NCBI GenBank assembly: GCA_020882975.1
Contig: JAHRFD010000006.1
Span: 1 to 64,000, forward strand
Direction: 5' to 3'
Length of the DNA stretch: 64,000 nucleotides
From: Microcoleus sp. EPA2
GTDB lineage: Bacteria > Cyanobacteriota > Cyanobacteriia > Cyanobacteriales > Microcoleaceae
Under the pieces are notes generated by a model that saw only the letters and a program-made list of their open reading frames with translations, was not told the origin of the DNA and did no database searches. Of this stretch, positions 1 through 64,000 are shown in pieces (within the stretch, counting starts at the first letter, position 1; each line of letters opens with the position of its first letter). The position numbers were made by a program, and so were the translations under genes.

Positions 1-53
1 TGTTTGCCTTCCGGTGGTGGTTCAGTGAACCGCTTCCCTTCCGGCGCTTTATT

Positions 54-82
54 AATATACTTATTCCGCAAGATGTTGTCAA
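54..82 (-). promoter_or_regulatory. Strong sigma-70 type promoter reading leftward out of the window
   Basis: On the minus strand a consensus -35 box TTGACA (77-82) is followed after exactly 17 bases by TATATT (54-59), with A/T-rich DNA upstream. Transcription would start near position 47 and leave the window, so the gene or RNA it serves is not visible. Match and spacing are seen directly; the activity is inferred. Confidence 0.6.
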
Positions 83-770
83 GCGTTTTGTGAAAATATT
101 TTTGAGTTTTTTTTGAACCTATACACCCTATGGCTTTCGGCTCTTAAGAATCCCTCCGCTATCCTACAAGCTGATCCCTTTTTCGCCGTTAGTATCAAGA
201 GTGACCCGGAAAGTGGGTTTTGGGGCGGGACTCTGCTGTGGGTAGATAGCATTGATCTGGGTGGAACATGGGAGTAATAATGTCAGCAGGTTAGCGGTAC
301 ACATATATATGTAGTTATGGCTAAAGCAGTCCATTGATTAGAGAAGGGAGTGAAGGTCTGCCCAAATAGCTGACTTCCCAGGGTGGTACTTTGGTAGCTG
401 GCGGGTAATGCCGATCGAAAGACCGATCGCATAAAATGAAGTGAAACCAGCTAAGGCTCCTCAAAATCCAACCACACTTGAGATGGCATTACCTTGGGAA
501 GGACTTTCTCCACTCACACACCATCTCACGGGCCTTGACCAAATTGGCTTTACTCGAAAAAAAAAGACACCAGCCTACAGTAAGCGCGATCGAGCTTTGG
601 CAACAGAGGTTTTTCGCTCCGTGGTAAACTCTGCTCCTAGAGAAGATTGTCGATCAAGAGTTAAAAAAGTTTTCCGTTTCAATCCAGCCGAAAAATCAAA
701 CAGCGTTGGCGGTAAGGGGATATCTCAAGGCGCGATCGTCACCAATCTCAAATCCCAAATTCAAAATCCC
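83..770. other. Gene-free stretch left of the first kinase
   Basis: No convincing gene is visible. An open frame in phase with the kinase runs from about 441, but it has no protein-like composition and no conserved motif before the zinc-ribbon start at 771, so I read it as leader or spacer. HIP1-like sites (GATCGC) are present around 411-430 and 588. No RNA gene was recognised. Confidence 0.4.
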
Positions 771-2639
771 ATGAGTTACTGCCTAAATCCTAACTGTTCC
801 AAGCCAGAAAACCCCGACGCAGCCAAACTATGCAAAAATTGTCGCTCGAAACTGCTGCTGCGCGATCGCTATCGAGCACTCAAGGCGATAGGACAAGGCG
901 GTTTTGGGAGAACATTGCTCGCCGTTGACGAAGACAAACCCTCAAAGCCTCGCTGCGTCATCAAACAATTTTTACCCCCGGAAACGCCACTAATACCGTC
1001 AGCCAGCAATCGCAACAGCAAAAAAGCAGCCGAACTTTTTGAACAAGAAGCAATGCGATTAGACGAATTAGGCAAACATCCTCAGATTCCCGAATTATTA
1101 GCATATTCCACCCAAGACAACCGACAATATGTAGTCCAAGAATTTATCGACGGGCAAAACCTAGCGCAAATTTTAGAAACCGAAGGCATTTTCACAGAGA
1201 GTCAAATTCAAGACTTACTAAATCGCTTACTGCCCGTACTTCACTTCATTCACTCACACAATGTTATTCACCGAGATATCAAACCAGCAAATATAATTCG
1301 CCGCCCAGACCAACAATTAGTTTTAGTAGACTTTGGGGCTGCCAAAATTGCCACAGGTACAGCATTACTCAAAACAGGAACTAGCATTGGTAGCCCCGAA
1401 TACATCGCCCCAGAACAAGCCAGAGGTAAAGCATTTTTCACCAGCGACTTATACAGTTTAGGCGTAACTTGCCTTTATTTACTAACTCAAGTTTCCCCAT
1501 TTGACCTTTTCGATCCAGGTGAAGATACGTGGATATGGCGACATTATTTAGGCAACAACCCAGTTTCTGAAGAATTGGGTCAAATTTTAGACAAAATGAT
1601 TGAAAATGCTACTAATCGCCGCTATCAAACGGCGGCTGAAGTATTAAAAATATTGAATCCCAAAGCTACTATAAATTTGACCACTCCCCAAATAAATAGC
1701 AAGCCCACTCAACCTATATCCTCGGTCACTCCGCGCCAAAAGCAGACTAATAACTGGCAATGTATTCACACATTGGCAGGTCATAAAAATTTAATTTCCT
1801 GTGTTGATTTTAGCCCGAACGGAGAAGTTATTGCTAGCGCCAGCGATGACAAAACCATCAAACTTTGGCAAGTAGAAACAGCAGCAGAAATTACTACCCT
1901 GAGCGGACATACTAACTCCGTTCAGACAGTAGTATTTAGCCCTAATGGAGAGATACTGGCTAGCAGCAGCCAGGACAAAAATATCAAATTTTGGCGCATG
2001 AAAGATGGGCAAGATATTTGCACCCTTACTGGTCACACTAACTCAGTTTATGGCTTGGCTTTTAGTCCCGATGGCGAAACTATTGCTAGTAGTAGTTGGG
2101 ACAAAACAATTAAAATTTGGCGAGTTAAAGATGGGCAAGAACTTCGCACACTAACGGGTCACATAAACTTAGTTTATTTTGTTGCTTTCAGTCCCGATGG
2201 AGAAATTTTGGCTAGCAGTAGTTGGGACAGAACAATTAAGATTTGGCGAGTCAAAGATGGGAAACTACTTCGGACGCTTACTGGACATACAGACTGCGTG
2301 CGCTGTATCGCTTTTAGTCCCAACGGAGAGTTTCTTGCCAGTGGCAGTCACGACAATACTATCAAAATTTGGTGGGTGAAAGATTGGCAAGAGATTTCAA
2401 GTATTACAGGTCATTCTTGGTATGTGGATTCCATTGCTTTTAGTCCTGATGGCGAGACTATTGCCAGTAGTAGTAATCAAATTATCAAGATTTGGCAACT
2501 CAAAAATGGCGAAGAAATTTGTAATATTGGTGGTCATACAAATTCGGTTTTTTCTGTTGATTTTAGCCCAGAAGGACAATTGATTGCTAGCGGTAGTAGT
2601 GATAAAACAATTAAGATTTGGCAGAACGTTAGGGTTTAA
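771..2639 (+). CDS. Serine/threonine protein kinase with zinc ribbon and seven WD40 repeats
   Basis: A soluble Hanks-type kinase of 622 residues, probably a signalling protein acting on protein partners. Residues 1-26 form a zinc-ribbon-like knuckle (two cysteine pairs) before the kinase domain, about 34-295. The glycine loop GQGGFG, catalytic loop HRDIKPAN (near 166), DFG and APEQ are all present, so it should be active. From about 330 to the end lie seven WD40 repeats, each with a GH...D...W pattern, predicted to close a propeller for binding partners. I chose the ATG at 771 because it opens MSYCLNPNC, nearly the same as the start of the second zinc-ribbon kinase at 44857. The fusion is common in cyanobacteria; the substrate is unknown. 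Confidence 0.92.
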   Translation: MSYCLNPNCSKPENPDAAKLCKNCRSKLLLRDRYRALKAIGQGGFGRTLLAVDEDKPSKPRCVIKQFLPPETPLIPSASNRNSKKAAELFEQEAMRLDELGKHPQIPELLAYSTQDNRQYVVQEFIDGQNLAQILETEGIFTESQIQDLLNRLLPVLHFIHSHNVIHRDIKPANIIRRPDQQLVLVDFGAAKIATGTALLKTGTSIGSPEYIAPEQARGKAFFTSDLYSLGVTCLYLLTQVSPFDLFDPGEDTWIWRHYLGNNPVSEELGQILDKMIENATNRRYQTAAEVLKILNPKATINLTTPQINSKPTQPISSVTPRQKQTNNWQCIHTLAGHKNLISCVDFSPNGEVIASASDDKTIKLWQVETAAEITTLSGHTNSVQTVVFSPNGEILASSSQDKNIKFWRMKDGQDICTLTGHTNSVYGLAFSPDGETIASSSWDKTIKIWRVKDGQELRTLTGHINLVYFVAFSPDGEILASSSWDRTIKIWRVKDGKLLRTLTGHTDCVRCIAFSPNGEFLASGSHDNTIKIWWVKDWQEISSITGHSWYVDSIAFSPDGETIASSSNQIIKIWQLKNGEEICNIGGHTNSVFSVDFSPEGQLIASGSSDKTIKIWQNVRV

Positions 2640-2841
2640 TTTTAGAAGCGGGAAGAAGGTCTAAGGACTACGTTTATCCATCCACTTAGCCTAGTCCTTG
2701 GGGGGTTGTCGCCCAAGGATTACCATCGGGGGTAAAACAAGCTTTCTATTTGCCGAAATATCTCCGAATCAGGATTTTATCCGGAATAATAGCCAAAGCC
2801 AAAGATATATGGAGAGAAGTTCCCGATGCCCCGATGGAGGA

Positions 2842-3297
2842 ATGCCACCTAAAGCCCACTTAGAATCTCACCTGACGGCAGAGGAACTCAAAATTCGCTA
2901 CCGGCAGGCCGACAACACTACAGAGTCCCGTCGCTGGCACTTGCTATTATTGGTTTCCAGAAATTGGACTATCAAAGAAGCGGCTCAAGTTATAGGTATT
3001 AACTACGACTATGCCAAAGAAATTGTCCAGCGCTATAACCGGGAAGGACCTGACTCTGTGAGAAACCGCAGTGGAGACCGCCAGCCACCTCCTGCTAAAT
3101 CTTTGCTGAATCCAGAACAGCAAGAAGAACTGCGACAAGCGCTGCAAGGGTTAGCCCCCGATGGAGGAAATTGGACCGGGCCCAAAGTAGCTCGCTGGAT
3201 TGCGGAAAAGACTGGTAACACTCATGTCTGGCCACAACGTGGCTGGGACTACCTGAATCGCTTGGGTGTCGATGGGCGGCGCCGACGGCGAAAGTAG
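2842..3297 (+). CDS. IS630-type helix-turn-helix protein without a catalytic domain
   Basis: A protein of 151 residues that resembles the N-terminal DNA-binding half of IS630/Tc1-mariner transposases: a helical stretch with RRWHLLLL, a helix-turn-helix near 45-70 (TIKEAAQVIGINYDYAKEIV) and a second winged-helix segment with NWTGPKVARWI. It ends in an arginine-rich tail just where the DDE domain would begin, and no DDE motif follows. It is either a transposase remnant or a domesticated DNA-binding protein. I chose the ATG at 2842 because the family-like sequence begins there; the frame is open further upstream. A terminator-like hairpin follows at 3393. Confidence 0.6.
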   Translation: MPPKAHLESHLTAEELKIRYRQADNTTESRRWHLLLLVSRNWTIKEAAQVIGINYDYAKEIVQRYNREGPDSVRNRSGDRQPPPAKSLLNPEQQEELRQALQGLAPDGGNWTGPKVARWIAEKTGNTHVWPQRGWDYLNRLGVDGRRRRRK

Positions 3298-3392
3298 ATC
3301 GTATGTAGTAGATATCTGGCAAAAAGCTGGTCTTGAGCAGGCTGTCGGGCCTGTAACACCGGAATTATGAGAGATTTCTAGTATATAGTGTG

Positions 3393-3424
3393 GGGCGATC
3401 GCCTTTGATCGATCGCCCTTTTTT
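3393..3424 (+). terminator. Rho-independent terminator built from HIP1 half-sites
   Basis: GGGCGATCG (3393-3401) pairs perfectly with CGATCGCCC (3410-3418), with an eight-base loop and six T residues after it. It lies downstream of the helix-turn-helix gene and upstream of the serine hydrolase. Confidence 0.7.
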
Positions 3425-3560
3425 GATCTAGCGTCGCCGTTGATGTTTGCATAGGATTCCTCAGTCTCCAATCGAGAATCTATAATCTACAATCTAAAAT
3501 GGTTTGACTCTTGTAACCATAGCTGCTTATATTGAGTGTGGTGGTGTTCAGGAGTTGACC

Positions 3561-4865
3561 ATGCTGGGGATAAAGAGTTTTTTTTCGGCAACAAACAAGA
3601 CTGTCGCAGTAGTAGCTGGAATTGGACTGATTCAGGTATTAACGATCGCCAGTTCATTTTCTCAATCATCAAATCAGCGTTCCCTGGACGAACTTTACAA
3701 AATCCGCGATCGCATTATCAGTCAATTAGAACAACCTCCGTCTCCCTCTCCCGAACCCACTCTACTTTCCCGCTTAGTTCCCTTCAATGCGAATACTCCT
3801 GAAAAACTCATAGAGGAGTTGCAATCTGTCGAGGTTCAAATATTAGTAGAACAACGGGCTAACGATAACTTACAGCAAGCAGTTCGTTTAGCAAACGAAG
3901 CGGCAGAAGCTGGACGAGAGCCAAATCAGTCTCTCGAATATGCGCAGAAAATTCAATTTCTGTGGCAACAAGCCCTGAACAATTTGTACGAAATTCCACA
4001 AAATTCATTTTTAGCGAGTTTAACGGCTTCAAAAATTCAAGAATACCGCAACAATCTGACGGCCAGCAGCTTGGAAGTCAAACAAGCAAAATCCGATTTT
4101 TTGGCTTCTGTTGCCAGGGAAAGTGGCTTATCCAATCAAGCTTCGATCGGCATTTGCCACCTTTCCAGAGACTGCGTTCACCTGCGAGGCGATTCACCTC
4201 CAGCGAGTCCAGCTAGCTTAATTAAACTGCCGATTGCTGTGGCCCTGATGCAAAAAGTGGCACAAGAAAAAATCAGTCTTAACAAACAAGTATTTGTTGA
4301 TTCGGGTAATTTTACTGAAGACTCATCGACGGCGATTTTGTCCAATCGCAATTACCCGCTACAGAAACTGTTAGAAGAAATGATCGATCGCAGCAGCAAT
4401 ATTGCCACCAATCAACTTATCGATTACTTGGGTTCCGATTACATCAATCAATTCTTAGCAAATCGTGGCTACCAAGTAACCCGTGTCAACTTCAAATTAA
4501 TGGGAGCGCAGATTATGCCTAGTAACCCTGGTAGTGGTGCGAACCGATTGACTGTTAACGAACTGACCGAAATGATGGTACAAATTTACAACGGCGAAAC
4601 ACCCGGTGCTAAACTGTTAGTGGAGACTCTCAACAGACAGTACGATCGCAATTTGGGATTTGCAGCTTTGCAAGGAACTAAAGCACAGTGGCTAGGTGAA
4701 AAAACTGGAGAAAATTCCCTGGTACTCGGCACAACTTTAGCAATGAGTATTGACGGTGAAGCCTATGTGATCACTGTAATTGACAACAGCCGTGGCAGCG
4801 ATACAGAAATGCGAAAGTCGATCGCCAAAATCGCCAATTATATTTCCAACCACCCCGATTTTTAG
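3561..4865 (+). CDS. Class A beta-lactamase-like serine hydrolase, exported
   Basis: A protein of 434 residues with an N-terminal hydrophobic segment (about 8-32, signal or anchor), a helical linker and a C-terminal beta-lactamase/transpeptidase fold. The three family motifs are visible: SxxK as SLIK near residue 221, SxN as SSN in DRSSNIATN, and KTG in GEKTGENS. This supports an acyl-serine enzyme acting on peptidoglycan or beta-lactams in the periplasm; resistance is not implied. I chose the ATG at 3561 because a GGAG lies 7 bases upstream and the hydrophobic segment follows. The substrate cannot be told from sequence. It stands alone, 48 bases before the membrane protein gene. Confidence 0.82.
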   Translation: MLGIKSFFSATNKTVAVVAGIGLIQVLTIASSFSQSSNQRSLDELYKIRDRIISQLEQPPSPSPEPTLLSRLVPFNANTPEKLIEELQSVEVQILVEQRANDNLQQAVRLANEAAEAGREPNQSLEYAQKIQFLWQQALNNLYEIPQNSFLASLTASKIQEYRNNLTASSLEVKQAKSDFLASVARESGLSNQASIGICHLSRDCVHLRGDSPPASPASLIKLPIAVALMQKVAQEKISLNKQVFVDSGNFTEDSSTAILSNRNYPLQKLLEEMIDRSSNIATNQLIDYLGSDYINQFLANRGYQVTRVNFKLMGAQIMPSNPGSGANRLTVNELTEMMVQIYNGETPGAKLLVETLNRQYDRNLGFAALQGTKAQWLGEKTGENSLVLGTTLAMSIDGEAYVITVIDNSRGSDTEMRKSIAKIANYISNHPDF

Positions 4866-4913
4866 TGAACACGATTCAAACAGAGTCATCAAAATAGGGA
4901 GTAAATTGTAGCT

Positions 4914-7196
4914 ATGCTCGTAGCACAACATTTGTGGGAATTAATTTTATTTCTGATGATTTTAGTCAGTCCGATTCCCTTAATTTTTTTTCTGGCACTT
5001 CTCAATCATCAACAAAGAAACAACTATTCATTGTCCCATTTTTGCCTAATTTGTGTGACTGGCTGGAGCATTGTACAAGTCTCCACAGGGTTGATTTTAG
5101 GAAGTTTTGATGTCTTAAATATTGCGGGAGTTATTTTAGCAGAATTGGGAATATTTCTATTAGGTTTGATTCTAAATTATTTACTAAAGAATCAAATTAT
5201 TCAATTTTTCAATCCCCACCAATTATTCGTCAATCAAATTCTCAATCAATGGGAATGGCTCATTATTTTTTCAGTGGGCTTTGTAGGATTTTTTCTATTG
5301 GGAAATCTCGCCACTAAACCGATAACCAATTATGATTCATTGTGGTTTCATCTGCCTGCAATTGCGAGATGGTATCAAACTGGTTCATTGACTTTATTAG
5401 ATGCCACGGGCAACTGGATTTTTGAACAAGAACAAGCGAGAGTATATCCTTACAATTGGCATATTTTGTCTGTCTTGTGTTTGTTTCCCTTCAAATCAGA
5501 TTTCTTAGTAGCCTTTCCCCTGCTAATTGCTTGGGTAATTCAGGGACTTTCAGTCTATCTTTTGAGTGTTAATTTTGGCGCAACTAGAGTTCATGGGATG
5601 GCAGCGTCAGCTTTAGTCTTGACAGTGCCAATGATGCTGAACCAAGTTAACACGATTCACCCTGATTTACCGGTATCTGCCATATTTACAGTTGGTTTAT
5701 ATTTAGGTTTTTCTTATTATAAAAGCCGTTCCTTATCTGAACTATCCCTATTTTTGGCAACCACGGGAATGCTAGCGGGAATTAAAATAACTGGTCTAGT
5801 CTATGCAGTCTCACTTTTAATCGGATTAGGAATCTTAGAAATTCATAAACTTGTAGTTAATAAAACTCCTACACAAAATCAATTTAAAATCATTTATTTT
5901 TTTAAGCCTATCTTGCTATGTGGTCTAGTTTTTTTCTTACTTTTAGGAGGTTTTTGGTATGGCAGAAATTTGTTGCATATCAATCATCCTATAGTTGATA
6001 GTAAAGAGATTAAATTTCCTTTACAACCAGTTACCATACCATCCACAGTAAAGCCACCAACACCGGGACTCCCTAAGCAGCCAGATTCGCCACATTTCAA
6101 GATTTGGCAAAGCACTTTAGCCGCTCAATTCAATCCTAGCAATATCGATCACTGGAAAACTCTCGGCTTGCAAATTATGATTAGATTGCAAGTGCCATTC
6201 ATGGCACTTTTTTTGCAGGTATTGGCCGCACCTCTGGCTTTAGCAACAGCTAAAAATAAACTAATTAATCAAAATACTATTATATTGAGTGTACTGCTTG
6301 CCAGTACAGGAATTATGTATCTTATTACACCTTACAGTTCTGGTACTGGGGGAGAGTCGATGGGTGAAATAAGTCCGCTACTCGGTTTTAACCTCAGATA
6401 CGGATTTCCATTTTTAAGTGTACTGGCTATCGCAGCCGCAGCTACAGCAACTCTGTTGAAAACTCGCAATGGTTTTGTGGTGAAGGTGGTGGTGATTAGC
6501 ACTTTTTTGGGAATTATGAGCAATACAATTTTTGATTATATTAAAAATGCTTCTTTTACGGGAGATAGTATTGTGTGGGGAGGTTTGCTGATTGACAGTT
6601 TTAAGTCTAATCCATTAGAAGCTCTTAAGACTATAGGAAAAATATTGGCTAGCAGTTGGAACGATATTTTTATCTACCCGATATTGTATCTGGTGTCAAT
6701 CTCAGTGGTGGCTGGGATATTATTAAAAACAAATCCCCGCTTAGGCTGGGAAAATAATTTATTTAAATTCAGGCATAAATTAAATTACCTAGTGATTATT
6801 GGTATCTGTATAGGATTGATAGTAATTGGGAATTGGAGGGAACAGCGAGATGTTGCTCGCACAGCACTGTATCGTGGTATTGACGAATATCTTAATCAGA
6901 ATACTGTGCCCTCTGAAAAAATTGGATTTTTTTTGAGTAGTCGTAGCTACCTTTTTTACGGAAAAAATTTGAATAGGCAAGTTTTGTATGTACCTTTTAG
7001 AGCAGATAGACTTTCTGGATGGATTGACAACCTGCGGCAAAATCAGGTTAGTATAATTGGATTCGGGCCATTGACTGATACAGACGCAGCCACCAGAAAA
7101 GCTCTATCTAAGCTGACTGGTGCCGAGGGCCCGCTGGAACCAGTTTTCGGTAGAGATTTTAATACCGCACCAGTGCTGTATCGTTTGAAAAATTGA
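4914..7196 (+). CDS. Large polytopic membrane protein, GT-C glycosyltransferase-like
   Basis: A protein of 760 residues with more than ten predicted membrane helices and a soluble C-terminal tail of about 100 residues. Near residue 140 the stretch NYDSLWFHLPAIARWYQTG resembles the first periplasmic loop of GT-C (GT39/ArnT-like) glycosyltransferases, where an acidic residue is catalytic. It is therefore likely to use a lipid-linked sugar at the outer face of the membrane. The next gene, a GT2 glycosyltransferase, begins 9 bases after the stop, so the two are probably co-transcribed in polysaccharide or glycolipid assembly. The family call rests on topology and one motif only. Confidence 0.6.
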   Translation: MLVAQHLWELILFLMILVSPIPLIFFLALLNHQQRNNYSLSHFCLICVTGWSIVQVSTGLILGSFDVLNIAGVILAELGIFLLGLILNYLLKNQIIQFFNPHQLFVNQILNQWEWLIIFSVGFVGFFLLGNLATKPITNYDSLWFHLPAIARWYQTGSLTLLDATGNWIFEQEQARVYPYNWHILSVLCLFPFKSDFLVAFPLLIAWVIQGLSVYLLSVNFGATRVHGMAASALVLTVPMMLNQVNTIHPDLPVSAIFTVGLYLGFSYYKSRSLSELSLFLATTGMLAGIKITGLVYAVSLLIGLGILEIHKLVVNKTPTQNQFKIIYFFKPILLCGLVFFLLLGGFWYGRNLLHINHPIVDSKEIKFPLQPVTIPSTVKPPTPGLPKQPDSPHFKIWQSTLAAQFNPSNIDHWKTLGLQIMIRLQVPFMALFLQVLAAPLALATAKNKLINQNTIILSVLLASTGIMYLITPYSSGTGGESMGEISPLLGFNLRYGFPFLSVLAIAAAATATLLKTRNGFVVKVVVISTFLGIMSNTIFDYIKNASFTGDSIVWGGLLIDSFKSNPLEALKTIGKILASSWNDIFIYPILYLVSISVVAGILLKTNPRLGWENNLFKFRHKLNYLVIIGICIGLIVIGNWREQRDVARTALYRGIDEYLNQNTVPSEKIGFFLSSRSYLFYGKNLNRQVLYVPFRADRLSGWIDNLRQNQVSIIGFGPLTDTDAATRKALSKLTGAEGPLEPVFGRDFNTAPVLYRLKN

Positions 7197-7205
7197 AATA
7201 TATCA

Positions 7206-8111
7206 GTGATAATGAACCTAGAGCCAATTTTATTTTCAATTATCGTTCCTACCTATGCTCGTCCTGAAAAATTGACGACCTGTCTCCAGTCTTTTGCTAA
7301 ACTTGAATATCCCCGCGATCGCTTTCAAGTTATAGTCGTTAATGATAGTACCGAAATATCTTTAGTATCAACAGTTGCTCCGTTTCAAAACAACTTAAAT
7401 CTCATACTTTTAACCCAGCGTAATTCAGGACCAGCCATAGCCAGAAATACTGGTTCTTGTGCAGCCACGGGGAAATTTCTAGTGTTTACCGACGATGATT
7501 GTACTGTAGCACCTAACTGGCTGCAAACTCTAGAAACTAGATTTACCCAAACACCAAATTGTTTAATTGGAGGTCGAATTATTAATGCACTTACTGATAA
7601 CATATATTCTACGGCAAGCCAGCAATTAATCGACTACCTTTACAGTTATTATAATGCTATTCCCGATCGCGCAAAATATTTCACTTCCAACAATTTTGCC
7701 CTTCCGGCTGAATCCTTCCAAAAAATTGGTGGCTTTGGGACAAGTTTTTTCTTCGCTGGAGAAGACCGGGAATTTTGCCATCGGTGGCTTAATTCTGGGT
7801 ATAACGCCATTTATGCTCCCGAAGTTATTGTCTATCATGCCCACAAACTGACACTGCACCAATTTTGGCAACAGCAATTCAATTACGGTAAAGGTGCTTT
7901 CTTGTTTCAGCAAGTTACTGCTCAAACTGCGACTAAAGGGAAACTGCAAAGTCCGTCATTTTATTTGAATTTACTGGCTTACCCCTGGAAACACACGGCA
8001 GGTATTCAAAAGCTATTAATTGCCGGGTTATTTTTGCTGTCACAGGTGGCGATTGTGGCGGGATTGTTATGGGAAAAGAAGGATTATGAGGCTCGGAAAC
8101 TAGGTGGTTGA
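7206..8111 (+). CDS. Family 2 glycosyltransferase
   Basis: A protein of 301 residues with a GT-A fold. The N-terminus SIIVPTYARPEKLTTCL is the typical GT2 opening, followed by VVNDST, the ARNTG motif, and the metal-binding FTDDDC near residue 96. A later GEDREFCHRW gives the ED acceptor/catalytic motif. A single hydrophobic stretch near 270-290 suggests membrane association. It starts with GTG at 7206 (an in-frame ATG is at 7212) and follows the membrane GT-C-like gene by 9 bases. The likely role is transfer of a nucleotide-activated sugar; donor and acceptor are unknown. Confidence 0.88.
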   Translation: MIMNLEPILFSIIVPTYARPEKLTTCLQSFAKLEYPRDRFQVIVVNDSTEISLVSTVAPFQNNLNLILLTQRNSGPAIARNTGSCAATGKFLVFTDDDCTVAPNWLQTLETRFTQTPNCLIGGRIINALTDNIYSTASQQLIDYLYSYYNAIPDRAKYFTSNNFALPAESFQKIGGFGTSFFFAGEDREFCHRWLNSGYNAIYAPEVIVYHAHKLTLHQFWQQQFNYGKGAFLFQQVTAQTATKGKLQSPSFYLNLLAYPWKHTAGIQKLLIAGLFLLSQVAIVAGLLWEKKDYEARKLGG

Positions 8112-8141
8112 AACTGCTAAGTAGAAGGAAGAAGATCGATG

Positions 8142-8199
8142 TGAAGAAGGAAGAATGAAGAAGGAAGAAGAACCCCCCCTAGCCCCCCCCAAGGGGGGA
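8142..8199. repeat. GA-rich tract with C6/G6 hairpin, copy 1
   Basis: Repeated GAAGAAGGAA blocks lead into a C-rich run and the hairpin CCCCCC-AA-GGGGGG (arms 8185-8190 and 8193-8198). The same arrangement recurs at 26371-26445 after pstS, so this is a dispersed spacer repeat rather than a gene. Confidence 0.6.
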
Positions 8200-8322
8200 A
8201 GATAGAGGTGAAGAATGCTGATACAGCAAGCTTTTTAGCCACCTGTATCTTACGTTTAATTAGGTGGATTTACTTACCACCTAAAAATTTTTCCGGCTGT
8301 ACCTACTCAGAAATAAATCTGA

Positions 8323-9036
8323 TTAAATAAAGCCGTGTTCGGCTAAAAAATCCGGGGTAATGTCTGCCAAACTGTTAATGGCTGGGGTTTCTTCCCAGGC
8401 TTCGGGATGTAGTTGATAACTGCTACGGAGGAACTTGCCGACGTATTTGCCTAAAATATCTGCTTCTAAATTAACTAAACTTCCTGGCTGCAAATAGCGA
8501 AGGTTTGTCTCATCAAAACTGTGGGGAATTACGGCAACTTCAAACCAATTGCCGTCTGCATCGCAATCTGCGACAGTCAGGCTGATGCCGTTGACGGCGA
8601 TGCTGCCTTTGGGAACAATGTAAGGTGCTATTTGACGTTGCCATCCTGAATTGATGGCTGTTGGGGCAGTAAACCGCATTTCCCAGGCGTTGGCGGTTTG
8701 GGTTGATGTGGCTAAAGTGCCGATCGCATCTACGTGCCCGGTAACAAAATGTCCGCCTAACTTACTGCCGGCGCGTAGGGAGGTTTCTAAGTTAACAATA
8801 GCATCGGGGAATGCTCCGAGATTAGTGCGTCTGAGGGTTTCGGGGGAAGCGATGGCGACAAAACCTTGGGGCAAAACGGACACTACTGTTAAACAGACAC
8901 CATCGACGGCTACGCTATCGCCGATCGCCAAATCGTGTAAAATCTGGTGCGAGCTGCTGGAGGTGCAGGAAATTTGAAAGCGGTCATTTCCTAGGGACTT
9001 CAGTTGTCCGAGAGATTGAATTAGTCCTGTAAACAT
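8323..9036 (-). CDS. ribE: Riboflavin synthase, alpha subunit
   Basis: A protein of 237 residues that dismutates two molecules of 6,7-dimethyl-8-ribityllumazine to riboflavin. It starts with the family's invariant MFTGLIQ and shows the two homologous lumazine-binding barrels: the first with GDSVAVDGVCLTVV (about 42-56) and GGHFVTGHVD, the second with GSIAVNGISLTV and a matching histidine. I chose the ATG at 9036 because MFTGLI is the family N-terminus; an upstream in-frame ATG at 9105 would add 23 unrelated residues. It is divergent from the bifunctional nuclease gene. No FMN riboswitch is seen in the short intergenic space. Confidence 0.95.
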   Translation of the reverse strand: MFTGLIQSLGQLKSLGNDRFQISCTSSSSHQILHDLAIGDSVAVDGVCLTVVSVLPQGFVAIASPETLRRTNLGAFPDAIVNLETSLRAGSKLGGHFVTGHVDAIGTLATSTQTANAWEMRFTAPTAINSGWQRQIAPYIVPKGSIAVNGISLTVADCDADGNWFEVAVIPHSFDETNLRYLQPGSLVNLEADILGKYVGKFLRSSYQLHPEAWEETPAINSLADITPDFLAEHGFI

Positions 9037-9248
9037 GGGTATCTTATGGTATTTCGATCGCGGATTCACGTCAAACCACAGCCAAAATTCGATGGGAGGT
9101 AGCAATCCCTGGTTTTATTACCTCTTTCGGTAGATTATTTTGAGTGCGATCGGTTGTAGATTCAGGCGAAGATCAAGTCATACTGGATTCAGGCCATCTT
9201 GATGTCCAAGTTTTCCACCGCCTTACAGTATTCTATGAGGCCGATCGA

Positions 9249-9755
9249 ATGATTGAAATGAAAGTCGCTGGAATTGCCTTAGATGCAGCCACGCGCAGTC
9301 CTATTGTCTTATTGAGAGACGCTACAGAGCGACGCGCCTTGCCTATTTATATTGGTCAAGAGCAAGCCAAGGCGATTATCAGTGTTCTGGAAGGCCACAA
9401 GCCTCCTCGACCTTTAACTCACGATCTCATGGTCAATTTCTTAGAAGCCTGGAATCTCACATTGGAGCGAATCGTGATTCACTCCCTGCAAGATAACACC
9501 TTCTATGCCGTACTGATCGCCCGTCAGGGAGAAGTTAAAAAAGAAATCGATGCCCGACCTAGCGATGCGATCGCCCTCGCCCTGCGGACAAATAGCCCCA
9601 TCTGGGTGATGGAAGAAGTGATCGCTGATGCTTCCATACCGGTCGATCGAGATGCTGATGAAGCCGAACGTAGAGCTTTCCGAGAATTTATCTCAAATCT
9701 TCGTCCAGAGGATTTGATTAAAGGCAGTGGCTTTAGTTCGGGAGAAACTTCGTAG
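9249..9755 (+). CDS. Bifunctional nuclease family protein (BFN, DUF151)
   Basis: A protein of 168 residues. MIEMKVAGIALDAATRSPIVLL, the IYIGQEQAKAI segment, RPLTHDL and the SDAIALALRT block are characteristic of the BFN/DUF151 family, in which plant members have both RNase and DNase activity. I chose ATG 9249 because the conserved sequence begins directly there. It is transcribed away from the riboflavin synthase gene. Function in cyanobacteria is not settled; a role in nucleic-acid degradation or redox-linked regulation is only inferred from the family. Confidence 0.88.
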   Translation: MIEMKVAGIALDAATRSPIVLLRDATERRALPIYIGQEQAKAIISVLEGHKPPRPLTHDLMVNFLEAWNLTLERIVIHSLQDNTFYAVLIARQGEVKKEIDARPSDAIALALRTNSPIWVMEEVIADASIPVDRDADEAERRAFREFISNLRPEDLIKGSGFSSGETS

Positions 9756-9870
9756 TAGTGTAGTGTAGTTATGTATAGAAACGTTCTCGGCAGTTAGGAA
9801 AATTTTAATTTCTCAAACCATTGATTTTATTGGATTTTCCTTCTGCCTTCTGCCTTCTTACTTCTGCTAT

Positions 9871-11001
9871 ATGCGCTATCGAAGGTTTGGGAAAACGAAC
9901 TTGCCACTGTCCGTATTTTCCTTGGGAACCATGCGCTATTTGGCTTCTGAGGAAACTGCCTGCCAGACGGTACAGCAGGCTGTGTCTCTGGGCATCAATC
10001 ACATAGAAACAGCCTCTGGTTATGGTTGCAGCGAGGAATATCTCGGTGTCGCCCTGTCGGCTGGGTTGGCTGTGGATCGATCGCGCTTGCACGTCACCAC
10101 GAAAATTTCGCCAACACCCGATGCGGAGGCAATGGAACGCTCGATTGATGAGTCGCTAAAACGGCTGAATTTAGACTACCTAGACTGTCTGGCAATTCAT
10201 GGTTTAAATACTTGGGAACATTTGGCTTGGGTACAAGCAGACACAGGCTGTATGGCAAGTGTAGACAAAGCTGTTGCCGATGGCAGAATTCGGCACGTCG
10301 GCTTTTCCACTCACGGACCCTTGGAGCTAATTCTGGCCGCTATCAATACAGATTTGTTTGAATTTGTCAATCTGCATTATTACTATTTTTTTCAGCGCAA
10401 CGCCCCGGCCATTGAACTAGCCAGCCAAAAAGATCTGGGCATTTTTATTATTTCTCCTGCAGACAAAGGGGGGCAACTCTACACTCCGCCCGAAACTCTG
10501 ATAGAAATGTGTCGGCCGTTCTCACCCCTAGAGTTGAATTATCGGTTTTTATTGAGTGATACTAGGATTGGGACCTTGAGTGTGGGGGCAGCCAACCCGA
10601 TGGAATTAGAGGAACCACTCAGATGTGGCGATCGCGACTTTCCCTTGAGTGCGATCGAAATTACTGCGTTCGATCGCTTAGAATCTGTAATGGCATCCAG
10701 TCTGGGAACGAACAAATGTAGCCAGTGCTATGCCTGTTTGCCCTGCCCAGAAAACATCAACATTCCTGAAGTATTACGACTTCGCAATCTCGCTGTCGGC
10801 TGCGACATGACTGACTTTGGGAAATACCGCTACGCTATGTTTGAAAACGCTGGACATTGGTTTCCCGGAAACAAGGGCAACCGCTGTACAGATTGTGGCG
10901 ACTGTTTGCCCCGCTGTCCCGAAAAGTTAGATATTCCGGGCCTGCTGGCAGATAGTCACCAGCGACTGGGTGGCAAATGGGGCAGGCGGTTGTGGGATTA
11001 A
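9871..11001 (+). CDS. Aldo/keto reductase with C-terminal 4Fe-4S clusters
   Basis: A protein of 376 residues. The N-terminal TIM barrel begins MRYRRFGKTNLPLSVFSLG, and has the family's TSGYG-like turn (ETASGYGCSEEYLG) and a LDCLAIHGLN strand. About residues 279-360 form a ferredoxin-like tail with two cysteine clusters, CSQCYACLPCP and CTDCGDCLPRCP, enough to bind two 4Fe-4S centres. This architecture is the YccK/predicted oxidoreductase type of the aldo/keto reductase superfamily, which suggests electron transfer from Fe-S clusters rather than only NADPH. The substrate is unknown. The ATG lies immediately after a poor spacer, with no strong ribosome site. Confidence 0.88.
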   Translation: MRYRRFGKTNLPLSVFSLGTMRYLASEETACQTVQQAVSLGINHIETASGYGCSEEYLGVALSAGLAVDRSRLHVTTKISPTPDAEAMERSIDESLKRLNLDYLDCLAIHGLNTWEHLAWVQADTGCMASVDKAVADGRIRHVGFSTHGPLELILAAINTDLFEFVNLHYYYFFQRNAPAIELASQKDLGIFIISPADKGGQLYTPPETLIEMCRPFSPLELNYRFLLSDTRIGTLSVGAANPMELEEPLRCGDRDFPLSAIEITAFDRLESVMASSLGTNKCSQCYACLPCPENINIPEVLRLRNLAVGCDMTDFGKYRYAMFENAGHWFPGNKGNRCTDCGDCLPRCPEKLDIPGLLADSHQRLGGKWGRRLWD

Positions 11002-11107
11002 AAAAAAACTGGTTTTTCAAGGTAATTAAGAGCAGAATTTAAACAGTAACATTCCGATCCTCTAGATTAGGCAGCCCGCATCTACTACCGATTTAGCATC
11101 TACTCCT

Positions 11108-14100
11108 ATGGCTCAGACTCAGTTAAACAACGGTCAGTCAAATTGTCCGCAGCCAAATATCACAGAAAGTTCCGAAAAATTCACGCCAGTTGTCAGCCCT
11201 GGTGGGAATGAAAAGTTGTTTCTCACCCGCCAACAACTAATGGGACTCGTGGTTTTAGCAATCCTCTTGCCAGTGGGACTTGCAGGTGCGGCGCTGTGGA
11301 TGATATGGACAGCGGGACTTAGCCAACGGCAAAATCAAGCTAAATCAGAACTAGCTGTTAGTGAAATTAACTATAATCTCAAACTCGATCGCTGGGCTTG
11401 GAGTTTGCCAAACTTTTTTGATACTGAGTCGATCGCCCAAACAGCCATAGCTTACAATAGTGGCAAAAAATCACCATATTTGCAAAAATCTGTCAAGCAA
11501 ATTCTCGAAAATCAAGTCAAAATAGGGGAAATAGACAGTGCCTTTTTAGTAGGCAAAGATGGCAAGATAATTGTTAGCACTAATCCCCAGCAGCAGGGAA
11601 AAAAATTTAATCCTCAAAAAATAGTCGATCGAGTATTAGCGAAAAAAGAACCAATTACCATCAGCGAAATTATTGGTCAATCGGCAATACAAAAACAATT
11701 CCCAACCCGGCAGTCGGCGGGATTTAGCGCCACCAATGTCTTGGTTACTTACACCGCAATTCCCGTAAATACTCCCCAAAATCAGACAGTTATTGCTACT
11801 TTAGTTTTCGGCAAAAATCTGAGCAAAAAGCCGATGGTTGCCCCTAGGGAAAGTGTCAAGGCAATGGTCGATGGATTTTACGGTATTTATGCACCGATTA
11901 AGGAGGGCAAATATGTCTTGGTAAATGCACAAACCGTCAACAAAAATCAAGTTTTGCCAGACTTACGGTCTATGGAACAATTGCTACTAAAACCAGCACG
12001 GATGGCCGGTGGTACAGCAGTTGCCAAGGAAATCAAAATAGGCAATCAAACCTATACAGTAGCAGCAAAAACCCTAAATTCTTCAGGAAAAAACCCCCCA
12101 GTAATTTTAGTCAGGGGAATCGCCCAAACCGGGCTGGAAAATTATGGGCTGATTGTGGGATTGTGTGGGGCTTCCCTAGGGTTGCCAATGGCCTTGGCAA
12201 TGGCGATCGCCCGCCAAGCCAATGGGAGATCGCGACTGTGCGATGGGGGAACTAAAGAAACACCAGCCCCTGGGTTAATTCCTTCTCAGACCCAGGGCGG
12301 GGATAATTCGCCAGTGTTGGACGAGTTAAAATTTGATAAATTTCCCAACTTATTTCCAAAACCATTCATTTTAGAGCCTCAGTTAACAGTCGATTTTAAT
12401 TACAAAAAATTATTGATTGATAATGGGTCTAAGGCTTTTTCCCCAAAACCTTTAAGTTTCAAACAACTAGAATTACCAGTCGCTGAATCCAATTCAGACC
12501 AAAAAATATCCAGAACAGAAGAGACTAATTGCTGCTCGATCGATCTTAATCAGACTGGACAAAATTTGCAAGACTTAAACCGCCTCAACTTAGAATTGCA
12601 GCGAGAGATAGTCGATCGCGAACACACTAAAAAAGCGCTACAAAATAGCCAAGGATTACTACAAGCAATCTTAGACAACTCAACCGCAGTGATCTACATT
12701 AAGGATCTAGAAGGAAAATATCTCCTAGTCAACCGCTATTTTGAAACCTTATTTCATATCAGCCAAGAGCAAATAGCAGGTAAAACTGATTGGGATATTT
12801 TTCCCAAAGAAAAAGCGGAAACTTTGCGAGCAAACGACCTGAAAGTTCTCCAGGAGGACTCACCGTTCAGCATCGAAGAGGTTGTCCCTCAAGACGACGG
12901 ACAGCACACCTACATTTCCCTCAAATTTCCTCTCTACAACCCCCAAGGAGTTGCTTATGCAGTTGGTACAATTTCTACAGATGTGAGCGATCGAAAACTG
13001 GCAGAAGTTGCCCTAGAAAAAGCTAAAAAAGAGCTAGAAATACAAGTCGAAGAACGCACCGTATTCCTGAGACAATCCAACGAACTATTGCAGCTAGAAC
13101 TCTCAGCCAGAGTCCGTGGTTCCATCACCGTCAGACAAATGACAGCTCAAGTGGCCAGACACGCCAGAACTGTTGACGGCATTCTGGGCGCATCCCTAGA
13201 CCTAATTTTTTTAGTTAACCAATCAGGAAGGTACACTTACGTCAGTCGCACGGCGGCTCAAGCTGCTGGCTTGAATCCCAGAGAAATGATTGGTAAAAGT
13301 TGGCAACAATTGGGTTGGTCTCCCAAAATTATGGAGCAAGTTCACCGACAGTGCGACGCTGTATTTGCTACCACCATCCCCGCCAAAGGCGAAGTAATCG
13401 TCCCTACCGCAGCCTGGGGAATACGGGACTACGAGTATATTCTGAGCCCGGTTTGCGCTACCGACGGCAGCGTGGAAGCAGTGGTTGCTACCCTGCGGGA
13501 TATCACCGAACGCAAAGATGCTGAGGAAGCGTGGCAGTTGGCCAAAGAAGCGGCTGAACTGGCAAACCGCGCCAAGAGTGCATTTTTGGCAAATATGAGC
13601 CACGAGTTACGGACTCCCCTGAACGCGATTATTGGCTACAGCGATATACTGGTCGAAGATGCCCAAGAGTTAGGGAACGAACAGACTGTATCGGATTTAA
13701 ACAAAATTCGTAATGCTGGCAAACATTTGTTGCGATTAATTGACGATATTTTGGATATCTCGAAAATTGAGGCTGACAAGATGGAACTTTGTCTCGAAAG
13801 CTTCGATGTAGGTGGCTTAATTGAGGAAGTGGCGGTAACAGTCAAACCACTGATGGAGAAAAACGGTAATGTTTTGCACGTAAATATTGGCGATGGCATC
13901 GGTGCTATGCACGCTGATTTGATGAAAGTGCAGCAGGTACTACTGAATTTATTGAGCAATGCTGCTAAATTTTCGACAGCAGGCAGGATTGAACTTGATG
14001 TCACCAGAATTACCAGTGAAGCATTAAAAAATAAATATCAACCGACAGTTACTCAAATCTTAATTTTGGATTCAGACTTTTTAATTTTCCGAGTTAAAGA

Positions 14101-14329
14101 TACAGGAATTGGCATGACTAAAGAGCAGCAAGAACGACTATTTCAACCTTTTACTCAAGCGGATAATTCCACTACCCGCAAGTACGGCGGTACGGGTTTG
14201 GGACTGACTATCAGTCAGCGTTTTTGTCAGATGATGGGTGGCGATATTGAAATTGAAAGTAAAATTGGTTCCGGTTCTACTTTTAAAGTTTTTCTGCCTG
14301 CGGCTTTATTCAAGCGTCATGAATTATGA
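11108..14329 (+). CDS. Membrane PAS-domain sensor histidine kinase
   Basis: A protein of 1073 residues. A membrane helix near 40-65 and another near 344-367 enclose an extracytoplasmic sensor of about 270 residues, which is Cache-like in length. After a linker come two PAS domains (about 516-635 and 690-800), then the HisKA dimerisation helix with the phospho-acceptor in SHELRTPLN (His near 831), and a HATPase_c domain with [17 protein letters not shown] and GGTGLGL (about 940-1065). No receiver domain is fused, and no response-regulator gene adjoins it, so it is an orphan kinase. The signal is unknown. Confidence 0.92.
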
Positions 14330-14370
14330 ATTTTGAAGGAATAAGGAATAAGAAATAATGTCGTTTCTGG

Positions 14371-14470
14371 TTGCATCGGAATAGTTTAACCGCAGAGAAC
14401 ACAGAGGACACAGAGTCCGAGAATAGAGAGATGAATAATTGAGATCCTACCGGATTTGATATAAGGAATA
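14371..14470. repeat. Dispersed repeat with CCGCAGAG...CACAGAG core
   Basis: ATCGGAATAGTTTAACCGC leads into CAGAG-rich sequence and ends near GATTTGATATAAGGA. A related stretch begins with ATCGGAATGATTTAACCGC at 36558 and ends with GATTTGATATCAGGA near 36650. Related CAGAG-rich runs occur at 32060-32145. It appears non-coding and probably belongs to a dispersed spacer repeat family. Confidence 0.5.
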
Positions 14471-14483
14471 AGGATTTAGGCAA

Positions 14484-14972
14484 ATGTATTATATCCCATT
14501 GAGCAAACATATTTATTTTTATATAGCTTGTTTGATTTCTCTTTCGGTATTATTGTCGCAACCACCTGCTGCACTGGGAAAACAGCCTGGTTGTCCTAGG
14601 GGTGACATTGCTAATTTGCCCTCGCCTCCACTTTCTCAAACCCAAAAGAGTGTTCCGAGTTTGTGGTTGGCTCAAAAACAATTTGGGGGACAATTACTCG
14701 ATCGCTGGTTTGTGGATTCTAATTCTCGCAATAGTTGGGTGATCCTGTTAGTCAATCGCCAGCTTTGGAGTGGATTGGATTATGTAGGCCGCTATCAATT
14801 TGTCAATCGGTTTGGGATGGCGGCCATGGAAGATGGATACAATGTTCGAGTGTGTAACCGTGAAGGTGTAGCTTTGGCTGCTTACTTCTGCGAGGGCGAT
14901 CGACTAAACTGCCACATCAATTTAGACTCTGTATCAAATTTGGGTATTCAAAGAAAGCCAAAGCTATTTTAA
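14484..14972 (+). CDS. Small exported protein of unknown function
   Basis: A protein of 162 residues with a hydrophobic segment at about 10-26 and a likely cleavage site after PPAALG, so it is probably secreted or periplasmic. The mature part includes FVDSNSRNSWVILLVNRQLWSG and NRFGMAAMEDGYNVRVCNREG, and has four cysteines. I recognise no family. The start has AAGGA 8 to 12 bases upstream. It is convergent with the GHL10-type hydrolase. Confidence 0.65.
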   Translation: MYYIPLSKHIYFYIACLISLSVLLSQPPAALGKQPGCPRGDIANLPSPPLSQTQKSVPSLWLAQKQFGGQLLDRWFVDSNSRNSWVILLVNRQLWSGLDYVGRYQFVNRFGMAAMEDGYNVRVCNREGVALAAYFCEGDRLNCHINLDSVSNLGIQRKPKLF

Positions 14973-15007
14973 ACCGAGAAACTCGATCTCATCTTGATTG
15001 GAAATTT

Positions 15008-16324
15008 TTAGTTTCTTTGAGTAGTGGGAGATGCTAAAGGTTGACTATTGTTTTTAGGCAGTTGTGGCTGATTTTTGGGTTCTGGTTTTGGTGGTGGTGG
15101 CGGCGGAAAAGTAGCGGCCCGTCTGGGTATTTGTAGAGCTGTTCGGAAGGCAGAAAATGGAAAGAAAGTTTGAAATTTTGACAGGCGATCTTCAAGAGAT
15201 TCCGGTGTTAATTCCCACAAACTTTCGTAGTAAAAAAAAGCCACACCTAAGCCGTATTCTTGGACTGCTCTCACCTGAGATTGAATTTGGTGCATGGGAA
15301 CTGGGCGATTTCTTAAACCAGTCATAATCCCAACTCCTGTGGGAATTTTTTTCTGGGTTTCTTGCATTTCTGGGCGATTTATTTTGTTAATAAACGAGGC
15401 TAAATCTGGGCGGTAAACTTGCACAATTAGCTCGTCGGCAATATCTAACCTTACCCAAGCTAGCCAATCTTGCAGGTGATGCTTGTAAGCAAATTCGTAG
15501 TAATTGGGAGAAATGGAGAAAATTGCATTGGGTTTTACTGCTTTTACAGCTTGATTTAGTTGTGACATAAATGCCGTAATTTTATTGGCTCGCCACTGCA
15601 CCCAAGCTGGATCTTGAAAATCTGTTGGAGGAGCTTTTTTGGTTTCTTTAGTATACAGTGCAACGGTGTAGGCATCGTAACCAAATTCCGATGGCAAACT
15701 CATGTGATCGTCAAATTGAATGCCATCAGCATTGTATTTAGTAGTGACTTCTAGTACGAGTTCGGTAATGAATTGCTGCACTTCTGGATGAAAAGGGTTT
15801 AACCAAACTACTTCGCCACCCGCACCGTTTGATGTCTGGGTTCCGTCTTGTTTTTGTGTTAGCCAATCGGGATTATTTAATGCTAATTCTGAGCTGGGAG
15901 GAGTCATGAAACCAAACTCAAACCAGGGAATTACTAACAATCCTTGGCGATGAGATTTCTCGATTAAATCTGCTAGCATATCTTGTCCGTCCAAGCCTCT
16001 GTACACAAAGGGTTGAATGTCTCTTTGTTGGGCGACATGACTAGGATACATCACATAGCCAGAATTCCAAATTACGGGATAAATAGTGTTGAAATTTAAT
16101 TGTTTGAGTTTGGTGACTGCATCTGCTACTTTGCGCCGATCTCTGAGGATGTCTTTGTCGTTTGTTGTCATCCAAACTCCACGGATTTCCTGACGGGGTT
16201 GCTGGGCGATCGCCGGAATCAAGTTGTTCCCCAGCAGTGCTATCATGAATGAGATGGCAAATAAAAGCGGGAGAATAGGTTTAATCGATCGCAGCCAACC
16301 GCGAGGAATGATGCGTAATATCAT
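15008..16324 (-). CDS. Exported GHL10/DUF187-type glycoside hydrolase-like protein
   Basis: A protein of 438 residues with a membrane or signal segment at about 14-35. The mature part opens with EIRGVWMTTNDKDIL and includes FNTIYPVIWNSGYVMYPS, LLVIPWFEFGFM, VVWLNPFHPEVQQF and ADGIQFDDHMSLP. This pattern is that of PF02638, the GHL10 family of TIM-barrel hydrolases with presumed acidic catalytic residues (the DD of FDDH is one candidate). A proline-rich C-terminal tail (about 405-438) may reach into the wall. The substrate is unknown; peptidoglycan or polysaccharide is likely from the family. Its start lies 23 bases from a MITE. Confidence 0.85.
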   Translation of the reverse strand: MILRIIPRGWLRSIKPILPLLFAISFMIALLGNNLIPAIAQQPRQEIRGVWMTTNDKDILRDRRKVADAVTKLKQLNFNTIYPVIWNSGYVMYPSHVAQQRDIQPFVYRGLDGQDMLADLIEKSHRQGLLVIPWFEFGFMTPPSSELALNNPDWLTQKQDGTQTSNGAGGEVVWLNPFHPEVQQFITELVLEVTTKYNADGIQFDDHMSLPSEFGYDAYTVALYTKETKKAPPTDFQDPAWVQWRANKITAFMSQLNQAVKAVKPNAIFSISPNYYEFAYKHHLQDWLAWVRLDIADELIVQVYRPDLASFINKINRPEMQETQKKIPTGVGIMTGLRNRPVPMHQIQSQVRAVQEYGLGVAFFYYESLWELTPESLEDRLSKFQTFFPFSAFRTALQIPRRAATFPPPPPPKPEPKNQPQLPKNNSQPLASPTTQRN

Positions 16325-16347
16325 AGTGTTAAGTGGTGAGTTAGCTC

Positions 16348-16636
16348 TTAGACATCTCCAAAAATGATGGTGGGATCGGCCCGAAAGCCAGCCCTTGACA
16401 GGCTTTTCTGGAGACGGTTATCGAAACACACCCTGGCATGATTTGCTAATGAAATTTAGTCGTTCTACAGTCTACAACCATTTGTGCTGATTTGCTAATT
16501 GGTTGAGTGAAATGGTCCCATCGTTTCGATGCGATCGCACTTTGGGCAACTATAATATACTTGTCCCAAAAAGGCTGTCAAGGGCTGGCTGGATGTCTAA
16601 CCCCTACTCCTAACAGAAATTCTTGGAGATGTCTAA
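16348..16636. mobile_element. MITE-like element with 13-bp perfect terminal inverted repeats
   Basis: TTAGACATCTCCA (16348-16360) is the exact reverse complement of TGGAGATGTCTAA (16624-16636). If the outer TA is the target duplication typical of IS630/Tc1-mariner elements, the true ends are GACATCTCC. Inside is a second perfect 16-bp inverted repeat, AGCCAGCCCTTGACAG (16386-16401) against CTGTCAAGGGCTGGCT (16575-16590). No transposase is encoded. The element ends 20 bases before the oxidoreductase start and may carry its promoter. It fills almost all of the 16325-16656 gap. Confidence 0.75.
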
Positions 16637-16656
16637 GATTGATACATGAAATATCC

Positions 16657-17826
16657 ATGCCACAACATTTAGTTTTAATTGGTGGCGGTCATAGTCATGC
16701 TATTGTATTGAAAATGTTCGGCATGAAACCCCTGTCGGGAGTGCATTTGACTCTGATTACCGACGTGCTATACGCACCCTATTCGGGGATGCTACCGGGA
16801 CACATTGCGGGTTTTTACAGTTATGAGGAATGTCACATCGATTTGCGTTCTCTCTGTGAATTTACTCAGTCCGAGATATTGGTCGATCGGGCGATCGCGA
16901 TCGACTTTAACAAAAATCAAGTAATTTGTCAAAATAGCCCCCCCGTTAGTTTTGACTTGCTTTCGATCGACATCGGCAGCACTCCAGCGACTTTATCCGT
17001 ACCGGGTGCTAACGAATATGCAATTCCAGCTAAACCAGTCCCGGAGTTTTTAGCTAACTGGAATCAGTTAATTACATCCCCAGGAAATTATATAAATCAA
17101 CCGTTGAATATTGCCATTGTGGGTGGTGGTGCCGGCGGGGTAGAATTAGCATTAAATATGCAATCTCGTCTGGCTCAAAAAACCGATAATTATCAGATTA
17201 ATTTGGTTCACAGCGGTGCGGAATTAATGCCACAACACAACCAAAGAGTCCGTCATCGCCTCAAAAAGATTATCATTAATCGCGGTATCAAACTGCACTT
17301 AAGGGAAAAAGTTGTGGGTATCAAAAACACCCAAAGAATTGACATAAATAAAAGTTACGAATGCCACATACCCAATTACGAAATTGCCTGTGAATCAGGC
17401 TTAAAATTAGAGGTAGAGCGGATTTTTTGGGTGACACAAGCCTCCGCAGCTAATTGGATAAAAGCATCGGGTTTAGCCACGGACTCCAACGGGTTTATCC
17501 AAGTCAATGATTACTTGCAATCAGTCTCTCACCCTCATGTATTTGCCGCTGGGGATATCTGCACGATGATTAATTATCCGCGCCCCAAAGCAGGAGTATT
17601 TGCGGTGCGCCAGGGCCCGCCTTTATTTGAAAATTTGCAGAAATTTTTGTTAGCCAAACCGCTAAAACCCTTTGCACCACAAGCCCAATATTTAGGGCTA
17701 ATTGGTACTGGGAATAAATTGGCGATCGCCTCTCGTGGCTCTTGGATGTGGGAATCCCGGCTACTCTGGTACTGGAAAGATTGGATCGATCGCCAATTTA
17801 TGCAAAAATTTAAACATAAAAATTAG
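16657..17826 (+). CDS. FAD-dependent pyridine nucleotide-disulphide oxidoreductase-like protein
   Basis: A protein of 389 residues. The N-terminus HLVLIGGGHSHAIVLKMF is a dinucleotide-binding fold of the type also found fused to selenophosphate synthase (SelD) in many bacteria. A second nucleotide site IAIVGGGAGGVELAL lies near 147-161, and HVFAAGDICTM near 295 is the FAD-binding C-terminal motif. I chose ATG 16657 because the Rossmann strand begins there. The upstream in-frame extension to 16507 lies mostly inside the MITE and is not likely to be protein. No SelD domain is attached here. It probably acts as a NAD(P)H dehydrogenase; the acceptor is unknown. Confidence 0.85.
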   Translation: MPQHLVLIGGGHSHAIVLKMFGMKPLSGVHLTLITDVLYAPYSGMLPGHIAGFYSYEECHIDLRSLCEFTQSEILVDRAIAIDFNKNQVICQNSPPVSFDLLSIDIGSTPATLSVPGANEYAIPAKPVPEFLANWNQLITSPGNYINQPLNIAIVGGGAGGVELALNMQSRLAQKTDNYQINLVHSGAELMPQHNQRVRHRLKKIIINRGIKLHLREKVVGIKNTQRIDINKSYECHIPNYEIACESGLKLEVERIFWVTQASAANWIKASGLATDSNGFIQVNDYLQSVSHPHVFAAGDICTMINYPRPKAGVFAVRQGPPLFENLQKFLLAKPLKPFAPQAQYLGLIGTGNKLAIASRGSWMWESRLLWYWKDWIDRQFMQKFKHKN

Positions 17827-17959
17827 TATTTTGGCAAAAAGGCGATCGGAGTAACTCTGCTAACCTAAAAAAATAGAAGATTCAACTAGCCGCAGATTGA
17901 AAAATAGGAGAATTCTGATTTATGATAGTAGTAACCGCAGAAAGGAGTAAAGACTAAAT

Positions 17960-18619
17960 ATGTTCAGAGAAATTGCTTTTTGGCTGATTTGGATTGCCTT
18001 TAGCACCTACGCTTTTGTATTTGCACCTCCCGACAGCCCCGAAACATTCACCTTAATTACCAATCTTTCCACCGGAAAAATAGCCGAAATTAACCCTTTA
18101 ATTGTCGCCTTGTTTAATATCATGGGTGTGTGGCCAATCATCTACAGTTGCGTCTTATTTGCTGACGGTAGAGGACAAAAAATACCAGCCTGGTTATTTG
18201 CCATTTTATCCTTTGGTGTCGGTGCATTTGCCTTATTGCCTTATTTAGCCCTACGGCAACCAAATCCCGAATTTGTTGGGAATAAAAATACTTTTTTAAA
18301 GGTATTAGACTCCCGGTTTACGGGAATTATATTAACATTAGGCGCTGCTGGTTTAGTTGCCTTTGGCTTGACAACAGGCGATTGGTCAGATTTTATTAGC
18401 CAATGGCAGACTAGCCGCTTTATTCATGTAATGAGTTTAGATTTTTGTATGCTTTCCCTGTTATTTCCGGCATTGCTGGGAGATGATATGGCGCGCCGAG
18501 GAATGCACAATAGCACAGTTTTTTGGGCGGTAACATTAGTTCCTTTGTTCGGCCCTCTAGTTTATTTGTGTACCCGCCAGTCCTTGCCGGAAAATACAGT
18601 GCAAACTGTTACAAATTAG
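17960..18619 (+). CDS. Conserved cyanobacterial-type membrane protein
   Basis: A protein of 219 residues with about six predicted membrane helices, for example AFWLIWIAFSTYAFVFAP at the N-terminus, FNIMGVWPIIYSCVLFA, and VTLVPLFGPLVYLC at the end. Short polar loops contain GDDMARRGM. It resembles DUF2834-like membrane proteins seen in cyanobacteria and plastids, but the assignment is weak. The start has GGAG about 12 bases upstream (AAAGGAGTAAAG). It lies 133 bases after the oxidoreductase gene on the same strand. Function unknown. Confidence 0.7.
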   Translation: MFREIAFWLIWIAFSTYAFVFAPPDSPETFTLITNLSTGKIAEINPLIVALFNIMGVWPIIYSCVLFADGRGQKIPAWLFAILSFGVGAFALLPYLALRQPNPEFVGNKNTFLKVLDSRFTGIILTLGAAGLVAFGLTTGDWSDFISQWQTSRFIHVMSLDFCMLSLLFPALLGDDMARRGMHNSTVFWAVTLVPLFGPLVYLCTRQSLPENTVQTVTN

Positions 18620-18670
18620 ACAGCATGACTGACAATTATCAGTTTACTTTAGGACTTTATGTCATCATAC

Positions 18671-18702
18671 TAGAAACAGGCTTTCTGGCCTGTTCCACAA
18701 CA
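18671..18702. repeat. Short palindromic spacer repeat, ACAGGCTTTCTGG core
   Basis: AACAGGC-TTTCT-GGCCTGTT forms a hairpin here, ending a few bases before the next start codon. The core ACAGGCTTTCTGG recurs at 36740 inside a short MITE. A looser form is at 3337, and the related ACAGGCTTTTCTGG lies at 16398 in the 289-bp MITE. Confidence 0.5.
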
Positions 18703-19451
18703 TGAAAAAATTTCCCATCGTTGGCATAACCACCTATAACCGCTGTCAAGCAGGCGAATATCGCTTAAATGGATCTTATATTGATGCCGTGCAAGCCGCT
18801 GGCGGCATCCCGATTTTACTACCGCCCAATCAATTAAATCCAGCTAGTATTTTTGATGTAGTAGATGGTTTAATTTTTTCCGGTGGCGGAGATATTAATC
18901 CAGAACTTTATGGCGGTACGATCGATCGCACAGTTTATGCGATCGATGCAGAACGTGATAACTTTGAACTAGCCTTAGCCAAACTAGCTTTCAAAGCTGA
19001 CATACCTGTTTTAGGAGTTTGTCGGGGAATGCAAATGCTGAATGTAGCTAGCGGTGGTAGTTTGGTGACTCACGTACCCCATGCTTACGGAGAGGAAGTG
19101 AGTCATGGAGCGGGAATTCCTCCTCGTGCGATGGAGCATAGCATTGAAATTGAACCCAATAGTCGGCTAGCAAAAATTATGGGAACAACTTCCACAACCG
19201 TTGTTTCTTGGCATCATCAAGCTGTGCGGAAAGTAACATCCGATTGGCGAATTGTAGCCGAGGCATCTGACACTTTGGTAGAAGCAATGGAGTATCAAAA
19301 TCACCCCTGGATGATTGCAATTCAATGGCACCCAGAAATGTCCCCAAAATGTTTGATAAACTCTCGAATTTTTCGGGCTTTCGTAGAAGCAGCAGCTTCA
19401 AAATTGATGAATTCCACCAAGTCAAGTTCACATCAAATCCATACATTTTGA
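18702..19451 (+). CDS. Gamma-glutamyl-gamma-aminobutyrate hydrolase-like class I amidotransferase
   Basis: A protein of 249 residues of the PuuD/peptidase C26 family. GVCRGMQMLN near residue 104 gives the nucleophile cysteine; IQWHPE near 208 gives the histidine and glutamate of the catalytic triad. GLIFSGGGDINPELYG near 60 is the family's oxyanion-side motif. It is expected to hydrolyse a gamma-glutamyl bond in polyamine or other amine catabolism. No other putrescine-pathway gene is nearby, so the substrate is open. Confidence 0.88.
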   Translation: MKKFPIVGITTYNRCQAGEYRLNGSYIDAVQAAGGIPILLPPNQLNPASIFDVVDGLIFSGGGDINPELYGGTIDRTVYAIDAERDNFELALAKLAFKADIPVLGVCRGMQMLNVASGGSLVTHVPHAYGEEVSHGAGIPPRAMEHSIEIEPNSRLAKIMGTTSTTVVSWHHQAVRKVTSDWRIVAEASDTLVEAMEYQNHPWMIAIQWHPEMSPKCLINSRIFRAFVEAAASKLMNSTKSSSHQIHTF

Positions 19452-19458
19452 TAGTCAC

Positions 19459-19647
19459 TTATTCTTGATAGTCAGTGTCTATTTCAATATCAAGGGTATC
19501 TTCATCTATTCTGATATACAGAACATTCGGGCGACAGCAAACTTGACAATCTTCAATATATGATTGCTCCATTCCCCCGCTGATATCTACAAAAGTTGTA
19601 CTAGGTTCACCACAAAAAGCACAGTAATATTCAGCCGTTGTTTGCAT
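19459..19647 (-). CDS. CPXCG-type small cysteine-rich protein
   Basis: A 62-residue protein. It has two cysteine pairs, CAFCGEP near residue 9 and CQVCCRPN near 36, followed by a strongly acidic tail (DEDTLDIEIDTD). This is the layout of the CPXCG zinc-ribbon family. It begins 17 bases inside the end of the upstream SRPBCC gene, so the two are probably translationally coupled. Function unknown. Confidence 0.8.
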   Translation of the reverse strand: MQTTAEYYCAFCGEPSTTFVDISGGMEQSYIEDCQVCCRPNVLYIRIDEDTLDIEIDTDYQE

Positions 19648-20092
19648 TTTTTTCGCACTCTTTCTTGGTAACTTCGTGGCGGTAACGAAACATATCTGTT
19701 AGTCGCATTTCCACCCACCAACCTAATAATAGATCGACCATCGGGCCACCGGGTATCGAAAAGGCGATCGCATCTGTCAATCTAGTTTTACCATTTTCTG
19801 TGGTAAACTCGTGTCGATGAGTCCAACTCGCCATCGGTCCCTCAGTTTGTTCATCAACAAACAACCTATACTCTTGGCACTCAGTGTGAGTCGCCACCCA
19901 CTTTACCGGAATCGGCCCCAATGAAAGACGAAATTCCGATATAGCACCCACACCAAGTCCGCCCTCCCGGCGAATGATTTTCACCGGTTGCCAAGGCGGA
20001 GTTAATATTTGCAAAATATCCGGTCTTTCGTGAAAGTTCCAGACACTTTCAACCGTCGCATCAATTAGCGATGAATATCGAAAATTAGGCAT
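19631..20092 (-). CDS. SRPBCC (START-like) ligand-binding protein
   Basis: A 153-residue protein with the helix-grip fold signature: an N-terminal strand FRYSSLIDATVESVWNFHERPDIL, a central set of strands, and a C-terminal helix (LLLGWWVEMRLTDMFRYRHE). SRPBCC proteins bind hydrophobic ligands; some are cyclases. It overlaps the downstream cysteine-rich gene by 17 bases and follows the antitoxin-like gene by 13 bases. The ligand is unknown. Confidence 0.82.
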   Translation of the reverse strand: MPNFRYSSLIDATVESVWNFHERPDILQILTPPWQPVKIIRREGGLGVGAISEFRLSLGPIPVKWVATHTECQEYRLFVDEQTEGPMASWTHRHEFTTENGKTRLTDAIAFSIPGGPMVDLLLGWWVEMRLTDMFRYRHEVTKKECEKNANNG

Positions 20093-20105
20093 TATTCAAA
20101 TCTTA

Positions 20106-20465
20106 CTAAACAGTTAATTGCGCTGGAATATCAGCATTTACATCATTATCCTCTGTCTCAGTACAAACAGCAACAGTTAGTTTCAATCCCAGAGCTTTTA
20201 GCCAAGTTCCCAAACTATAAATCGCATCACTTCCTTGTTCAGACAGCAATTCATCCAGTTTTTTTAAGTGCAATTCATATTGTTCTGGAGTCATTTTTGA
20301 TTGACCGAGAGCTTCTGCTACATCGCTGAGAGCAAGTCTGAGCAATGCTTCGTCAGGTTCTTCACCTTCATCTAATTCAAAATGAGTTTCCAGATAGACT
20401 GCCGCATAACTGGGGCTTTTTAGGCGTGCTATCAAAAAGTCATGATACGGTAAACTTTTAGGCAT
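20106..20465 (-). CDS. Addiction-module antidote-like helix-turn-helix protein, toxin not seen
   Basis: A 119-residue protein. The core (LLRLALSDVAEALGQSKM ... DAIYSLGTWLKALGLKL) matches the layout of the probable addiction-module antidote family (HigA-like, XRE fold). The usual recognition helix is poorly conserved. The cognate toxin would be expected immediately upstream, but only a broken short frame is present there (20470-20567). The gene is preceded by TAGGAG, a good ribosome site. It is probably an orphan antitoxin or a retained regulator. Confidence 0.65.
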   Translation of the reverse strand: MPKSLPYHDFLIARLKSPSYAAVYLETHFELDEGEEPDEALLRLALSDVAEALGQSKMTPEQYELHLKKLDELLSEQGSDAIYSLGTWLKALGLKLTVAVCTETEDNDVNADIPAQLTV

Positions 20466-20469
20466 TTTT

Positions 20470-20567
20470 TTAACTCCTATAATTTGTCCAGTATTCTATT
20501 GCTTGGCGAATGTCTCGGTCTTGAGTGCTTTGTAGTAGCTACTAGGATTTTTCAAACCAGTCGTCAT
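20470..20567 (-). pseudogene. Degenerate short coding remnant upstream of the antitoxin-like gene
   Basis: A GGAGAA ribosome site precedes an ATG at 20567 that opens a 23-codon frame, MTTGLKNPSSYYKAL. In another frame the DNA then reads QDRDIRQAIEYWTNYRS and stops at 20470, beside the next gene's ribosome site. The second piece looks like a real protein end, so I read this as a gene broken by a deletion and frameshift. Its original identity is not recognised. Confidence 0.35.
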
Positions 20568-20597
20568 TTTTCCAGTTCTCCTTTATAATCTAATTTA

Positions 20598-22238
20598 CTA
20601 AACGTGAATTAGTGAATTTTCATATCCTTTTGTATGAGTCATCGCCTCAGCTAAATGCTTCTTCAAAGTCGCTTCTGGCAGCGGTCCTTGCAAGTGACTC
20701 CAAGGCAAAACCCGATCCAGTTCCCACTCCTGGAAAACATAAAAATCCATGTCCGGCAAATGTCCCCGCAATTCCTTAAAAGCCCGCCGATAACTGCCCA
20801 ACGTATCGCCGTAATGCCGCACTAATTCTAACAGCTTAGACAAGCGTCGATCGCCCTTGGATAACAAACCCTGAATCACCGACCAGTTATAGCTTTCCGG
20901 TCTAAATTCTAAACCTAACTTCCGCAATTCTTTATCTAAAAACTTCAATCTTTTTTCTGCATCTTTATTGACTCCAAACCACTGAAAAGGAGTGTGAGAT
21001 TTCGGGACAAACGTACTGCAACCAAAAGTTAAGCGCAAACCGGGAGCAGCTTTTTTGACAGCCCGCAGCATGGCTACAGTCGCCTCTAAATCCTCCATTT
21101 CTTCCCCCGGTATCCCCGCCATGCCGTAGAGTTTAATGCCCTTTAACCCCCCTGTTTTAGCATTGAGAGCAGCTTGAATAATTTCCTCATTGGTGAGCTT
21201 TTTATTAACAATTTTGCGGAGGCGATCGCTGCCAGTTTCCACCGCAATCGTCACAGATTTGCTGTCTCTTTTGGTCAAAATTTCCGCAAGTTTCACCGTC
21301 ACCGTGTTGGTACGGACTGAAGCAAGACTAAGCCGTACACCATCGTATTTAGGCTGATTTAAATAATCTAATAAAACTTCAAATTCCGGGTGCTGAGTCA
21401 CGGAAGCACCCAACAAACCCAACCGATTTGTCACAGCTAAACCGCGGTCTATTGCCGGAATTAAAGAAGCCTCTAAACTCGCAGTTCTAAAAGGTAAAGT
21501 CAGATAACTTGCCAAACAGAAGCGACACATTTCTGGACAACTCCGAACCACTTCCACCATGTAAATATTTTCCCAAGCAGCCTTGGATGTCACCACAGTA
21601 GAAGCAGATAAAGTATTGCCACGATAAGTCTGTTTTTCAACCACACTGGGAATTGCTGGATCGATGGGATTAATTGATTGAATACCCTCCGCGGCATCCA
21701 GATAAGTCACTTCGTACAAACTGGGAACATAAACTCCCGGAACTTGCGCTAAATGGCGTAATTTAGTTTTTCTGTCAGCGGTACGAACTTCTTTAAAAGC
21801 ATTTATAAAATTATCAATCAGATTTTCGCCATCTCCGAGCAAAATCACATCAAAAAAATCAGCGAAAGGTTCGGGGTTGGCAGTAAAAACCGGACCACCA
21901 CCAAAGACTATAGGATGACTATCTGTGCGTTGAGATGCCCAAATTGGCACTTCTAGAGATTCCAATAAATTGAGAATATTCACATAATCGAGTTCCCAAG
22001 AAAAAGAAAATCCCAGTAATTCAGGAGTTCTTGGAAGTGATTCGTGGATATCAGTAAATAAACGACAAACTTCAATATCTGGGCGCAGTGCCAAAGTTGC
22101 CCACACTATTTGATAGCCCAGACTGGTAATACCAACAGTGTACTCGTTGGGAAAAGCAAAAATCGTCTGGATAGCGTCAACATTGGGGGTTGCTGGGGCA
22201 AATAGTAAGCGTTCTTCAACAAAGGGATTAGAAGTCAT
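20598..22238 (-). CDS. Radical SAM protein with N-terminal B12-binding-like domain
   Basis: A protein of 546 residues. The N-terminal 190 residues have the fold pattern of B12-binding domains (GITSLGYQIV, GFSFSWELDYVNIL, PIVFGGGPVFTANPEP, ILLGDGE) without an evident DxHxxG histidine. The radical SAM domain follows with CPEMCRFC near residue 232, giving three cysteines for the 4Fe-4S cluster. The overall layout fits the TIGR03960 type. The C-terminus has no extra motif. It lies 36 bases downstream of lspA on the same strand and is probably co-transcribed. The reaction is unknown. Confidence 0.85.
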   Translation of the reverse strand: MTSNPFVEERLLFAPATPNVDAIQTIFAFPNEYTVGITSLGYQIVWATLALRPDIEVCRLFTDIHESLPRTPELLGFSFSWELDYVNILNLLESLEVPIWASQRTDSHPIVFGGGPVFTANPEPFADFFDVILLGDGENLIDNFINAFKEVRTADRKTKLRHLAQVPGVYVPSLYEVTYLDAAEGIQSINPIDPAIPSVVEKQTYRGNTLSASTVVTSKAAWENIYMVEVVRSCPEMCRFCLASYLTLPFRTASLEASLIPAIDRGLAVTNRLGLLGASVTQHPEFEVLLDYLNQPKYDGVRLSLASVRTNTVTVKLAEILTKRDSKSVTIAVETGSDRLRKIVNKKLTNEEIIQAALNAKTGGLKGIKLYGMAGIPGEEMEDLEATVAMLRAVKKAAPGLRLTFGCSTFVPKSHTPFQWFGVNKDAEKRLKFLDKELRKLGLEFRPESYNWSVIQGLLSKGDRRLSKLLELVRHYGDTLGSYRRAFKELRGHLPDMDFYVFQEWELDRVLPWSHLQGPLPEATLKKHLAEAMTHTKGYENSLIHV

Positions 22239-22274
22239 TAGTAATTATTGGAGGTGTCTAATTGATTCACTTAT

Positions 22275-22787
22275 TCAACTATTTTCAGAAATATAATCTT
22301 TTTCGTCCTTTTTTCGAGGAGGTGGACTGTGGAAAGTTGCAATTAACAAACAGATAATTCCAGCATTAATAAAAACATCAGCAAGATTAAAAATTGGGAA
22401 CCGAATCAAGCGAAAATCGAGAAAATCCACCACATATCCTGACACAAATCGATCGATCCCATTTCCCAGTGCGCCGCCCAAAATCAAGCCATAGCCAGCT
22501 TGTTCCCAGCGATTAATTCGTGGTCCGAACCAAGCGAGTACCATCAATCCCACACTAACGCCCAAAGACAGCCAGCGCAACCAAATCGCGCCACCATTGC
22601 TAAACAAACTAAAAGCCGCACCCGTATTAACAACATAAGTGAAGTGAAACACCCCAGGTAACAGTGGCTGTGTTTGCGGAGGAACAGCCAATTCAAAATT
22701 TTGCACCACCCAAAATTTAGTCAGATGGTCTAAAACTAGACTGATAATAGCAGCAACCCAGAACCAGGGATTTTTTTTAAAACGCAT
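22275..22787 (-). CDS. lspA: Lipoprotein signal peptidase II
   Basis: A 170-residue inner-membrane aspartic protease that cleaves prolipoprotein signal peptides after lipid attachment. It has four membrane helices. The two catalytic aspartates are in GNGIDRF and FNLADVFIN, and NTGAAFSLF is the conserved loop. PstS in this window carries a lipobox and would be a substrate. It is flanked by bioY upstream and the radical SAM gene downstream, all on the minus strand. Confidence 0.96.
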   Translation of the reverse strand: MRFKKNPWFWVAAIISLVLDHLTKFWVVQNFELAVPPQTQPLLPGVFHFTYVVNTGAAFSLFSNGGAIWLRWLSLGVSVGLMVLAWFGPRINRWEQAGYGLILGGALGNGIDRFVSGYVVDFLDFRLIRFPIFNLADVFINAGIICLLIATFHSPPPRKKDEKDYISENS

Positions 22788-22994
22788 GAATTAGAAAGTA
22801 GAACATAGGGCATCGGGCATGGGAGAATTTACTCAAATCTCGCGGGTGATGGCGAGGAGGATGCAGTGCAGGAAAGCAATCCCAACCGCAGCGAGATTAT
22901 TTTTGTGTTTCGCAATGACAGTATAACCCAATTTTGCACAATTACCAATTCCCTATGCCCTAGGCTATAGGCTCAATTTTCTATTATTTTACGA

Positions 22995-23576
22995 TTAATA
23001 AAACATCACTCGACGTAAAACAAATGACAGTAATGCGATCGCACAAACTACCGCCAACTGTCCCGGCAAAGGATAAACTGAATATTTCAGGATTTGCTCA
23101 AACAAACTTATGGTTCTGGTGGGTAGCACCAACAAGTGACTTAAAACCAGATAAGTTAAGCCGATCGCATGAATTGTAAACAAACCGCACAAACAACTAA
23201 AAGCAATAGATTCCAGACGCGAAGCCACCTTAAAAGCCATCCAGCCACACACCCAAGCACCGGGAATAAAACCCAGTAAATAACCAAAAGCAGGTTCTTT
23301 AATATAGCCGATGCCGCCGCCTTGAGAAAAAACAGGCCACAAAGTTAGTCCTAAAATTAAATAGGCAATTTGTGATAAAGCAGCCGCATTTTTACCACCC
23401 ATGCAGCCTACCAGCAAAACTGCTCCAATTTGATAGTTGACTCCTAAAGAATAAGCCTGAAATCCTCGATTGTCCCAAAACCCAATTGGAGTAGTAACAA
23501 AGGCAGGAAAAAACGCGCCTCCTATCGTGAGGAGTAAACCAATAAAAGCCCAAATTAGTTCTATGGGAACAGGCAT
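22995..23576 (-). CDS. bioY: Biotin transporter BioY (ECF S component)
   Basis: A 193-residue protein of about six membrane helices and the family's glycine-rich loops: FSQGGGIGYIKEPAFGYLLGFIPGAWVCGW is the substrate region of BioY. It probably takes up biotin, alone or with a shared ECF energising module; none is encoded here. It lies 216 bases downstream of bioB on the same strand, which supports the biotin role. Confidence 0.9.
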   Translation of the reverse strand: MPVPIELIWAFIGLLLTIGGAFFPAFVTTPIGFWDNRGFQAYSLGVNYQIGAVLLVGCMGGKNAAALSQIAYLILGLTLWPVFSQGGGIGYIKEPAFGYLLGFIPGAWVCGWMAFKVASRLESIAFSCLCGLFTIHAIGLTYLVLSHLLVLPTRTISLFEQILKYSVYPLPGQLAVVCAIALLSFVLRRVMFY

Positions 23577-23655
23577 TCGATTTTATATTTTAAATTTTAG
23601 ATACTTCAACTTCGCTCAGCATAAGCTGGAGATTTTAGACTACAGAAAATCTGTT

Positions 23656-23688
23656 GGTAGCGGTTTCATCCTCAGAGAGAAACCGCCT
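23656..23688. repeat. GCGGTTTC inverted repeat between bioY and bioB
   Basis: GCGGTTTC and GAAACCGC form an inverted pair within this spacer. A similar pair (GCGGTTTC ... ) lies at 50630-50650, so it is probably a dispersed spacer element and perhaps an mRNA hairpin. Confidence 0.4.
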
Positions 23689-23720
23689 TAAATAATATCA
23701 CTTCCACCGATCAATATGTG

Positions 23721-23753
23721 AGATTCCCGACTTTTTAAACAAGTCGGGAATCT
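23721..23753. terminator. 13-bp hairpin downstream of bioB (CCCGACTT palindrome family)
   Basis: AGATTCCCGACTT (23721-23733) is the exact reverse complement of AAGTCGGGAATCT (23741-23753). A close relative with 16-bp arms lies at 47282. On the minus strand it follows the bioB stop by 40 bases and may reduce read-through into bioY. There is no long T run, so termination is uncertain. Confidence 0.5.
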
Positions 23754-23792
23754 GGGTAGAATGAATTTAATTCAAAATTACCCACTCAATAT

Positions 23793-24893
23793 TTAACCAG
23801 GAAAACTGCCGGGAATTGGTGCTTCGCCACCTTGAAGTCCTAGGGATTCCAACATCGATCGGTCCTGCTCTGCGGGTTGACCCATAGTAGTCAGATAATG
23901 ACCGACGAGCATAGCATTAATTCCAGCTTTTAAGCCCAAATGTTGAAGTTCTCCCATGACAGCTTCTCTACCCCCTGCATAGCGGATGATTTGAACAGGA
24001 AGTATGAGGCGAAAAATCGCGATCGCCTTTAATGCTTCGTAAGGATCTAGTGGAGGTAAATCACCCAAAGGTGTACCCTTTCTAGCAGATAGCAAATTCA
24101 CCGGTACTGACTCAACTTCTAACTCGCGCAAAGACAAAGCTAAATCGATTCTATCTTCCCAACTTTCGCCCATGCCGATAATGCCACCGCTGCAAGCTTG
24201 AATGCCTGCTGCTTTTAAGTTCTTAATGGTAGCAGTGCGATCGCTCCATTTGTGAGTTGTCACAATATTCGGAAAAAACTGCTCAGACGCTTCTAAATTG
24301 TGATTGTAGCGAGTTACTCCCGCCGCTCGCAATTCTTGAGCTTGTTCGACAGTCACTTCTCCCAAAGCGCAGCAAGGCTTAATATTAGTTTCCTCAATAA
24401 TGCGGCGCACTGTCTCAAGAATTTGCTCAAATTCCGAGGATTTCGGGCTGTTATGTTTAATCCCTTTCCCTTGAGAAACCAGACAAAATCTTTTCGCCCC
24501 GGCTTCCTCGGCCACCTTGGCTTGGGCTAAAATCTCATCGGAGGTTTTTAAGCCATAAATCGGGACATTTTCTCCCGGATGGTGAGCCGACTGAGAGCAA
24601 AAACCGCAATTTTCCGAACAGTTACCAGATTTGACATTAATGATGCTGCACAAGTCTACCGTATTGCCACAGCAAGCTTGACGCACGCGATCGGCTGCCG
24701 AACACAACAATAAAATATTTTCTTGGCCCTCGATGGCTGTCAAAGCCAGGGCTTCGTCTCTACCTATCCGATATCCTTTAACTATTCGATCTACGAGGCT
24801 ATCTAGTTGTAGTTGCAGCGGTAATTTCTCCGACATCATGTCGATCGAACTCTGAGAAAATGTTGGCAGTGGCGCTTGCACCATTTCTTGCAC
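23793..24893 (-). CDS. bioB: Biotin synthase
   Basis: A 366-residue radical SAM enzyme that inserts sulphur into dethiobiotin. The CSENCGFCSQS cluster (near 93-103) binds the 4Fe-4S centre, and QACCGNTVDLCSI and YNHNLEAS are family-typical. The length is usual, with a short N-terminal extension. An in-frame ATG pair at MMSEKLPL, about 18 residues in, is an alternative start. It is followed on the same strand by bioY. bioD, which makes its substrate, is at 32180, not linked. Confidence 0.95.
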   Translation of the reverse strand: MQEMVQAPLPTFSQSSIDMMSEKLPLQLQLDSLVDRIVKGYRIGRDEALALTAIEGQENILLLCSAADRVRQACCGNTVDLCSIINVKSGNCSENCGFCSQSAHHPGENVPIYGLKTSDEILAQAKVAEEAGAKRFCLVSQGKGIKHNSPKSSEFEQILETVRRIIEETNIKPCCALGEVTVEQAQELRAAGVTRYNHNLEASEQFFPNIVTTHKWSDRTATIKNLKAAGIQACSGGIIGMGESWEDRIDLALSLRELEVESVPVNLLSARKGTPLGDLPPLDPYEALKAIAIFRLILPVQIIRYAGGREAVMGELQHLGLKAGINAMLVGHYLTTMGQPAEQDRSMLESLGLQGGEAPIPGSFPG

Positions 24894-25100
24894 CTTATGA
24901 AAACAACCACCATTGTAGGGTTTTCTGGTTCTCTCTCCGGGATATTTTACAATTCACTATGAATTTTGGGGGTAGTGGTAGGTTAGCGATCGACAATCTA
25001 GCGATGGCTGCGGTCCCCACCCTTTCAAATATCTTATTGCTCCAAAACTGTCAAGTTTGTTTTGAACTAAAAATTTAATTTAGTGTAAAATGTAAAGAAT

Positions 25101-25133
25101 CTTAACCAAAGCTTTACTTTCGAGCGCTATGCT
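25101..25133 (+). promoter_or_regulatory. Pho box and -10 element upstream of pstS
   Basis: CTTAACCA (25101-25108) matches the cyanobacterial Pho-box repeat (PyTTAAPyPyT/A) fully, and after 3 bases CTTTACTT (25112-25119) matches 7 of 8. A TATGCT at 25128-25133 fits a -10 element at the right distance for PhoB/SphR-type activation. It is 41 bases before the pstS start, so pst should be induced by low phosphate. Confidence 0.65.
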
Positions 25134-25173
25134 AGGGCCCAACCCCCTATGTAGCGTCTAAAACTTTACACCC

Positions 25174-26364
25174 ATGATTTTCCGTATCAACATGATTAAT
25201 TCCCACAGGCTGACGACCGCAATCTCAGCAATGGCGATCGCCCTCAGCTTAGCAGCCTGTGGTGGCGACAGCACAACCACAAGCAGCAGCCCCAGCCCCA
25301 GTGACAGCGCCGCCAGTCCCGGCGCTTCCCCCGTGGCGGCCACCGGCACTGCTACTCCCAGCAAACTCGCCCTAGCCTCAGACGTCGCCCTCACCGCAGC
25401 CGGCGCATCATTCCCCGCTCCCCTGTACCAGCGTTGGTTTCAAGACTTCAACAAAATCAACCCCAAAGTACAAATTAACTATCAATCAGTAGGTAGCGGA
25501 GCCGGAGTCGAACAATTTACCAAAGGCACTGTAGACTTTGGGGCCAGCGACACGGGCATGAAAGACGACGAAATCGCCAAAGTTCCAGCAGACAAAGGCG
25601 TGATCCTGTTGCCCATGACAGCCGGCAGCATCGTCATCGGCTACAACTTACCAGACGTACCGGAACTCAAACTGCCACGGGATGTTTACGCAGAAATCTT
25701 CGCTGGTAAAATTACCAAGTGGAACGATCCCAAAATAGCAGCAGCCAATCCTGGTGCTAAATTACCAGACCAAGCCATTACCGTCGTACACCGTTCCGAT
25801 GGTAGCGGTACCACCGCCGTCTTCACCAAACACCTGAGTGCCATCAGCCCCGACTGGAAAAGCACAGTAGGCGACGGCAAAACAGTAGAGTGGCCCAAAA
25901 CAGGGACCTTTGTCGGTGCAAAAGGCAACGAAGGTGTCACAGCCCAAGTCCTGCAAACCGTCGGTGGTATTGGCTATGTAGAATACGGCTACGCCAAAAA
26001 CAACAATCTCAAATTTGCATCTTTGCAAAACAAAGCAGGTACATTTGTCGTACCTAACGACGAATCAGCTTCAGAAGCTCTAGCAACAGTTCCACTGCCA
26101 GAAAATCTGCGAGCATTTATCGAAGACCCAGAAGGTGCTAAATCCTATCCAATTGTCACCTACACTTGGATGCTAGTCCCCAAAACAGTTGCGGATGCCA
26201 ACAAAGCCAAAGCGATCGAGGCCATGGTGGAATATGGCTTGAACGAAGGTCAAAAAGTTAGTTCCGAATTGGGCTACGTTCCTCTGCCCCAAAGCGTTAA
26301 AGAAAAAGTGGCCGCGGCTGCTGACGGCATCAGCGCCGACTACAAGATTGAGGTTGCCAAATAG
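25174..26364 (+). CDS. pstS: Phosphate ABC transporter substrate-binding lipoprotein
   Basis: A protein of 396 residues. Residues 1-28 are a lipoprotein signal with the lipobox LAAC followed by an acidic/serine linker (about 30-65). The mature fold opens with LTAAGASFPAPLYQRW and has GSGAGVEQF and HRSDGSGTT, the phosphate-contacting loops of PstS. It binds phosphate in the periplasm and delivers it to PstCA. It heads pstS-pstC-pstA-pstB, but a 342-base spacer with repeats separates it from pstC. Confidence 0.95.
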   Translation: MIFRINMINSHRLTTAISAMAIALSLAACGGDSTTTSSSPSPSDSAASPGASPVAATGTATPSKLALASDVALTAAGASFPAPLYQRWFQDFNKINPKVQINYQSVGSGAGVEQFTKGTVDFGASDTGMKDDEIAKVPADKGVILLPMTAGSIVIGYNLPDVPELKLPRDVYAEIFAGKITKWNDPKIAAANPGAKLPDQAITVVHRSDGSGTTAVFTKHLSAISPDWKSTVGDGKTVEWPKTGTFVGAKGNEGVTAQVLQTVGGIGYVEYGYAKNNNLKFASLQNKAGTFVVPNDESASEALATVPLPENLRAFIEDPEGAKSYPIVTYTWMLVPKTVADANKAKAIEAMVEYGLNEGQKVSSELGYVPLPQSVKEKVAAAADGISADYKIEVAK

Positions 26365-26706
26365 GGATTGAAGGAAGAAGGAAGAAGAACCCCCCCTGCC
26401 CCCCAAGGGGGGAAATTCAGGAAGAAGGAAGAAGGAAGAGGGATATTTCTGTAGGGGCGGGTTTCACCAACAATATGAGCCTAACATCGATAATCTCATA
26501 AACCCGCCCCCACCCAACGGTAAATCGCCATCTACCTCTTTCCAAATACAAGGAGCGATTTTCATCAGAAATATTTGTGAAAAAGTCAGGGCGATTAATC
26601 CACCCACTCCTGTGGAATATTATTTATGTTTTTTCTTTCTGCTTCCTTCCCGCTAACTTTTTCCTAAAATTGTTTTTTTCAAAACTATGACTTGGTTGTT
26701 TTGTCT
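26365..26706. other. pstS-pstC spacer with two spacer repeats
   Basis: No gene is present. GA-rich runs surround a C6-AA-G6 hairpin (arms 26399-26404 and 26407-26412), like the one at 8185. This is followed by a GTAGGGGCGGG element at 26451-26513. Together they could lower expression of the downstream genes relative to pstS, as is common in pst operons, but that is inference. The repeats fill most of the space. Confidence 0.6.
26451..26513. repeat. GTAGGGGCGGG palindromic element, copy 1
   Basis: GTAGGGGCGGGTT (26451-) pairs with AACCCGCCCCCAC (26501-26513) with one mismatch, enclosing about 37 bases that include GATAATCTCAT. Further copies are at 30654-30715 and 53736-53794. It is a dispersed spacer repeat. 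Confidence 0.7.
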
Positions 26707-27663
26707 ATGATTTCAGATAATAATAACTCTCAATCGGAAAGCCGATCGCGCTCTGTGGCAGAAAAATCCTTAGACCAAGCTTTTATCTGGCTAACTAGGA
26801 TATTGGGCATAGGAATTGGGGTAATTTTGCTGGTGATAGCACTCACAGTTGCTTTCAGAGCATTACCTGCGATTCAACAGTACGGTTTAGGATTTCTATT
26901 AAGCAGTAGCTGGAACCCAGTTAAAGAAGAGTACGGTGCCCTGCCGATGATTTACGGGACGATCGTCAGTTCGGCGATCGCGCTCCTAATTGCAGTACCA
27001 TTAGGAGTAGGCACTGCGATCTTCCTGAGCGAAGATTTTCTACCCCTACCAATCCGCACAGCCTTGGTTTTTTTGGTAGAACTTTTAGCCGCCATTCCTA
27101 GCGTAGTTTACGGTTTGTGGGGAATTGCTGTATTGATTCCCATTCTTACCAACCTCGGCAAGTTTCTCAACGGCACTTTCGGATGGCTACCAATTTTTAG
27201 CACCCCCCCAGTGGGACCCGGAATGTTACCCGCCGGAGTAATTTTGGGAATCATGACTTTGCCGATTATTACTGCTATCTCCCGTGACTCTCTAGCAAGT
27301 CTGCCTCCCGAATTGCGGCAAGCATCTTTAGGTTTAGGAGCAACTCGTTGGACAACAATTTTTAGGGTGCTCGTACCCGCTGCTTTCTCCGGTATAGTCG
27401 GCGGAATTATGCTCGGTTTAGGACGCGCGATGGGAGAAACAATGGCTGCAACTCTGTTAATTGGCAACTCCAATCAATTAAGTCTTTCGGTGCTAGCTCC
27501 TGCCAATACTATAGCTTCTTTGATGGCAAATCAGTTTGCCGAAGCTTCCGGGTTGCAAGTAGCAGCTCTGATGTACACGGGGCTAATTTTGTTTATTATG
27601 ACCCTGATTGTTAATATTTTTGCAGAGTGGATTGTTTCTCAAGTTAGAGCCAAGTACAACTAA
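26707..27663 (+). CDS. pstC: Phosphate ABC transporter permease PstC
   Basis: A 318-residue permease with six membrane helices. The segment GAPxxRWTTIFRVLVPAAFSGIVGGIMLGLGRAMGET contains the EAA-type loop that contacts PstB. It pairs with PstA to form the channel. I chose ATG 26707 because the sequence just after it is polar and typical; an in-frame TTG at 26692 is an alternative. It begins 34 bases before pstA. Confidence 0.93.
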   Translation: MISDNNNSQSESRSRSVAEKSLDQAFIWLTRILGIGIGVILLVIALTVAFRALPAIQQYGLGFLLSSSWNPVKEEYGALPMIYGTIVSSAIALLIAVPLGVGTAIFLSEDFLPLPIRTALVFLVELLAAIPSVVYGLWGIAVLIPILTNLGKFLNGTFGWLPIFSTPPVGPGMLPAGVILGIMTLPIITAISRDSLASLPPELRQASLGLGATRWTTIFRVLVPAAFSGIVGGIMLGLGRAMGETMAATLLIGNSNQLSLSVLAPANTIASLMANQFAEASGLQVAALMYTGLILFIMTLIVNIFAEWIVSQVRAKYN

Positions 27664-27697
27664 AAATTGGTGCCAAATCCCCCTACATTTTTAATTT

Positions 27698-28594
27698 ATG
27701 TCAAACAGAACCTCCGAAGGTCTTGATTCTTTTGCCTCGAAGACAGGTAATTTAAAAAAAGTTAAAAACAGTCCCCTATCGCTGTTCAATATGGCGATGA
27801 CAGTATTAGCTGGAGCCTGTTTAACAATTACTCTGTTGCCTTTGTTTGCAGTGCTTTCCTACGTTACTATACAAGGTTTCAATCGCCTGAATTTAGACTT
27901 ATTCACTAAGCTACCACCGCCCCCAGGACTATCGGGAGGCGGTATTGCTAATGCAATTATCGGTACATTGATGACCGTGGGAATTGCTTCTCTGATTGCT
28001 GTACCTTTTGGTGTATTGGCAGCAGTTTATTTGTCTGAATTTAGCAAAGGCTCCATAGCTCGCTGGGTGCGTTTTGCTACTAATGTTCTCAGCGGTGTTC
28101 CTTCAATTATTGCGGGGGTATTTGCCTACGGTTTGTTTGTGGTGAATATGGGAGGTTTTTCGGCAATTGCAGGCGGTGCTGCGCTGGCGGTGCTGATGTT
28201 GCCGACGATTGTGCGAACTACTGACGAAGCTCTACAAATCGTCCCTCAAGATATTAGATGGGCTTCGGTTGGTGTGGGTGCATCTAATTATCAAACAGTG
28301 TTGCAGGTGGTTTTGCCTGCTGCTATTCCGGCTATTTTAACTGGTGTGACGCTGGCAATTGCCCGCGCTGCTGGAGAAACGGCTCCTTTGATTTTCACTG
28401 CGTTAAATTCGCCTTTTTGGCCAGCAGGATTTGATAAGCCAACTCCTTCGCTTTCGGTTTTGGTGTACAACTTTGCAACAGTTCCTTTTAAGGCACAGAA
28501 AGAATTAGCTTGGGCGGCTTCTTTAATTTTGGTGTTCATGGTTTTACTGACGAGTATTCTTTCTCGTTGGGCAACTCGCCAAAAAGTTTATTAG
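27698..28594 (+). CDS. pstA: Phosphate ABC transporter permease PstA
   Basis: A 298-residue permease with about six helices. GVGASNYQTVLQVVLPAAIPAILTG is the EAA loop and RAAGETAPLIFTAL is a family-typical segment, as in PstC. It probably dimerises with PstC. The spacer to pstB is short (54 bases) and holds tandem TTGGTCATT units, a common spacer motif. A long polar N-terminus of about 30 residues precedes the first helix. Confidence 0.93.
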   Translation: MSNRTSEGLDSFASKTGNLKKVKNSPLSLFNMAMTVLAGACLTITLLPLFAVLSYVTIQGFNRLNLDLFTKLPPPPGLSGGGIANAIIGTLMTVGIASLIAVPFGVLAAVYLSEFSKGSIARWVRFATNVLSGVPSIIAGVFAYGLFVVNMGGFSAIAGGAALAVLMLPTIVRTTDEALQIVPQDIRWASVGVGASNYQTVLQVVLPAAIPAILTGVTLAIARAAGETAPLIFTALNSPFWPAGFDKPTPSLSVLVYNFATVPFKAQKELAWAASLILVFMVLLTSILSRWATRQKVY

Positions 28595-28648
28595 TCCTTG
28601 GTCATTGGTCATTGGTCCTTTGTAAAATTTGATGGGAGTATTAATTGT

Positions 28649-29449
28649 ATGATGGAATTGTTGGAAGAGAAAACGGAAACGGTTTTGCAGGTAGACAATA
28701 TCAATATTTTTTACGGCGGTTTTCAAGCTGTAAAAAATGTTTCGATGGAGATTCCTAAAAATCGGATTACTGCTTTTATCGGACCGTCTGGGTGCGGAAA
28801 AAGTACAATTTTGCGATGTTTTAATCGTCTTAATGATTTGGTTAATGGTTTTCGTTTAAACGGTCAAATTTATTATCACGGTCAAAATCTATACGATCCT
28901 GATATTGATGCTGTGGAGGTGCGCCGTCGGATTGGGATGGTGTTTCAAAAGCCGAATCCTTTCCCGAAGTCGATTTATGACAATATTGCTTACGGTGCGA
29001 GGGTGAATAACTATAAGGGCGATATGGATGAGTTGGTGGAAAAGTCGCTGCGCCAAGCTTATCTTTGGGATGAGGTAAAAGATAAACTGAAGCAGAGTGG
29101 TTTTTCGCTTTCGGGTGGCCAGCAGCAGCGTTTGTGTATTGCTAGGGCGATCGCCATTAATCCTGATGTAGTATTAATGGATGAACCTTGCGCTTCTCTC
29201 GATCCGATTTCTACGATCAAAATTGAGGAGTTGATGCGGGAACTCAAAGAGCAGTATACCATTGTGATTGTGACTCACAATATGCAGCAGGCTTCTCGTG
29301 TTTCTGACTTGACTGCTTTTTTCAATGCTAAACTTTCTGATGATGGCAAACGCTTTGGCTATCTGGTGGAGTGCGACAGGACTGAGGTGATTTTCCAAAA
29401 TCCCAAGGAAGTTTCTACTATGGAATATGTCAGCGGTCGTTTTGGCTGA
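28649..29449 (+). CDS. pstB: Phosphate ABC transporter ATP-binding protein PstB
   Basis: A 266-residue ATPase that drives phosphate import. Walker A is GPSGCGKST, the signature is LSGGQQQRL, and Walker B is [12 protein letters not shown]. The H-loop is IVTHNMQQ. The ATG at 28649 is doubled (MMELLEE); an open frame further upstream reads through spacer repeats. No phoU or second pstB is seen next to it in this window. Confidence 0.95.
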
Positions 29450-29575
29450 TTTACTGTGACTTGGAAGGGCTGTTAAAACCAATTAGTTAGATTGGGAAAT
29501 TTTCAACGTAGATATCAGCAGATAAACACAGATGCACCCAATGAGATTTGATCTGTGTTTATCATTTTACCAAAA

Positions 29576-30556
29576 ATGCAAACAAACCAACAACTTTTTA
29601 TACCAACAATGGGCTGTGGCACTTGGGCCTGGGGCAACAGATTGCTCTGGGGTTATGATGAAAGTATGGATGCCCAATTGCAAGCCGTTTTCAATCTTTG
29701 TGTGAGTAATGGTGTCACTTTATTTGATACTGGTGATTCCTATGGAACTGGGAAATTAAATGGACGTAGTGAGATGCTTTTAGGGCAGTTTTCTCAAGCC
29801 TATCAAGGTGTAAATCAAGATAGTATTTGTATTGCGACTAAACTGGCTGCTTATCCTTGGAGATTGACGCGACAATCTATGATATCTGCTGGTAAAGCCT
29901 CAGCTTCCCGCCTCGGTAAAAATGTAGATTTGGTGCAAATGCACTGGTCTACAGCTAATTATGCTCCTTGGCAAGAAGGGGCTCTGTTAGATGGTTTGGC
30001 TGACCTTTACGAGCAAGGCTTGGTGAAGGGAGTAGGTCTATCTAATTATGGGCCTAAACGCTTAAAATGGGTATATGAAAGATTTCGCGATCGCCAGATT
30101 CCTATTGTTACTTTGCAAGTGCAATATTCGTTACTTTCTACCTATCCAGTTACGGAACTTGGTCTCAAAGAAGTGTGCGACGAACTGGGGATAAAATTAA
30201 TTGCTTACAGTCCTTTAGCCTTGGGATTGTTGACGGGGAAATACTCGGAAAAGGGTCCCATTCCTAAAGGTATCCGAGGTTTGGCGTGTAAACAGATATT
30301 GCCAGGAATGCGATCGCTTTTGGAGTGTTTGCGAGAAATAGCGACATCCAGAAACAAGACTATTTCCCAGGTGGCGATTAACTGGTGTATTTGTAAAGAA
30401 ACTATTCCGATTCCGGGGGCGAAATCTGTCGCCCAGGCGGCGGAGAATATTGGTGCTTTAGGGTGGAAATTAGACTCTGGCGAGATTGCAGAATTGGATA
30501 AAGCGGCGGCAAAGGTAGATAAGAAGATGGTGCAAAATATATTTCAAACTAGGTAA
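29576..30556 (+). CDS. Aldo/keto reductase
   Basis: A 326-residue TIM-barrel oxidoreductase without Fe-S tail. FIPTMGCGTWAWGNR opens the barrel; LFDTGDSYGTGKLNGRSE contains the catalytic aspartate and tyrosine; VQMHWS has the histidine; GAKSVAQAAENIGALGWKL is the NADP-binding end. The ATG at 29576 is preferred to an in-frame GTG at 29555. It follows the pst operon on the same strand but is 126 bases away. The substrate is unknown. Confidence 0.88.
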   Translation: MQTNQQLFIPTMGCGTWAWGNRLLWGYDESMDAQLQAVFNLCVSNGVTLFDTGDSYGTGKLNGRSEMLLGQFSQAYQGVNQDSICIATKLAAYPWRLTRQSMISAGKASASRLGKNVDLVQMHWSTANYAPWQEGALLDGLADLYEQGLVKGVGLSNYGPKRLKWVYERFRDRQIPIVTLQVQYSLLSTYPVTELGLKEVCDELGIKLIAYSPLALGLLTGKYSEKGPIPKGIRGLACKQILPGMRSLLECLREIATSRNKTISQVAINWCICKETIPIPGAKSVAQAAENIGALGWKLDSGEIAELDKAAAKVDKKMVQNIFQTR

Positions 30557-30653
30557 AAAGACTTTTGTGGGTACTCGAAGGGCAGGGAATCGCCCGCCCC
30601 TACAGGTTTTTGACCGCGGGTGCAAGAGATGGGGTTAAATAGATAGGATGGCT

Positions 30654-30715
30654 GTAGGGGCGGGTTTTACCAACCATAATTGCCGAAAATAAATAATCTC
30701 ATCAACCCGCCCCCA
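30654..30715. repeat. GTAGGGGCGGG palindromic element, copy 2
   Basis: GTAGGGGCGGGTTTTACCAA at the left is inverted at the right as AACCCGCCCCCAT; the centre contains AATAATCTCATC. A half copy (CGCCCGCCCCTACAGG) precedes it near 30590-30606. It is the same family as 26451 and 53736. Confidence 0.7.
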
Positions 30716-30732
30716 TGGGAGTACACAATCTT

Positions 30733-31950
30733 TCATTGATGTTCGCAAAACTTTTCCACGCACCGCACAAACATTTCTACACCAATCCCCAAAGCAGTTT
30801 CATCAAAATCAAATCGGGGGTGATGATGGGGGTAGGCTAAATTTTTCTCCTGATTAGCTGAACCTAAAAAGAAATAGCAACCTGGGACTTCTTGCAAAAA
30901 GAATGACATATCTTCACCGCCCATTGTTTGACATTCTGGCACGATTCCGGCTGGAGTTTCTACCACGGTTTCTGCTACGCTACGCACCAATTCAGCCATC
31001 TTGGTATCGTTGATGACTGGGGGGTACAACCAGTAATAATCGAATTGATAATTTGCTCCGTGGCTGTGACAAATTCCGGCAATTATTTGTTCGATTCGAT
31101 TGTTAAAATAACCTTGATATGCTGGATTGAAATAGCGGACGGTGCCTCCGATTTTAGCGGTATCGGCAATGACATTGTGGGTTTGGCCTGCGTGGAATTT
31201 GCCGACGGTGACTACTGCGGAGTCGATCGGATCGATATTCCGGGCTACAATTGCCTGCAAAGCGTTGACTATTTGGGCTGCAACTACGATCGCATCTACA
31301 GTCTGATGCGGCATCGCACCGTGTCCACCTTTGCCCAAAATTGTACAATCAAAAATTTCTACGGCGGCCATCAGCGGGCCACTACGGACGCCTACAGTGC
31401 CTAAAGGCAGATTATTCCACAAATGCAAGCCGACGATCGCATCAACGTCAGGATGCTTTAAAACTCCAGCTTCAATCATGGGCTTTGCGCCACCTGGACC
31501 TTCTTCGGCGGGCTGGAAGATGATTTTTACAGTGCCGCAAAAGCTGTGTTTGTGCTTGGCGAGATAACAGGCTGTACCGAGGGCGATCGCGGTGTGTCCG
31601 TCATGGCCACAAGCGTGCATAATGCCGTTATGTTGCGATCGATAATCAACCTGATTTTCCTCTTGAATTGGCAAAGCATCCATATCAGCCCGAATTGCCA
31701 AAACAGGCCCTGGTTTGCCACTGTCTATAGTAGCGACAATCCCCGTTTTAGCAATAGCAGTTTGATGCTCAATGCCCCATTCATGCAACTTTTGGGAAAC
31801 AAAATCCGCGGTTAAGTTCTCCTCAAAACTCAACTCAGGTTTTTCGTGTAAACGGCGACGCCATTCCACTAATTGAGGCTGCAAATTTCTAATTTCCAGC
31901 CGCAACTTCGATAAATCGACAGAAGTTAAATTCGGCAAAGTATAAATCAT
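30733..31950 (-). CDS. M20-family amidohydrolase (N-acyl-amino-acid type)
   Basis: A 405-residue metallopeptidase. MHACGHDGHTA (near 110) gives metal ligands Cys/His, PAEEGPGG gives the catalytic and binding glutamates, GLHLWN a histidine, and the C-terminal YPHHHPRFDFDE the last ligand. The family includes IAA-amino acid hydrolases and hippurate hydrolases; the specific substrate cannot be told. It is transcribed separately, convergent with the preceding aldo/keto reductase. Confidence 0.9.
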   Translation of the reverse strand: MIYTLPNLTSVDLSKLRLEIRNLQPQLVEWRRRLHEKPELSFEENLTADFVSQKLHEWGIEHQTAIAKTGIVATIDSGKPGPVLAIRADMDALPIQEENQVDYRSQHNGIMHACGHDGHTAIALGTACYLAKHKHSFCGTVKIIFQPAEEGPGGAKPMIEAGVLKHPDVDAIVGLHLWNNLPLGTVGVRSGPLMAAVEIFDCTILGKGGHGAMPHQTVDAIVVAAQIVNALQAIVARNIDPIDSAVVTVGKFHAGQTHNVIADTAKIGGTVRYFNPAYQGYFNNRIEQIIAGICHSHGANYQFDYYWLYPPVINDTKMAELVRSVAETVVETPAGIVPECQTMGGEDMSFFLQEVPGCYFFLGSANQEKNLAYPHHHPRFDFDETALGIGVEMFVRCVEKFCEHQ

Positions 31951-32059
31951 GTTATTGGTTACTTTTTACTTGTTATTTTCCTACTTATTTTAATCTTTAC
32001 CTGCTCTAGATGCCAAGCTGTTAAATAATTTGTAAAACTCTCTTTTTTCTTTCTTAGCA

Positions 32060-32145
32060 CTCTCTGCGCTCTCTGCGCTCTCTGCGGTTAAAATAAAATC
32101 TTAGTCTTTAATGAACCACAGAGGGCACAGAGTACGCAGAGAAAG
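32060..32145. repeat. Inverted CAGAG-rich repeat pair
   Basis: CTCTGCG tandem units (about 32060-32090) are inverted relative to the CAGAGGGCACAGAG run at 32116-32143, so the RNA could fold into an imperfect hairpin. It is the dispersed type also at 14387. Confidence 0.45.
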
Positions 32146-32179
32146 AGAATCTTGAAAAAGAGAGGTGTTTACAAGACCG

Positions 32180-32887
32180 TTATTTAGCAATCTGAGGAAT
32201 TAAATTTACCCCAGGTAATAATCGTTCTAAATCTAATTCTGACGCTGCTTTAGCTAGTTTAGTCAGGTCATGGGGGTTATCTAAATGTGGCAAAATACCC
32301 AACACACGTATTTGAGTAAGGGACTCAATTAAGTAGATCGGAGCCCAATCGGCAATTTCTTGCTCGGAAGCAGGTTGAACGCAGCTCAGGACAATACCTT
32401 TGAGCTTAAAGCCACTTTGTCTGGCAAGGGCAACATTAGCTACAGCTTGCCCGATCGCCCCTAACCTGACTGGTACTACCAATACCCCCCTGAGCCGCCA
32501 ATCTCTCGCCAGATCCGCCACCGTCAGTTCCCGCGTTACAGGGGAACCGAGCCCTCCCAAAGCTTCCACCAATACAAAGTCTTTGCGCTGCTGGAGGCTT
32601 TGTAGCGTCGTCCACACCTTTTCTAGTTCAATAGGTCTCCCCTCCCGTTCGGCGGCGATTGGAGGTGCTAGAGGCGCATCAAAGTGCAGTGGATTGAGTT
32701 CTTGGGGGGATTGGTCGAGGTTAAATAAACGGGTGTAGTGTTCGCGATCGCCTGTTCCTGTTTGCAACAGCTTGGTAATTCCCAAAGTGCGATCGGCAAA
32801 ATAGGTTTGCCAATAAGCAGCCAGAGCACTCGTTAAAACCGTTTTGCCCGCGTCGGTATCAGTTCCAGTAATTAGCAGGGAGTTCAT
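32180..32887 (-). CDS. bioD: Dethiobiotin synthase
   Basis: A 235-residue P-loop enzyme that forms dethiobiotin from 7,8-diaminopelargonate, CO2 and ATP. GTDTDAGKTV at residues 7-16 is the family's P-loop; VEALGGLGSPV is the second conserved loop. Its product is the substrate of BioB at 23793. It is monocistronic here, 115 bases upstream of the STK stop on the same strand. Confidence 0.92.
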   Translation of the reverse strand: MNSLLITGTDTDAGKTVLTSALAAYWQTYFADRTLGITKLLQTGTGDREHYTRLFNLDQSPQELNPLHFDAPLAPPIAAEREGRPIELEKVWTTLQSLQQRKDFVLVEALGGLGSPVTRELTVADLARDWRLRGVLVVPVRLGAIGQAVANVALARQSGFKLKGIVLSCVQPASEQEIADWAPIYLIESLTQIRVLGILPHLDNPHDLTKLAKAASELDLERLLPGVNLIPQIAK

Positions 32888-33002
32888 GGATAGCTAATAG
32901 GTAAGGGGTAATTTTTCGTGAACTGAGTATAGTAGGTTGCAATCAAAGTAACTGAAAATTTACCTTGGTAACAGCGATCGCTCGGCTACCAAATATCATC
33001 AA

Positions 33003-34631
33003 TTACAGAGCAGGCGATGGTTGAGTGGGATTTTCGACAGGTTCCGGTGCGGGTGCGGGCGACGGGGCTGGTTCCGGCGACGGTGCGGGTTCCGGCGCGG
33101 GTGCGGGTGCGGGTGCGGGTGCGGGTGCTGGCGACGGTGCGGGTTCCGGCGCGGGTGCGGGTGCGGGTGCGGGTGCTGGCGAGGGCGAAGGTGTGGGAGT
33201 TGGTGCGGGAGTCGGTTTTGGTGTGGGAGTCGGTTTTGGTGTGGGAGTTGGGGCTGGTGTCGGAGCGGGCACGGGCTCTGGTGTTGGGGCTGGTGTCGGC
33301 TCTGGCACTGGTTCTGGTGTTGGGGCTGGTATCGGATCGGGTACTGGTTCTGGTATCGGATCGGGCACGGGATCTGGTGCTGGTGCGGGCACGGGATCGG
33401 GTACTGGTGCGGGCACGGGATCGGGTACTGGTGACGGTTCCGGGGTTGGTGTGGGAGTTACTCTGGGTGTGGGAGATGGTAGCAGTGGTGTTTCTGTGTT
33501 CACCTCCGTTGGAGTGGGCTGCGGGCGCTGATTGTTGAGGAATGAACCTACTAAGGCCCAGGAACCGAAGCCGGTTAAGATGACTAAACCTGCACCGATG
33601 CCGATCGCCGCCATGGGATTGTCCCAAATAGAGCTGGTGGGGGGCTCGATGACTGGATTGGGCTGGTTTTGGGGGTGGGAACTTTGACCGATCGGATCTG
33701 GCCGTCTACCCACGGCTACTGTGGCTACTTGGGAGACATTGGACGATGCCGGTGGCCCAGTGGGGGCTACGGTTTGGGGGTTAGCATAGGGATTTATTTG
33801 TCCGTCTAGTGCTTGGGCGACTTCGCTGACTGATTGATAGCGATCGGCTGGAGTGCGACTCAACATCCGATTTAAGACTAAAGCTAAAGCCGTACTCACC
33901 TGCACTCGCTGCTGCCAATTCCACAGCAGGGTGGTTTGATCGAGTAATTCCTGGGGTTCTTTCCCTGTCAGCAGCACGATCGCCGTTACTGCTAAAGCGT
34001 AGAGGTCGCTGCTAGCTGTGGCTCGCCCGCTTTGCAACTGTTCCAGCGGTGCGTAGCCGATTTTACCCACTGTGGTGGCGTGGGCTGTGCCTTCGGGAGA
34101 CTGCACTTTGGTGGCGAGTTCTTTCACTACTCCAAAGTCAATCAGTACGGGCATTTTGTCGTTTTCACGCAGAATAATGTTTTCTGGGGAGATGTCCCGG
34201 TGAATGATGCCGCGGGCGTGGATGTGAGCTAGCACTGGCAGCATTTGCCGGATAAATACCAGCACTTCGGTTTCCAAGAAGGTGCGGCCACGGTCAATGC
34301 GATCGAGCAGTAGTTCCCGGTATGTTTTCCCTTCCACATAATCCTGCACCAAAAATAAACGCTGATTCTCCTCAAATATTGCCCGAAACTGAGGAATTTG
34401 GGGGTGTTGAATTTGATAAAGAATGGCTGCTTCTCTTTGAAACAATTCCTTGGATTTTTCCAGCACGTAGGCACCGCTTTGGGCTGGAATAAATTCCTTG
34501 AGGGCGCAATGTTCTTGAAATCGCCCTAAGTCTTCTACTAAATAAGTGCGGCCAAATCCTCCTTGACCTAAAATCTTCAGTAAGCGGTACCGGCTTTGTA
34601 GGAGAGTTCCAATAGCAATAGGTGGCTGCAT
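33003..34631 (-). CDS. Membrane serine/threonine kinase with Pro/Ala/Glu extracellular tail
   Basis: A 542-residue protein. The kinase domain (about 14-275) has GQGGFGRTY, VIDFG and APLEQ. The catalytic loop reads HRDISPEN: the usual lysine two after the aspartate is serine, a variation known in bacterial kinases, so activity should be tested. One membrane helix lies near 340-365. The remaining about 175 residues are almost wholly proline, alanine, glutamate, threonine and aspartate in P-x-P-x order, probably an extended wall-spanning arm. The DNA there (33030-33480) is strongly skewed with open frames on both strands. The product is probably a one-pass receptor kinase. Confidence 0.88.
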   Translation of the reverse strand: MQPPIAIGTLLQSRYRLLKILGQGGFGRTYLVEDLGRFQEHCALKEFIPAQSGAYVLEKSKELFQREAAILYQIQHPQIPQFRAIFEENQRLFLVQDYVEGKTYRELLLDRIDRGRTFLETEVLVFIRQMLPVLAHIHARGIIHRDISPENIILRENDKMPVLIDFGVVKELATKVQSPEGTAHATTVGKIGYAPLEQLQSGRATASSDLYALAVTAIVLLTGKEPQELLDQTTLLWNWQQRVQVSTALALVLNRMLSRTPADRYQSVSEVAQALDGQINPYANPQTVAPTGPPASSNVSQVATVAVGRRPDPIGQSSHPQNQPNPVIEPPTSSIWDNPMAAIGIGAGLVILTGFGSWALVGSFLNNQRPQPTPTEVNTETPLLPSPTPRVTPTPTPEPSPVPDPVPAPVPDPVPAPAPDPVPDPIPEPVPDPIPAPTPEPVPEPTPAPTPEPVPAPTPAPTPTPKPTPTPKPTPAPTPTPSPSPAPAPAPAPAPEPAPSPAPAPAPAPAPAPEPAPSPEPAPSPAPAPEPVENPTQPSPAL

Positions 34632-34862
34632 AAATTTAAGTAGACATTGTTTAAAAATAGACGATCGCGGACAGACTTAGACTGTTATGTGTTTAAGGCT
34701 CCATAGCATACTTCACCGTCTCTAGCTGACAGTCCCGATCGAAGTTAGCATTTTACATTTTTTTGTACAACTTTCAGTAACCGGGTTTTTTTGCAGATTT
34801 AAACAGGGACAACCACGGGGGGTTTGCCCCTGGATTCTGACTGCTGACTAATGACTGCTGAC

Positions 34863-35321
34863 TTAAGGACTAAGCTTCGCTTTCACCATGTCTTGAATTT
34901 TCTTGCCGTCTGCTTTGCCTTTAAGCTGCTGCATGGCTGCTCCCATCACCTTGCCCATATCTTTGGCAGAAGTAGCACCCGCCGTGGCAATAACTGCATC
35001 AATAACTTGACTGATATCTTCGTCTGACATCTGAGGTGGCAAATACTCTTCCACAATTGCCAACTCCGCTTCCTCTTGTGCGACTAAATCTTCGCGGCCG
35101 CCTTTGCGGTATTGTTCGATCGAATCCCGGCGCTGTTTTGCTATTTGCATTAAAATCTCCATCTCTTGAGCTTCTGTCAGGGTGTCTTGCCCGGAGGGAC
35201 GGAGGCTGACTTCTTTTTCGAGAATAAATTTCTTGATGCCACGTACTGTTTCCAACCGAACTTTGTCCTTGGATTTCATAGCGGCTTTGATTTCTGCGTC
35301 AATGCGTTCTCTTAAGCTCAT
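34863..35321 (-). CDS. GatB/YqeY domain protein
   Basis: A 152-residue protein matching YqeY: SLRERIDAEIKAAMKSKDKVRLETVRGIK at the N-terminus and AKDMGKVMGAAMQQLKGKADGKKIQDMVKAKL at the end, which is the tail domain found in tRNA amidotransferase GatB. It is thought to bind tRNA; its cellular role is uncertain. It is divergent from prs. Confidence 0.92.
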   Translation of the reverse strand: MSLRERIDAEIKAAMKSKDKVRLETVRGIKKFILEKEVSLRPSGQDTLTEAQEMEILMQIAKQRRDSIEQYRKGGREDLVAQEEAELAIVEEYLPPQMSDEDISQVIDAVIATAGATSAKDMGKVMGAAMQQLKGKADGKKIQDMVKAKLSP

Positions 35322-35494
35322 GGATTTTCACCTTTTTTTGCCCGATATCAAAAATCAGGAGTCTGCTTCAAATTCTTAACTTTTTTTGCGGTTTTTTGCA
35401 AGTTTATTCCTGAAACGACTCAATTAGGGTTGCTATATTTCTAGTTTCCGATGGTAAGATAGCGGTAAAATAAACGTCTTGCAAGAGGCCTGCT

Positions 35495-36487
35495 GTGATC
35501 CGTTCTGCTACTTTACCGCTTCCGCTTCCAGAGCCGCCCATTTCCTCTCACGATCGTCTCCGGTTGTTTTCCGGTTCTGCTAATGTTCCCCTCGCTCAAG
35601 AGGTGGCTCGCTATCTGGGGATTGATTTGGGGCCGATGGTTCGCAAGCGGTTCGCTGATGGGGAACTCTATGTTCAAATTCAGGAATCGATTCGAGGTTG
35701 CGATGTTTACTTGATTCAGCCAACTTGCTGTCCGGTGAACGATCGCCTCATGGAATTATTAATTATGATCGATGCTTGTCGCCGCGCTTCGGCCAGACAA
35801 GTTACTGCCGTGATTCCTTACTATGGGTATGCTAGAGCCGATCGCAAAACCGCAGGAAGAGAGTCAATTACCGCGAAATTGGTCGCTAATTTGATTACAG
35901 AAGCTGGGGCTGGTCGCATTTTGGCAATGGATTTACACTCAGCTCAAATTCAAGGTTATTTTGACATTCCTTTCGATCATGTTTACGGCTCTCCCATACT
36001 CCTAGATTACCTTAAGAGCAAACAGTTGACAGATATTGTTGTGGTGTCGCCGGATGTGGGCGGAGTCGCTAGGGCTAGGGCTTTTGCGAAAAAACTCAAT
36101 GACGCACCACTGGCAATTATTGACAAGCGCCGTCAAGCTCACAATGTGGCGGAAGTGATGAATGTGATCGGGGATGTTCGAGGCAAAACAGCCGTGTTGG
36201 TGGACGATATGATCGATACTGCTGGCACGATTTGTGAGGGGGCGAGGCTGTTGCGTCGCGAGGGTGCAAGACAGGTTTATGCTTGTGCTACTCATGCGGT
36301 GTTTTCACCTCCAGCGATCGAACGTTTGTCTAGTGGAGTTTTGGAAGAGGTAATTGTTACCAATACAATCCCTGTACCAGAAGACAAGCACTTCGAGCAG
36401 TTAACTGTGCTTTCGGTGGCGAATTTGCTGGGAGAAACTATTTGGCGGATTCACGAAGATAGTTCTGTCAGCAGTATGTTCCGCTAG
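35495..36487 (+). CDS. prs: Ribose-phosphate pyrophosphokinase
   Basis: A 330-residue enzyme that makes PRPP from ribose-5-phosphate and ATP for nucleotide, histidine and tryptophan synthesis. The N-terminus RLRLFSGSANVPLAQEVA, the RKTAGRESITAKL flexible loop and VLVDDMIDTAGTI (the PRPP-binding site) are clear. The start is GTG at 35495, followed by a short leader before the conserved fold. A good terminator lies at 36519. Confidence 0.96.
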   Translation: MIRSATLPLPLPEPPISSHDRLRLFSGSANVPLAQEVARYLGIDLGPMVRKRFADGELYVQIQESIRGCDVYLIQPTCCPVNDRLMELLIMIDACRRASARQVTAVIPYYGYARADRKTAGRESITAKLVANLITEAGAGRILAMDLHSAQIQGYFDIPFDHVYGSPILLDYLKSKQLTDIVVVSPDVGGVARARAFAKKLNDAPLAIIDKRRQAHNVAEVMNVIGDVRGKTAVLVDDMIDTAGTICEGARLLRREGARQVYACATHAVFSPPAIERLSSGVLEEVIVTNTIPVPEDKHFEQLTVLSVANLLGETIWRIHEDSSVSSMFR

Positions 36488-36518
36488 AGCCAAAAATTAT
36501 TTGTTTAATGTACATAGT

Positions 36519-36554
36519 CTGGTGCGTTAACTCTATTTAGCGCGCCAGTTTTTT
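36519..36554 (+). terminator. Rho-independent terminator of prs
   Basis: CTGGTGCG (36519-36526) pairs with CGCGCCAG (36541-36548) allowing one G-T pair, and six T residues follow at 36549-36554. It is 31 bases after the prs stop. Confidence 0.75.
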
Positions 36555-36557
36555 ATA

Positions 36558-36650
36558 TCGGAATGATTTAACCGCGAAGGCGCTAAGGACGCGAAGGAAG
36601 AAAAGAGAGAGTTTAATACAGGACGATGAAGAGATGATTTGATATCAGGA
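36558..36650. repeat. Dispersed spacer repeat, second copy of the 14371 type
   Basis: ATCGGAATGATTTAACCGC opens the stretch and GATTTGATATCAGGA closes it, as at 14371-14470, with diverged middle sequence (GCGAAGGCGCTAAGGACGCG). Nothing coding is visible. Confidence 0.45.
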
Positions 36651-36711
36651 ACAACAAATGGTAAAATTCTATCTCAATATCTTGTTGTCTGAAAGACGCT
36701 AATCTTTTAAT

Positions 36712-36784
36712 TAGACTTCTCCTAAAAAGCCAAGGTTTGAACAGGCTTTCTGGTCTGTTACCCAACAATTATGGGAGATGTCTA
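36712..36784. mobile_element. Short MITE with GACATCTCC-type ends
   Basis: TAGACTTCTCC (36712-36722) is inverted as GGAGATGTCTA (36774-36784) with one mismatch; these are the ends of the 16348 element. The inside holds ACAGGCTTTCTGG and its partner. It is about 73 bp, non-coding, and ends 42 bases before the SLH gene. Together with the 36558 repeat it explains most of the 36488-36826 gap. Confidence 0.65.
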
Positions 36785-36826
36785 TTTGAGAAAGGTTGAA
36801 TTAAAGTAAGGGGAAAATCAAGAAAC

Positions 36827-38089
36827 ATGATCAAACTTTCACTGCGACGTACAGCAGCCGCCCTGGCTAGTTCCGCACTTTTCAACATCGGGGCGATCGG
36901 TTCCGCCCTAGCATTTACTTTTGACCAAACAGAAATTAATCAAGACCGAGTGATTGCTATTGCTCAACCCCGCGGTTTTGGTGGCTACCAATTACTAATT
37001 GTAGAACAGGTATCTGACAAGCGAGCGTGCTGGAGCGAAAGTGGCTCTAATCCCGTGAAAGTCGATCCGCTATTGATCTCCTTTGATTTTACCGGTATTT
37101 GCGGTCGTGCTACTGACAGTAACGGTTTTTCTATTCGCATGGCCGGCACTGATTTAGCATTAAAATACGCCCTAGATTTACAGCAGGTCAATGGTGATGT
37201 TTTACTCATGGGAACTCCCATCGATCTCAAAGGCGAACCTGTGATTATTGGTAGAACCAATGGTGATGCTAATGGCTTTATGAAAATTATTCTAGATCCA
37301 GCTTGGCGCTTGACCAAAAGATCTTATCAAGGCAAAATATTAGGTCACTTTTATTTCACTAGCAATCAAGCTGCACCTGGGGATATAGGCGGAAATACTG
37401 GCGGAAACACTGGCGGAAATACTGGCGGAAACACTGGCGGAAATACTGGCGGAAATACTGGCGGAAATACTGGCGGAAATACTGGTACTCCTACCTTTAA
37501 AGATATTAGCAACGATATCTATGCTGCCGAAATTAAAGAAGCTGTAAGCCTTGGGTTTGTCGCTGGATTTTCTCAAGATAATACTTTTCGACCGCAAGTC
37601 GCTGTCACTAGAGAGGAATTAGTATCTTTAGTATTAGAAGGTTTGAAAGGAATACCAGGGGCTAATATCAAATTTCCTACCAATATTTCTTTTCGTCCCT
37701 ATAGGGATGTTGATACCTCCCGTTGGAGTGCGGCTAAAGTTCAATTTGCACGGGACAATAACATAGTCAGCGGCTATAAAGATGGAACTTTTAAACCTAC
37801 CCAACCAGTCACTCGTGCTGAATTGATGGCTGTCCTCCGTCGTTCCGCAGAATTTGGTTTGTCGGCGCGGGGAATGAAGCCAGATTTAATTCCAAAACAG
37901 CCTGCTAAAAATTTTTCTGATACTCAAAGTCATTGGGCGGCGGCAATTATTAATCAAATGTCTGGTTATTGTTCAGTTGCTTCGTCCCTGAATGAAATTG
38001 GAAATCGGTTTGCTCCCGATGATTCTGCAAAACGGAATTATGCGGCGGCGGCTACTTTGCGGATGTTGAAATGTGTTAAGGCTCAGTAG
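36827..38089 (+). CDS. Secreted DUF3747 and S-layer homology protein
   Basis: A 420-residue protein. Residues 1-30 are a signal peptide (RRTAAALASSALFNIGAIGSALA). About 31-180 match the DUF3747 domain found with SLH in cyanobacteria. A linker of eight GGNT units (nt 37388-37483) is followed by SLH repeats: FKDISNDIYAAEIKEAV, YRDVDTSRWSAAKVQFA and FSDTQSHWAAAIINQM. SLH domains bind cell wall polymers, so the protein is probably surface- or wall-attached. It is monocistronic. Confidence 0.9.
   Translation: MIKLSLRRTAAALASSALFNIGAIGSALAFTFDQTEINQDRVIAIAQPRGFGGYQLLIVEQVSDKRACWSESGSNPVKVDPLLISFDFTGICGRATDSNGFSIRMAGTDLALKYALDLQQVNGDVLLMGTPIDLKGEPVIIGRTNGDANGFMKIILDPAWRLTKRSYQGKILGHFYFTSNQAAPGDIGGNTGGNTGGNTGGNTGGNTGGNTGGNTGGNTGTPTFKDISNDIYAAEIKEAVSLGFVAGFSQDNTFRPQVAVTREELVSLVLEGLKGIPGANIKFPTNISFRPYRDVDTSRWSAAKVQFARDNNIVSGYKDGTFKPTQPVTRAELMAVLRRSAEFGLSARGMKPDLIPKQPAKNFSDTQSHWAAAIINQMSGYCSVASSLNEIGNRFAPDDSAKRNYAAAATLRMLKCVKAQ
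37388..37483 (+). repeat. 12-bp tandem repeat encoding GGNT linker
   Basis: Eight in-frame units of GGCGGAAAYACT differ only at one silent site (AAT or AAC). They form the flexible linker between DUF3747 and the SLH repeats. The repeat length is prone to change by slippage and could set linker length. Confidence 0.85.
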
Positions 38090-38176
38090 CAGTAAAGCAC
38101 AGTTTTAAGTTCGGAGTCGAGCCAGACTAAATTCCTTATTACAAACAGGTTTGTAGTGAGGAATTTCTTACTCAAA

Positions 38177-39079
38177 TTACTTTTTTCTTAACTCAGTTTT
38201 CTTGGGTTTTTGCTTAGATGCTTGTTTCTTTTTTTGGGGAGTGGCGATTATTTCGGCTTCTTGAACTACAACATTTTCAGTGCCTTTAGAGAAGTCATTT
38301 AAGGATATTTTTGCTTGAGCTTGGAGTTCGTTGAGTAAGTTTGATGCTGTTTCTAATATTTGTTTTTCCTGTCGTACTTGGATGGTAGTTTGATTTTCGA
38401 TCGCATCAAACAACACAAAAATAGATATGCTTTGCCAAATATTCACATCATCGCCAATTACATCACACTTGGTGACAAGTTTGCCGTCGGCTGGGATGTG
38501 AATTCCTAAGCCAGAATTTTCAATTAATGGCTGAATTTCTGTGATACTTAAATTGGCAAGATCCCCAATTTTATGTTCAAGTAATATTAAATCTGCTAAA
38601 TCTGGTAAGTCGATATTTTCTGCCCGTAGAGGATCTAACTTAAAGGTAAGAGTTTGATTCAAGGGATCGGAAATGGCATAAATTGATTGAATTTGCGACT
38701 TACTAACAGCACCTAAATCGCAAAAATCTTTTCCTCCCGGTGCGATCGCAATTTTGCCCATTCCAGACACCTCCAAGATATCCAAACTCACCAAAGTAGT
38801 CGCCGTAGTTTTCACAAAAACCTCATCTAAACCCAGCAAATCAGCCAATTCTTTCAAGGTGGGCGGAGGTTCAAACTCGATACAAGCCCGCAGAATAAAC
38901 TCTTCGAGTACATTAAATTTGCGAGGTTCGCTAATTGTCACCTCCAAAGGTGTTTGTCGATTCGCACAGCGGAATTGACGCGCAGCTAAAACTGACAAGC
39001 CGGGATTTTGTTGCTCAATTTGTGCCACTAGGGAACTTAAGTTAGAGTCAATGGGTTTAGTTGAGGAAGCTAGAGACAT
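38177..39079 (-). CDS. Unknown protein overlapping the SF1 helicase, winged-helix-like
   Basis: A 300-residue protein. About residues 50-125 look like a winged helix (FILRACIEFEPPPTLKELADLLGLDEVFVKTTATTLVSLDIL). The middle has strands and EHKIGDLANLSITEIQ; the last 30 residues are lysine/glutamine-rich. I recognise no family. It starts 23 bases inside the helicase gene's end, so the two are translationally coupled and probably form one functional unit. The call rests on pattern only. Confidence 0.6.
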   Translation of the reverse strand: MSLASSTKPIDSNLSSLVAQIEQQNPGLSVLAARQFRCANRQTPLEVTISEPRKFNVLEEFILRACIEFEPPPTLKELADLLGLDEVFVKTTATTLVSLDILEVSGMGKIAIAPGGKDFCDLGAVSKSQIQSIYAISDPLNQTLTFKLDPLRAENIDLPDLADLILLEHKIGDLANLSITEIQPLIENSGLGIHIPADGKLVTKCDVIGDDVNIWQSISIFVLFDAIENQTTIQVRQEKQILETASNLLNELQAQAKISLNDFSKGTENVVVQEAEIIATPQKKKQASKQKPKKTELRKK

Positions 39080-42000
39080 CTAGAAAACCTCCACAGTAAC
39101 GCACCGTTTTTGAAACTTCCTGATACATTTTGCCGACAGTACCTGTTTGTTGGGTAAATAAATCGTGGCAGCCCACAACTACCAGCAATTCTTGAGCGCG
39201 GGAAAATGCCACATTCACCCGTTCGGGTTCCTTAGCAAATCCAATATCTCCCCTATTATTATTGCACACTGTGCTGACAATAATCACAGGTCGCTCCATG
39301 CCTTGAAATATGTCCACAGTCCCAGTACGGATACTCAGAGATGGAAATCTTTCCGGTTCAATTCTATCTTGAATTAACCTTAACTGAGCGCCGTAAAAAG
39401 TAATGATTCCGATTTCTTTAGGCGGTTCACCATCGGCAATTTTTGACTGCCAAGCTATTTCCATTTCTTCGCACAAACGTTCAATGGCATCTACTTCTTT
39501 GATATTCAAGCGGGAAGTGCCATTTTTTTCTTCTTCAAAACCTTGTCCGATTGGTGTTTTTACCCACAGGATGTGATTAGTGTCTTGAAGGATTTTACCC
39601 GCCAGGTTGTGGGCGCGTCTGGTGTCTGGTTCGGCAATACCACAGTTGAGTTTTTGGTCATAAAATTGATTGATTGCTCCCATAATCTGCGGGTGCATTC
39701 GGTATTGAGTTGTCAGCATTTGTTTGATGCTGTCGTTGGCATTTTCAAACAACGTTTTGAAGAGGGATTCTTTGATGAAACTTAGTTCGTCTCCGCTACA
39801 GCCAATTTCTTCGGCAATATCAGCGATGGTATTGCGATCGAACATAGGCGGTAACTGTCTGTGATCCCCTACTAATACTAATTTTTTGCCTTTCAAAGCG
39901 GGAATCAATAATTCTGGGGGCGTACATTTACTAACTTCGTCAATAATGACGGCATCAAAGCTGGGGAAGTTTTTGCTGAAGTCGAAACTGGCTGCTTGTA
40001 CGCAAGTAATGCCAATAACATTGGCATTGTCTATATAAATTTGCTTTAAATCACTTTGGTCTTTTTCCGAAGGATTGTGGAGTTTTTTAATCCAGTCTCT
40101 TACAAATTCTTGAGAGCGATTTAGTTCTGTTTCATCTCGTTCTAATTCTTGTTTCCATTTAGTTAATTGTCGTTTAATTTTGCGTAAAAAATCCACAGTG
40201 AACAATCCCGTACTGCTCACTTCTGGCTTGTATTTATCTGGGAATTTTTGCCATGCGGACTCCCACCAAGTTCTGGACAAAATTAATGCCGGTGTTGGCT
40301 GCTGCTGTTGGAGTTTGTCCAGAACTTCGCTGAGTTCTTTTTGGAGTTCTTGGAGTTGTTGTAACCCGTTGTTGGATGCTAGTTGCAGCGGCAATAAATG
40401 GTCTTTGAGACTGTTTTTAATTAGTTCCAAGATACCGAAAGGATCGAGGGCTGTTATGTAGTTTTCTAGCTGAGAAGTAATTTCTTTCCAAGCCTCAAAT
40501 TGGCGAATAAATTGTTGTGGTTGTTCCCAAATATTAGATGTGCGGCTCAGATATTGTTCGGCTAAGGCTCGCATTTTTTCGGGGAGGTTTGGCTGGGCGA
40601 CAATTGCTTGCAAGAGATTAGTTGCTGTGTTAATTTTTAAATTGGTTGCTTGTTGTGCTGTTTCTAGCTGAAGTTGAAGGGCGGATATTTCGGGCTGATT
40701 TAAGCTGAAGTTTAGTCGCTCTAATAGCTGTTGCTGTTTTTGTAGTTGTTGTTCGGTTTCTGTTTTGAGGGGAACCACACATTGGCGTGCATTTTCGAGG
40801 ATGGTGTGCAGCAATTCTTTGGCGAGACGATCGAGGGTTGTCTGGATGTTATGTGGCTGTAAAGATGCGCTGTAAATTTTTTGAATATTGGCGAAGAAAG
40901 TGCTGGCTGTTTCTATGATAAATTGGCGTTGACTTCGGCTGATTTGGGAATAGTTATCAAAGTCTTTGGCTAGTTGTTGCCATTGGGTTCGATCGCCTAT
41001 GGAGAGTACGATCGGCGTTTGACTCAAATTTAGGTGCAAAAACTCGCTAAATCGGAATTGTTGACCTTGAAGGTCCTTAAAACCCCCGCTGGCTTCATGG
41101 GAAATCGCCTTTTGTAGTCTGTCTAAATCGGGCAAACTAACTTTCCATTTGGGGGGGACGATGGGCAATTTGAGCGATCGGGCAATTTTCAACAATCCCC
41201 CAGGCAATTCTACCATGTCATCGGTCAGCAGCGCCCCTGTTTCCCAGCAAGATTTGACCACTGCATCCAGTCGAGTATCCGCAGTCTGAATCCACTCTGC
41301 AACGGCGACAACAACGGCGGCAATTTCTGCTTTTCGCAGTTCCAAATTCTGGATTTTCTGCTGTAAATTTTGGCGATTTGTCTGATTTTGGCGATCGCCC
41401 AATTGTAGCTGACTCAAAGCATCAGAAATCTGTCGCGACACCCTCCGCGAATCCGCAACTCCTGACATAGCATGACACACATCATCAGCACAATCAAAGG
41501 CTGTTTGAAATTCTGCTATTTGTGGTGCTACAGTTTCTCGCAACCAAACCGCAATCCCAAAAGCACCACAAGCGGGCCTAACAAAGCCGATTTGAGTAGC
41601 CTGATTAGCTGCTATCCGCACATTTACCATAAAGTTTTCGACTAAAACATTACCTTCTGAATAAGGTTTAAGTCTGGGTAAAAATTCGGTTATTTCGGGA
41701 GATTCCCAATCGATCTTTGGTGAATCCAGGAGTTTTTGTAAACCGACAAATAAAACTTCAATCTCTTGTTTCTCTGCTAAACTTTCCTGATATGCTGTTT
41801 CTTGAAGATTGCAGTTAGCCTCAAGATTTGCCTTGGCATTGTGCAGGTGTTTTTGTTGACTATAAAAATCTAATTCCGCTGCAAAGTAATCAGGAAATCT
41901 TTCATATTCTGTCAATAAATTTCGCAAATAAGTGACATTTTGCTGACGATTTAATAGTTTTTGTTCGCAGTCCGTCGCCGTATTTTGTAACCAAGTGCCG

Positions 42001-43361
42001 ATCGCATTTTCTTCCAAAAACGGCTGTCCTTCTTCCTGCACCTTATGAGCTTTTCCCTTCCGCAATGCCCGAATCGCCGGATTGTGAACCAAGCGACTCA
42101 AAGCATTATCTACAGCTAAATTTGCCTGAGAAGCAATCAGGGTTTTGCCACCTTGACGGGCAATTTGATAGCAAATCTCGGCAATCACCGTAGTTTTTCC
42201 AGTTCCCGGAGGTCCTTGAATCAGAATTAAATCTCGTGCAGCCAGCACTGTTTCTACCGCAGAAATTTGGTCAGCATTAGCATTGGAATTTAATAAATTT
42301 TCCCGTTCTAGTTTAATATTTTTTTGTGGCAACCTTGCTTGGGAAGCGTCGAACAAAAAATCGCTCAAATAGGGATTTTGAGCCCGGCCATCTGCCAACA
42401 TTTTCAAAGCTTGTTCTTTGCGTTTAATCTGAGTGATATCGCCAGCAGCCTCAAAATACAAAAATCCTTGTTTAGGTAATAAATATCGATCGCCAGCCAT
42501 GCGCACAGCTAAATCTGGGTCTAATTTGATGCGTAATTTGCTACGTTCAAAGTCAATTTCAGCGATCGAACCTAAAGTTTCTCCATCTCGGCTGCTTCTG
42601 GTTCCTGGCGCAGAATCAAACAGAGTAATTTCTTCATGGCGGGCATTTTTTAGCCTTTCTCGAAAGTCGCCCAATTCTAAACAATTTTCTTCATAGCCAT
42701 CTAGAGTTGCGGAACTAGAATCAATTTCTAAAGTAATGATTTTGAGCGTCGAACCGTAATTATGACCTCGGAAAGGGACGCAAAATTGACGAGCTTCCGC
42801 AATCCGTTTTTCAACTTTTAGGAAACTGTGCCAAACTTTTAGTTGTTCCTCGGTTGGTATGTGTCTATCTTCCCAAAATGGCAGTTGTTGTACGCGGGCG
42901 ATCGACTTGCGAGGCACCCCGGCTTTACTATTACCTAAAAGTCGCAGTTTCTGGGGCAAAACATAACCGTCTTTCTTACCTCTTAGCTGATTTACTAAAC
43001 CAGCATCCAATAACTTGAGGCCACCAATGCCATCTTCGCAGCGTACTGTTGCTAATAAGCGTAAAGTGCAGTCTCTTTTTTGCAGCAATTCTGGGAATTC
43101 AAAATCATCTCGATCCGTAGCAACGATCAATTCCCAAATTTCTTCTTCCGAAAATCTCTGATTTACCTGTTGGCGACGCAGATAGAAAATATTATGAGAT
43201 TTACCGACAATCTCTGACATCAGAATTTCCGCACGCTCTTTGCATTCCCAATCGCAATATTTTGCTAAAGCTGCTTCCCCTTCAACATCGCGAATAAATT
43301 TATTAATCGCCCGATTCCCAGTAAATTTGTATCCCCAATCTTCTGTGACTAAAGATGGCAT
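39057..43361 (-). CDS. Very large SF1 (UPF1/DNA2-like) helicase
   Basis: A 1434-residue protein. Walker A GPPGTGKTTV lies near 385 after an N-terminal region of about 340 residues of unknown fold. The DEAG-type box VIIDEVSKC is near 1139, GDHRQLPP near 1160, QYRMHPQI near 1217, and the C-terminal GTVDIFQGMERPVIIVSTV near 1360. Between motifs I and II is an insert of about 700 residues, mostly long Gln/Leu/Glu coiled-coil helices. This layout occurs in large helicases of defence or repair operons. It is followed in overlap by an unknown gene. A defence role is inference only. Confidence 0.85.
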   Translation of the reverse strand: MPSLVTEDWGYKFTGNRAINKFIRDVEGEAALAKYCDWECKERAEILMSEIVGKSHNIFYLRRQQVNQRFSEEEIWELIVATDRDDFEFPELLQKRDCTLRLLATVRCEDGIGGLKLLDAGLVNQLRGKKDGYVLPQKLRLLGNSKAGVPRKSIARVQQLPFWEDRHIPTEEQLKVWHSFLKVEKRIAEARQFCVPFRGHNYGSTLKIITLEIDSSSATLDGYEENCLELGDFRERLKNARHEEITLFDSAPGTRSSRDGETLGSIAEIDFERSKLRIKLDPDLAVRMAGDRYLLPKQGFLYFEAAGDITQIKRKEQALKMLADGRAQNPYLSDFLFDASQARLPQKNIKLERENLLNSNANADQISAVETVLAARDLILIQGPPGTGKTTVIAEICYQIARQGGKTLIASQANLAVDNALSRLVHNPAIRALRKGKAHKVQEEGQPFLEENAIGTWLQNTATDCEQKLLNRQQNVTYLRNLLTEYERFPDYFAAELDFYSQQKHLHNAKANLEANCNLQETAYQESLAEKQEIEVLFVGLQKLLDSPKIDWESPEITEFLPRLKPYSEGNVLVENFMVNVRIAANQATQIGFVRPACGAFGIAVWLRETVAPQIAEFQTAFDCADDVCHAMSGVADSRRVSRQISDALSQLQLGDRQNQTNRQNLQQKIQNLELRKAEIAAVVVAVAEWIQTADTRLDAVVKSCWETGALLTDDMVELPGGLLKIARSLKLPIVPPKWKVSLPDLDRLQKAISHEASGGFKDLQGQQFRFSEFLHLNLSQTPIVLSIGDRTQWQQLAKDFDNYSQISRSQRQFIIETASTFFANIQKIYSASLQPHNIQTTLDRLAKELLHTILENARQCVVPLKTETEQQLQKQQQLLERLNFSLNQPEISALQLQLETAQQATNLKINTATNLLQAIVAQPNLPEKMRALAEQYLSRTSNIWEQPQQFIRQFEAWKEITSQLENYITALDPFGILELIKNSLKDHLLPLQLASNNGLQQLQELQKELSEVLDKLQQQQPTPALILSRTWWESAWQKFPDKYKPEVSSTGLFTVDFLRKIKRQLTKWKQELERDETELNRSQEFVRDWIKKLHNPSEKDQSDLKQIYIDNANVIGITCVQAASFDFSKNFPSFDAVIIDEVSKCTPPELLIPALKGKKLVLVGDHRQLPPMFDRNTIADIAEEIGCSGDELSFIKESLFKTLFENANDSIKQMLTTQYRMHPQIMGAINQFYDQKLNCGIAEPDTRRAHNLAGKILQDTNHILWVKTPIGQGFEEEKNGTSRLNIKEVDAIERLCEEMEIAWQSKIADGEPPKEIGIITFYGAQLRLIQDRIEPERFPSLSIRTGTVDIFQGMERPVIIVSTVCNNNRGDIGFAKEPERVNVAFSRAQELLVVVGCHDLFTQQTGTVGKMYQEVSKTVRYCGGFLDVSSFLN

Positions 43362-43552
43362 CTTTATTTTCTATGATTGTTTGTCGCCTCGATAAATATA
43401 ACGTTAGCACGATCGGAACTTGTGCAGGTCTACCCACCAGGTGTCTACCAAATCCCAGGGTTGTGCAGGGTAATACCGTCAGGGAAGCTCTGGATGTGAA
43501 AATTGGTTCCGAGGGAGAACCTAGGAACCAATTAAAAATGGAGATTTAAAAG

Positions 43553-43626
43553 GGCGAACGATGGGACTTGAACCCACGAATGGTGGTACCACAAACCACT
43601 GCCTTAACCACTTGGCTACGCTCGCC
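43553..43626 (-). tRNA. trnH: tRNA-His (GTG)
   Basis: The minus strand folds as a complete cloverleaf: a seven-base acceptor stem plus the encoded extra G at -1 opposite C73, a D arm with GCCAAGTGGTTAAGGC, an anticodon loop TTGTGGT (GTG) on a five-base stem and a T arm GTGGGTTCAAGTCCCAT. The G-1:C73 pair is the tRNA-His hallmark. CCA is not encoded. Confidence 0.95.
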
Positions 43627-43904
43627 GTGTTGTTTTCATTATAGTATGCTACCTTAGCACAGGTTTATGGGTAAAGCAACCATATTTTGAAAATTTTTTC
43701 CAAAATTTGCGATCGCCCCAGCACCCATCCCATAGAAACCGCCTCAAATCCATACACAGAGACACCAAACGGGCCGGCACTCTATCCAAGAGTTGTTACC
43801 GCCTTTGCGGTGAGATTCACCAACTACTCAGTCCTAGCAGCACTCTGACTCGGCTAGAAGCAGCCCAGCGACAAACCAGAACACCAATAAGAACGAAACA
43901 ATTA
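43627..43904. other. Spacer between tRNA-His and IS605-type element
   Basis: No gene is recognised. An open frame of 67 codons on the plus strand (43707-43910) has no protein-like features. The segment around 43770-43860 is richer in G+C and could be a decayed coding remnant (a frame reads NGPALYPRVVTAFAVRFTNYS), but this is weak. Confidence 0.3.
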
Positions 43905-44775
43905 AATTGACACTCCCCTGGCTGAAGCCGAGGGGATTCTTAAGACATTTCGGTCTTAATATCCTTGTTACCAAGGTTCCCAAACTCACCACGTTTGCTC
44001 TTCGAGCGTGGTGATATTTTTTGGGCGTTTAGGTGACAAGCACCAAGTTTCGCGGAGTCCCCACGTACTATTTCCAAAGCTCGATCTCTGATGGTTTTTG
44101 CTGCGCCAATGTCTGCGTGTTCGTGATACCCACATTCAACACAGATGAATTTTTCACCATCTCTGTTGGATTGGTCGATATGCCCGCAACTTCTGCATTT
44201 TTGACTGGAGTATTTGGGATTAACTTTGATTACAACCTTTCCTTGCTTTGCAGCTAAATACTCGATCTTCAGAATCAAATTTAATTCTGGCAATGCTGTG
44301 ATCTGAATGTCCGTCGCACTTCGACGAGGATTTCTAGTGTTGCCCTCCTTGTCAGACTTAGAATCTTTCCACGGATTCCCAGTTGCACCGCTCTTACTGA
44401 CAAAGCAAGTGAGTGGTGAAGCTTCACCGCGAGTTTTAATGTCGCAATAATCTCCCTGGATGAATTGTTGGTTGTATTGAACAATTCTGTCATTCAAGCA
44501 CCAATTATAATGGCTCCTAAGCATATTCACCCAAGCTGACATTTTTGAGGTCTGCGTTTGATTAGGACGCAGTTTGTAAACGTAGTTGGTTAACAATTGT
44601 GTTTCACCTCTTGTCTTTAGCTTGCGTTTACCATACAGTGTCTATAAACACAAGTCAAGGAATATGGCTAAATTTTCTCCTACCGTTAAGCGTTACATTG
44701 AAGCACAAAGAGAGTAGGCAGGATAAATCCTGCAACGCCCTTTCATCCCCGGACTCAAGTCACGGGGTTTTCAGG
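43905..44775. mobile_element. Decayed IS200/IS605-type element
   Basis: Two end hairpins flank a broken tnpB: TCCCCTGGCT/AGCCGAGGGGA at 43914-43936 and CCCCGGACT/AGTCACGGGG at 44747-44767. They are subterminal stems of the IS605 kind, where single-stranded TnpA binds. No tnpA is present. The orf between has lost its centre. The element is next to tRNA-His but does not interrupt it. Confidence 0.7.
43940..44596 (-). pseudogene. tnpB: TnpB with a large internal deletion
   Basis: The 218-codon frame keeps the N-terminal part of TnpB (YVYKLRPNQTQ ... NWCLNDRI ... up to ITALPEL near 105) and the C-terminal zinc ribbon (CRSCG ... CVECG) with the last RuvC aspartate in HADIGAA. The roughly 200 residues between, with RuvC motifs I and II, are missing in frame. 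It therefore cannot cut DNA. The usual length is about 400. Any omega RNA would lie over the 3' end and hairpin at 43914. Confidence 0.8.
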
Positions 44776-44856
44776 GTATTTCTTATAAAATTATAGCGAT
44801 TTCTAATTCTTATCCGTCGTCGAATCCCAAATCGCCAATCCCCATCCCCAATCGAT

Positions 44857-46377
44857 ATGAGCTACTGTGTCAATCCAGAATGTCGCCAGCCTCAAAATTC
44901 TAGCACTGCCAAATTTTGCTTAAACTGTGGCTCTCACTTATTGCTCAGACAGCGATATCGTCCCATAGAACCCCTGGGGAAAGGTGGATTTGGCAAAACT
45001 TTTTTAGCAGTGGATGAAGACTTGCCATCCCAACCCCGCTGTGCAGTCAAGCAATTTCAATTTTACGATCGCGATCCCGAAATTTTCCAGAAAGCCCTTG
45101 AACTATTTCGTCAAGAAGCTATTCGTTTAGATGAACTCGGCAATCATCCGCAAATTCCCAATTTGTTAGCCTGCTTTGAACAAGAAACCCAGATTTATTT
45201 AGTTCAAGAATTTATTGAAGGACCGACTCTCAAACAAGAATTAGACCAGAATACATATAGTGAAAATCAGGTTTGGCAATTGTTGCAAGATTTATTGCCA
45301 GTGCTGCAATTTATCCACGAGCATCGCGTCATCCACCGCGACATCAAGCCCGAAAATATTATTCGCCGCCAGTCGGACTATAAACTGGTATTGATTGATT
45401 TCGGGATTGCGAAACTGCTGACAGATACGGCCTTACTCCGTCCCGCAACTTTAATCGGTAGCCAAGATTATTTAGCTCCCGAACAAATGCGGGGCAAAGT
45501 ATTTCCGGCCAGCGACCTTTACAGTTTAGGTGTCACCTGCATTCGGATGATGACCCAAGTTCCGCCCTTGGATATGTATGATTGCCACACTGAGCGTTGG
45601 TGGTGGCGCGATTACCTCCCAAAAGGTACAACTATTAGCACGGAATTAGGTAAAATCTTAGATAAATTGTTGCAAACTCATCTCAATCAGCGATATAGTT
45701 TTGCTGTGGAAGTTTTGCAAGATATTCAGGCAGTTTCGCCACTGACTATTGCTGAACTTAATTCGCAGCAACCTCAAATTATCCCTAATCTTAGTAATGG
45801 TGACAATTCGCCTAATTTGAGTTTATCGCCAACTTTTGAAGCTCAGATATCCCCAAAAGTTTTCACAAATCCCCTGCAACATTCGACGGGAGCTGTGAAT
45901 TTGAATTGGCCATTAAATTTAATTTCATTAAAGGGAATTGATTATCATAAATTGCAGGATTTTTTGTCTAGTAAAAAGTGGCAAGCAGCGGATCGAGAAA
46001 CTTGGGTACTGATGTGTCAAGCCCTCTCTTTGACAGCGGGAACTCAACTAGAGGTTAGCCAGATTTACCAGTTACCGTGCGAAGATTTGCAAATAGTCGA
46101 TCGCCTGTGGGTACACTACAGTCAAGGTCAGTTTGGATTTAGTGTCCAAAACCAAGTTTACCAAAGTGTTAAGGGAGATTATATCAGATTTTGCGATCGG
46201 GTAAACTGGCCAACCTACAACTCTGCTACTGCTTTGAGCCAGCTTAAATTTAGCCAACAAGCACCCCAAGGACATCTGCCATCTCGTAGTTGGGTAGGCG
46301 GTGTTCAATGGGTGCGACACCTGGATGCCATCTCAACAAGATTAACCCAGTGCAGTAATATTTCTACTAGAGAGTAA
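44857..46377 (+). CDS. Serine/threonine kinase with zinc ribbon fused to GUN4
   Basis: A 506-residue protein. It opens MSYCVNPECRQPQNSS with a zinc ribbon (two cysteine pairs), then a full kinase: GKGGFGKTF, HRDIKPEN near 159, DFG and APEQ. After a low-complexity linker (about 310-350) a GUN4 domain begins (GIDYHKLQDFLSSKKWQAADRET) and includes LWVHYSQGQFGFSVQ. GUN4 binds Mg-porphyrins and regulates Mg chelatase, so the fusion suggests tetrapyrrole-sensitive phosphorylation. The N-terminal half is a paralogue of the kinase at 771. Two siroheme/cobalamin genes are downstream. Confidence 0.92.
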   Translation: MSYCVNPECRQPQNSSTAKFCLNCGSHLLLRQRYRPIEPLGKGGFGKTFLAVDEDLPSQPRCAVKQFQFYDRDPEIFQKALELFRQEAIRLDELGNHPQIPNLLACFEQETQIYLVQEFIEGPTLKQELDQNTYSENQVWQLLQDLLPVLQFIHEHRVIHRDIKPENIIRRQSDYKLVLIDFGIAKLLTDTALLRPATLIGSQDYLAPEQMRGKVFPASDLYSLGVTCIRMMTQVPPLDMYDCHTERWWWRDYLPKGTTISTELGKILDKLLQTHLNQRYSFAVEVLQDIQAVSPLTIAELNSQQPQIIPNLSNGDNSPNLSLSPTFEAQISPKVFTNPLQHSTGAVNLNWPLNLISLKGIDYHKLQDFLSSKKWQAADRETWVLMCQALSLTAGTQLEVSQIYQLPCEDLQIVDRLWVHYSQGQFGFSVQNQVYQSVKGDYIRFCDRVNWPTYNSATALSQLKFSQQAPQGHLPSRSWVGGVQWVRHLDAISTRLTQCSNISTRE

Positions 46378-46568
46378 TTACTTCTAAATATTAAGTAATT
46401 TTGATAATTTTTACTCTACCTCAAAGCAGAGAAATTAAGCTCATTATATGTAACTCACGACCGAGGTTGTATCCTATCGCCCATCGCACAATGGATGACG
46501 AAGGTGAACACAGCTAAAGTCTGAATTGCTCAGATTTTAACAACAGAACTCAGTGGAGAGATAGAGTT

Positions 46569-47252
46569 ATGTTTTTTCATAAAAAACAATTGATGGCTGC
46601 GGTAAAGGTAGACGAAGCCAACCCTCGTTTTGCCCAACTACTACTAGAACAGTTTGGGGGAGCTACCGGAGAACTGACAGCAGCTCTGCAATACTGGGTG
46701 CAGTCCTTTCACTGTGAAGATCCACAGATTAAGGATATGCTACAAGATATTGCGATCGAAGAATTCAGCCATTTAGAAATGGTTGGCAAACTCATCGAAT
46801 CACACACCAAAAATGTTGACCAAACAGAAGCTTACAAAAGCACTTTGTTTGCTGTGCGAGGTGTAGGCCCCCATTTGTTGGACAGCCAAGGTCAAGCTTG
46901 GACGGGAGCTTATGTCAACGAAGGTGGCGATGTGGTGCGCGATTTACGTGCTAATATCGGTGCGGAAGCCGGAGCTCGCCAAACCTACGAAGCATTGATT
47001 AATCTGGCACCGGATGCGGGTACCAAAAAGACGCTGCACTTCTTGCTGACTCGCGAAATTTCTCACACTGAAATGTTTATGAATGCTCTGGAATCTATGG
47101 GCAAACTTACCGATCCCATGTTTGGTAATATTCCGCCAGATTCCACTGTGGATCTTTTCTTTAACTTGTCTAGCGATGGCAAGGATCAACCCACTGCTTT
47201 GAATTCAGAACCCAATTTCAAGTATATCGCCGATCCTGCTCCTCAAGGTTAA
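46569..47252 (+). CDS. Manganese catalase
   Basis: A 227-residue dimanganese catalase that dismutates hydrogen peroxide. The ligand helices are visible: GGATGELTAALQYW, IAIEEFSHLEMVGK (E and H ligands), GAEAGARQTYEAL and LTREISHTEMF (E and H). It has the typical length for the short cyanobacterial form. A GGAGAG ribosome site precedes it. Downstream is a strong palindrome at 47282. Confidence 0.93.
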   Translation: MFFHKKQLMAAVKVDEANPRFAQLLLEQFGGATGELTAALQYWVQSFHCEDPQIKDMLQDIAIEEFSHLEMVGKLIESHTKNVDQTEAYKSTLFAVRGVGPHLLDSQGQAWTGAYVNEGGDVVRDLRANIGAEAGARQTYEALINLAPDAGTKKTLHFLLTREISHTEMFMNALESMGKLTDPMFGNIPPDSTVDLFFNLSSDGKDQPTALNSEPNFKYIADPAPQG

Positions 47253-47281
47253 TTAGAAGATTTGGCAACTAGAATTGCATC

Positions 47282-47314
47282 AGAACCCCGACTTCTTAAA
47301 GAAGTCGGGGTTCT
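47282..47314. terminator. Perfect 16-bp palindrome after manganese catalase
   Basis: AGAACCCCGACTTCTT (47282-47297) pairs exactly with AAGAAGTCGGGGTTCT (47299-47314) around one base. It is of the same family as 23721. No T run follows, so it may act as an mRNA-stabilising hairpin or a mobile spacer repeat rather than a classical terminator. Confidence 0.6.
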
Positions 47315-47398
47315 AGGTGTTCTGTTTGTTGAGTAGTTTCGGCTGGAAGATGTTATAGTTGTTGAAGATTCCGATCGACCATTAACATCACATCCATA

Positions 47399-48160
47399 TT
47401 GAAATTGCGATCGACCTATTTATTAGTCTCTCACGGCAGTCGTGACCCCCGACCCCAAGTCGCTTTGGAAAACCTAGCTCAACTGCTGTCTCAAAAATTA
47501 CCCATGTGGAGCACTTCTGGCGCTTCCGGTGTTCCCACAGTCGGAACCGCCACCTTAGAGTTGGGCCCGGCGCCACTACACGAGCAAATTTGCCGTTTTG
47601 CCGAAGATACCCTCTCCCTGGGATTGACAGAATTACAAATCTTACCCATATTTTTATTGCCCGGTGTTCATGTCGCTGAAGACATACCGGCAGAGGTAGA
47701 AATTGCCCAAAAAACTCTTTCTCCTAAACTGAAAATTGAATTGCTGCCCCATTTGGGAACCCAAGAAGCAGGTTTAGCTAACTTGGTGAAAACTCAGATG
47801 CAAGAGGTGGCTTTTCTCCCCAATTTGCGAGTTCCAAAATGGATTTTACTCTCTCATGGTAGTCGCCGTCCGTCCGGGAACTTGACAGTGGAGGAAATAG
47901 CTAACCAAGTGGGTGCTGTAGCAGCTTATTGGTCGGTAAAGCCGAGTTTGGAATCACAAATTGAGAGTTTAGTTCGTGATGGACAGCAGCAAATTGGCAT
48001 TGTGCCATACTTCCTATTTAAGGGAGGAATTACAGATGCGATCGCCAAAAAAGTTACAGAATTACAGCAGCAATTTTCCACAGCCGAAATTCATCTAGCA
48101 AATCCTCTAGGAGCAACTGTAGAGTTAGCAGACTTAATTGGGGAGTTAATTAAACAATGA
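47399..48160 (+). CDS. Sirohydrochlorin chelatase (CbiX family)
   Basis: A 253-residue enzyme. Two tandem CbiX-type halves are visible: TYLLVSHGSRDPR and ILLSHGSRRPS, each with the HGS histidine motif, and PLFLLPGVHV-like (PIFLLPGVHVAEDI) and GIVPYFLFKGGITD segments. It inserts Co or Fe into sirohydrochlorin for cobalamin or siroheme. Start is TTG at 47399. It overlaps or abuts the methyltransferase gene, so the pair makes and metallates precorrin-2-derived sirohydrochlorin. Confidence 0.9.
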   Translation: MKLRSTYLLVSHGSRDPRPQVALENLAQLLSQKLPMWSTSGASGVPTVGTATLELGPAPLHEQICRFAEDTLSLGLTELQILPIFLLPGVHVAEDIPAEVEIAQKTLSPKLKIELLPHLGTQEAGLANLVKTQMQEVAFLPNLRVPKWILLSHGSRRPSGNLTVEEIANQVGAVAAYWSVKPSLESQIESLVRDGQQQIGIVPYFLFKGGITDAIAKKVTELQQQFSTAEIHLANPLGATVELADLIGELIKQ

Positions 48161-48204
48161 ACCGCAAAGATACACAAGAGGCAAAACAAAAACAAGAGGT
48201 AACA

Positions 48205-48981
48205 ATGTCTGTTGGTAAAGTTTATTTGGTAGGTGCAGGGCCAGGAGATCCAGGTTTGATGACGGTGAAAGGAAAAGCTTTGTTACAGTGTGCCGATGTC
48301 GTGATTTACGACGCTTTAGTCAGCGCTCAAATTTTGGAATTAATCAACCCCCAAGCAGAACGAATAGATGCGGGGAAACGTCGCGGCCGCCATTCCCTAA
48401 TCCAAGACGAAACTACTCAATTATTGATCGAAAAAGCTCAAGATAATGCGATCGTTGTTCGTCTCAAAGGTGGCGATCCGTTTATCTTCGGCCGTGGTGG
48501 CGAAGAAATGGCAGATTTGGTCAAAGCAGGAGTTTCTGTAGAAGTAGTTCCCGGTATCACTTCTGGGATTGCAGCAGCAGCCTATGCGGGAATTCCCTTA
48601 ACCCATCGATCGTACAGTTCCTCTGTCACTTTTGTGACCGGTCACGAATCAGCGGGAAAATATCGACCAGAGGTAAATTGGCAGGCGATCGCCCACGGCT
48701 CCGAAACCATTGTAATATACATGGGAATTCACAATTTACCATACATCATCGGCCAGTTGACAGCAGCCGAATTGAGTGCCGAAACGCCGATAGCTTTGGT
48801 GCGTTGGGGAACGCGACCGGAACAGGAAGAATTGATCGGAACTTTGGCTACAATTGTAGAGCAAGTTGAGACGACTGGATTTGCAGCACCGGCGATCGCG
48901 GTAATCGGAAATGTCGTCAATTTGCACGGTATATTGTCGGGATGTCGGCCTGTTCATCAGACGGTAGAATCAACAAATTAG
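48205..48981 (+). CDS. cobA: Uroporphyrinogen-III C-methyltransferase
   Basis: A 258-residue SAM enzyme that makes precorrin-2. VYLVGAGPGDPGLMTVKG at the start, RLKGGDPFIFGRGGEE, and VPGITSGIAAAAYAGIPLTHR are the family's signatures. I chose ATG 48205 (AGAGG 7 bases upstream), since the conserved fold begins there. An ATG at 48157, overlapping the cbiX stop in ATGA, would add 16 charged residues whose DNA resembles the dispersed ACCGCAAAG spacer repeat. It follows cbiX and supplies its substrate via precorrin-2 dehydrogenase, not in this window. Confidence 0.93.
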   Translation: MSVGKVYLVGAGPGDPGLMTVKGKALLQCADVVIYDALVSAQILELINPQAERIDAGKRRGRHSLIQDETTQLLIEKAQDNAIVVRLKGGDPFIFGRGGEEMADLVKAGVSVEVVPGITSGIAAAAYAGIPLTHRSYSSSVTFVTGHESAGKYRPEVNWQAIAHGSETIVIYMGIHNLPYIIGQLTAAELSAETPIALVRWGTRPEQEELIGTLATIVEQVETTGFAAPAIAVIGNVVNLHGILSGCRPVHQTVESTN

Positions 48982-49434
48982 CACTTGGTTGAAAACAGCT
49001 AATATTTCCTTAGCGTCAGGTGCTTCGTCATTTACGATCTGCAAGTTTTCTCGCATATTTCATCGCGATGCACCCTACCAATTAGCAAGTTGTATTCAAC
49101 ATTTCATCGCGACTAAACCTAGAGATTAATTTGAAAAATCGGTTATATGGGTTATAATTTACGTTGATATCCATCTCCTATTTCACTAACTTTTTTGGCA
49201 ACCGCAATTTTATAAGTGTCTCCGATCGCATCTTTGGCGATCGCCTCCAGATTGCTATTGGTCAAATCCCCCGGTTGATAGATGCGTTGGTAATAGGTAA
49301 TGGGTAATAGGTAATTGCTAATAGGTAATTAGTAATGCCCTATACCCACCTAACTGAGAAAAGCTATAGTACCAAAGTGACGATTTTACAAATAAACCCG
49401 GTTTCTTAACACTCGCGCATAAGTCCTATCACAA
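48982..49434. other. Repeat-rich spacer with a gene remnant
   Basis: The stretch holds a coding remnant at 49152-49292 (see separate entry) and degenerate TAATAGGTAAT tandem units at about 49290-49345. The remainder shows no recognisable gene. Confidence 0.5.
49152..49292 (-). pseudogene. C-terminal remnant of an unidentified gene
   Basis: On the minus strand a frame reads QRIYQPGDLTNSNLEAIAK then DAIGDTYKIAVAKKVSEIG and DGYQRKL before a stop at 49152. It is protein-like (balanced composition, HIP1 site in frame), but it has no start: upstream it runs into TAATAGGTAAT spacer repeats and a stop. I read it as the surviving end of a gene whose front was lost. Family unknown. Confidence 0.4.
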
Positions 49435-50457
49435 TCAGCAATCCAAGTATTTCTTCGCAGCTTGAAAACCATGTTGGTCAGCAATCCGCAGGGCTTTATT
49501 CCACATATCCTGTCTTTTTCTCGCTATTCCCTTCTGATGCTTAGCAAGATTGCTCGGACTTGCATTGCTGTTGTGTACCAGCTTCAAAACAGCGGCATTA
49601 AGACACTGTTTTAGCTCTTTTTCTTGAGCCGAACTGAGTTCCCCTTCCAACTCCCTGTCTTCAGGCAACATCTCGTGCTGATAGCGCTGATTGATAGCAC
49701 GCGATCGACGCAGTGCTTGGTTAGCTTGCTGGGGACTACTCAGAACCCCGTAGGTGTGTTTTGCGAGCGATCGTACAGCCGTTTGTGGTGTCACCGGAAC
49801 TCCCTGAGCGCGTTGCTGATTAATGCTGGCTGCGGTGCGACGAACTATAGTAGGAAGTGTTTGTACTAACGGACGGGTACTAGGGCTGCGTCGCAAGTTT
49901 TTCGTAGCAGCAGCTAACCCACTAATTAAATTAGGAGCAGCACGCATAATCGCAGGAGCAACTTGAGGAATAAGCTGTGCAGCCAGTGGCAGTAATGCCC
50001 CAATAAAAGCTTCTGCCTCAGCTTCGCTTTCTGCCGTAGCTGCCGCGTATCCCAGGTGTTCCATCAGCCCATCGGTATAGTGCTGCTGGTTGTGCTGTAT
50101 TTCCCCTGCCATTTCCAACTCGAACTCAAACTCATTATCCTTGGGCAAAAGACTCGCGAGTCCTCCACCTAAAGCCGCTCCCAAAGATTGCCCCATAACT
50201 GCTGATGCTGCTGGGCCAACACGCAATTTTCTGCCAGCCACCGCTCCCAAAGCCGCACCTGCCGCAGGCAATCCTTGTACCAGAACCTCTCTCGCACTGT
50301 TGGTGGCTATCTTCTTCCACCCTGGATTTGGGGCGGGCGGCGACTTCCCATCTCCACCTTCAAACTCTCCTTGTAATTGGCTTTCCCATTCGTTTTCAAA
50401 TTCATATTCCCCTGCTAATAAAGATTCGAGTTCGTATTCAGACATAGTTCCGTACAT
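49435..50457 (-). CDS. Glu/Tyr/Phe-repeat protein A of the unusual cluster
   Basis: A 340-residue protein. Residues 1-40 are acidic-aromatic (EYELESLLAGEYEFENEWE). Then comes a Gly/Ala-rich block, a second acidic-aromatic stretch EFEFELEMAGE, and a C-terminal module with SEAEAEAFIGALLPLAA, SPSTRPLVQTLPTIVRRTA and a PQTAVRSLAKHTYGVLSSP helix. This module recurs in the proteins at 55425 and 56277. An extra C-terminal 90 residues (about 250-340) are unique, with lysine-rich tail. ATG 50457 has AGGAG 8 bases upstream. No family with known function is recognised. It is last in the cluster. Confidence 0.7.
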   Translation of the reverse strand: MYGTMSEYELESLLAGEYEFENEWESQLQGEFEGGDGKSPPAPNPGWKKIATNSAREVLVQGLPAAGAALGAVAGRKLRVGPAASAVMGQSLGAALGGGLASLLPKDNEFEFELEMAGEIQHNQQHYTDGLMEHLGYAAATAESEAEAEAFIGALLPLAAQLIPQVAPAIMRAAPNLISGLAAATKNLRRSPSTRPLVQTLPTIVRRTAASINQQRAQGVPVTPQTAVRSLAKHTYGVLSSPQQANQALRRSRAINQRYQHEMLPEDRELEGELSSAQEKELKQCLNAAVLKLVHNSNASPSNLAKHQKGIARKRQDMWNKALRIADQHGFQAAKKYLDC

Positions 50458-50676
50458 CGTCATTGCTCCTAGTTTTTAGTTGTTAGTTTTTTCGTCCTTT
50501 TTCTGTTTCCCAAAGCGGACACCGAAGCAGTGTCGCGAATACCTGGGAATGGTTGTGCAAACCTAAATCCGGCGGAAATAATCCCTCAATTCTTTTAGTC
50601 TGCGGAAGCCGAATTCCTGTGGCAAGAAGCGGTTTCAACCGCCGAAAAATAGAGGAGGTAAATTTAAATTTCCACT

Positions 50677-51801
50677 TTAACCAGGTTCCGCACTTCTCAA
50701 ACCTCTCCCACCATTGCGACGCGAATCAAGCGGCACAACTCGCTGCGTATGACCCCGAAAAGCTATGCCCAAAGTTTCAGCACTGGTCAGCCATTCTTCG
50801 GCATTATCTGCAATTTCTCGCAGCAAAGCTTCAAACTCAGCACGCGATGTTTTGAGGATGTGTTTGTGCGCCAACCAGCGAATCAGTTCTCGTCCAGAAA
50901 CAGCCATCCGGTGACGCTGAGAAGCATCGACATTTTCCTTGAAATAACGCAGCATTACTTCTTCCACAACATCCCAAGCATTGTCTGCACCAAACAGTTT
51001 TCTCACATCTTCAGCATTGAGAATTGTGAATGCTTCTTCCAGCAATTGCAGCACTTCAATCCGAAAGACATTGACGTGTCCGTAGGAAGACCATTTCAAG
51101 TTATTTCGCAAATCTAAACCCGCTCGCCTGACGGTAGCAATACTGCCAAAACTGGGGTCAAAAGCTCGATCGCGAATCACATCTGAGATCCGTTTATCGC
51201 GCCAAAATTCGGCTACATTATTGATGAATTGCGTGAATAACGGGTGAAATTTAGTGTTAGGTTGAGCGCTGGGCATCAGTTCGACAGGAGTATATCCCAA
51301 TACCCGTCGATAGGTTTGCATCCGTTGTTTTTGGGTATAGCGCAAAACGCTACGGCGATCGAACCGATACAAACCGTAAGCACCATCACCAGTCGATAAT
51401 CTCACAGTACCAGCATTGAATAATTCTTGCAGTTTCCAAACAGAGCGAAAAACCCCTAATTTCTCGTGCTGATAGAGATAGTAAAGGTCAGCAACTGCTA
51501 GAATTCGTTCGGAAGCAACTTGCTCGTCGTAGTCTTCAACTTTTTCGGGCAAGCGAGTTGAACTGACTTTAGTGGCGGCATCTTTGCCAATACCGATTAA
51601 TTCGGCTAAACCACCATCTGGCGGCGCTTGAATTTGGCTATCGGCAGCTACCAGTTGCGAAACTATGGTCTCGATTTGCTGAGTTAAAGCATCGGCTAGC
51701 TGTGGGTTTTGGATCAACTGAGGGGCGAGTTTTTCAGTGAGAGTTTCCCTCAGAGCAGCAATGCGATCGTATAAACTTTGATTGTCTCCAGTCGTGGACA
51801 T
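50677..51801 (-). CDS. Helical protein of unknown function in the cluster
   Basis: A 374-residue protein, predicted mainly alpha-helical, soluble, no signal peptide or membrane helix. Notable segments: YDRIAALRETLTEKLAPQL at the start, GDGAYGLYRFDRRSVLRYT near 155, and HVNVFRIEVLQLLEEAF near 265. The last 20 residues are arginine/glycine-rich (RRNGGRGLRSAEPG). I recognise no family. It lies 99 bases after the transthyretin-like gene and 213 bases before protein A on the same strand. Confidence 0.6.
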   Translation of the reverse strand: MSTTGDNQSLYDRIAALRETLTEKLAPQLIQNPQLADALTQQIETIVSQLVAADSQIQAPPDGGLAELIGIGKDAATKVSSTRLPEKVEDYDEQVASERILAVADLYYLYQHEKLGVFRSVWKLQELFNAGTVRLSTGDGAYGLYRFDRRSVLRYTQKQRMQTYRRVLGYTPVELMPSAQPNTKFHPLFTQFINNVAEFWRDKRISDVIRDRAFDPSFGSIATVRRAGLDLRNNLKWSSYGHVNVFRIEVLQLLEEAFTILNAEDVRKLFGADNAWDVVEEVMLRYFKENVDASQRHRMAVSGRELIRWLAHKHILKTSRAEFEALLREIADNAEEWLTSAETLGIAFRGHTQRVVPLDSRRNGGRGLRSAEPG

Positions 51802-51900
51802 AATTGAGTCTCCTAGCTGAAAGTTTCAGGCGAGTTGCTGTTAATTTGCGAACACACTCCCAGCGGAGTGTTTGTGAGCTAAAATTTTTTATGACAGAAG

Positions 51901-53676
51901 TTATCTGCCTGGTAGGCTATTTGTTTCACCACTATTTAGCGCCAAAATGTCATCCCGGTCGTCGATAAAGTAAGGCGGTATAGGTGAAATTAAGGCTGAT
52001 GCTAATCGTTTGACTTGATAAATTTGGAATGCCAAATCGCGCAGGGAACGCAGGACACCTGCCCGATTGAAAGCAGTGTTGCGAAGGGGAATATAAGAAG
52101 CAGCTTGCACCAAAATCATCAGTCTTTCTGCCGTTTCGGCAATGGTTTTGGCAATGCCTAACTTGCCACCATCTTTAGCAATTGCCGGCCATTCTTTAGT
52201 CGCCGCCAGCAAAGCCCATGAGAGCAATGATTCCACTGTCATTGGTGGGACTAATTGTCTGACTTGGGAAATGGGGTATCCAGTACCATCCGGCAGCAGG
52301 AAAGCAATCTCACCACTATCCAATTTTTCATCTCTTGCCTTGGTGAAATCAAGCCATACTGCCTGTCTTTCCGCAGGACCGAGGAAGACTAGATCCATAA
52401 TCCGATAAACTTCTTGAACTGATTCTGCAACCACTGACAAAGCTTGCGACAATAGCACCAGTTGTGGCCCGACAAAAGCACCAGCACCAGAATTATTGAT
52501 ATAAGCATTCCAGCTAGATCTCAGAGAAGCAATGTAATCTCTGATAATCAAAAAGTTGCTGTAATTTTGTTCTTCATCGACGGTGTTAATGCGCGATCGA
52601 GTCAGCCCAAACATATCAGCTAAATCTTTAAGCTGTCCTGCAACTATTTCCGGTTCATTAGGATTAACATCGCCAATTAACAATTGGAATAAGCTTTCAA
52701 CTCGCTGAGCGCGAGGCCCGCCTTGAGTTCCCATTTCGTTGACTAATTCAGTGATTTCAGTGCGCACAATTGAGCGAGTAGCTTCAAGATTTTGCCCATC
52801 GGCATTTGTATCTAGTGGATAGAGTTTGTTCAGTAGCGGCAGCATTTCATTGAAAGCAGCTTTGGCGCGGTGATAAAGGCTAGCTTGCGCTCCCGTTAGC
52901 ATACCACCGAGTTCAGTTTGTACGGTGGCATAAGCACGAGGAGTCCATACATAATCAGTGCGCCCGTTACTTTCTTGAGGTGCAAAAGCTTGTGTTATAG
53001 AAGCGCGCAACATTTGTGCATCTCCTACCTTAAGATTGCGGCCTAAAACTTCACTAAAAGCACTATCTACCATCTGCTGCAACGAGCCACCTTGACTATC
53101 AATAACAGCATAAGAATTGCGAATCCCAGAGCTAGAAACTTGGTCTAAAGTTGGCAAAATATCCACCACTGTATCTTCGGTAATTCTTCGATTTTCGATG
53201 ATTTGGCGTTGAGTAATTTGGTCAATTAGTTCTTCAATTCTGAGTGTTTCAATGCTGTATTCACTGGGATTATTTGTGTCTACGAACAGAGGTACTGAAC
53301 TAGAAAAAAAACCTCCCGGTGTTGGCAGAACAATCGCAATATTGGAAGTCCTGCCGTTGTCGCTAATGCCAACAAGTTCTCGGCCGCGAAATACTTGGAA
53401 GAAAAGTTCGATTCTAGTTTCAGATTCTAGGGGTTCTGGCCGATAATTTTCGTCTGTAAACTCGATCTCGAAAAACCCTCTGGAGTCTGTTTTTCCGCTG
53501 CCTAGGCGATCGTCAAATTTCAAGTCTTTGTCCCAAGCTTCGACTCTTAAACCTGCTTCTGGGGCAGATTGAGTTGTTGGTGTTGGTGTTGGTATTTGTG
53601 TTGGAACATTTGTGATTACTTGTCCCCGAATGCGATAAGTTGTCATTCTCATTTCTCCTGTTTGGTAATTGGTCAT
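51901..53676 (-). CDS. Protein with transthyretin-like N-terminal domain, cluster member
   Basis: A 591-residue protein. Residues about 10-125 form a beta-sandwich of transthyretin-like or carboxypeptidase-regulatory type: TTYRIRGQVITN, LRVEAWDKDLKFDDRLGSGKTDSRGFFEIEF and IELFFQVFRGRELV. The remaining 460 residues are helical, with LPLLNKLYPLDTNADGQNLEA and a MFGLTRSRINT segment. A first ATG at 53676 gives MTNYQTGEMRM; the start could be at the MTTYRIRG ATG about 10 residues later. No enzyme motif is seen. It may be a scaffold or cargo-binding partner; function unknown. Confidence 0.65.
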   Translation of the reverse strand: MTNYQTGEMRMTTYRIRGQVITNVPTQIPTPTPTTQSAPEAGLRVEAWDKDLKFDDRLGSGKTDSRGFFEIEFTDENYRPEPLESETRIELFFQVFRGRELVGISDNGRTSNIAIVLPTPGGFFSSSVPLFVDTNNPSEYSIETLRIEELIDQITQRQIIENRRITEDTVVDILPTLDQVSSSGIRNSYAVIDSQGGSLQQMVDSAFSEVLGRNLKVGDAQMLRASITQAFAPQESNGRTDYVWTPRAYATVQTELGGMLTGAQASLYHRAKAAFNEMLPLLNKLYPLDTNADGQNLEATRSIVRTEITELVNEMGTQGGPRAQRVESLFQLLIGDVNPNEPEIVAGQLKDLADMFGLTRSRINTVDEEQNYSNFLIIRDYIASLRSSWNAYINNSGAGAFVGPQLVLLSQALSVVAESVQEVYRIMDLVFLGPAERQAVWLDFTKARDEKLDSGEIAFLLPDGTGYPISQVRQLVPPMTVESLLSWALLAATKEWPAIAKDGGKLGIAKTIAETAERLMILVQAASYIPLRNTAFNRAGVLRSLRDLAFQIYQVKRLASALISPIPPYFIDDRDDILALNSGETNSLPGR

Positions 53677-53735
53677 TAGTTATTAGTCATTGGTCATTAG
53701 TCATGGGCATCAATGTCAATAAAGGGTTTTTTCGT

Positions 53736-53794
53736 CAGGCGGGTTTATTTAATCTGTTTGCAACCTTTAAGAGTGCTGGTGAACCCGCCCCTAC
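53736..53794. repeat. GTAGGGGCGGG palindromic element, copy 3
   Basis: GCGGGTTTATTT at the left and GGTGAACCCGCCCCTAC at the right form an inverted pair like those at 26451 and 30654. It sits in the spacer between two cluster genes, flanked by tandem TTGGTCATT-type and TTGACTATT-type units. Confidence 0.6.
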
Positions 53795-53877
53795 AGGCTA
53801 TTAAGAATGATGCAAGATATCACTTAATCCCTCTACTATTGACTACTAACTGTTGACTATTGACTATTGACTAAAAA

Positions 53878-55260
53878 CTATCTGCGTGCCAAAGCTTTGT
53901 AGAAGTTGTCGGTAATTACTCCCGGTTCTGCTAACTTTTTATCTAAGGCCCACCTAGAGGCAGGAATTAAGAACCGTTCGGGAATAATTCCGGGGTCATT
54001 TCCTTTGGCTAAACGCTCGCCTGCTTCTTCAATCATTCGCTGGTGGTGTGGCTTAAATCCAGTTACTTCAGCTAGGGTTTTACCGCCTAGTTGTTGGTAT
54101 TGGGTAAAGCAAATAGTGTCTACTACCAGTTGATTTGCTTGACTGAATGTTGATAGTAATTCTGAGGGAAGATTCCCGGCGCGGGGATTGGGATAAATGC
54201 GCTGCCACATCTGGCTATATCTGTCAGCTTCTTCGGGAAATCCCATGCGCTTCAGCAATTCAATGCTGATGAATACTCGCAGATAAGGAACAGGATGTGG
54301 CGCACCAGCATGGAAGTACAAAGTAGATTGAGTCGATCGCGCAGCAATATCCATTAGCGATGCTACAATTCCAGGCCCACCTAGCAGCAAACCAGACATA
54401 TCGGCAAAGGTTTCACTATGCCAGTTAGTCCAAGTTGTGGCAACCATTCGGCTCATTCCAGCTTTGAGCAAACGCTGGGCGATCGCCCTGGGAATAGCCT
54501 GTCGCAAGTTCAAATCTGTTTGTAAATTATGCGAAACTTCATGCAAAACTGCTCCCAATGTCCAAGGATTAATCAAGCGGTGATATGGTAATTGAATTAA
54601 CGGAAATGGATTGATTTGCTGTCCGAGTTTGCTGAGAGGAATCCCGCGCCTAAATGTCGCTGGTGAAAATCCTGTTTTCATGTACGAAAATGGTGCGGGT
54701 GCGGGAATTGATTGGGCAATTCCCAATCCCATATAAACGTCTTGATAGCAGTCAAGGGCAATGCGATCGCAACCCAGTAACCAATTACCAAATTTACTCT
54801 GTCTTTGTCCGAACAACTCGAAATAAAAATCCCAAATTTGTTCGATCGCTCTTACCCAATCGTGAGCACGATCTTTGCGAGACATCAGTTGTTGCAGGTG
54901 TTTGGTATCCGGTTCGCGGATGGCTATTTCTGCGATATTCCCGACTTTTTTCGACATATCCATCAATTGCACTCTCAGGGAACTAATTAGCTCATTAACA
55001 GCATCGATGTGAGCGTCAGAAGGACTAGCCGGATCTGTACCAAACTCGTCGTGTTGGAAGGGACGCAAAGCAGCAGCGTGTCTGGTAACATTGAGGGCTT
55101 GTACTCTCAGCCAAGGTTTTAAACTAGGCAATTTTATTTGTGATTTAAGTGCAGAGTTATTGTGTTCAAAACCATTCAAAATCTTCAATTCATAGGCATC
55201 CTCATCTGTTTCTAAATCTGTTAATGTTTCTAACAGTCCGTTCATATTTTTTATCCCCAA
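53878..55260 (-). CDS. HExxH zinc metallopeptidase of the cluster
   Basis: A 460-residue protein. LHEVSHNLQTD near 239-249 is a HExxH zinc site and WHSETFADMSGLLLGG near 282-297 supplies the third ligand glutamate (ExxxD), the gluzincin arrangement. No signal peptide or membrane helix is seen, so it acts in the cytoplasm or leaves by another route. It is followed 201 bases later by the transthyretin-like protein gene. It may process the Glu/Tyr/Phe-repeat proteins, but this is inference from position alone. Confidence 0.72.
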   Translation of the reverse strand: MGIKNMNGLLETLTDLETDEDAYELKILNGFEHNNSALKSQIKLPSLKPWLRVQALNVTRHAAALRPFQHDEFGTDPASPSDAHIDAVNELISSLRVQLMDMSKKVGNIAEIAIREPDTKHLQQLMSRKDRAHDWVRAIEQIWDFYFELFGQRQSKFGNWLLGCDRIALDCYQDVYMGLGIAQSIPAPAPFSYMKTGFSPATFRRGIPLSKLGQQINPFPLIQLPYHRLINPWTLGAVLHEVSHNLQTDLNLRQAIPRAIAQRLLKAGMSRMVATTWTNWHSETFADMSGLLLGGPGIVASLMDIAARSTQSTLYFHAGAPHPVPYLRVFISIELLKRMGFPEEADRYSQMWQRIYPNPRAGNLPSELLSTFSQANQLVVDTICFTQYQQLGGKTLAEVTGFKPHHQRMIEEAGERLAKGNDPGIIPERFLIPASRWALDKKLAEPGVITDNFYKALARR

Positions 55261-55424
55261 GCATGAACCAGATATAGCCGAAGGAAAAATGAATAATTAA
55301 GCATGAAGTATGCTTTTAATAAATTGGACAGAGCGCTAGGGAAACTCAACATCATCAATTTAAAAGTTATTGATCTAATTTTAAAGTTCTTATGTTGAGT
55401 TTCGTTACTTCAACCAAACCTAAT

Positions 55425-56234
55425 TTAAGCGCAGCGGCATTTCCCATTAATTTTCGGCTGCAATTGATGTTGCACTTTATGGGATTTTTTCATTACTGTG
55501 TTAACTTTTTTGGGGTTGTCTAAGACTTTAGCTGTATTAGCTGCTAGTGCCCTCACAGCAGTTTTTTGTGAGAGTGGTTTGCCTTGTGCTACTTGATGAG
55601 CTAGGGTCTTGACAGTTCCTTTCAAAACTTCTGGAACAGTCTGCAAAAGTTGGCGCGTACTGGGGCTGTTGTACAGAGCACGACCCATTTTTGCTACTCC
55701 TTGAATTAGCTGGGGAGCGACAGCAGAAATTGCTTTAGCCGCTGAGGGAATCAATCGTGTTGCCATCGGCACTAAGGCTCCTAAAAAAGCTTCTGATTCG
55801 GCTTCACTTTCGCTGTGAGCTGCTCTGTAAGCCAGATTTTCCATGATCATTTCGTACTCGCTCATGGAACTAGATCGCGAACTAGAACTAGAAGGAGATT
55901 CAAATTCGGACTCAAATTCGTATTCGTACTCATACTCGCCTTCGCCTAGTCCGATCGCACTTCCCAATCCCTGTAGCAAATTGCCGATAAAAGGATCGCC
56001 TTCGTATTCGCTTTCGTACTGGCCTTCGTACTCCCCTTCGTACTCGAATTCAAACTCTCGCTGCCGATTTCTCCGTCGCCCTCCAATTAAGCCACCAATG
56101 GCCTTAATTGCCATCGGAGCAGCTTTGGCGAGCAAGGGGACTAAGAAAGGTAAAAATTCCTCGCTTTCGTACTCGCTGGCGAATTCGCATTCATATTCGC
56201 GATCGAGATTGGTTTCTAATTCGTATTCAAACAT
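55425..56234 (-). CDS. Glu/Tyr/Phe-repeat protein B of the unusual cluster
   Basis: A 269-residue protein. It opens MFEYELETNLDREYECEF and has an alanine/glycine hydrophobic block (FLPFLVPLLAKAAPMAIKAIGGLIGG) and a basic RRRNRQR, then EFEYEGEYEGQYESEYEG and a second run EYEYEFESEFES. The C-terminal module is as in A and C: SESEAESEAFLGALVPMA, SPSTRQLLQTVPEVL, QKTAVRALAANTAKVLDNP. I chose ATG 56234 because AGAGG is 7 bases upstream and acidic repeats begin directly. The stop of protein C is only 42 bases before this start. Function unknown. Confidence 0.75.
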   Translation of the reverse strand: MFEYELETNLDREYECEFASEYESEEFLPFLVPLLAKAAPMAIKAIGGLIGGRRRNRQREFEFEYEGEYEGQYESEYEGDPFIGNLLQGLGSAIGLGEGEYEYEYEFESEFESPSSSSSRSSSMSEYEMIMENLAYRAAHSESEAESEAFLGALVPMATRLIPSAAKAISAVAPQLIQGVAKMGRALYNSPSTRQLLQTVPEVLKGTVKTLAHQVAQGKPLSQKTAVRALAANTAKVLDNPKKVNTVMKKSHKVQHQLQPKINGKCRCA

Positions 56235-56276
56235 TTTTTCACCTCTGTTTCTGTGTGTTGGCAACTCCAACTGCTC

Positions 56277-57128
56277 TTACTCGTAAACGGGCTGTCTTCT
56301 GCGCTTCTGTGTTTTTGCAGGTAATGGTTTGTTAACTTTGCTAGCAGCGCCGGACGATCGCATTAAAGTCTTGGCACAAGTCATGGGATTTCCTAATACC
56401 TTGCGGGTTTCAGCAGCCATGACGCGAGCGGCTGTTTGCGGTGCGATGGGTTTTCCTTGAGCTGCTTGCCGCGCTAGGGTATTGCTAGCTCTGGCAACAA
56501 TCGTGGGTACTGTTTTTACCAGTGGGCGAGTGGCCGGAGATTTGCGCAAAGTCCGGGTTAATGTGGCCGCACCCTTGACTAATTTGGGCGAAATTTGCCG
56601 CATTGAATGGGATTTAATCGGGATAATTCGAGCAGTAAAAGCACCTGTATAGGCTTCTGCTTCTGCTTCGCTTTGTACCTGACTTGCCATGGCTGCGAGT
56701 GCTTCTGCTAAGGCTTCCGGCTGCGGTGCAGATTCGGATTCGTACTCGCTCTCAAATTCACCTTCAAACTCGTATTCGCTCTCATATTCGTATTCGCTTT
56801 CGCGCGCAAGTTGACCTGCGATCGCCCCTACTGCTTGACCCACACCGGGCCCACCAATCGCAGTACCCACAGCTCGAGCTGCGATGGGTGCAACTTGTTT
56901 GAGTATGGGAGCTAATTTGCGAGCAAATCCACGAATTTTTTTGAAGAAAGCTTCACTTTCATATTCATTTTCGTACTCATACTCGCCTTCACCCATTCCT
57001 CCCAATACGCCACCACTTCCTTGCATCAGGCTACCAAAAAACTCTTCGCCCTCGTATTCGCTTTCGTATTCGTAATTTCCTTCGCCCTCGAATTCGTTTT
57101 CAAATTCGCGTTCCAATTCGTGTTGCAT
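56277..57128 (-). CDS. Glu/Tyr/Phe-repeat protein C, first gene of the unusual cluster
   Basis: A 283-residue protein. Acidic aromatic runs (EFENEFEGEGNYEYESEYEG, then EGEYEYENEYESE and EYEYESEYEFEGEFESEYE) alternate with two hydrophobic-cationic blocks: MQGSGGVLGGMG and ARKLAPILKQVAPIAARA followed by GTAIGGPGVGQAVGAIAGQ. The C-terminal module is shared with A and B (SEAEAEAYTGAF, SPATRPLVKTVPTIVARA, PQTAARVMAAETRKVLGNP). ATG 57128 follows GGAG by 5 bases; 57146 and 57167 are in-frame alternatives. It is the first gene of the cluster and lies just downstream of a perfect palindrome at 57217. Confidence 0.75.
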   Translation of the reverse strand: MQHELEREFENEFEGEGNYEYESEYEGEEFFGSLMQGSGGVLGGMGEGEYEYENEYESEAFFKKIRGFARKLAPILKQVAPIAARAVGTAIGGPGVGQAVGAIAGQLARESEYEYESEYEFEGEFESEYESESAPQPEALAEALAAMASQVQSEAEAEAYTGAFTARIIPIKSHSMRQISPKLVKGAATLTRTLRKSPATRPLVKTVPTIVARASNTLARQAAQGKPIAPQTAARVMAAETRKVLGNPMTCAKTLMRSSGAASKVNKPLPAKTQKRRRQPVYE

Positions 57129-57167
57129 TGTTTCTCCATCTAGCATTGCGTGACCCCTTGTTTGCAT

Positions 57168-57524
57168 TTATTTCTTAGGTATAACCCTGAAGAAAATGCC
57201 TTGTCAGTCACTTTTTTGAGTGACACTCCAATGAGTGTCACTCATTTTACAGAGAGGGCGATCGCCATTTCGCGAGCGGTAAAAGGACTTATAGCCGAAG
57301 ACAGAAGTAAGTAAACCGATCGATAGGCAGATCCCGGACTCTCTTTTGCAGCCCGACAGATTCATCAGTGCGTCCGTGGCGATCGCGAAATTCAATTGCT
57401 TTAAAATTGCACAAAAAAATGCACCCACTCCCGAAGGAAATAGGTGCTGGTAAAATGACCTAAAAACTCAAAACTCTATTTGCTGGGAGTGAAGACAGAA
57501 GTAAGTCCTAAAACCCTAAAGGTT
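57168..57524. other. Upstream region of the cluster
   Basis: It contains the palindrome at 57217-57244 (separate entry), two HIP1 sites, and the phrase GACAGAAGTAAGT twice (57300 and 57493). No gene is recognised. The promoter of the cluster is expected here. Confidence 0.4.
57217..57244 (-). promoter_or_regulatory. Perfect 12-bp inverted repeat upstream of the cluster
   Basis: TGAGTGACACTC (57217-57228) is the exact reverse complement of GAGTGTCACTCA (57233-57244), with a 4-base centre. A GTCAGTCACT at 57203-57212 is a related half. It lies 89 bases before the chosen start of protein C and 50 before its earliest ATG. No transcription terminator T run on the minus strand, so an operator is more likely. 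Confidence 0.5.
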
Positions 57525-58277
57525 TCAGCTTGAGGTACCACTACAAGTTGCTACAATTTGCTTGAGAATTCGGTCTAACGCCTTGGGGTTATCCAGATTC
57601 ACCGCTTGTAGCAGGCCCGAATCCACCAGTGCGGGGGCCCGATCGTCTTCCACCGTTCCATTCAACGCCGCCACCAAAATATCTGCCGTTCGTCCACTGC
57701 CTGCGATCGCCACGATCGGGTGTTTTGCCTTCACGCTCTCCTGTGCATCTTTCCAAGTAATTTCTCCGCCATTCACCAACACCGTCACCGAGGGGCAAAA
57801 GCCAGATAAGGTGCGGGCAATCTGTGCGATCCACGCCGACTCATCCCCCCATTGCGAACCCGGAACCAGAACAAAATGGGTGTGATGGGGTTCTAAGGCA
57901 CAGGCATCTTCTGCTGGAGGTGGCTGATTCGGTAATGTTGCCAAACCGACGGCGGTAACGCCAATCAGAGGAAAAGTGCCACCCGTTTGGTAACGAGCCT
58001 CCCCCATCATTTGCATAATACCCGCATCGGTTCCGCCATCGAGGACGTAGGCATTTAAGGACTCGGCGAGAGGAGCTAGGACTGTTAGAAAGAGCGATCG
58101 CAACCGTTCCCGATCGACTTCGCTGAGTTTACTGGCACCGCCCACCACCACGATGACCGGACGCGGACTAGAGAGTCCCAGTTGCTCTAGAGTTAAGGTC
58201 AGGTCGGCATTGGCTTGAGGATAGAGAGCTGTTGCCGTCAGACCGTTGGCAAATTCGATCGAGAAAGATTCTTGCAT
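57525..58277 (-). CDS. TRPM-like SLOG (LSDAT) domain protein
   Basis: A 250-residue protein of one domain. VIVVVGGASKLSE near 42, YVLDGGTDAGIMQMMGEA near 79, FVLVPGSQWGDESAWIA near 131 and VTVLVNGGEITWKDAQ near 166 form the SLOG Rossmann-like fold seen in TRPM channels and in bacterial nucleotide-sensing proteins. It probably binds a nucleotide or ADP-ribose-like ligand. No effector domain is attached. ATG 58277 is preferred to 58292, as MQESFS is closer to the fold. It lies upstream of the unusual cluster on the same strand, but 357 bases away. Confidence 0.75.
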   Translation of the reverse strand: MQESFSIEFANGLTATALYPQANADLTLTLEQLGLSSPRPVIVVVGGASKLSEVDRERLRSLFLTVLAPLAESLNAYVLDGGTDAGIMQMMGEARYQTGGTFPLIGVTAVGLATLPNQPPPAEDACALEPHHTHFVLVPGSQWGDESAWIAQIARTLSGFCPSVTVLVNGGEITWKDAQESVKAKHPIVAIAGSGRTADILVAALNGTVEDDRAPALVDSGLLQAVNLDNPKALDRILKQIVATCSGTSS

Positions 58278-58621
58278 GAACAAAAAATACAACTCAGGAT
58301 AGGAGAATCGCTTCCGGGGACATAGTGTTATTATGTCCTGAAAAGAAGGTCTATTGCTTCAATCCAGCCTTATCGTCTTGCCGTCCGGACTAAATGCCAC
58401 TGATTTGACCCCACCCTCATGCCCGCAGCACCGTGACTTTATTCCCTTTCCGGTCCATTGGTAACAAGTTAGAAGGAAGTAGATTTTGTCAATACCCCTT
58501 TATGTAGAAATATAATTGAATAATAATGATAATCAAACAAGGGGTAAGGGTGGGAGAGTCCCCGACGGCGGACTCTCCCACCGGCAGTGATTATCATTAT
58601 TAATAAGTTGTTCGCTGACTC

Positions 58622-58893
58622 TAGTCGCGGGCGATCGATAAGAGTCGCGGGCGATCGATAAGAGTCGCAGGCGATCGATAAGAGTCGCAGGCGATCGATA
58701 AGAGTCGCGGGCGATCGATAAGAGTCGCGGGCGATCGATAAGAGTCGCGGGCGATCGATAAGAGTCGCAGGCGATCGATAAGAGTCGCGGGCGATCGATA
58801 AGAGTCGCAGGCGATCGATAAGAGTCGCAGGCGATCGATAAGAGTCGCGGGCGATCGATAAGAGTCGCGGGCGATCGATAAGAGTCGCGGGCG
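58622..58893. repeat. 20-bp minisatellite inside the IS4 element
   Basis: The unit AGTCGCRGGCGATCGATAAG is repeated about 13 times with a partial 14th, differing at a single G/A site. Each unit contains GGCGATCGAT, a HIP1-like core. Unit length is not a multiple of three, and all three frames are only accidentally open. It is non-coding and not a CRISPR array, as there are no spacers. Confidence 0.9.
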
Positions 58894-58952
58894 TTGGTAT
58901 GATCAAACGATATAATTGACAAATAATTGAGCGATTGTGTAGGTCAGTAAAT

Positions 58953-60326
58953 ATGGCTAAAAGTCAAAAAACCAACCGTGACCACGCCAAAAAAACCACA
59001 AGACCGATGGTGGAAGATGAGGCAATCGCCTCGCAACTATCTGCATTATTAACACCAGCCATCACCTCACAAGAAAATTACTACCGTCAACTGGGTTTAC
59101 GAGGTAGAATTCTCAACTTACCGTTGATGGTAGCAGCAGTATTAACCTTGCTATGGCGAGACGTAGCTGGAGTGACAGAACTCACAAGAATGCTAGCAAG
59201 AGAAGGTTTTTTGTGGTGCGGACCCACAACAGTCACTCAACAAGCAATGTCTCAAAGATTTTTAAGTTTTCCTGCCACTTTATTTGAAGGAGTCTTCAAA
59301 AATTTATTACCAAGTTTAAGAACTGCTTGGTATCAGAGAAACCAAAGACCTCTACCAGAAAGCATTCAATTTGCCTTGACTAAATTTTCCCGAATTTGGA
59401 TAGTGGATAGCTCAACACTCGAAGCATTATTTTGTAAGCTCAAAAGCCTGGAAGATATACCCAAAGGGCAGTTGGCAGGAAAAATGGCAACAGTCATAGA
59501 TTTAATGACCAGGCTTCCTGCCGAGATTTGGTTTTTGGAAAATCCCAGAGCTTCTGATGTTAAGCTTGAAGAAAATATTCTGCAATTAGTCCCAACTCAA
59601 ACCTTACTTTTACTGGATAGAGGATTTTATCATTTTAGTTTTTGGCTCAAATTAATTGAACGAGATATCCACTTAATTACTCGTTTGAAAAAAGGAGCAT
59701 CAATTAAAGTAGAGCAAGTATATACCAAGAGTTACGAACTCCGAGATAGTCGGATACGGCTAGGCTCAGGAACTTCAAAAACTCCATTTATTACCTTACG
59801 TTTGATTGAAGTTCGTTCCGGTAAAATTTGGCATTCTTATTTGACAAGCGTACTAGATCCTCATGTATTACCTCCCTACGTCGTCGCAGATTTATATCGC
59901 AGGCGCTGGAGGATTGAAGATGCTTTTAATACCGTAAAAAGGCTTTTGGGATTAAGTTATTTGTGGACAGGTTCTCTCAACGGCATCCAGCTTCAAATTT
60001 GGGGGACTTGGATATTTTATGCACTCTTGGTTGATTTAGGTGATGCCGTTGCTGACCAACTCTCTTTACCAATAGATTCGATTTCATTAGAAATGATTTA
60101 CCGGGGTCTTTACCATTTTTATGTGGCTCATCAAAAAGGTAAGGCAACTGACTTGATCGAGTATTTCGCCGCGCCCGAAAACCAAGATTTAGGTATTGTT
60201 AAATCTCAACGAAAGCCCAATGTTAAGTTAATTGTTTCACCTTTCCCTGATCGACAGCGAGGCAATCACCAATTTTTCTTTGATGCCTCTTCTGAAATCC
60301 CCTTGACAACTGGCATACAGGCTTAA
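58953..60326 (+). CDS. IS4-family transposase
   Basis: A 457-residue DDE transposase. WIVDSSTLE (first D), LLLDRGFYHF (second D) and YRRRWRIEDAFNTVKR are visible; the last shows the Y-x2-R-x3-E-x6-K signature of IS4. The reading frame is intact, so the element may be active. ATG 58953 begins MAKSQKTNRD; a TTG at 58935 is also in frame. It fills the right 70 percent of the element. Confidence 0.93.
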   Translation: MAKSQKTNRDHAKKTTRPMVEDEAIASQLSALLTPAITSQENYYRQLGLRGRILNLPLMVAAVLTLLWRDVAGVTELTRMLAREGFLWCGPTTVTQQAMSQRFLSFPATLFEGVFKNLLPSLRTAWYQRNQRPLPESIQFALTKFSRIWIVDSSTLEALFCKLKSLEDIPKGQLAGKMATVIDLMTRLPAEIWFLENPRASDVKLEENILQLVPTQTLLLLDRGFYHFSFWLKLIERDIHLITRLKKGASIKVEQVYTKSYELRDSRIRLGSGTSKTPFITLRLIEVRSGKIWHSYLTSVLDPHVLPPYVVADLYRRRWRIEDAFNTVKRLLGLSYLWTGSLNGIQLQIWGTWIFYALLVDLGDAVADQLSLPIDSISLEMIYRGLYHFYVAHQKGKATDLIEYFAAPENQDLGIVKSQRKPNVKLIVSPFPDRQRGNHQFFFDASSEIPLTTGIQA

Positions 60327-60355
60327 CTTGTTACCAATGATGCTTGGGGCATGAT

Positions 60356-60426
60356 TATACATCTCCATAAATTACAGATAAGTCTAAGCACGATAAGGGT
60401 TTCAGATTCATTTTTGGAGATGTCTA
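60356..60426. mobile_element. Short MITE with GACATCTCC-type ends beside the IS4 element
   Basis: TATACATCTCC (60356-60366) and GGAGATGTCTA (60416-60426) are inverted ends with one mismatch, like those at 16348 and 36712. The element is 71 bp and non-coding. It begins 17 bases after the IS4 end. Confidence 0.6.
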
Positions 60427-60471
60427 TTGGTTCATTTCGACCGATCGCGAGATTTACTTTAGCAATTGCTC

Positions 60472-60502
60472 AACTCGCTTGTACACAAGAGCGAGTTTTT
60501 TA
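60472..60502 (+). terminator. Terminator-like hairpin right of the MITE
   Basis: ACTCGCTTG pairs with CAAGAGCGAGT (one bulge), followed by six T residues. It has no obvious gene before it on the plus strand apart from the transposase, whose upstream neighbour may have been displaced. Confidence 0.5.
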
Positions 60503-60580
60503 GTGCAATAATAACAACAATTGCTATTCCCTGTTATTAAAGCGAAAATGGAATAGCCCAAATTACAGGAGGACTCAGGC

Positions 60581-60835
60581 ATGAACGTGTCTTTGACACC
60601 GGAGTTAGAGCAGTATGTCCAGGAGAAAGTCTCAAGCGGACTGTATTATTCTGCTAGCGAGGTAATCCGTGAAGGGTTGCGCCTGCTGAAAGAACGGGAA
60701 CAATTCCAACAAACTCGCTTACAGGAATTGCGGCAGGAAATTCAGGTAGGGCTAGACAGTGGTGAAGCAACTCCGCTGGATATGTCAGCAATCAAGGCCG
60801 CATCGCGGCAGCGCCGACAGAGGAAACCTCAGTAA
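60581..60835 (+). CDS. ParD-family antitoxin without a toxin
   Basis: An 84-residue protein. The N-terminal ribbon-helix-helix (NVSLTPELEQYVQEKVSSG, then YYSASEVIREGLRLLKER) is the ParD/CopG type DNA-binding half; the rest is a helical toxin-binding tail. AGGAGG lies 10 bases upstream. parE should follow in overlap, but the next start (ATG 60836) opens only a 20-codon frame ending at a stop. It is thus an orphan antitoxin. Confidence 0.85.
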   Translation: MNVSLTPELEQYVQEKVSSGLYYSASEVIREGLRLLKEREQFQQTRLQELRQEIQVGLDSGEATPLDMSAIKAASRQRRQRKPQ

Positions 60836-60925
60836 TGGCAACGATCGTTTTTCTTAAAAGACATTTGTACCGACTTCGTAGAATTGCCCAGTGCTGAGAG
60901 CCGTTAGGCAACTTTCATAAAGCTG

Positions 60926-60953
60926 CCCCCTCCATTTAGAGGGGGTAATTTTT
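60926..60953 (+). terminator. Rho-independent terminator after the parD region
   Basis: GCCCCCTC and GAGGGGG form a stem around CATTTA, followed by TAATTTTT. It closes the short parD transcript. Confidence 0.7.
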
Positions 60954-61041
60954 ACTGAACAAAATCGCTCACAGGAATGAAGTTGCAGGAACTAGATGCG
61001 ATTTAAATTGGAATTGTTTACCACATAAAATAACAAAAACC

Positions 61042-61263
61042 ATGCACAATTCATGGACTGAACCTAATTCTGGCTATAGCAAATCGGGTTACGAGTCCGA
61101 ACCTGATTTGACAGTTGGTTACTCATCATCCACAGAAGTTCGTCAAGGTAATTTTGACAACGCTTACCAAGAAAATGTCTATGACTTGTCCAACCTAGCA
61201 GATACTCCTTGGACAGATTCAGCAGTCCGCCCGAATCCACAGTTGGAGCTGGAGCTTGATTAA
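61042..61263 (+). CDS. Small acidic protein of unknown function
   Basis: A 73-residue protein rich in Ser, Asn, Tyr, Asp and Glu (for example SKSGYESEPDLTVGYSSS and NAYQENVYDLSN), ending in LELELD. It has no hydrophobic core typical of a domain and is probably disordered. It is on the opposite strand to the Glu/Tyr/Phe cluster and shares only acidity with it. The ribosome site is weak, so translation is uncertain. Confidence 0.45.
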   Translation: MHNSWTEPNSGYSKSGYESEPDLTVGYSSSTEVRQGNFDNAYQENVYDLSNLADTPWTDSAVRPNPQLELELD

Positions 61264-61290
61264 AGAAATGTAGTCCTGGACGCATCAACC

Positions 61291-61366
61291 TAAAAAACCC
61301 GGTTTGTTGTTCTCATTCTCAACCTAAAATGACGAACTTACCCTCAAAAACCGGGTTTTTGGGTAA
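61291..61366. repeat. AACCCGGTTT inverted spacer repeat
   Basis: AAAAACCCGGTTT near 61292 is inverted as AAACCGGGTTTTT near 61350. Related single copies occur at 34777 and 49398. It is a palindromic spacer repeat that could fold in RNA. Confidence 0.5.
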
Positions 61367-61549
61367 GTCCTAAAATGGAGAGGGGAGAGCAGGAAAGGGA
61401 GAGAGGGATAGGGAGGTTTAGCTGATTGGTTATTTCTGCAAGGCTGCTCTAATTTTCCTAATCTTTTAAACACAGTAAAAATGTTTTCTAAACCAGAAAC
61501 AATAGAGCAGCTTTTTAACCTGATTTGAGTTAACATCAATAGGATTCCC

Positions 61550-63085
61550 ATGAACAGTCCAAAGCAGTTAATAAAATTAAGCCAGGTAGAATCGGCTTTA
61601 ATAGCTGCCAGTACACTTTGCCTAATTTTTGCTTTCATCTGCATTATTTTCTTAAGCTTTCCATCAATGGCTAGCGCTAGTTCCTTACCTACTAAAATTT
61701 GGGAAAAAGAACAATCTAGAGTTTTGCTGCCAGATTGGAGCCAGATTACCTTCAATTCCCTACCAGCCGTTGCTAGTTCTGGAAGTTCTGGCGGTCGAAG
61801 CTGGCAAGCTGGCACTTCTCTTGACAACATCTTGAAGCTGGGGGACATTAACGATGTAAAACCTGAAATTCTGTCTTTGCAAGCAATTGAACAATTGGCA
61901 CTAGGGGATATCAATTTAGAGAATATCAGCTTGTCAGCATTTCCCTTAGCTGGTAAGCAAACTGTCGGTCACTTGGCTGAAATTGTTCCCAATCTTAGCC
62001 AATTTCAATTGAGCGATGTCCCTCCAATTGCTTCTTTATCTTCTCAAATAGCCGCAGTGAACCCTAACATCAACCAATTACCAATTGGTCAAGCTATCAA
62101 ACAAGTACCGCAACTAGCGCAGGCAAAACTTAACCAAATTGACCTATCTGAGTTTGCGCTCGCCCAAATCCCCAACCTTAATAGCGTAAATTTAGAACAG
62201 TTCTCTGGCTGGTCAGAGGAACTCATCAGCAATATTCCCCTGCTGAGTCAAGTCCCGCTTTCTAGCTTTCCGGTTCCTATTGCGTCTATTGGCAGCACAA
62301 TCATGCGAATTGACACGATTTACAGTCGGTACGAAAGCAAACGCAATAACACAATTTCCGGTTCTGATGTAGAAGGATTTGCGGTAGCGTGCGAGAATGA
62401 TTGCGCTTATATCGAACTCGACGACATGGAAAACGCCGGTCGCCGCGCCACAGGGCCGCTAGAAGGCAAGCAGTGGATTAGCGGCAAATATCAGGAAGTG
62501 CGAGGCGGTTCTGGCTGTTTGACAGGTTGGGAACCGACGGGCCGGCATCCTTTTGGAGAAGTGTTTAAAGTAGTGGTAATGGAACCGTCAGAAACCAGCG
62601 ATACTGTTGACACTGCCCTGTACTTCAGGTTTAGTTTGCCCTGCGGCAAATCGCCTTACATTATTGGCCCGGTTCCGTTTCTCAGTTACAGCGTTAATTC
62701 GTCTATGTTTGTCGGTCGATTAGAGGGCGGTTCTTCTAACAGTATTTCGCGTTCAAAAGGTGTCGCATCTGAAACAAAACCTTCAAAGCCGCTGAGTTCC
62801 AATCAAGCTAAAAAAAACCCTTTACCAACTCAGCCTCTACCTGAATCCAAGCGAGAGTGCGCGCATCCCGCAACTTACGTTAGCGGTGTGGATGCGGCTT
62901 TATTAGGAGAGGCGATAGCCAATTTGGAAAGTGCAAGCAGCGGCGACTACGAAGCTATTGGCGAAATGGTTTGTACCGAAGGATCTGGCAACTGCGGGCG
63001 GGCGATCGGTCTTTATTTGCGGTCTGAGAGCAAGAATTATTCGAGTATCAGCCACCTGCTTACGATCCGATTTAATCGAAACTGA
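61550..63085 (+). CDS. Exported protein with unusual leucine-spaced repeats and lysozyme-like end
   Basis: A 511-residue protein with a hydrophobic segment at about 18-42 (signal or anchor). Residues about 90-245 have degenerate repeats in the pattern xxIPxLxxVxLxxF (for example NIPLLSQVPLSSFP). The middle (about 280-380) has CENDCAYIELDD and cysteine pairs. The last 60 residues (ANLESASSGDYEAIGEMVC and GNCGRAIGLYL) resemble the beginning of a lysozyme-like glycosidase domain in cyanobacterial plasmid and conjugation proteins, with the catalytic Glu in NLES, but it stops too early for a full domain. The resemblance is from memory. Its role is unknown. Confidence 0.55.
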   Translation: MNSPKQLIKLSQVESALIAASTLCLIFAFICIIFLSFPSMASASSLPTKIWEKEQSRVLLPDWSQITFNSLPAVASSGSSGGRSWQAGTSLDNILKLGDINDVKPEILSLQAIEQLALGDINLENISLSAFPLAGKQTVGHLAEIVPNLSQFQLSDVPPIASLSSQIAAVNPNINQLPIGQAIKQVPQLAQAKLNQIDLSEFALAQIPNLNSVNLEQFSGWSEELISNIPLLSQVPLSSFPVPIASIGSTIMRIDTIYSRYESKRNNTISGSDVEGFAVACENDCAYIELDDMENAGRRATGPLEGKQWISGKYQEVRGGSGCLTGWEPTGRHPFGEVFKVVVMEPSETSDTVDTALYFRFSLPCGKSPYIIGPVPFLSYSVNSSMFVGRLEGGSSNSISRSKGVASETKPSKPLSSNQAKKNPLPTQPLPESKRECAHPATYVSGVDAALLGEAIANLESASSGDYEAIGEMVCTEGSGNCGRAIGLYLRSESKNYSSISHLLTIRFNRN

Positions 63086-63148
63086 CTCAATTTTTTAATT
63101 GTTAGTGAGTTATGTTATTAATATAAAACCAACGGAGGAAAATTTCTG

Positions 63149-64000
63149 ATGTCTAACTACGGAAATTACGGTGAGGGTTTTTATGCTGGGCCACGCCAAG
63201 ACTTGATAGCACGTTTGCAAGAACTGGTTCGGCTTTATCCTGGAGGGATTGGCATTATCAAAGAGCTGATTCAGAATGCCGATGATGCTGGAGCCACAGT
63301 CATACGATTTACTTTCGATTGGCGAAACCACTCAATTGATGAGCTTCCTCTGGCTAAAATGACTGAGCTAATGGGACCAGCACTCTTAGTTTATAATGAT
63401 AAAGTTTTCAATGAGCAAGATTTTAAAGGAATCCAAGAAATAGGCATTGGTGGTAAACGAGACGGAGAAAACTTGTGGAAGACCGGAAAGTTTGGTTTAG
63501 GATTTAATTCAGTCTACAATATAACAGATTATCCAAGCTTTGTTTCCGGTGACAGGATTATTTTCTTCGATCCCCATTGTTCGATTTTAGGTAAACTCGG
63601 TGAAGGCTGGCCTCTTCAAAGGGAAAACACTAAGTTTTATCCTAATTTTTTGGAACTTTATAAAATAGGTTTACCACCTGGATTGGATGACTTTAACAAT
63701 ACAATTTTTCGTTTTCCGTTACGGACAGCGGAACACGCCAGTCGCAGCGAAATTTCAGCAAAAGTTTTTGATAAATCACAAGTAAAGGAGCTTTTAGATA
63801 AACTTATCGAAGATGGTGAAGAAAATTTTATATTTCTCAAAAATCTTGAGGAACTTCAGGTTTATCAAATTGCTGAAAATGGCGATGGTTCTATTGAAGA
63901 ACTCCTCAGCATCACCACTAAAAATAGTGAAGAAGTGCGAAACGAGCGACAAAAATTGCTTTCGGTGGTGCAACATAAGCCTGAAAACCTGCTACAACTA
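63149..64000 (+). CDS. Sacsin-like GHKL ATPase, truncated by the window edge
   Basis: At least 284 residues, open to the right edge. GGIGIIKELIQNADDAGAT (near 28-46) is the N-box of HSP90-like ATPases and GKFGLGFNSVYNITDYPSF (near 110-128) is the G-box, both closest to the sacsin N-terminal repeat (HATPase of the SIRPT1 type). GGAGGA at 63134-63139 precedes the ATG by 9 bases. Sacsin-like proteins in bacteria are often very large. It could be a chaperone or a defence ATPase; neighbours to the right are not visible. Confidence 0.88.
   Translation, partial: MSNYGNYGEGFYAGPRQDLIARLQELVRLYPGGIGIIKELIQNADDAGATVIRFTFDWRNHSIDELPLAKMTELMGPALLVYNDKVFNEQDFKGIQEIGIGGKRDGENLWKTGKFGLGFNSVYNITDYPSFVSGDRIIFFDPHCSILGKLGEGWPLQRENTKFYPNFLELYKIGLPPGLDDFNNTIFRFPLRTAEHASRSEISAKVFDKSQVKELLDKLIEDGEENFIFLKNLEELQVYQIAENGDGSIEELLSITTKNSEEVRNERQKLLSVVQHKPENLLQL

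What the first reader, a model, noticed from the sequence alone, without database searches (positions are those of the whole stretch)
49435..57167. Candidate undescribed system: a six-gene cluster with Glu/Tyr/Phe-repeat proteins and a metallopeptidase
Six co-oriented genes carry three related proteins (A, B, C) with acidic-aromatic repeats and Gly/Ala hydrophobic blocks, a HExxH peptidase, a transthyretin-like protein and a helical protein. No member is a known core gene. The alternation of acid-aromatic and amphipathic-cationic blocks suggests peptides kept inactive by an acidic partner and released by the peptidase, or subunits that assemble. Both are inference. I have a vague memory of similar N-termini in other environmental bacteria, which I cannot verify.
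Basis: partly seen in the sequence, partly recalled or inferred. Interest (0 to 1): 0.85.

Follow-up and report, generated by a model that had tools for sequence, protein, structure and literature searches.

The report
Widespread undescribed bacterial effector-like gene cluster
Six neighbouring genes in a cyanobacterium belong to a gene set that recurs in the same order in very different bacteria, matches no named family, and often carries swappable nuclease or cell-wall-cutting genes, so it looks like an unknown weapon or delivery system whose function has not been tested.

Summary
Six co-oriented genes (A, B, PEP, TTR, HEL, C) lie at 49435-57167, minus strand. None reaches a Pfam or NCBIfam cut-off; PHROG and PADLOC gave nothing significant. 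The set is conserved. PEP homologues came from ten NCBI phylum-level groups. In 100 loci (92 distinct), HEL was found in 89, the A/B/C domain in 82, TTR in 77 and a LuxR-type regulator in 74. In 242 genomes of the window's class, PEP and close HEL occur in exactly the same 19. PEP keeps HExxH and ExxxD in all 100 loci.

New here: the slot after HEL, filled by C in the window, varies. Elsewhere it encodes murein-related enzymes, nucleases or a peptidase, often with acidic-aromatic stretches. Two shared N-terminal modules are each joined to three different C-termini. That is the pattern of polymorphic toxins, without any export machinery that I could recognise. I favour an uncharacterised effector system in which PEP matures tagged proteins. 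Export, target and cleavage are inferred.

The parts
56277..57167 (-). Gene A: acidic-aromatic repeat protein with a cationic/glycine-rich amphipathic block and the shared C-terminal domain (likely start 57146)
   Evidence: no family match above cut-off
56799..56948 (-). Amphipathic cationic then glycine-rich block of A (FFKKI...APILK...GTAIGGP)
   Evidence: read from the sequence; hydropathy; a loose regex for this block is met by 17 of 47 A homologues and 0 of 47 B homologues
55425..56270 (-). Gene B: same architecture as A, with a hydrophobic block followed by Arg (likely start ATG 56234)
53878..55260 (-). Gene PEP: predicted zinc metallopeptidase, gluzincin-like (likely start 55245)
   Evidence: HExxH plus ExxxD kept in 100 of 100 loci; no Pfam match, no relative among solved structures
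54400..54543 (-). PEP active-site stretch: HEVSH (54529-54543) to E283...D287 (54400-54414)
   Evidence: alignment A1
51901..53676 (-). Gene TTR: N-terminal strand-rich, transthyretin-like region plus helical region (likely start 53646)
   Evidence: homologues in 77 of 100 loci
50677..51801 (-). Gene HEL: all-helical protein without a fold match; the most frequent partner of PEP
   Evidence: no PDB or viral fold match at E<=0.001
49435..50463 (-). Gene C: A/B-type protein in the variable downstream slot
49438..49677 (-). C-terminal extension of C (residues 263-342); residues 275-336 resemble the C-terminus of a module-Y protein in another cyanobacterium (L053); candidate effector domain
   Evidence: 29% over 62 aa, E 2e-5 in the set of 5596 ORFs; no match in plasmids

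Best explanation
The six genes are one copy of an undescribed, apparently horizontally spread effector (polymorphic-toxin-like) system. HEL and TTR are core adaptor or scaffold proteins. A and B are polyampholyte carriers: an acidic-aromatic N-terminal part balances a basic C-terminal domain, with membrane-active-looking amphipathic segments between. C and other variable genes in the slot after HEL are cargo: proteins with acidic-aromatic tags or linkers that end in swappable nuclease, murein-acting or peptidase domains. PEP is a metallopeptidase that processes the tagged proteins, plausibly within or beside the acidic-aromatic segments, and so activates or releases them. In most relatives a LuxR-type regulator sits nearby. 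Shown: conservation, gene order, active-site residues, tag sharing, swapped C-termini. Inferred: proteolytic maturation, how the proteins leave the cell (no known export genes among the neighbours scanned, no signal peptides by eye; no predictor was run), and that the target is another bacterium rather than the cell itself.
For: Conserved set and order in 100 loci, 92 distinct, ten NCBI phylum-level groups. PEP and close HEL in the same 19 of 242 genomes. Active site in 100 of 100. Of 23 variable downstream proteins scanned, many chosen for their acidic N-termini, 10 pass a curated Pfam cut-off: 7 with murein-related families (M74; PG_binding+SLT; PG_binding; PG_binding+OmpA; and, the murein link being recalled, DUF2272, Extensin-like, OmpA+DUF4056), 2 nucleases (GIY-YIG, NS_2), 1 M35 peptidase. 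Module X (tag plus 'GRRGQAGR...') is 65-75% identical between L027 and L047, L048 or L030, yet the proteins carry three different tails. Module Y (L045, L053, L060/L071; 27-49% identical between the three types, E 7e-10 or better) also has three different tails. Module X occurs in 4 of 242 genomes, all 4 PEP-positive, in three of them within 0.35 kb of HEL. The window's C tail resembles the tail of module-Y protein L053. Acidic-aromatic triplets are 3.2 times as dense in 20 of the downstream proteins as in 143 control ORFs (biased by my choice).
Against: 13 of the 23 scanned downstream proteins have no Pfam match over cut-off, and the set was hand-picked. Many actinobacterial and acidobacterial loci have an M20 peptidase (26 loci), others an amidohydrolase (18) or DUF4438 (15) and no recognised toxin, which a pure toxin reading does not explain. 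Immunity genes were not searched for systematically and none was seen beside C. No export route is known. Module Y was not found in any of 242 genomes of the window's class, so its link to the system rests on four loci. Not every downstream protein has the tag: L101 has no acid-aromatic-acid triplet and several have one. The window's own C tail matches no known toxin family. Only HEL and TTR were modelled; neither has a close structural match. The window's cluster has no LuxR gene beside it.
Confidence: 0.45

Rival explanations
1. One reading: A and B are precursors of cationic amphipathic (antimicrobial-like) peptides, kept inactive by acidic spacers in the same chain and cut out by PEP; accessory M20 or trypsin-like peptidases trim them.
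For: Alternation of acidic-aromatic and cationic/hydrophobic blocks; charge balance between N- and C-terminal parts; A/B-domain protein upstream of PEP in 82 of 100 loci; M20 in 26 and trypsin-like in 7 of 100 loci (family checked on one example each).
Against: What A and B homologues share best is the C-terminal domain, not a short peptide; only 17 of 47 A homologues meet a loose regex for the amphipathic block; no peptide exporter among the neighbours scanned; does not explain murein-acting and nuclease domains in the same slot.
Confidence: 0.17
2. Cargo operon of a contractile injection system encoded elsewhere: tagged proteins are loaded into an eCIS particle, with PEP in the role that DUF4157 (PVC-metallopeptidase) has there.
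For: HExxH peptidase, LuxR/GerE regulator, toxins and a wide spread over environmental phyla are all described for eCIS (PMC8213781, section 10 and passages); sheath PF04984 in 14 of 19 PEP genomes against 91 of 223 others (p 0.007; not corrected for genome size or relatedness).
Against: The window's genome (99.93% complete) and G024 (single contig, 100%) have no sheath match, nor do three more of the 19; among the sheath matches listed (a cut list) none is closer than about 150 kb to the cluster (G118), most being on other contigs; PEP has no Pfam match, DUF4157 included.
Confidence: 0.1
3. Self-directed lysis or regulated cell death (for example upon infection), with nucleases, murein hydrolases and membrane-active A/B acting on the producing cell.
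For: No signal peptides by eye; membrane-active-looking segments; murein-acting domains would suit lysis.
Against: No PADLOC match for the six proteins; cytoplasmic murein hydrolases need a route to the periplasm here too; swapped effector domains are, from general knowledge, more typical of conflict between cells.
Confidence: 0.13
4. An intracellular assembly or condensate: A and B phase-separate through acidic-aromatic stickers and basic C-termini, HEL and TTR scaffold it, and M20, amidohydrolase, DUF4438 or the tagged enzymes are its cargo.
For: Polyampholyte composition and modest net charge; enzymes without a toxin look in many loci; shared tags as packaging signals.
Against: Does not explain nuclease and murein-acting cargo or swapped C-termini; no significant fold match for HEL or TTR to any solved assembly.
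Confidence: 0.15

Closest known systems
Polymorphic toxin systems (Zhang et al. 2012, PMC3482391; 12 passages seen)
   Same: Shared N-terminal modules joined to interchangeable C-terminal domains, nucleases among them; a processing peptidase associated with the system
   Different: N-terminal parts are acidic-aromatic tags and unknown modules; the peptidase is a separate gluzincin-like gene; none of the export pathways in the parts of Table 1 that I saw is recognisable; immunity genes not identified
eCIS / Photorhabdus virulence cassettes with DUF4157 PVC-metallopeptidase and GerE regulator (PMC8213781; section 10 and passages seen)
   Same: HExxH metallopeptidase, LuxR-type regulator, toxin-like cargo, spread over many environmental phyla
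   Different: No contractile-tail family among the proteins scanned; own genome has no sheath match; PEP does not match DUF4157
Second HEL-like cluster found here (L124-L129, L152, L153) with an S8 peptidase
   Same: A distant HEL homologue near a peptidase, proteins with a short N-terminal motif (NRLLALEQ-like) and acidic stretches in several cyanobacterial copies; in Burkholderia pyrrocinia, near a protein with murein-amidase and papain-like domains
   Different: S8 instead of PEP; no PEP, TTR or A/B/C-domain match at E<=0.01 in L124-L129; other unknown partners; no family names for the partners in the scans made

Membership tests
Polymorphic toxin system | Same N-terminal module joined to different C-terminal toxin domains | tested here: met
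   Module X with three tails, module Y with three tails; of these tails only GIY-YIG (L048) and NS_2 (L045) have a Pfam match over cut-off
Polymorphic toxin system | Cognate immunity gene next to the toxin | tested here: inconclusive
   Not searched systematically; between C and the next gene of the window only ATG ORFs of up to 30 codons were found
Polymorphic toxin system | A recognised export or trafficking signature (Sec, T5SS, T6SS, T7SS, Tc, PVC, PrsW, MuF) | tested here: not met
   No such family among Pfam matches of the six proteins or the neighbours scanned; not every neighbour was scanned and no signal-peptide predictor was run
eCIS effector cluster | Contractile tail genes in the genome | tested here: not met
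   No PF04984 sheath match in the own genome; 5 of 19 PEP genomes lack it; other tail families not searched
eCIS effector cluster | DUF4157 metallopeptidase | tested here: not met
   PEP has no Pfam match
Gluzincin metallopeptidase (clan MA(E), motif recalled) | HExxH followed by ExxxD | tested here: met
   100 of 100 loci: 93 by regex, the other 7 read by eye
Gluzincin metallopeptidase (clan MA(E), motif recalled) | Proteolytic activity with zinc | not testable with these tools
   needs an enzyme assay
Transthyretin-like family (PF01060) | Curated score reached | tested here: not met
   16.8 bits against 24.9; strand-rich N-terminus in the model, weak fold matches
Known anti-phage defence system | Match to a PADLOC model | tested here: not met
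   none at E<=0.1 for the six proteins

The most novel reading that the evidence does not exclude
A new class of protein-effector delivery system, independent of all known secretion machines: acidic-aromatic polyampholyte proteins (A/B) carry or translocate tagged, exchangeable nuclease and murein-acting effectors across membranes, with HEL and TTR as the apparatus and a metallopeptidase as the releasing switch. It has been found here in ten NCBI phylum-level groups.
Probability: 0.28. Interest if true: 0.95.

Novelty: categorically new. Interest (0 to 1): 0.82.

Why it matters
A five-gene core in which no protein has a family name is conserved from cyanobacteria to Actinomycetota, Acidobacteriota, Chloroflexota and, in a variant form, Myxococcota, and lies on a Paraburkholderia plasmid, often with cargo-like nuclease or cell-wall-related genes. 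If it is an effector system, a whole delivery or killing route in common environmental bacteria has gone unnoticed, and its tags could be used to find further effectors. Even if it is not a weapon, five co-conserved unnamed families make a directly testable unit.

Tried and rejected
Peptidase as part of a housekeeping pathway: rejected, because it occurs in 19 of 242 genomes of the class, is absent from the same-genus genome G123, and travels with HEL. Phage origin: no homologue of PEP or HEL in 50,697 phage records; PEP not in IMG/VR by pattern scan (48 pattern matches, none a relative); best PHROG E-value 0.055. Contractile injection cargo: weakened. TTR and the type-2 protein in the same position (BIG2) as homologues: not supported (hhalign probability 0.3%), so 'same position' only. 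HEL fold: no match at E<=0.001 in PDB or BFVD; the pdb_via second look was not available. TTR: best PDB match E 0.007, N-terminus only. PEP: no convincing relative among solved structures, by sequence or profile (best E 0.71). C tail: no hit in plasmids. Tag pattern WLFEAP as DNA in 242 genomes: 12 places in 10 genomes, against 8 places for the reversed control (counted by eye), so the bare pattern is weak; the other seven places gave an internal match or no such open frame. The four clear N-terminal occurrences in longer ORFs are all on contigs that carry PEP or HEL of this cluster (G145, G066, G017, G204), while a fifth, in a short ORF (G070), is in a genome without a PEP match. Module Y: 0 of 242. 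Literature searches gave no paper on this cluster in the listings; passages of a paper on lipocones (PMC12419801) were not relevant. Only open PubMed Central papers are held, so absence from print is not shown. Zn-phospholipase-like, REase-like and, for L060/L071, GIY-YIG-like labels were made by eye and recalled, without a significant Pfam match; the L047 stretch had no convincing PDB relative (best E 0.4).
Full report
WHAT IS THERE. Six ORFs on the minus strand between 49435 and 57167 were confirmed: A (56277-57167), B (55425-56270), PEP (53878-55260), TTR (51901-53676), HEL (50677-51801) and C (49435-50463). Ribosome-binding sites and homologues suggest shorter starts for A, B, PEP and TTR. 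A, B and C share a C-terminal domain and acidic-aromatic stretches. None of the six reaches a curated cut-off in Pfam or NCBIfam. The best PHROG E-value is 0.055, and PADLOC gives no match at E<=0.1. The best hint is TTR's sub-threshold match to the transthyretin-like family (E 0.011).

IT IS A CONSERVED SYSTEM. PEP homologues were found in 19 of 242 genomes of the window's class, own genome included, on a Paraburkholderia plasmid at 62% identity, and in GTDB contigs, where 156 of 242 matched stretches encode a relative and the best 80 were kept. I analysed 100 loci: the window, L023, 18 stretches from the class genomes and the 80 GTDB loci. Eight pairs are the same record, so 92 are distinct. 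The remote PEP-like loci L024 and L025 were left out. PEP was found in 100, HEL in 89, the A/B/C domain in 82, TTR in 77 and a LuxR-type regulator, by clustering, in 74. In 18 loci (type 2: Myxococcota, Thiocapsa, a Chromatiales bin and part of the cyanobacteria) proteins of another acidic cluster (CL5) and a different large protein (BIG2) take the A/B and TTR positions. In two Thiocapsa loci one of the pair matches the A/B/C model. BIG2 could not be shown to be homologous to TTR (hhalign probability 0.3%). Where found, HEL lies after PEP on the same strand in 88 of 89 loci, TTR in 76 of 77 and BIG2 in 18 of 18, and an A/B-domain protein lies before PEP in 82 of 82; the exceptions are both L107. 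At least some of the missing genes are explained by contig ends. In GC-rich loci the ORF starts are over-extended, which does not affect presence calls.

CO-OCCURRENCE. A HEL profile (54 sequences) gives strong matches (E below 1e-120) in exactly the same 19 of 242 genomes as PEP. Five further genomes, and a second copy in G109, have a distant match (E 6e-24 to 6e-30) in another cluster.

SPREAD. A PEP tree of 82 rows mixes ten NCBI phylum-level groups (Melainabacteria and Thermomicrobiota counted apart from Cyanobacteriota and Chloroflexota; several rows are metagenome bins, which may hold stray contigs). 16 label changes are needed where 9 are the minimum and 41.7 is the mean of shuffles. 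Starred branches force at least 3 changes for Cyanobacteriota and 4 for Actinomycetota. The window sits in a cyanobacterial clade of 11 rows (support 100/99) next to Scytonema and Brasilonema, and the Paraburkholderia plasmid sits inside Acidobacteriota. The tree tool warns that long branches meet and that such counts are no proof of transfer. The same-genus genome G123 matches the window at about 81% DNA identity over 46413-48970, up to the end of the gene before the cluster. Beyond that only a 50-base match was found in the stretch compared. G123 has no PEP or HEL match. So the cluster lies in a variable region.

PEPTIDASE. HExxH is present in 100 of 100 loci. HExxH followed by W..E..xD was matched by regex in 93, and the other 7 were read by eye to have WNREIFGD. 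The alignment of 17 diverse members, rhizobial ones included, keeps H240, E241, H244, E283 and D287. This is the gluzincin pattern (recalled). There is no convincing relative among solved structures.

A, B AND C. In 143 of 145 homologues (two dropped: carrying PEP in the same ORF, 600 aa or longer, or with an N-terminal part under 30 aa), the N-terminal part is net negative in 139 and the C-terminal part net positive in 141. Medians are -30, +21 and net -7. The two charges are anticorrelated: -0.71 overall, -0.81 for A and -0.52 for B (n = 47 each, from loci with exactly two such proteins before PEP). For A, part of this may follow from length (N length against C charge 0.53; for B -0.01), and relatedness was not corrected for. 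A has a cationic block running into a glycine-rich one and B a hydrophobic block ending in Arg, which look membrane-active. The likeness to antimicrobial peptides is recalled, not tested, and a loose regex for A's block is met by only 17 of 47 A homologues.

THE VARIABLE SLOT. The slot after HEL, C's place, differs between loci. I scanned 23 such proteins with Pfam, choosing many for their acidic N-termini. Ten pass a cut-off: M74 murein endopeptidase (L101), OmpA+DUF4056 (L057), PG_binding+SLT (L097), PG_binding (L034), DUF2272 (L029), Extensin-like C (L133), PG_binding+OmpA (L049), M35 (L059), GIY-YIG (L048) and, narrowly, NS_2 endonuclease (L045). A beta-lactamase-like match in L109 is just below cut-off; the remaining 12 have none over it. 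L027, L028 and L030 share a tagged first part with L047 and L048 (65-75% identity of L030, L047 and L048 to L027; L028 90%), but L027/L028/L030, L047 and L048 have three different tails, L048's being GIY-YIG. L045, L053 and L060/L071 share another first part (27-49% between the three types, E 7e-10 or better) with three different tails. L053's tail resembles the last 80 residues of the window's C (E 2e-5 among 5596 ORFs). The first module of L048 occurs in 4 of 242 genomes, all four PEP-positive; in three it lies within 0.35 kb of HEL, and in the fourth the cluster contig ends near HEL. The second module was found in 0 of 242. Acidic-aromatic triplets are 0.67 per 100 aa in 20 of these proteins against 0.21 in 143 uncurated control ORFs; 11 of 20 against 26 of 143 have two or more. 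That comparison is biased by my choice of proteins.

ACCESSORIES. By clustering, M20 peptidase is in 26 loci, amidohydrolase in 18, DUF4438 in 15 and trypsin-like in 7. Family names were checked on one example each, and LuxR/GerE on four. These do not fit a pure toxin reading and remain unexplained. The window has no LuxR gene beside its cluster.

STRUCTURES. HEL: mean pLDDT 77.7, pTM 0.69, all helices; best Foldseek PDB E 0.11 and viral E 0.12, so no known fold was recognised. TTR: mean pLDDT 80.2, pTM 0.53, strands then helices; best PDB match a lipoxygenase (E 0.007), with C2 and transthyretin domains among the next, for the N-terminus.

INTERPRETATION. The swapped C-termini on shared N-termini, the murein- and nucleic-acid-acting domains and the dedicated peptidase resemble polymorphic toxin systems, which are described with releasing peptidases and a set of export pathways (PMC3482391, passages seen), and eCIS cargo with its HExxH DUF4157 protein and GerE regulator (PMC8213781, section 10 and passages). 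Membership fails on export signature and, for eCIS, on sheath and DUF4157. Sheath genes are commoner in PEP genomes (14 of 19 against 91 of 223, p 0.007, uncorrected), but the own genome has none. I therefore propose an uncharacterised effector system with its own core (A, B, PEP, TTR, HEL), confidence 0.45 for the mechanism. That it is a real, conserved gene system without family names in the libraries searched I hold near certain. 'Not described in print' rests on the listings, in a library of open papers only.

Noticed in passing
L124-L129 (G122, G162, G034, G189, G214, G109), L152 (Burkholderia pyrrocinia plasmid), L153 (Tolypothrix PCC 7712 plasmid): A second unnamed cluster with a distant HEL homologue and an S8 peptidase (Pfam or annotation in L126, L152, L153), further unknown proteins of about 360 and 760 aa in the cyanobacterial copies, and proteins starting with an NRLLALEQ-like motif plus acidic stretches in several; in B. 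pyrrocinia it lies near a 1254-aa protein with amidase, C92 and C70 domains.
   Followed up: partly
L024, L025 (Bradyrhizobium, Sinorhizobium plasmids): Very distant PEP-like proteins (23-25%); L024 has CHAT, S8/S53, patatin and phospholipase D genes nearby, L025 CHAT and C25 genes. HEL and A/B were not searched with profiles there.
   Followed up: partly
window 57525-58292 (-): Gene next to A encodes a SLOG/LSDAT (TRPM-like) protein (PF18171, 233 bits); it gave no DNA match in the same-genus genome.
   Followed up: no
window 58623-58893: Tandem array of 13.6 copies of a 20-bp unit, just before a transposase-like ORF at 58935-60326 (by eye) whose DNA has three 68-72% matches in the same-genus genome.
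   Followed up: partly
L036-L043, L114, L115, L117-L120, L122 (type-2 loci): A DUF4438 protein (15 loci) and, in the cyanobacterial and Thiocapsa ones, an unnamed 'RRWACVLDPTLALS' protein sit after HEL; the function of DUF4438 here is unexplained.
   Followed up: no
L023 1837-1938: PLSDB lists a 102-base predicted GIM beta-lactamase stretch about 8 kb from the Paraburkholderia cluster; far too short for a gene.
   Followed up: no
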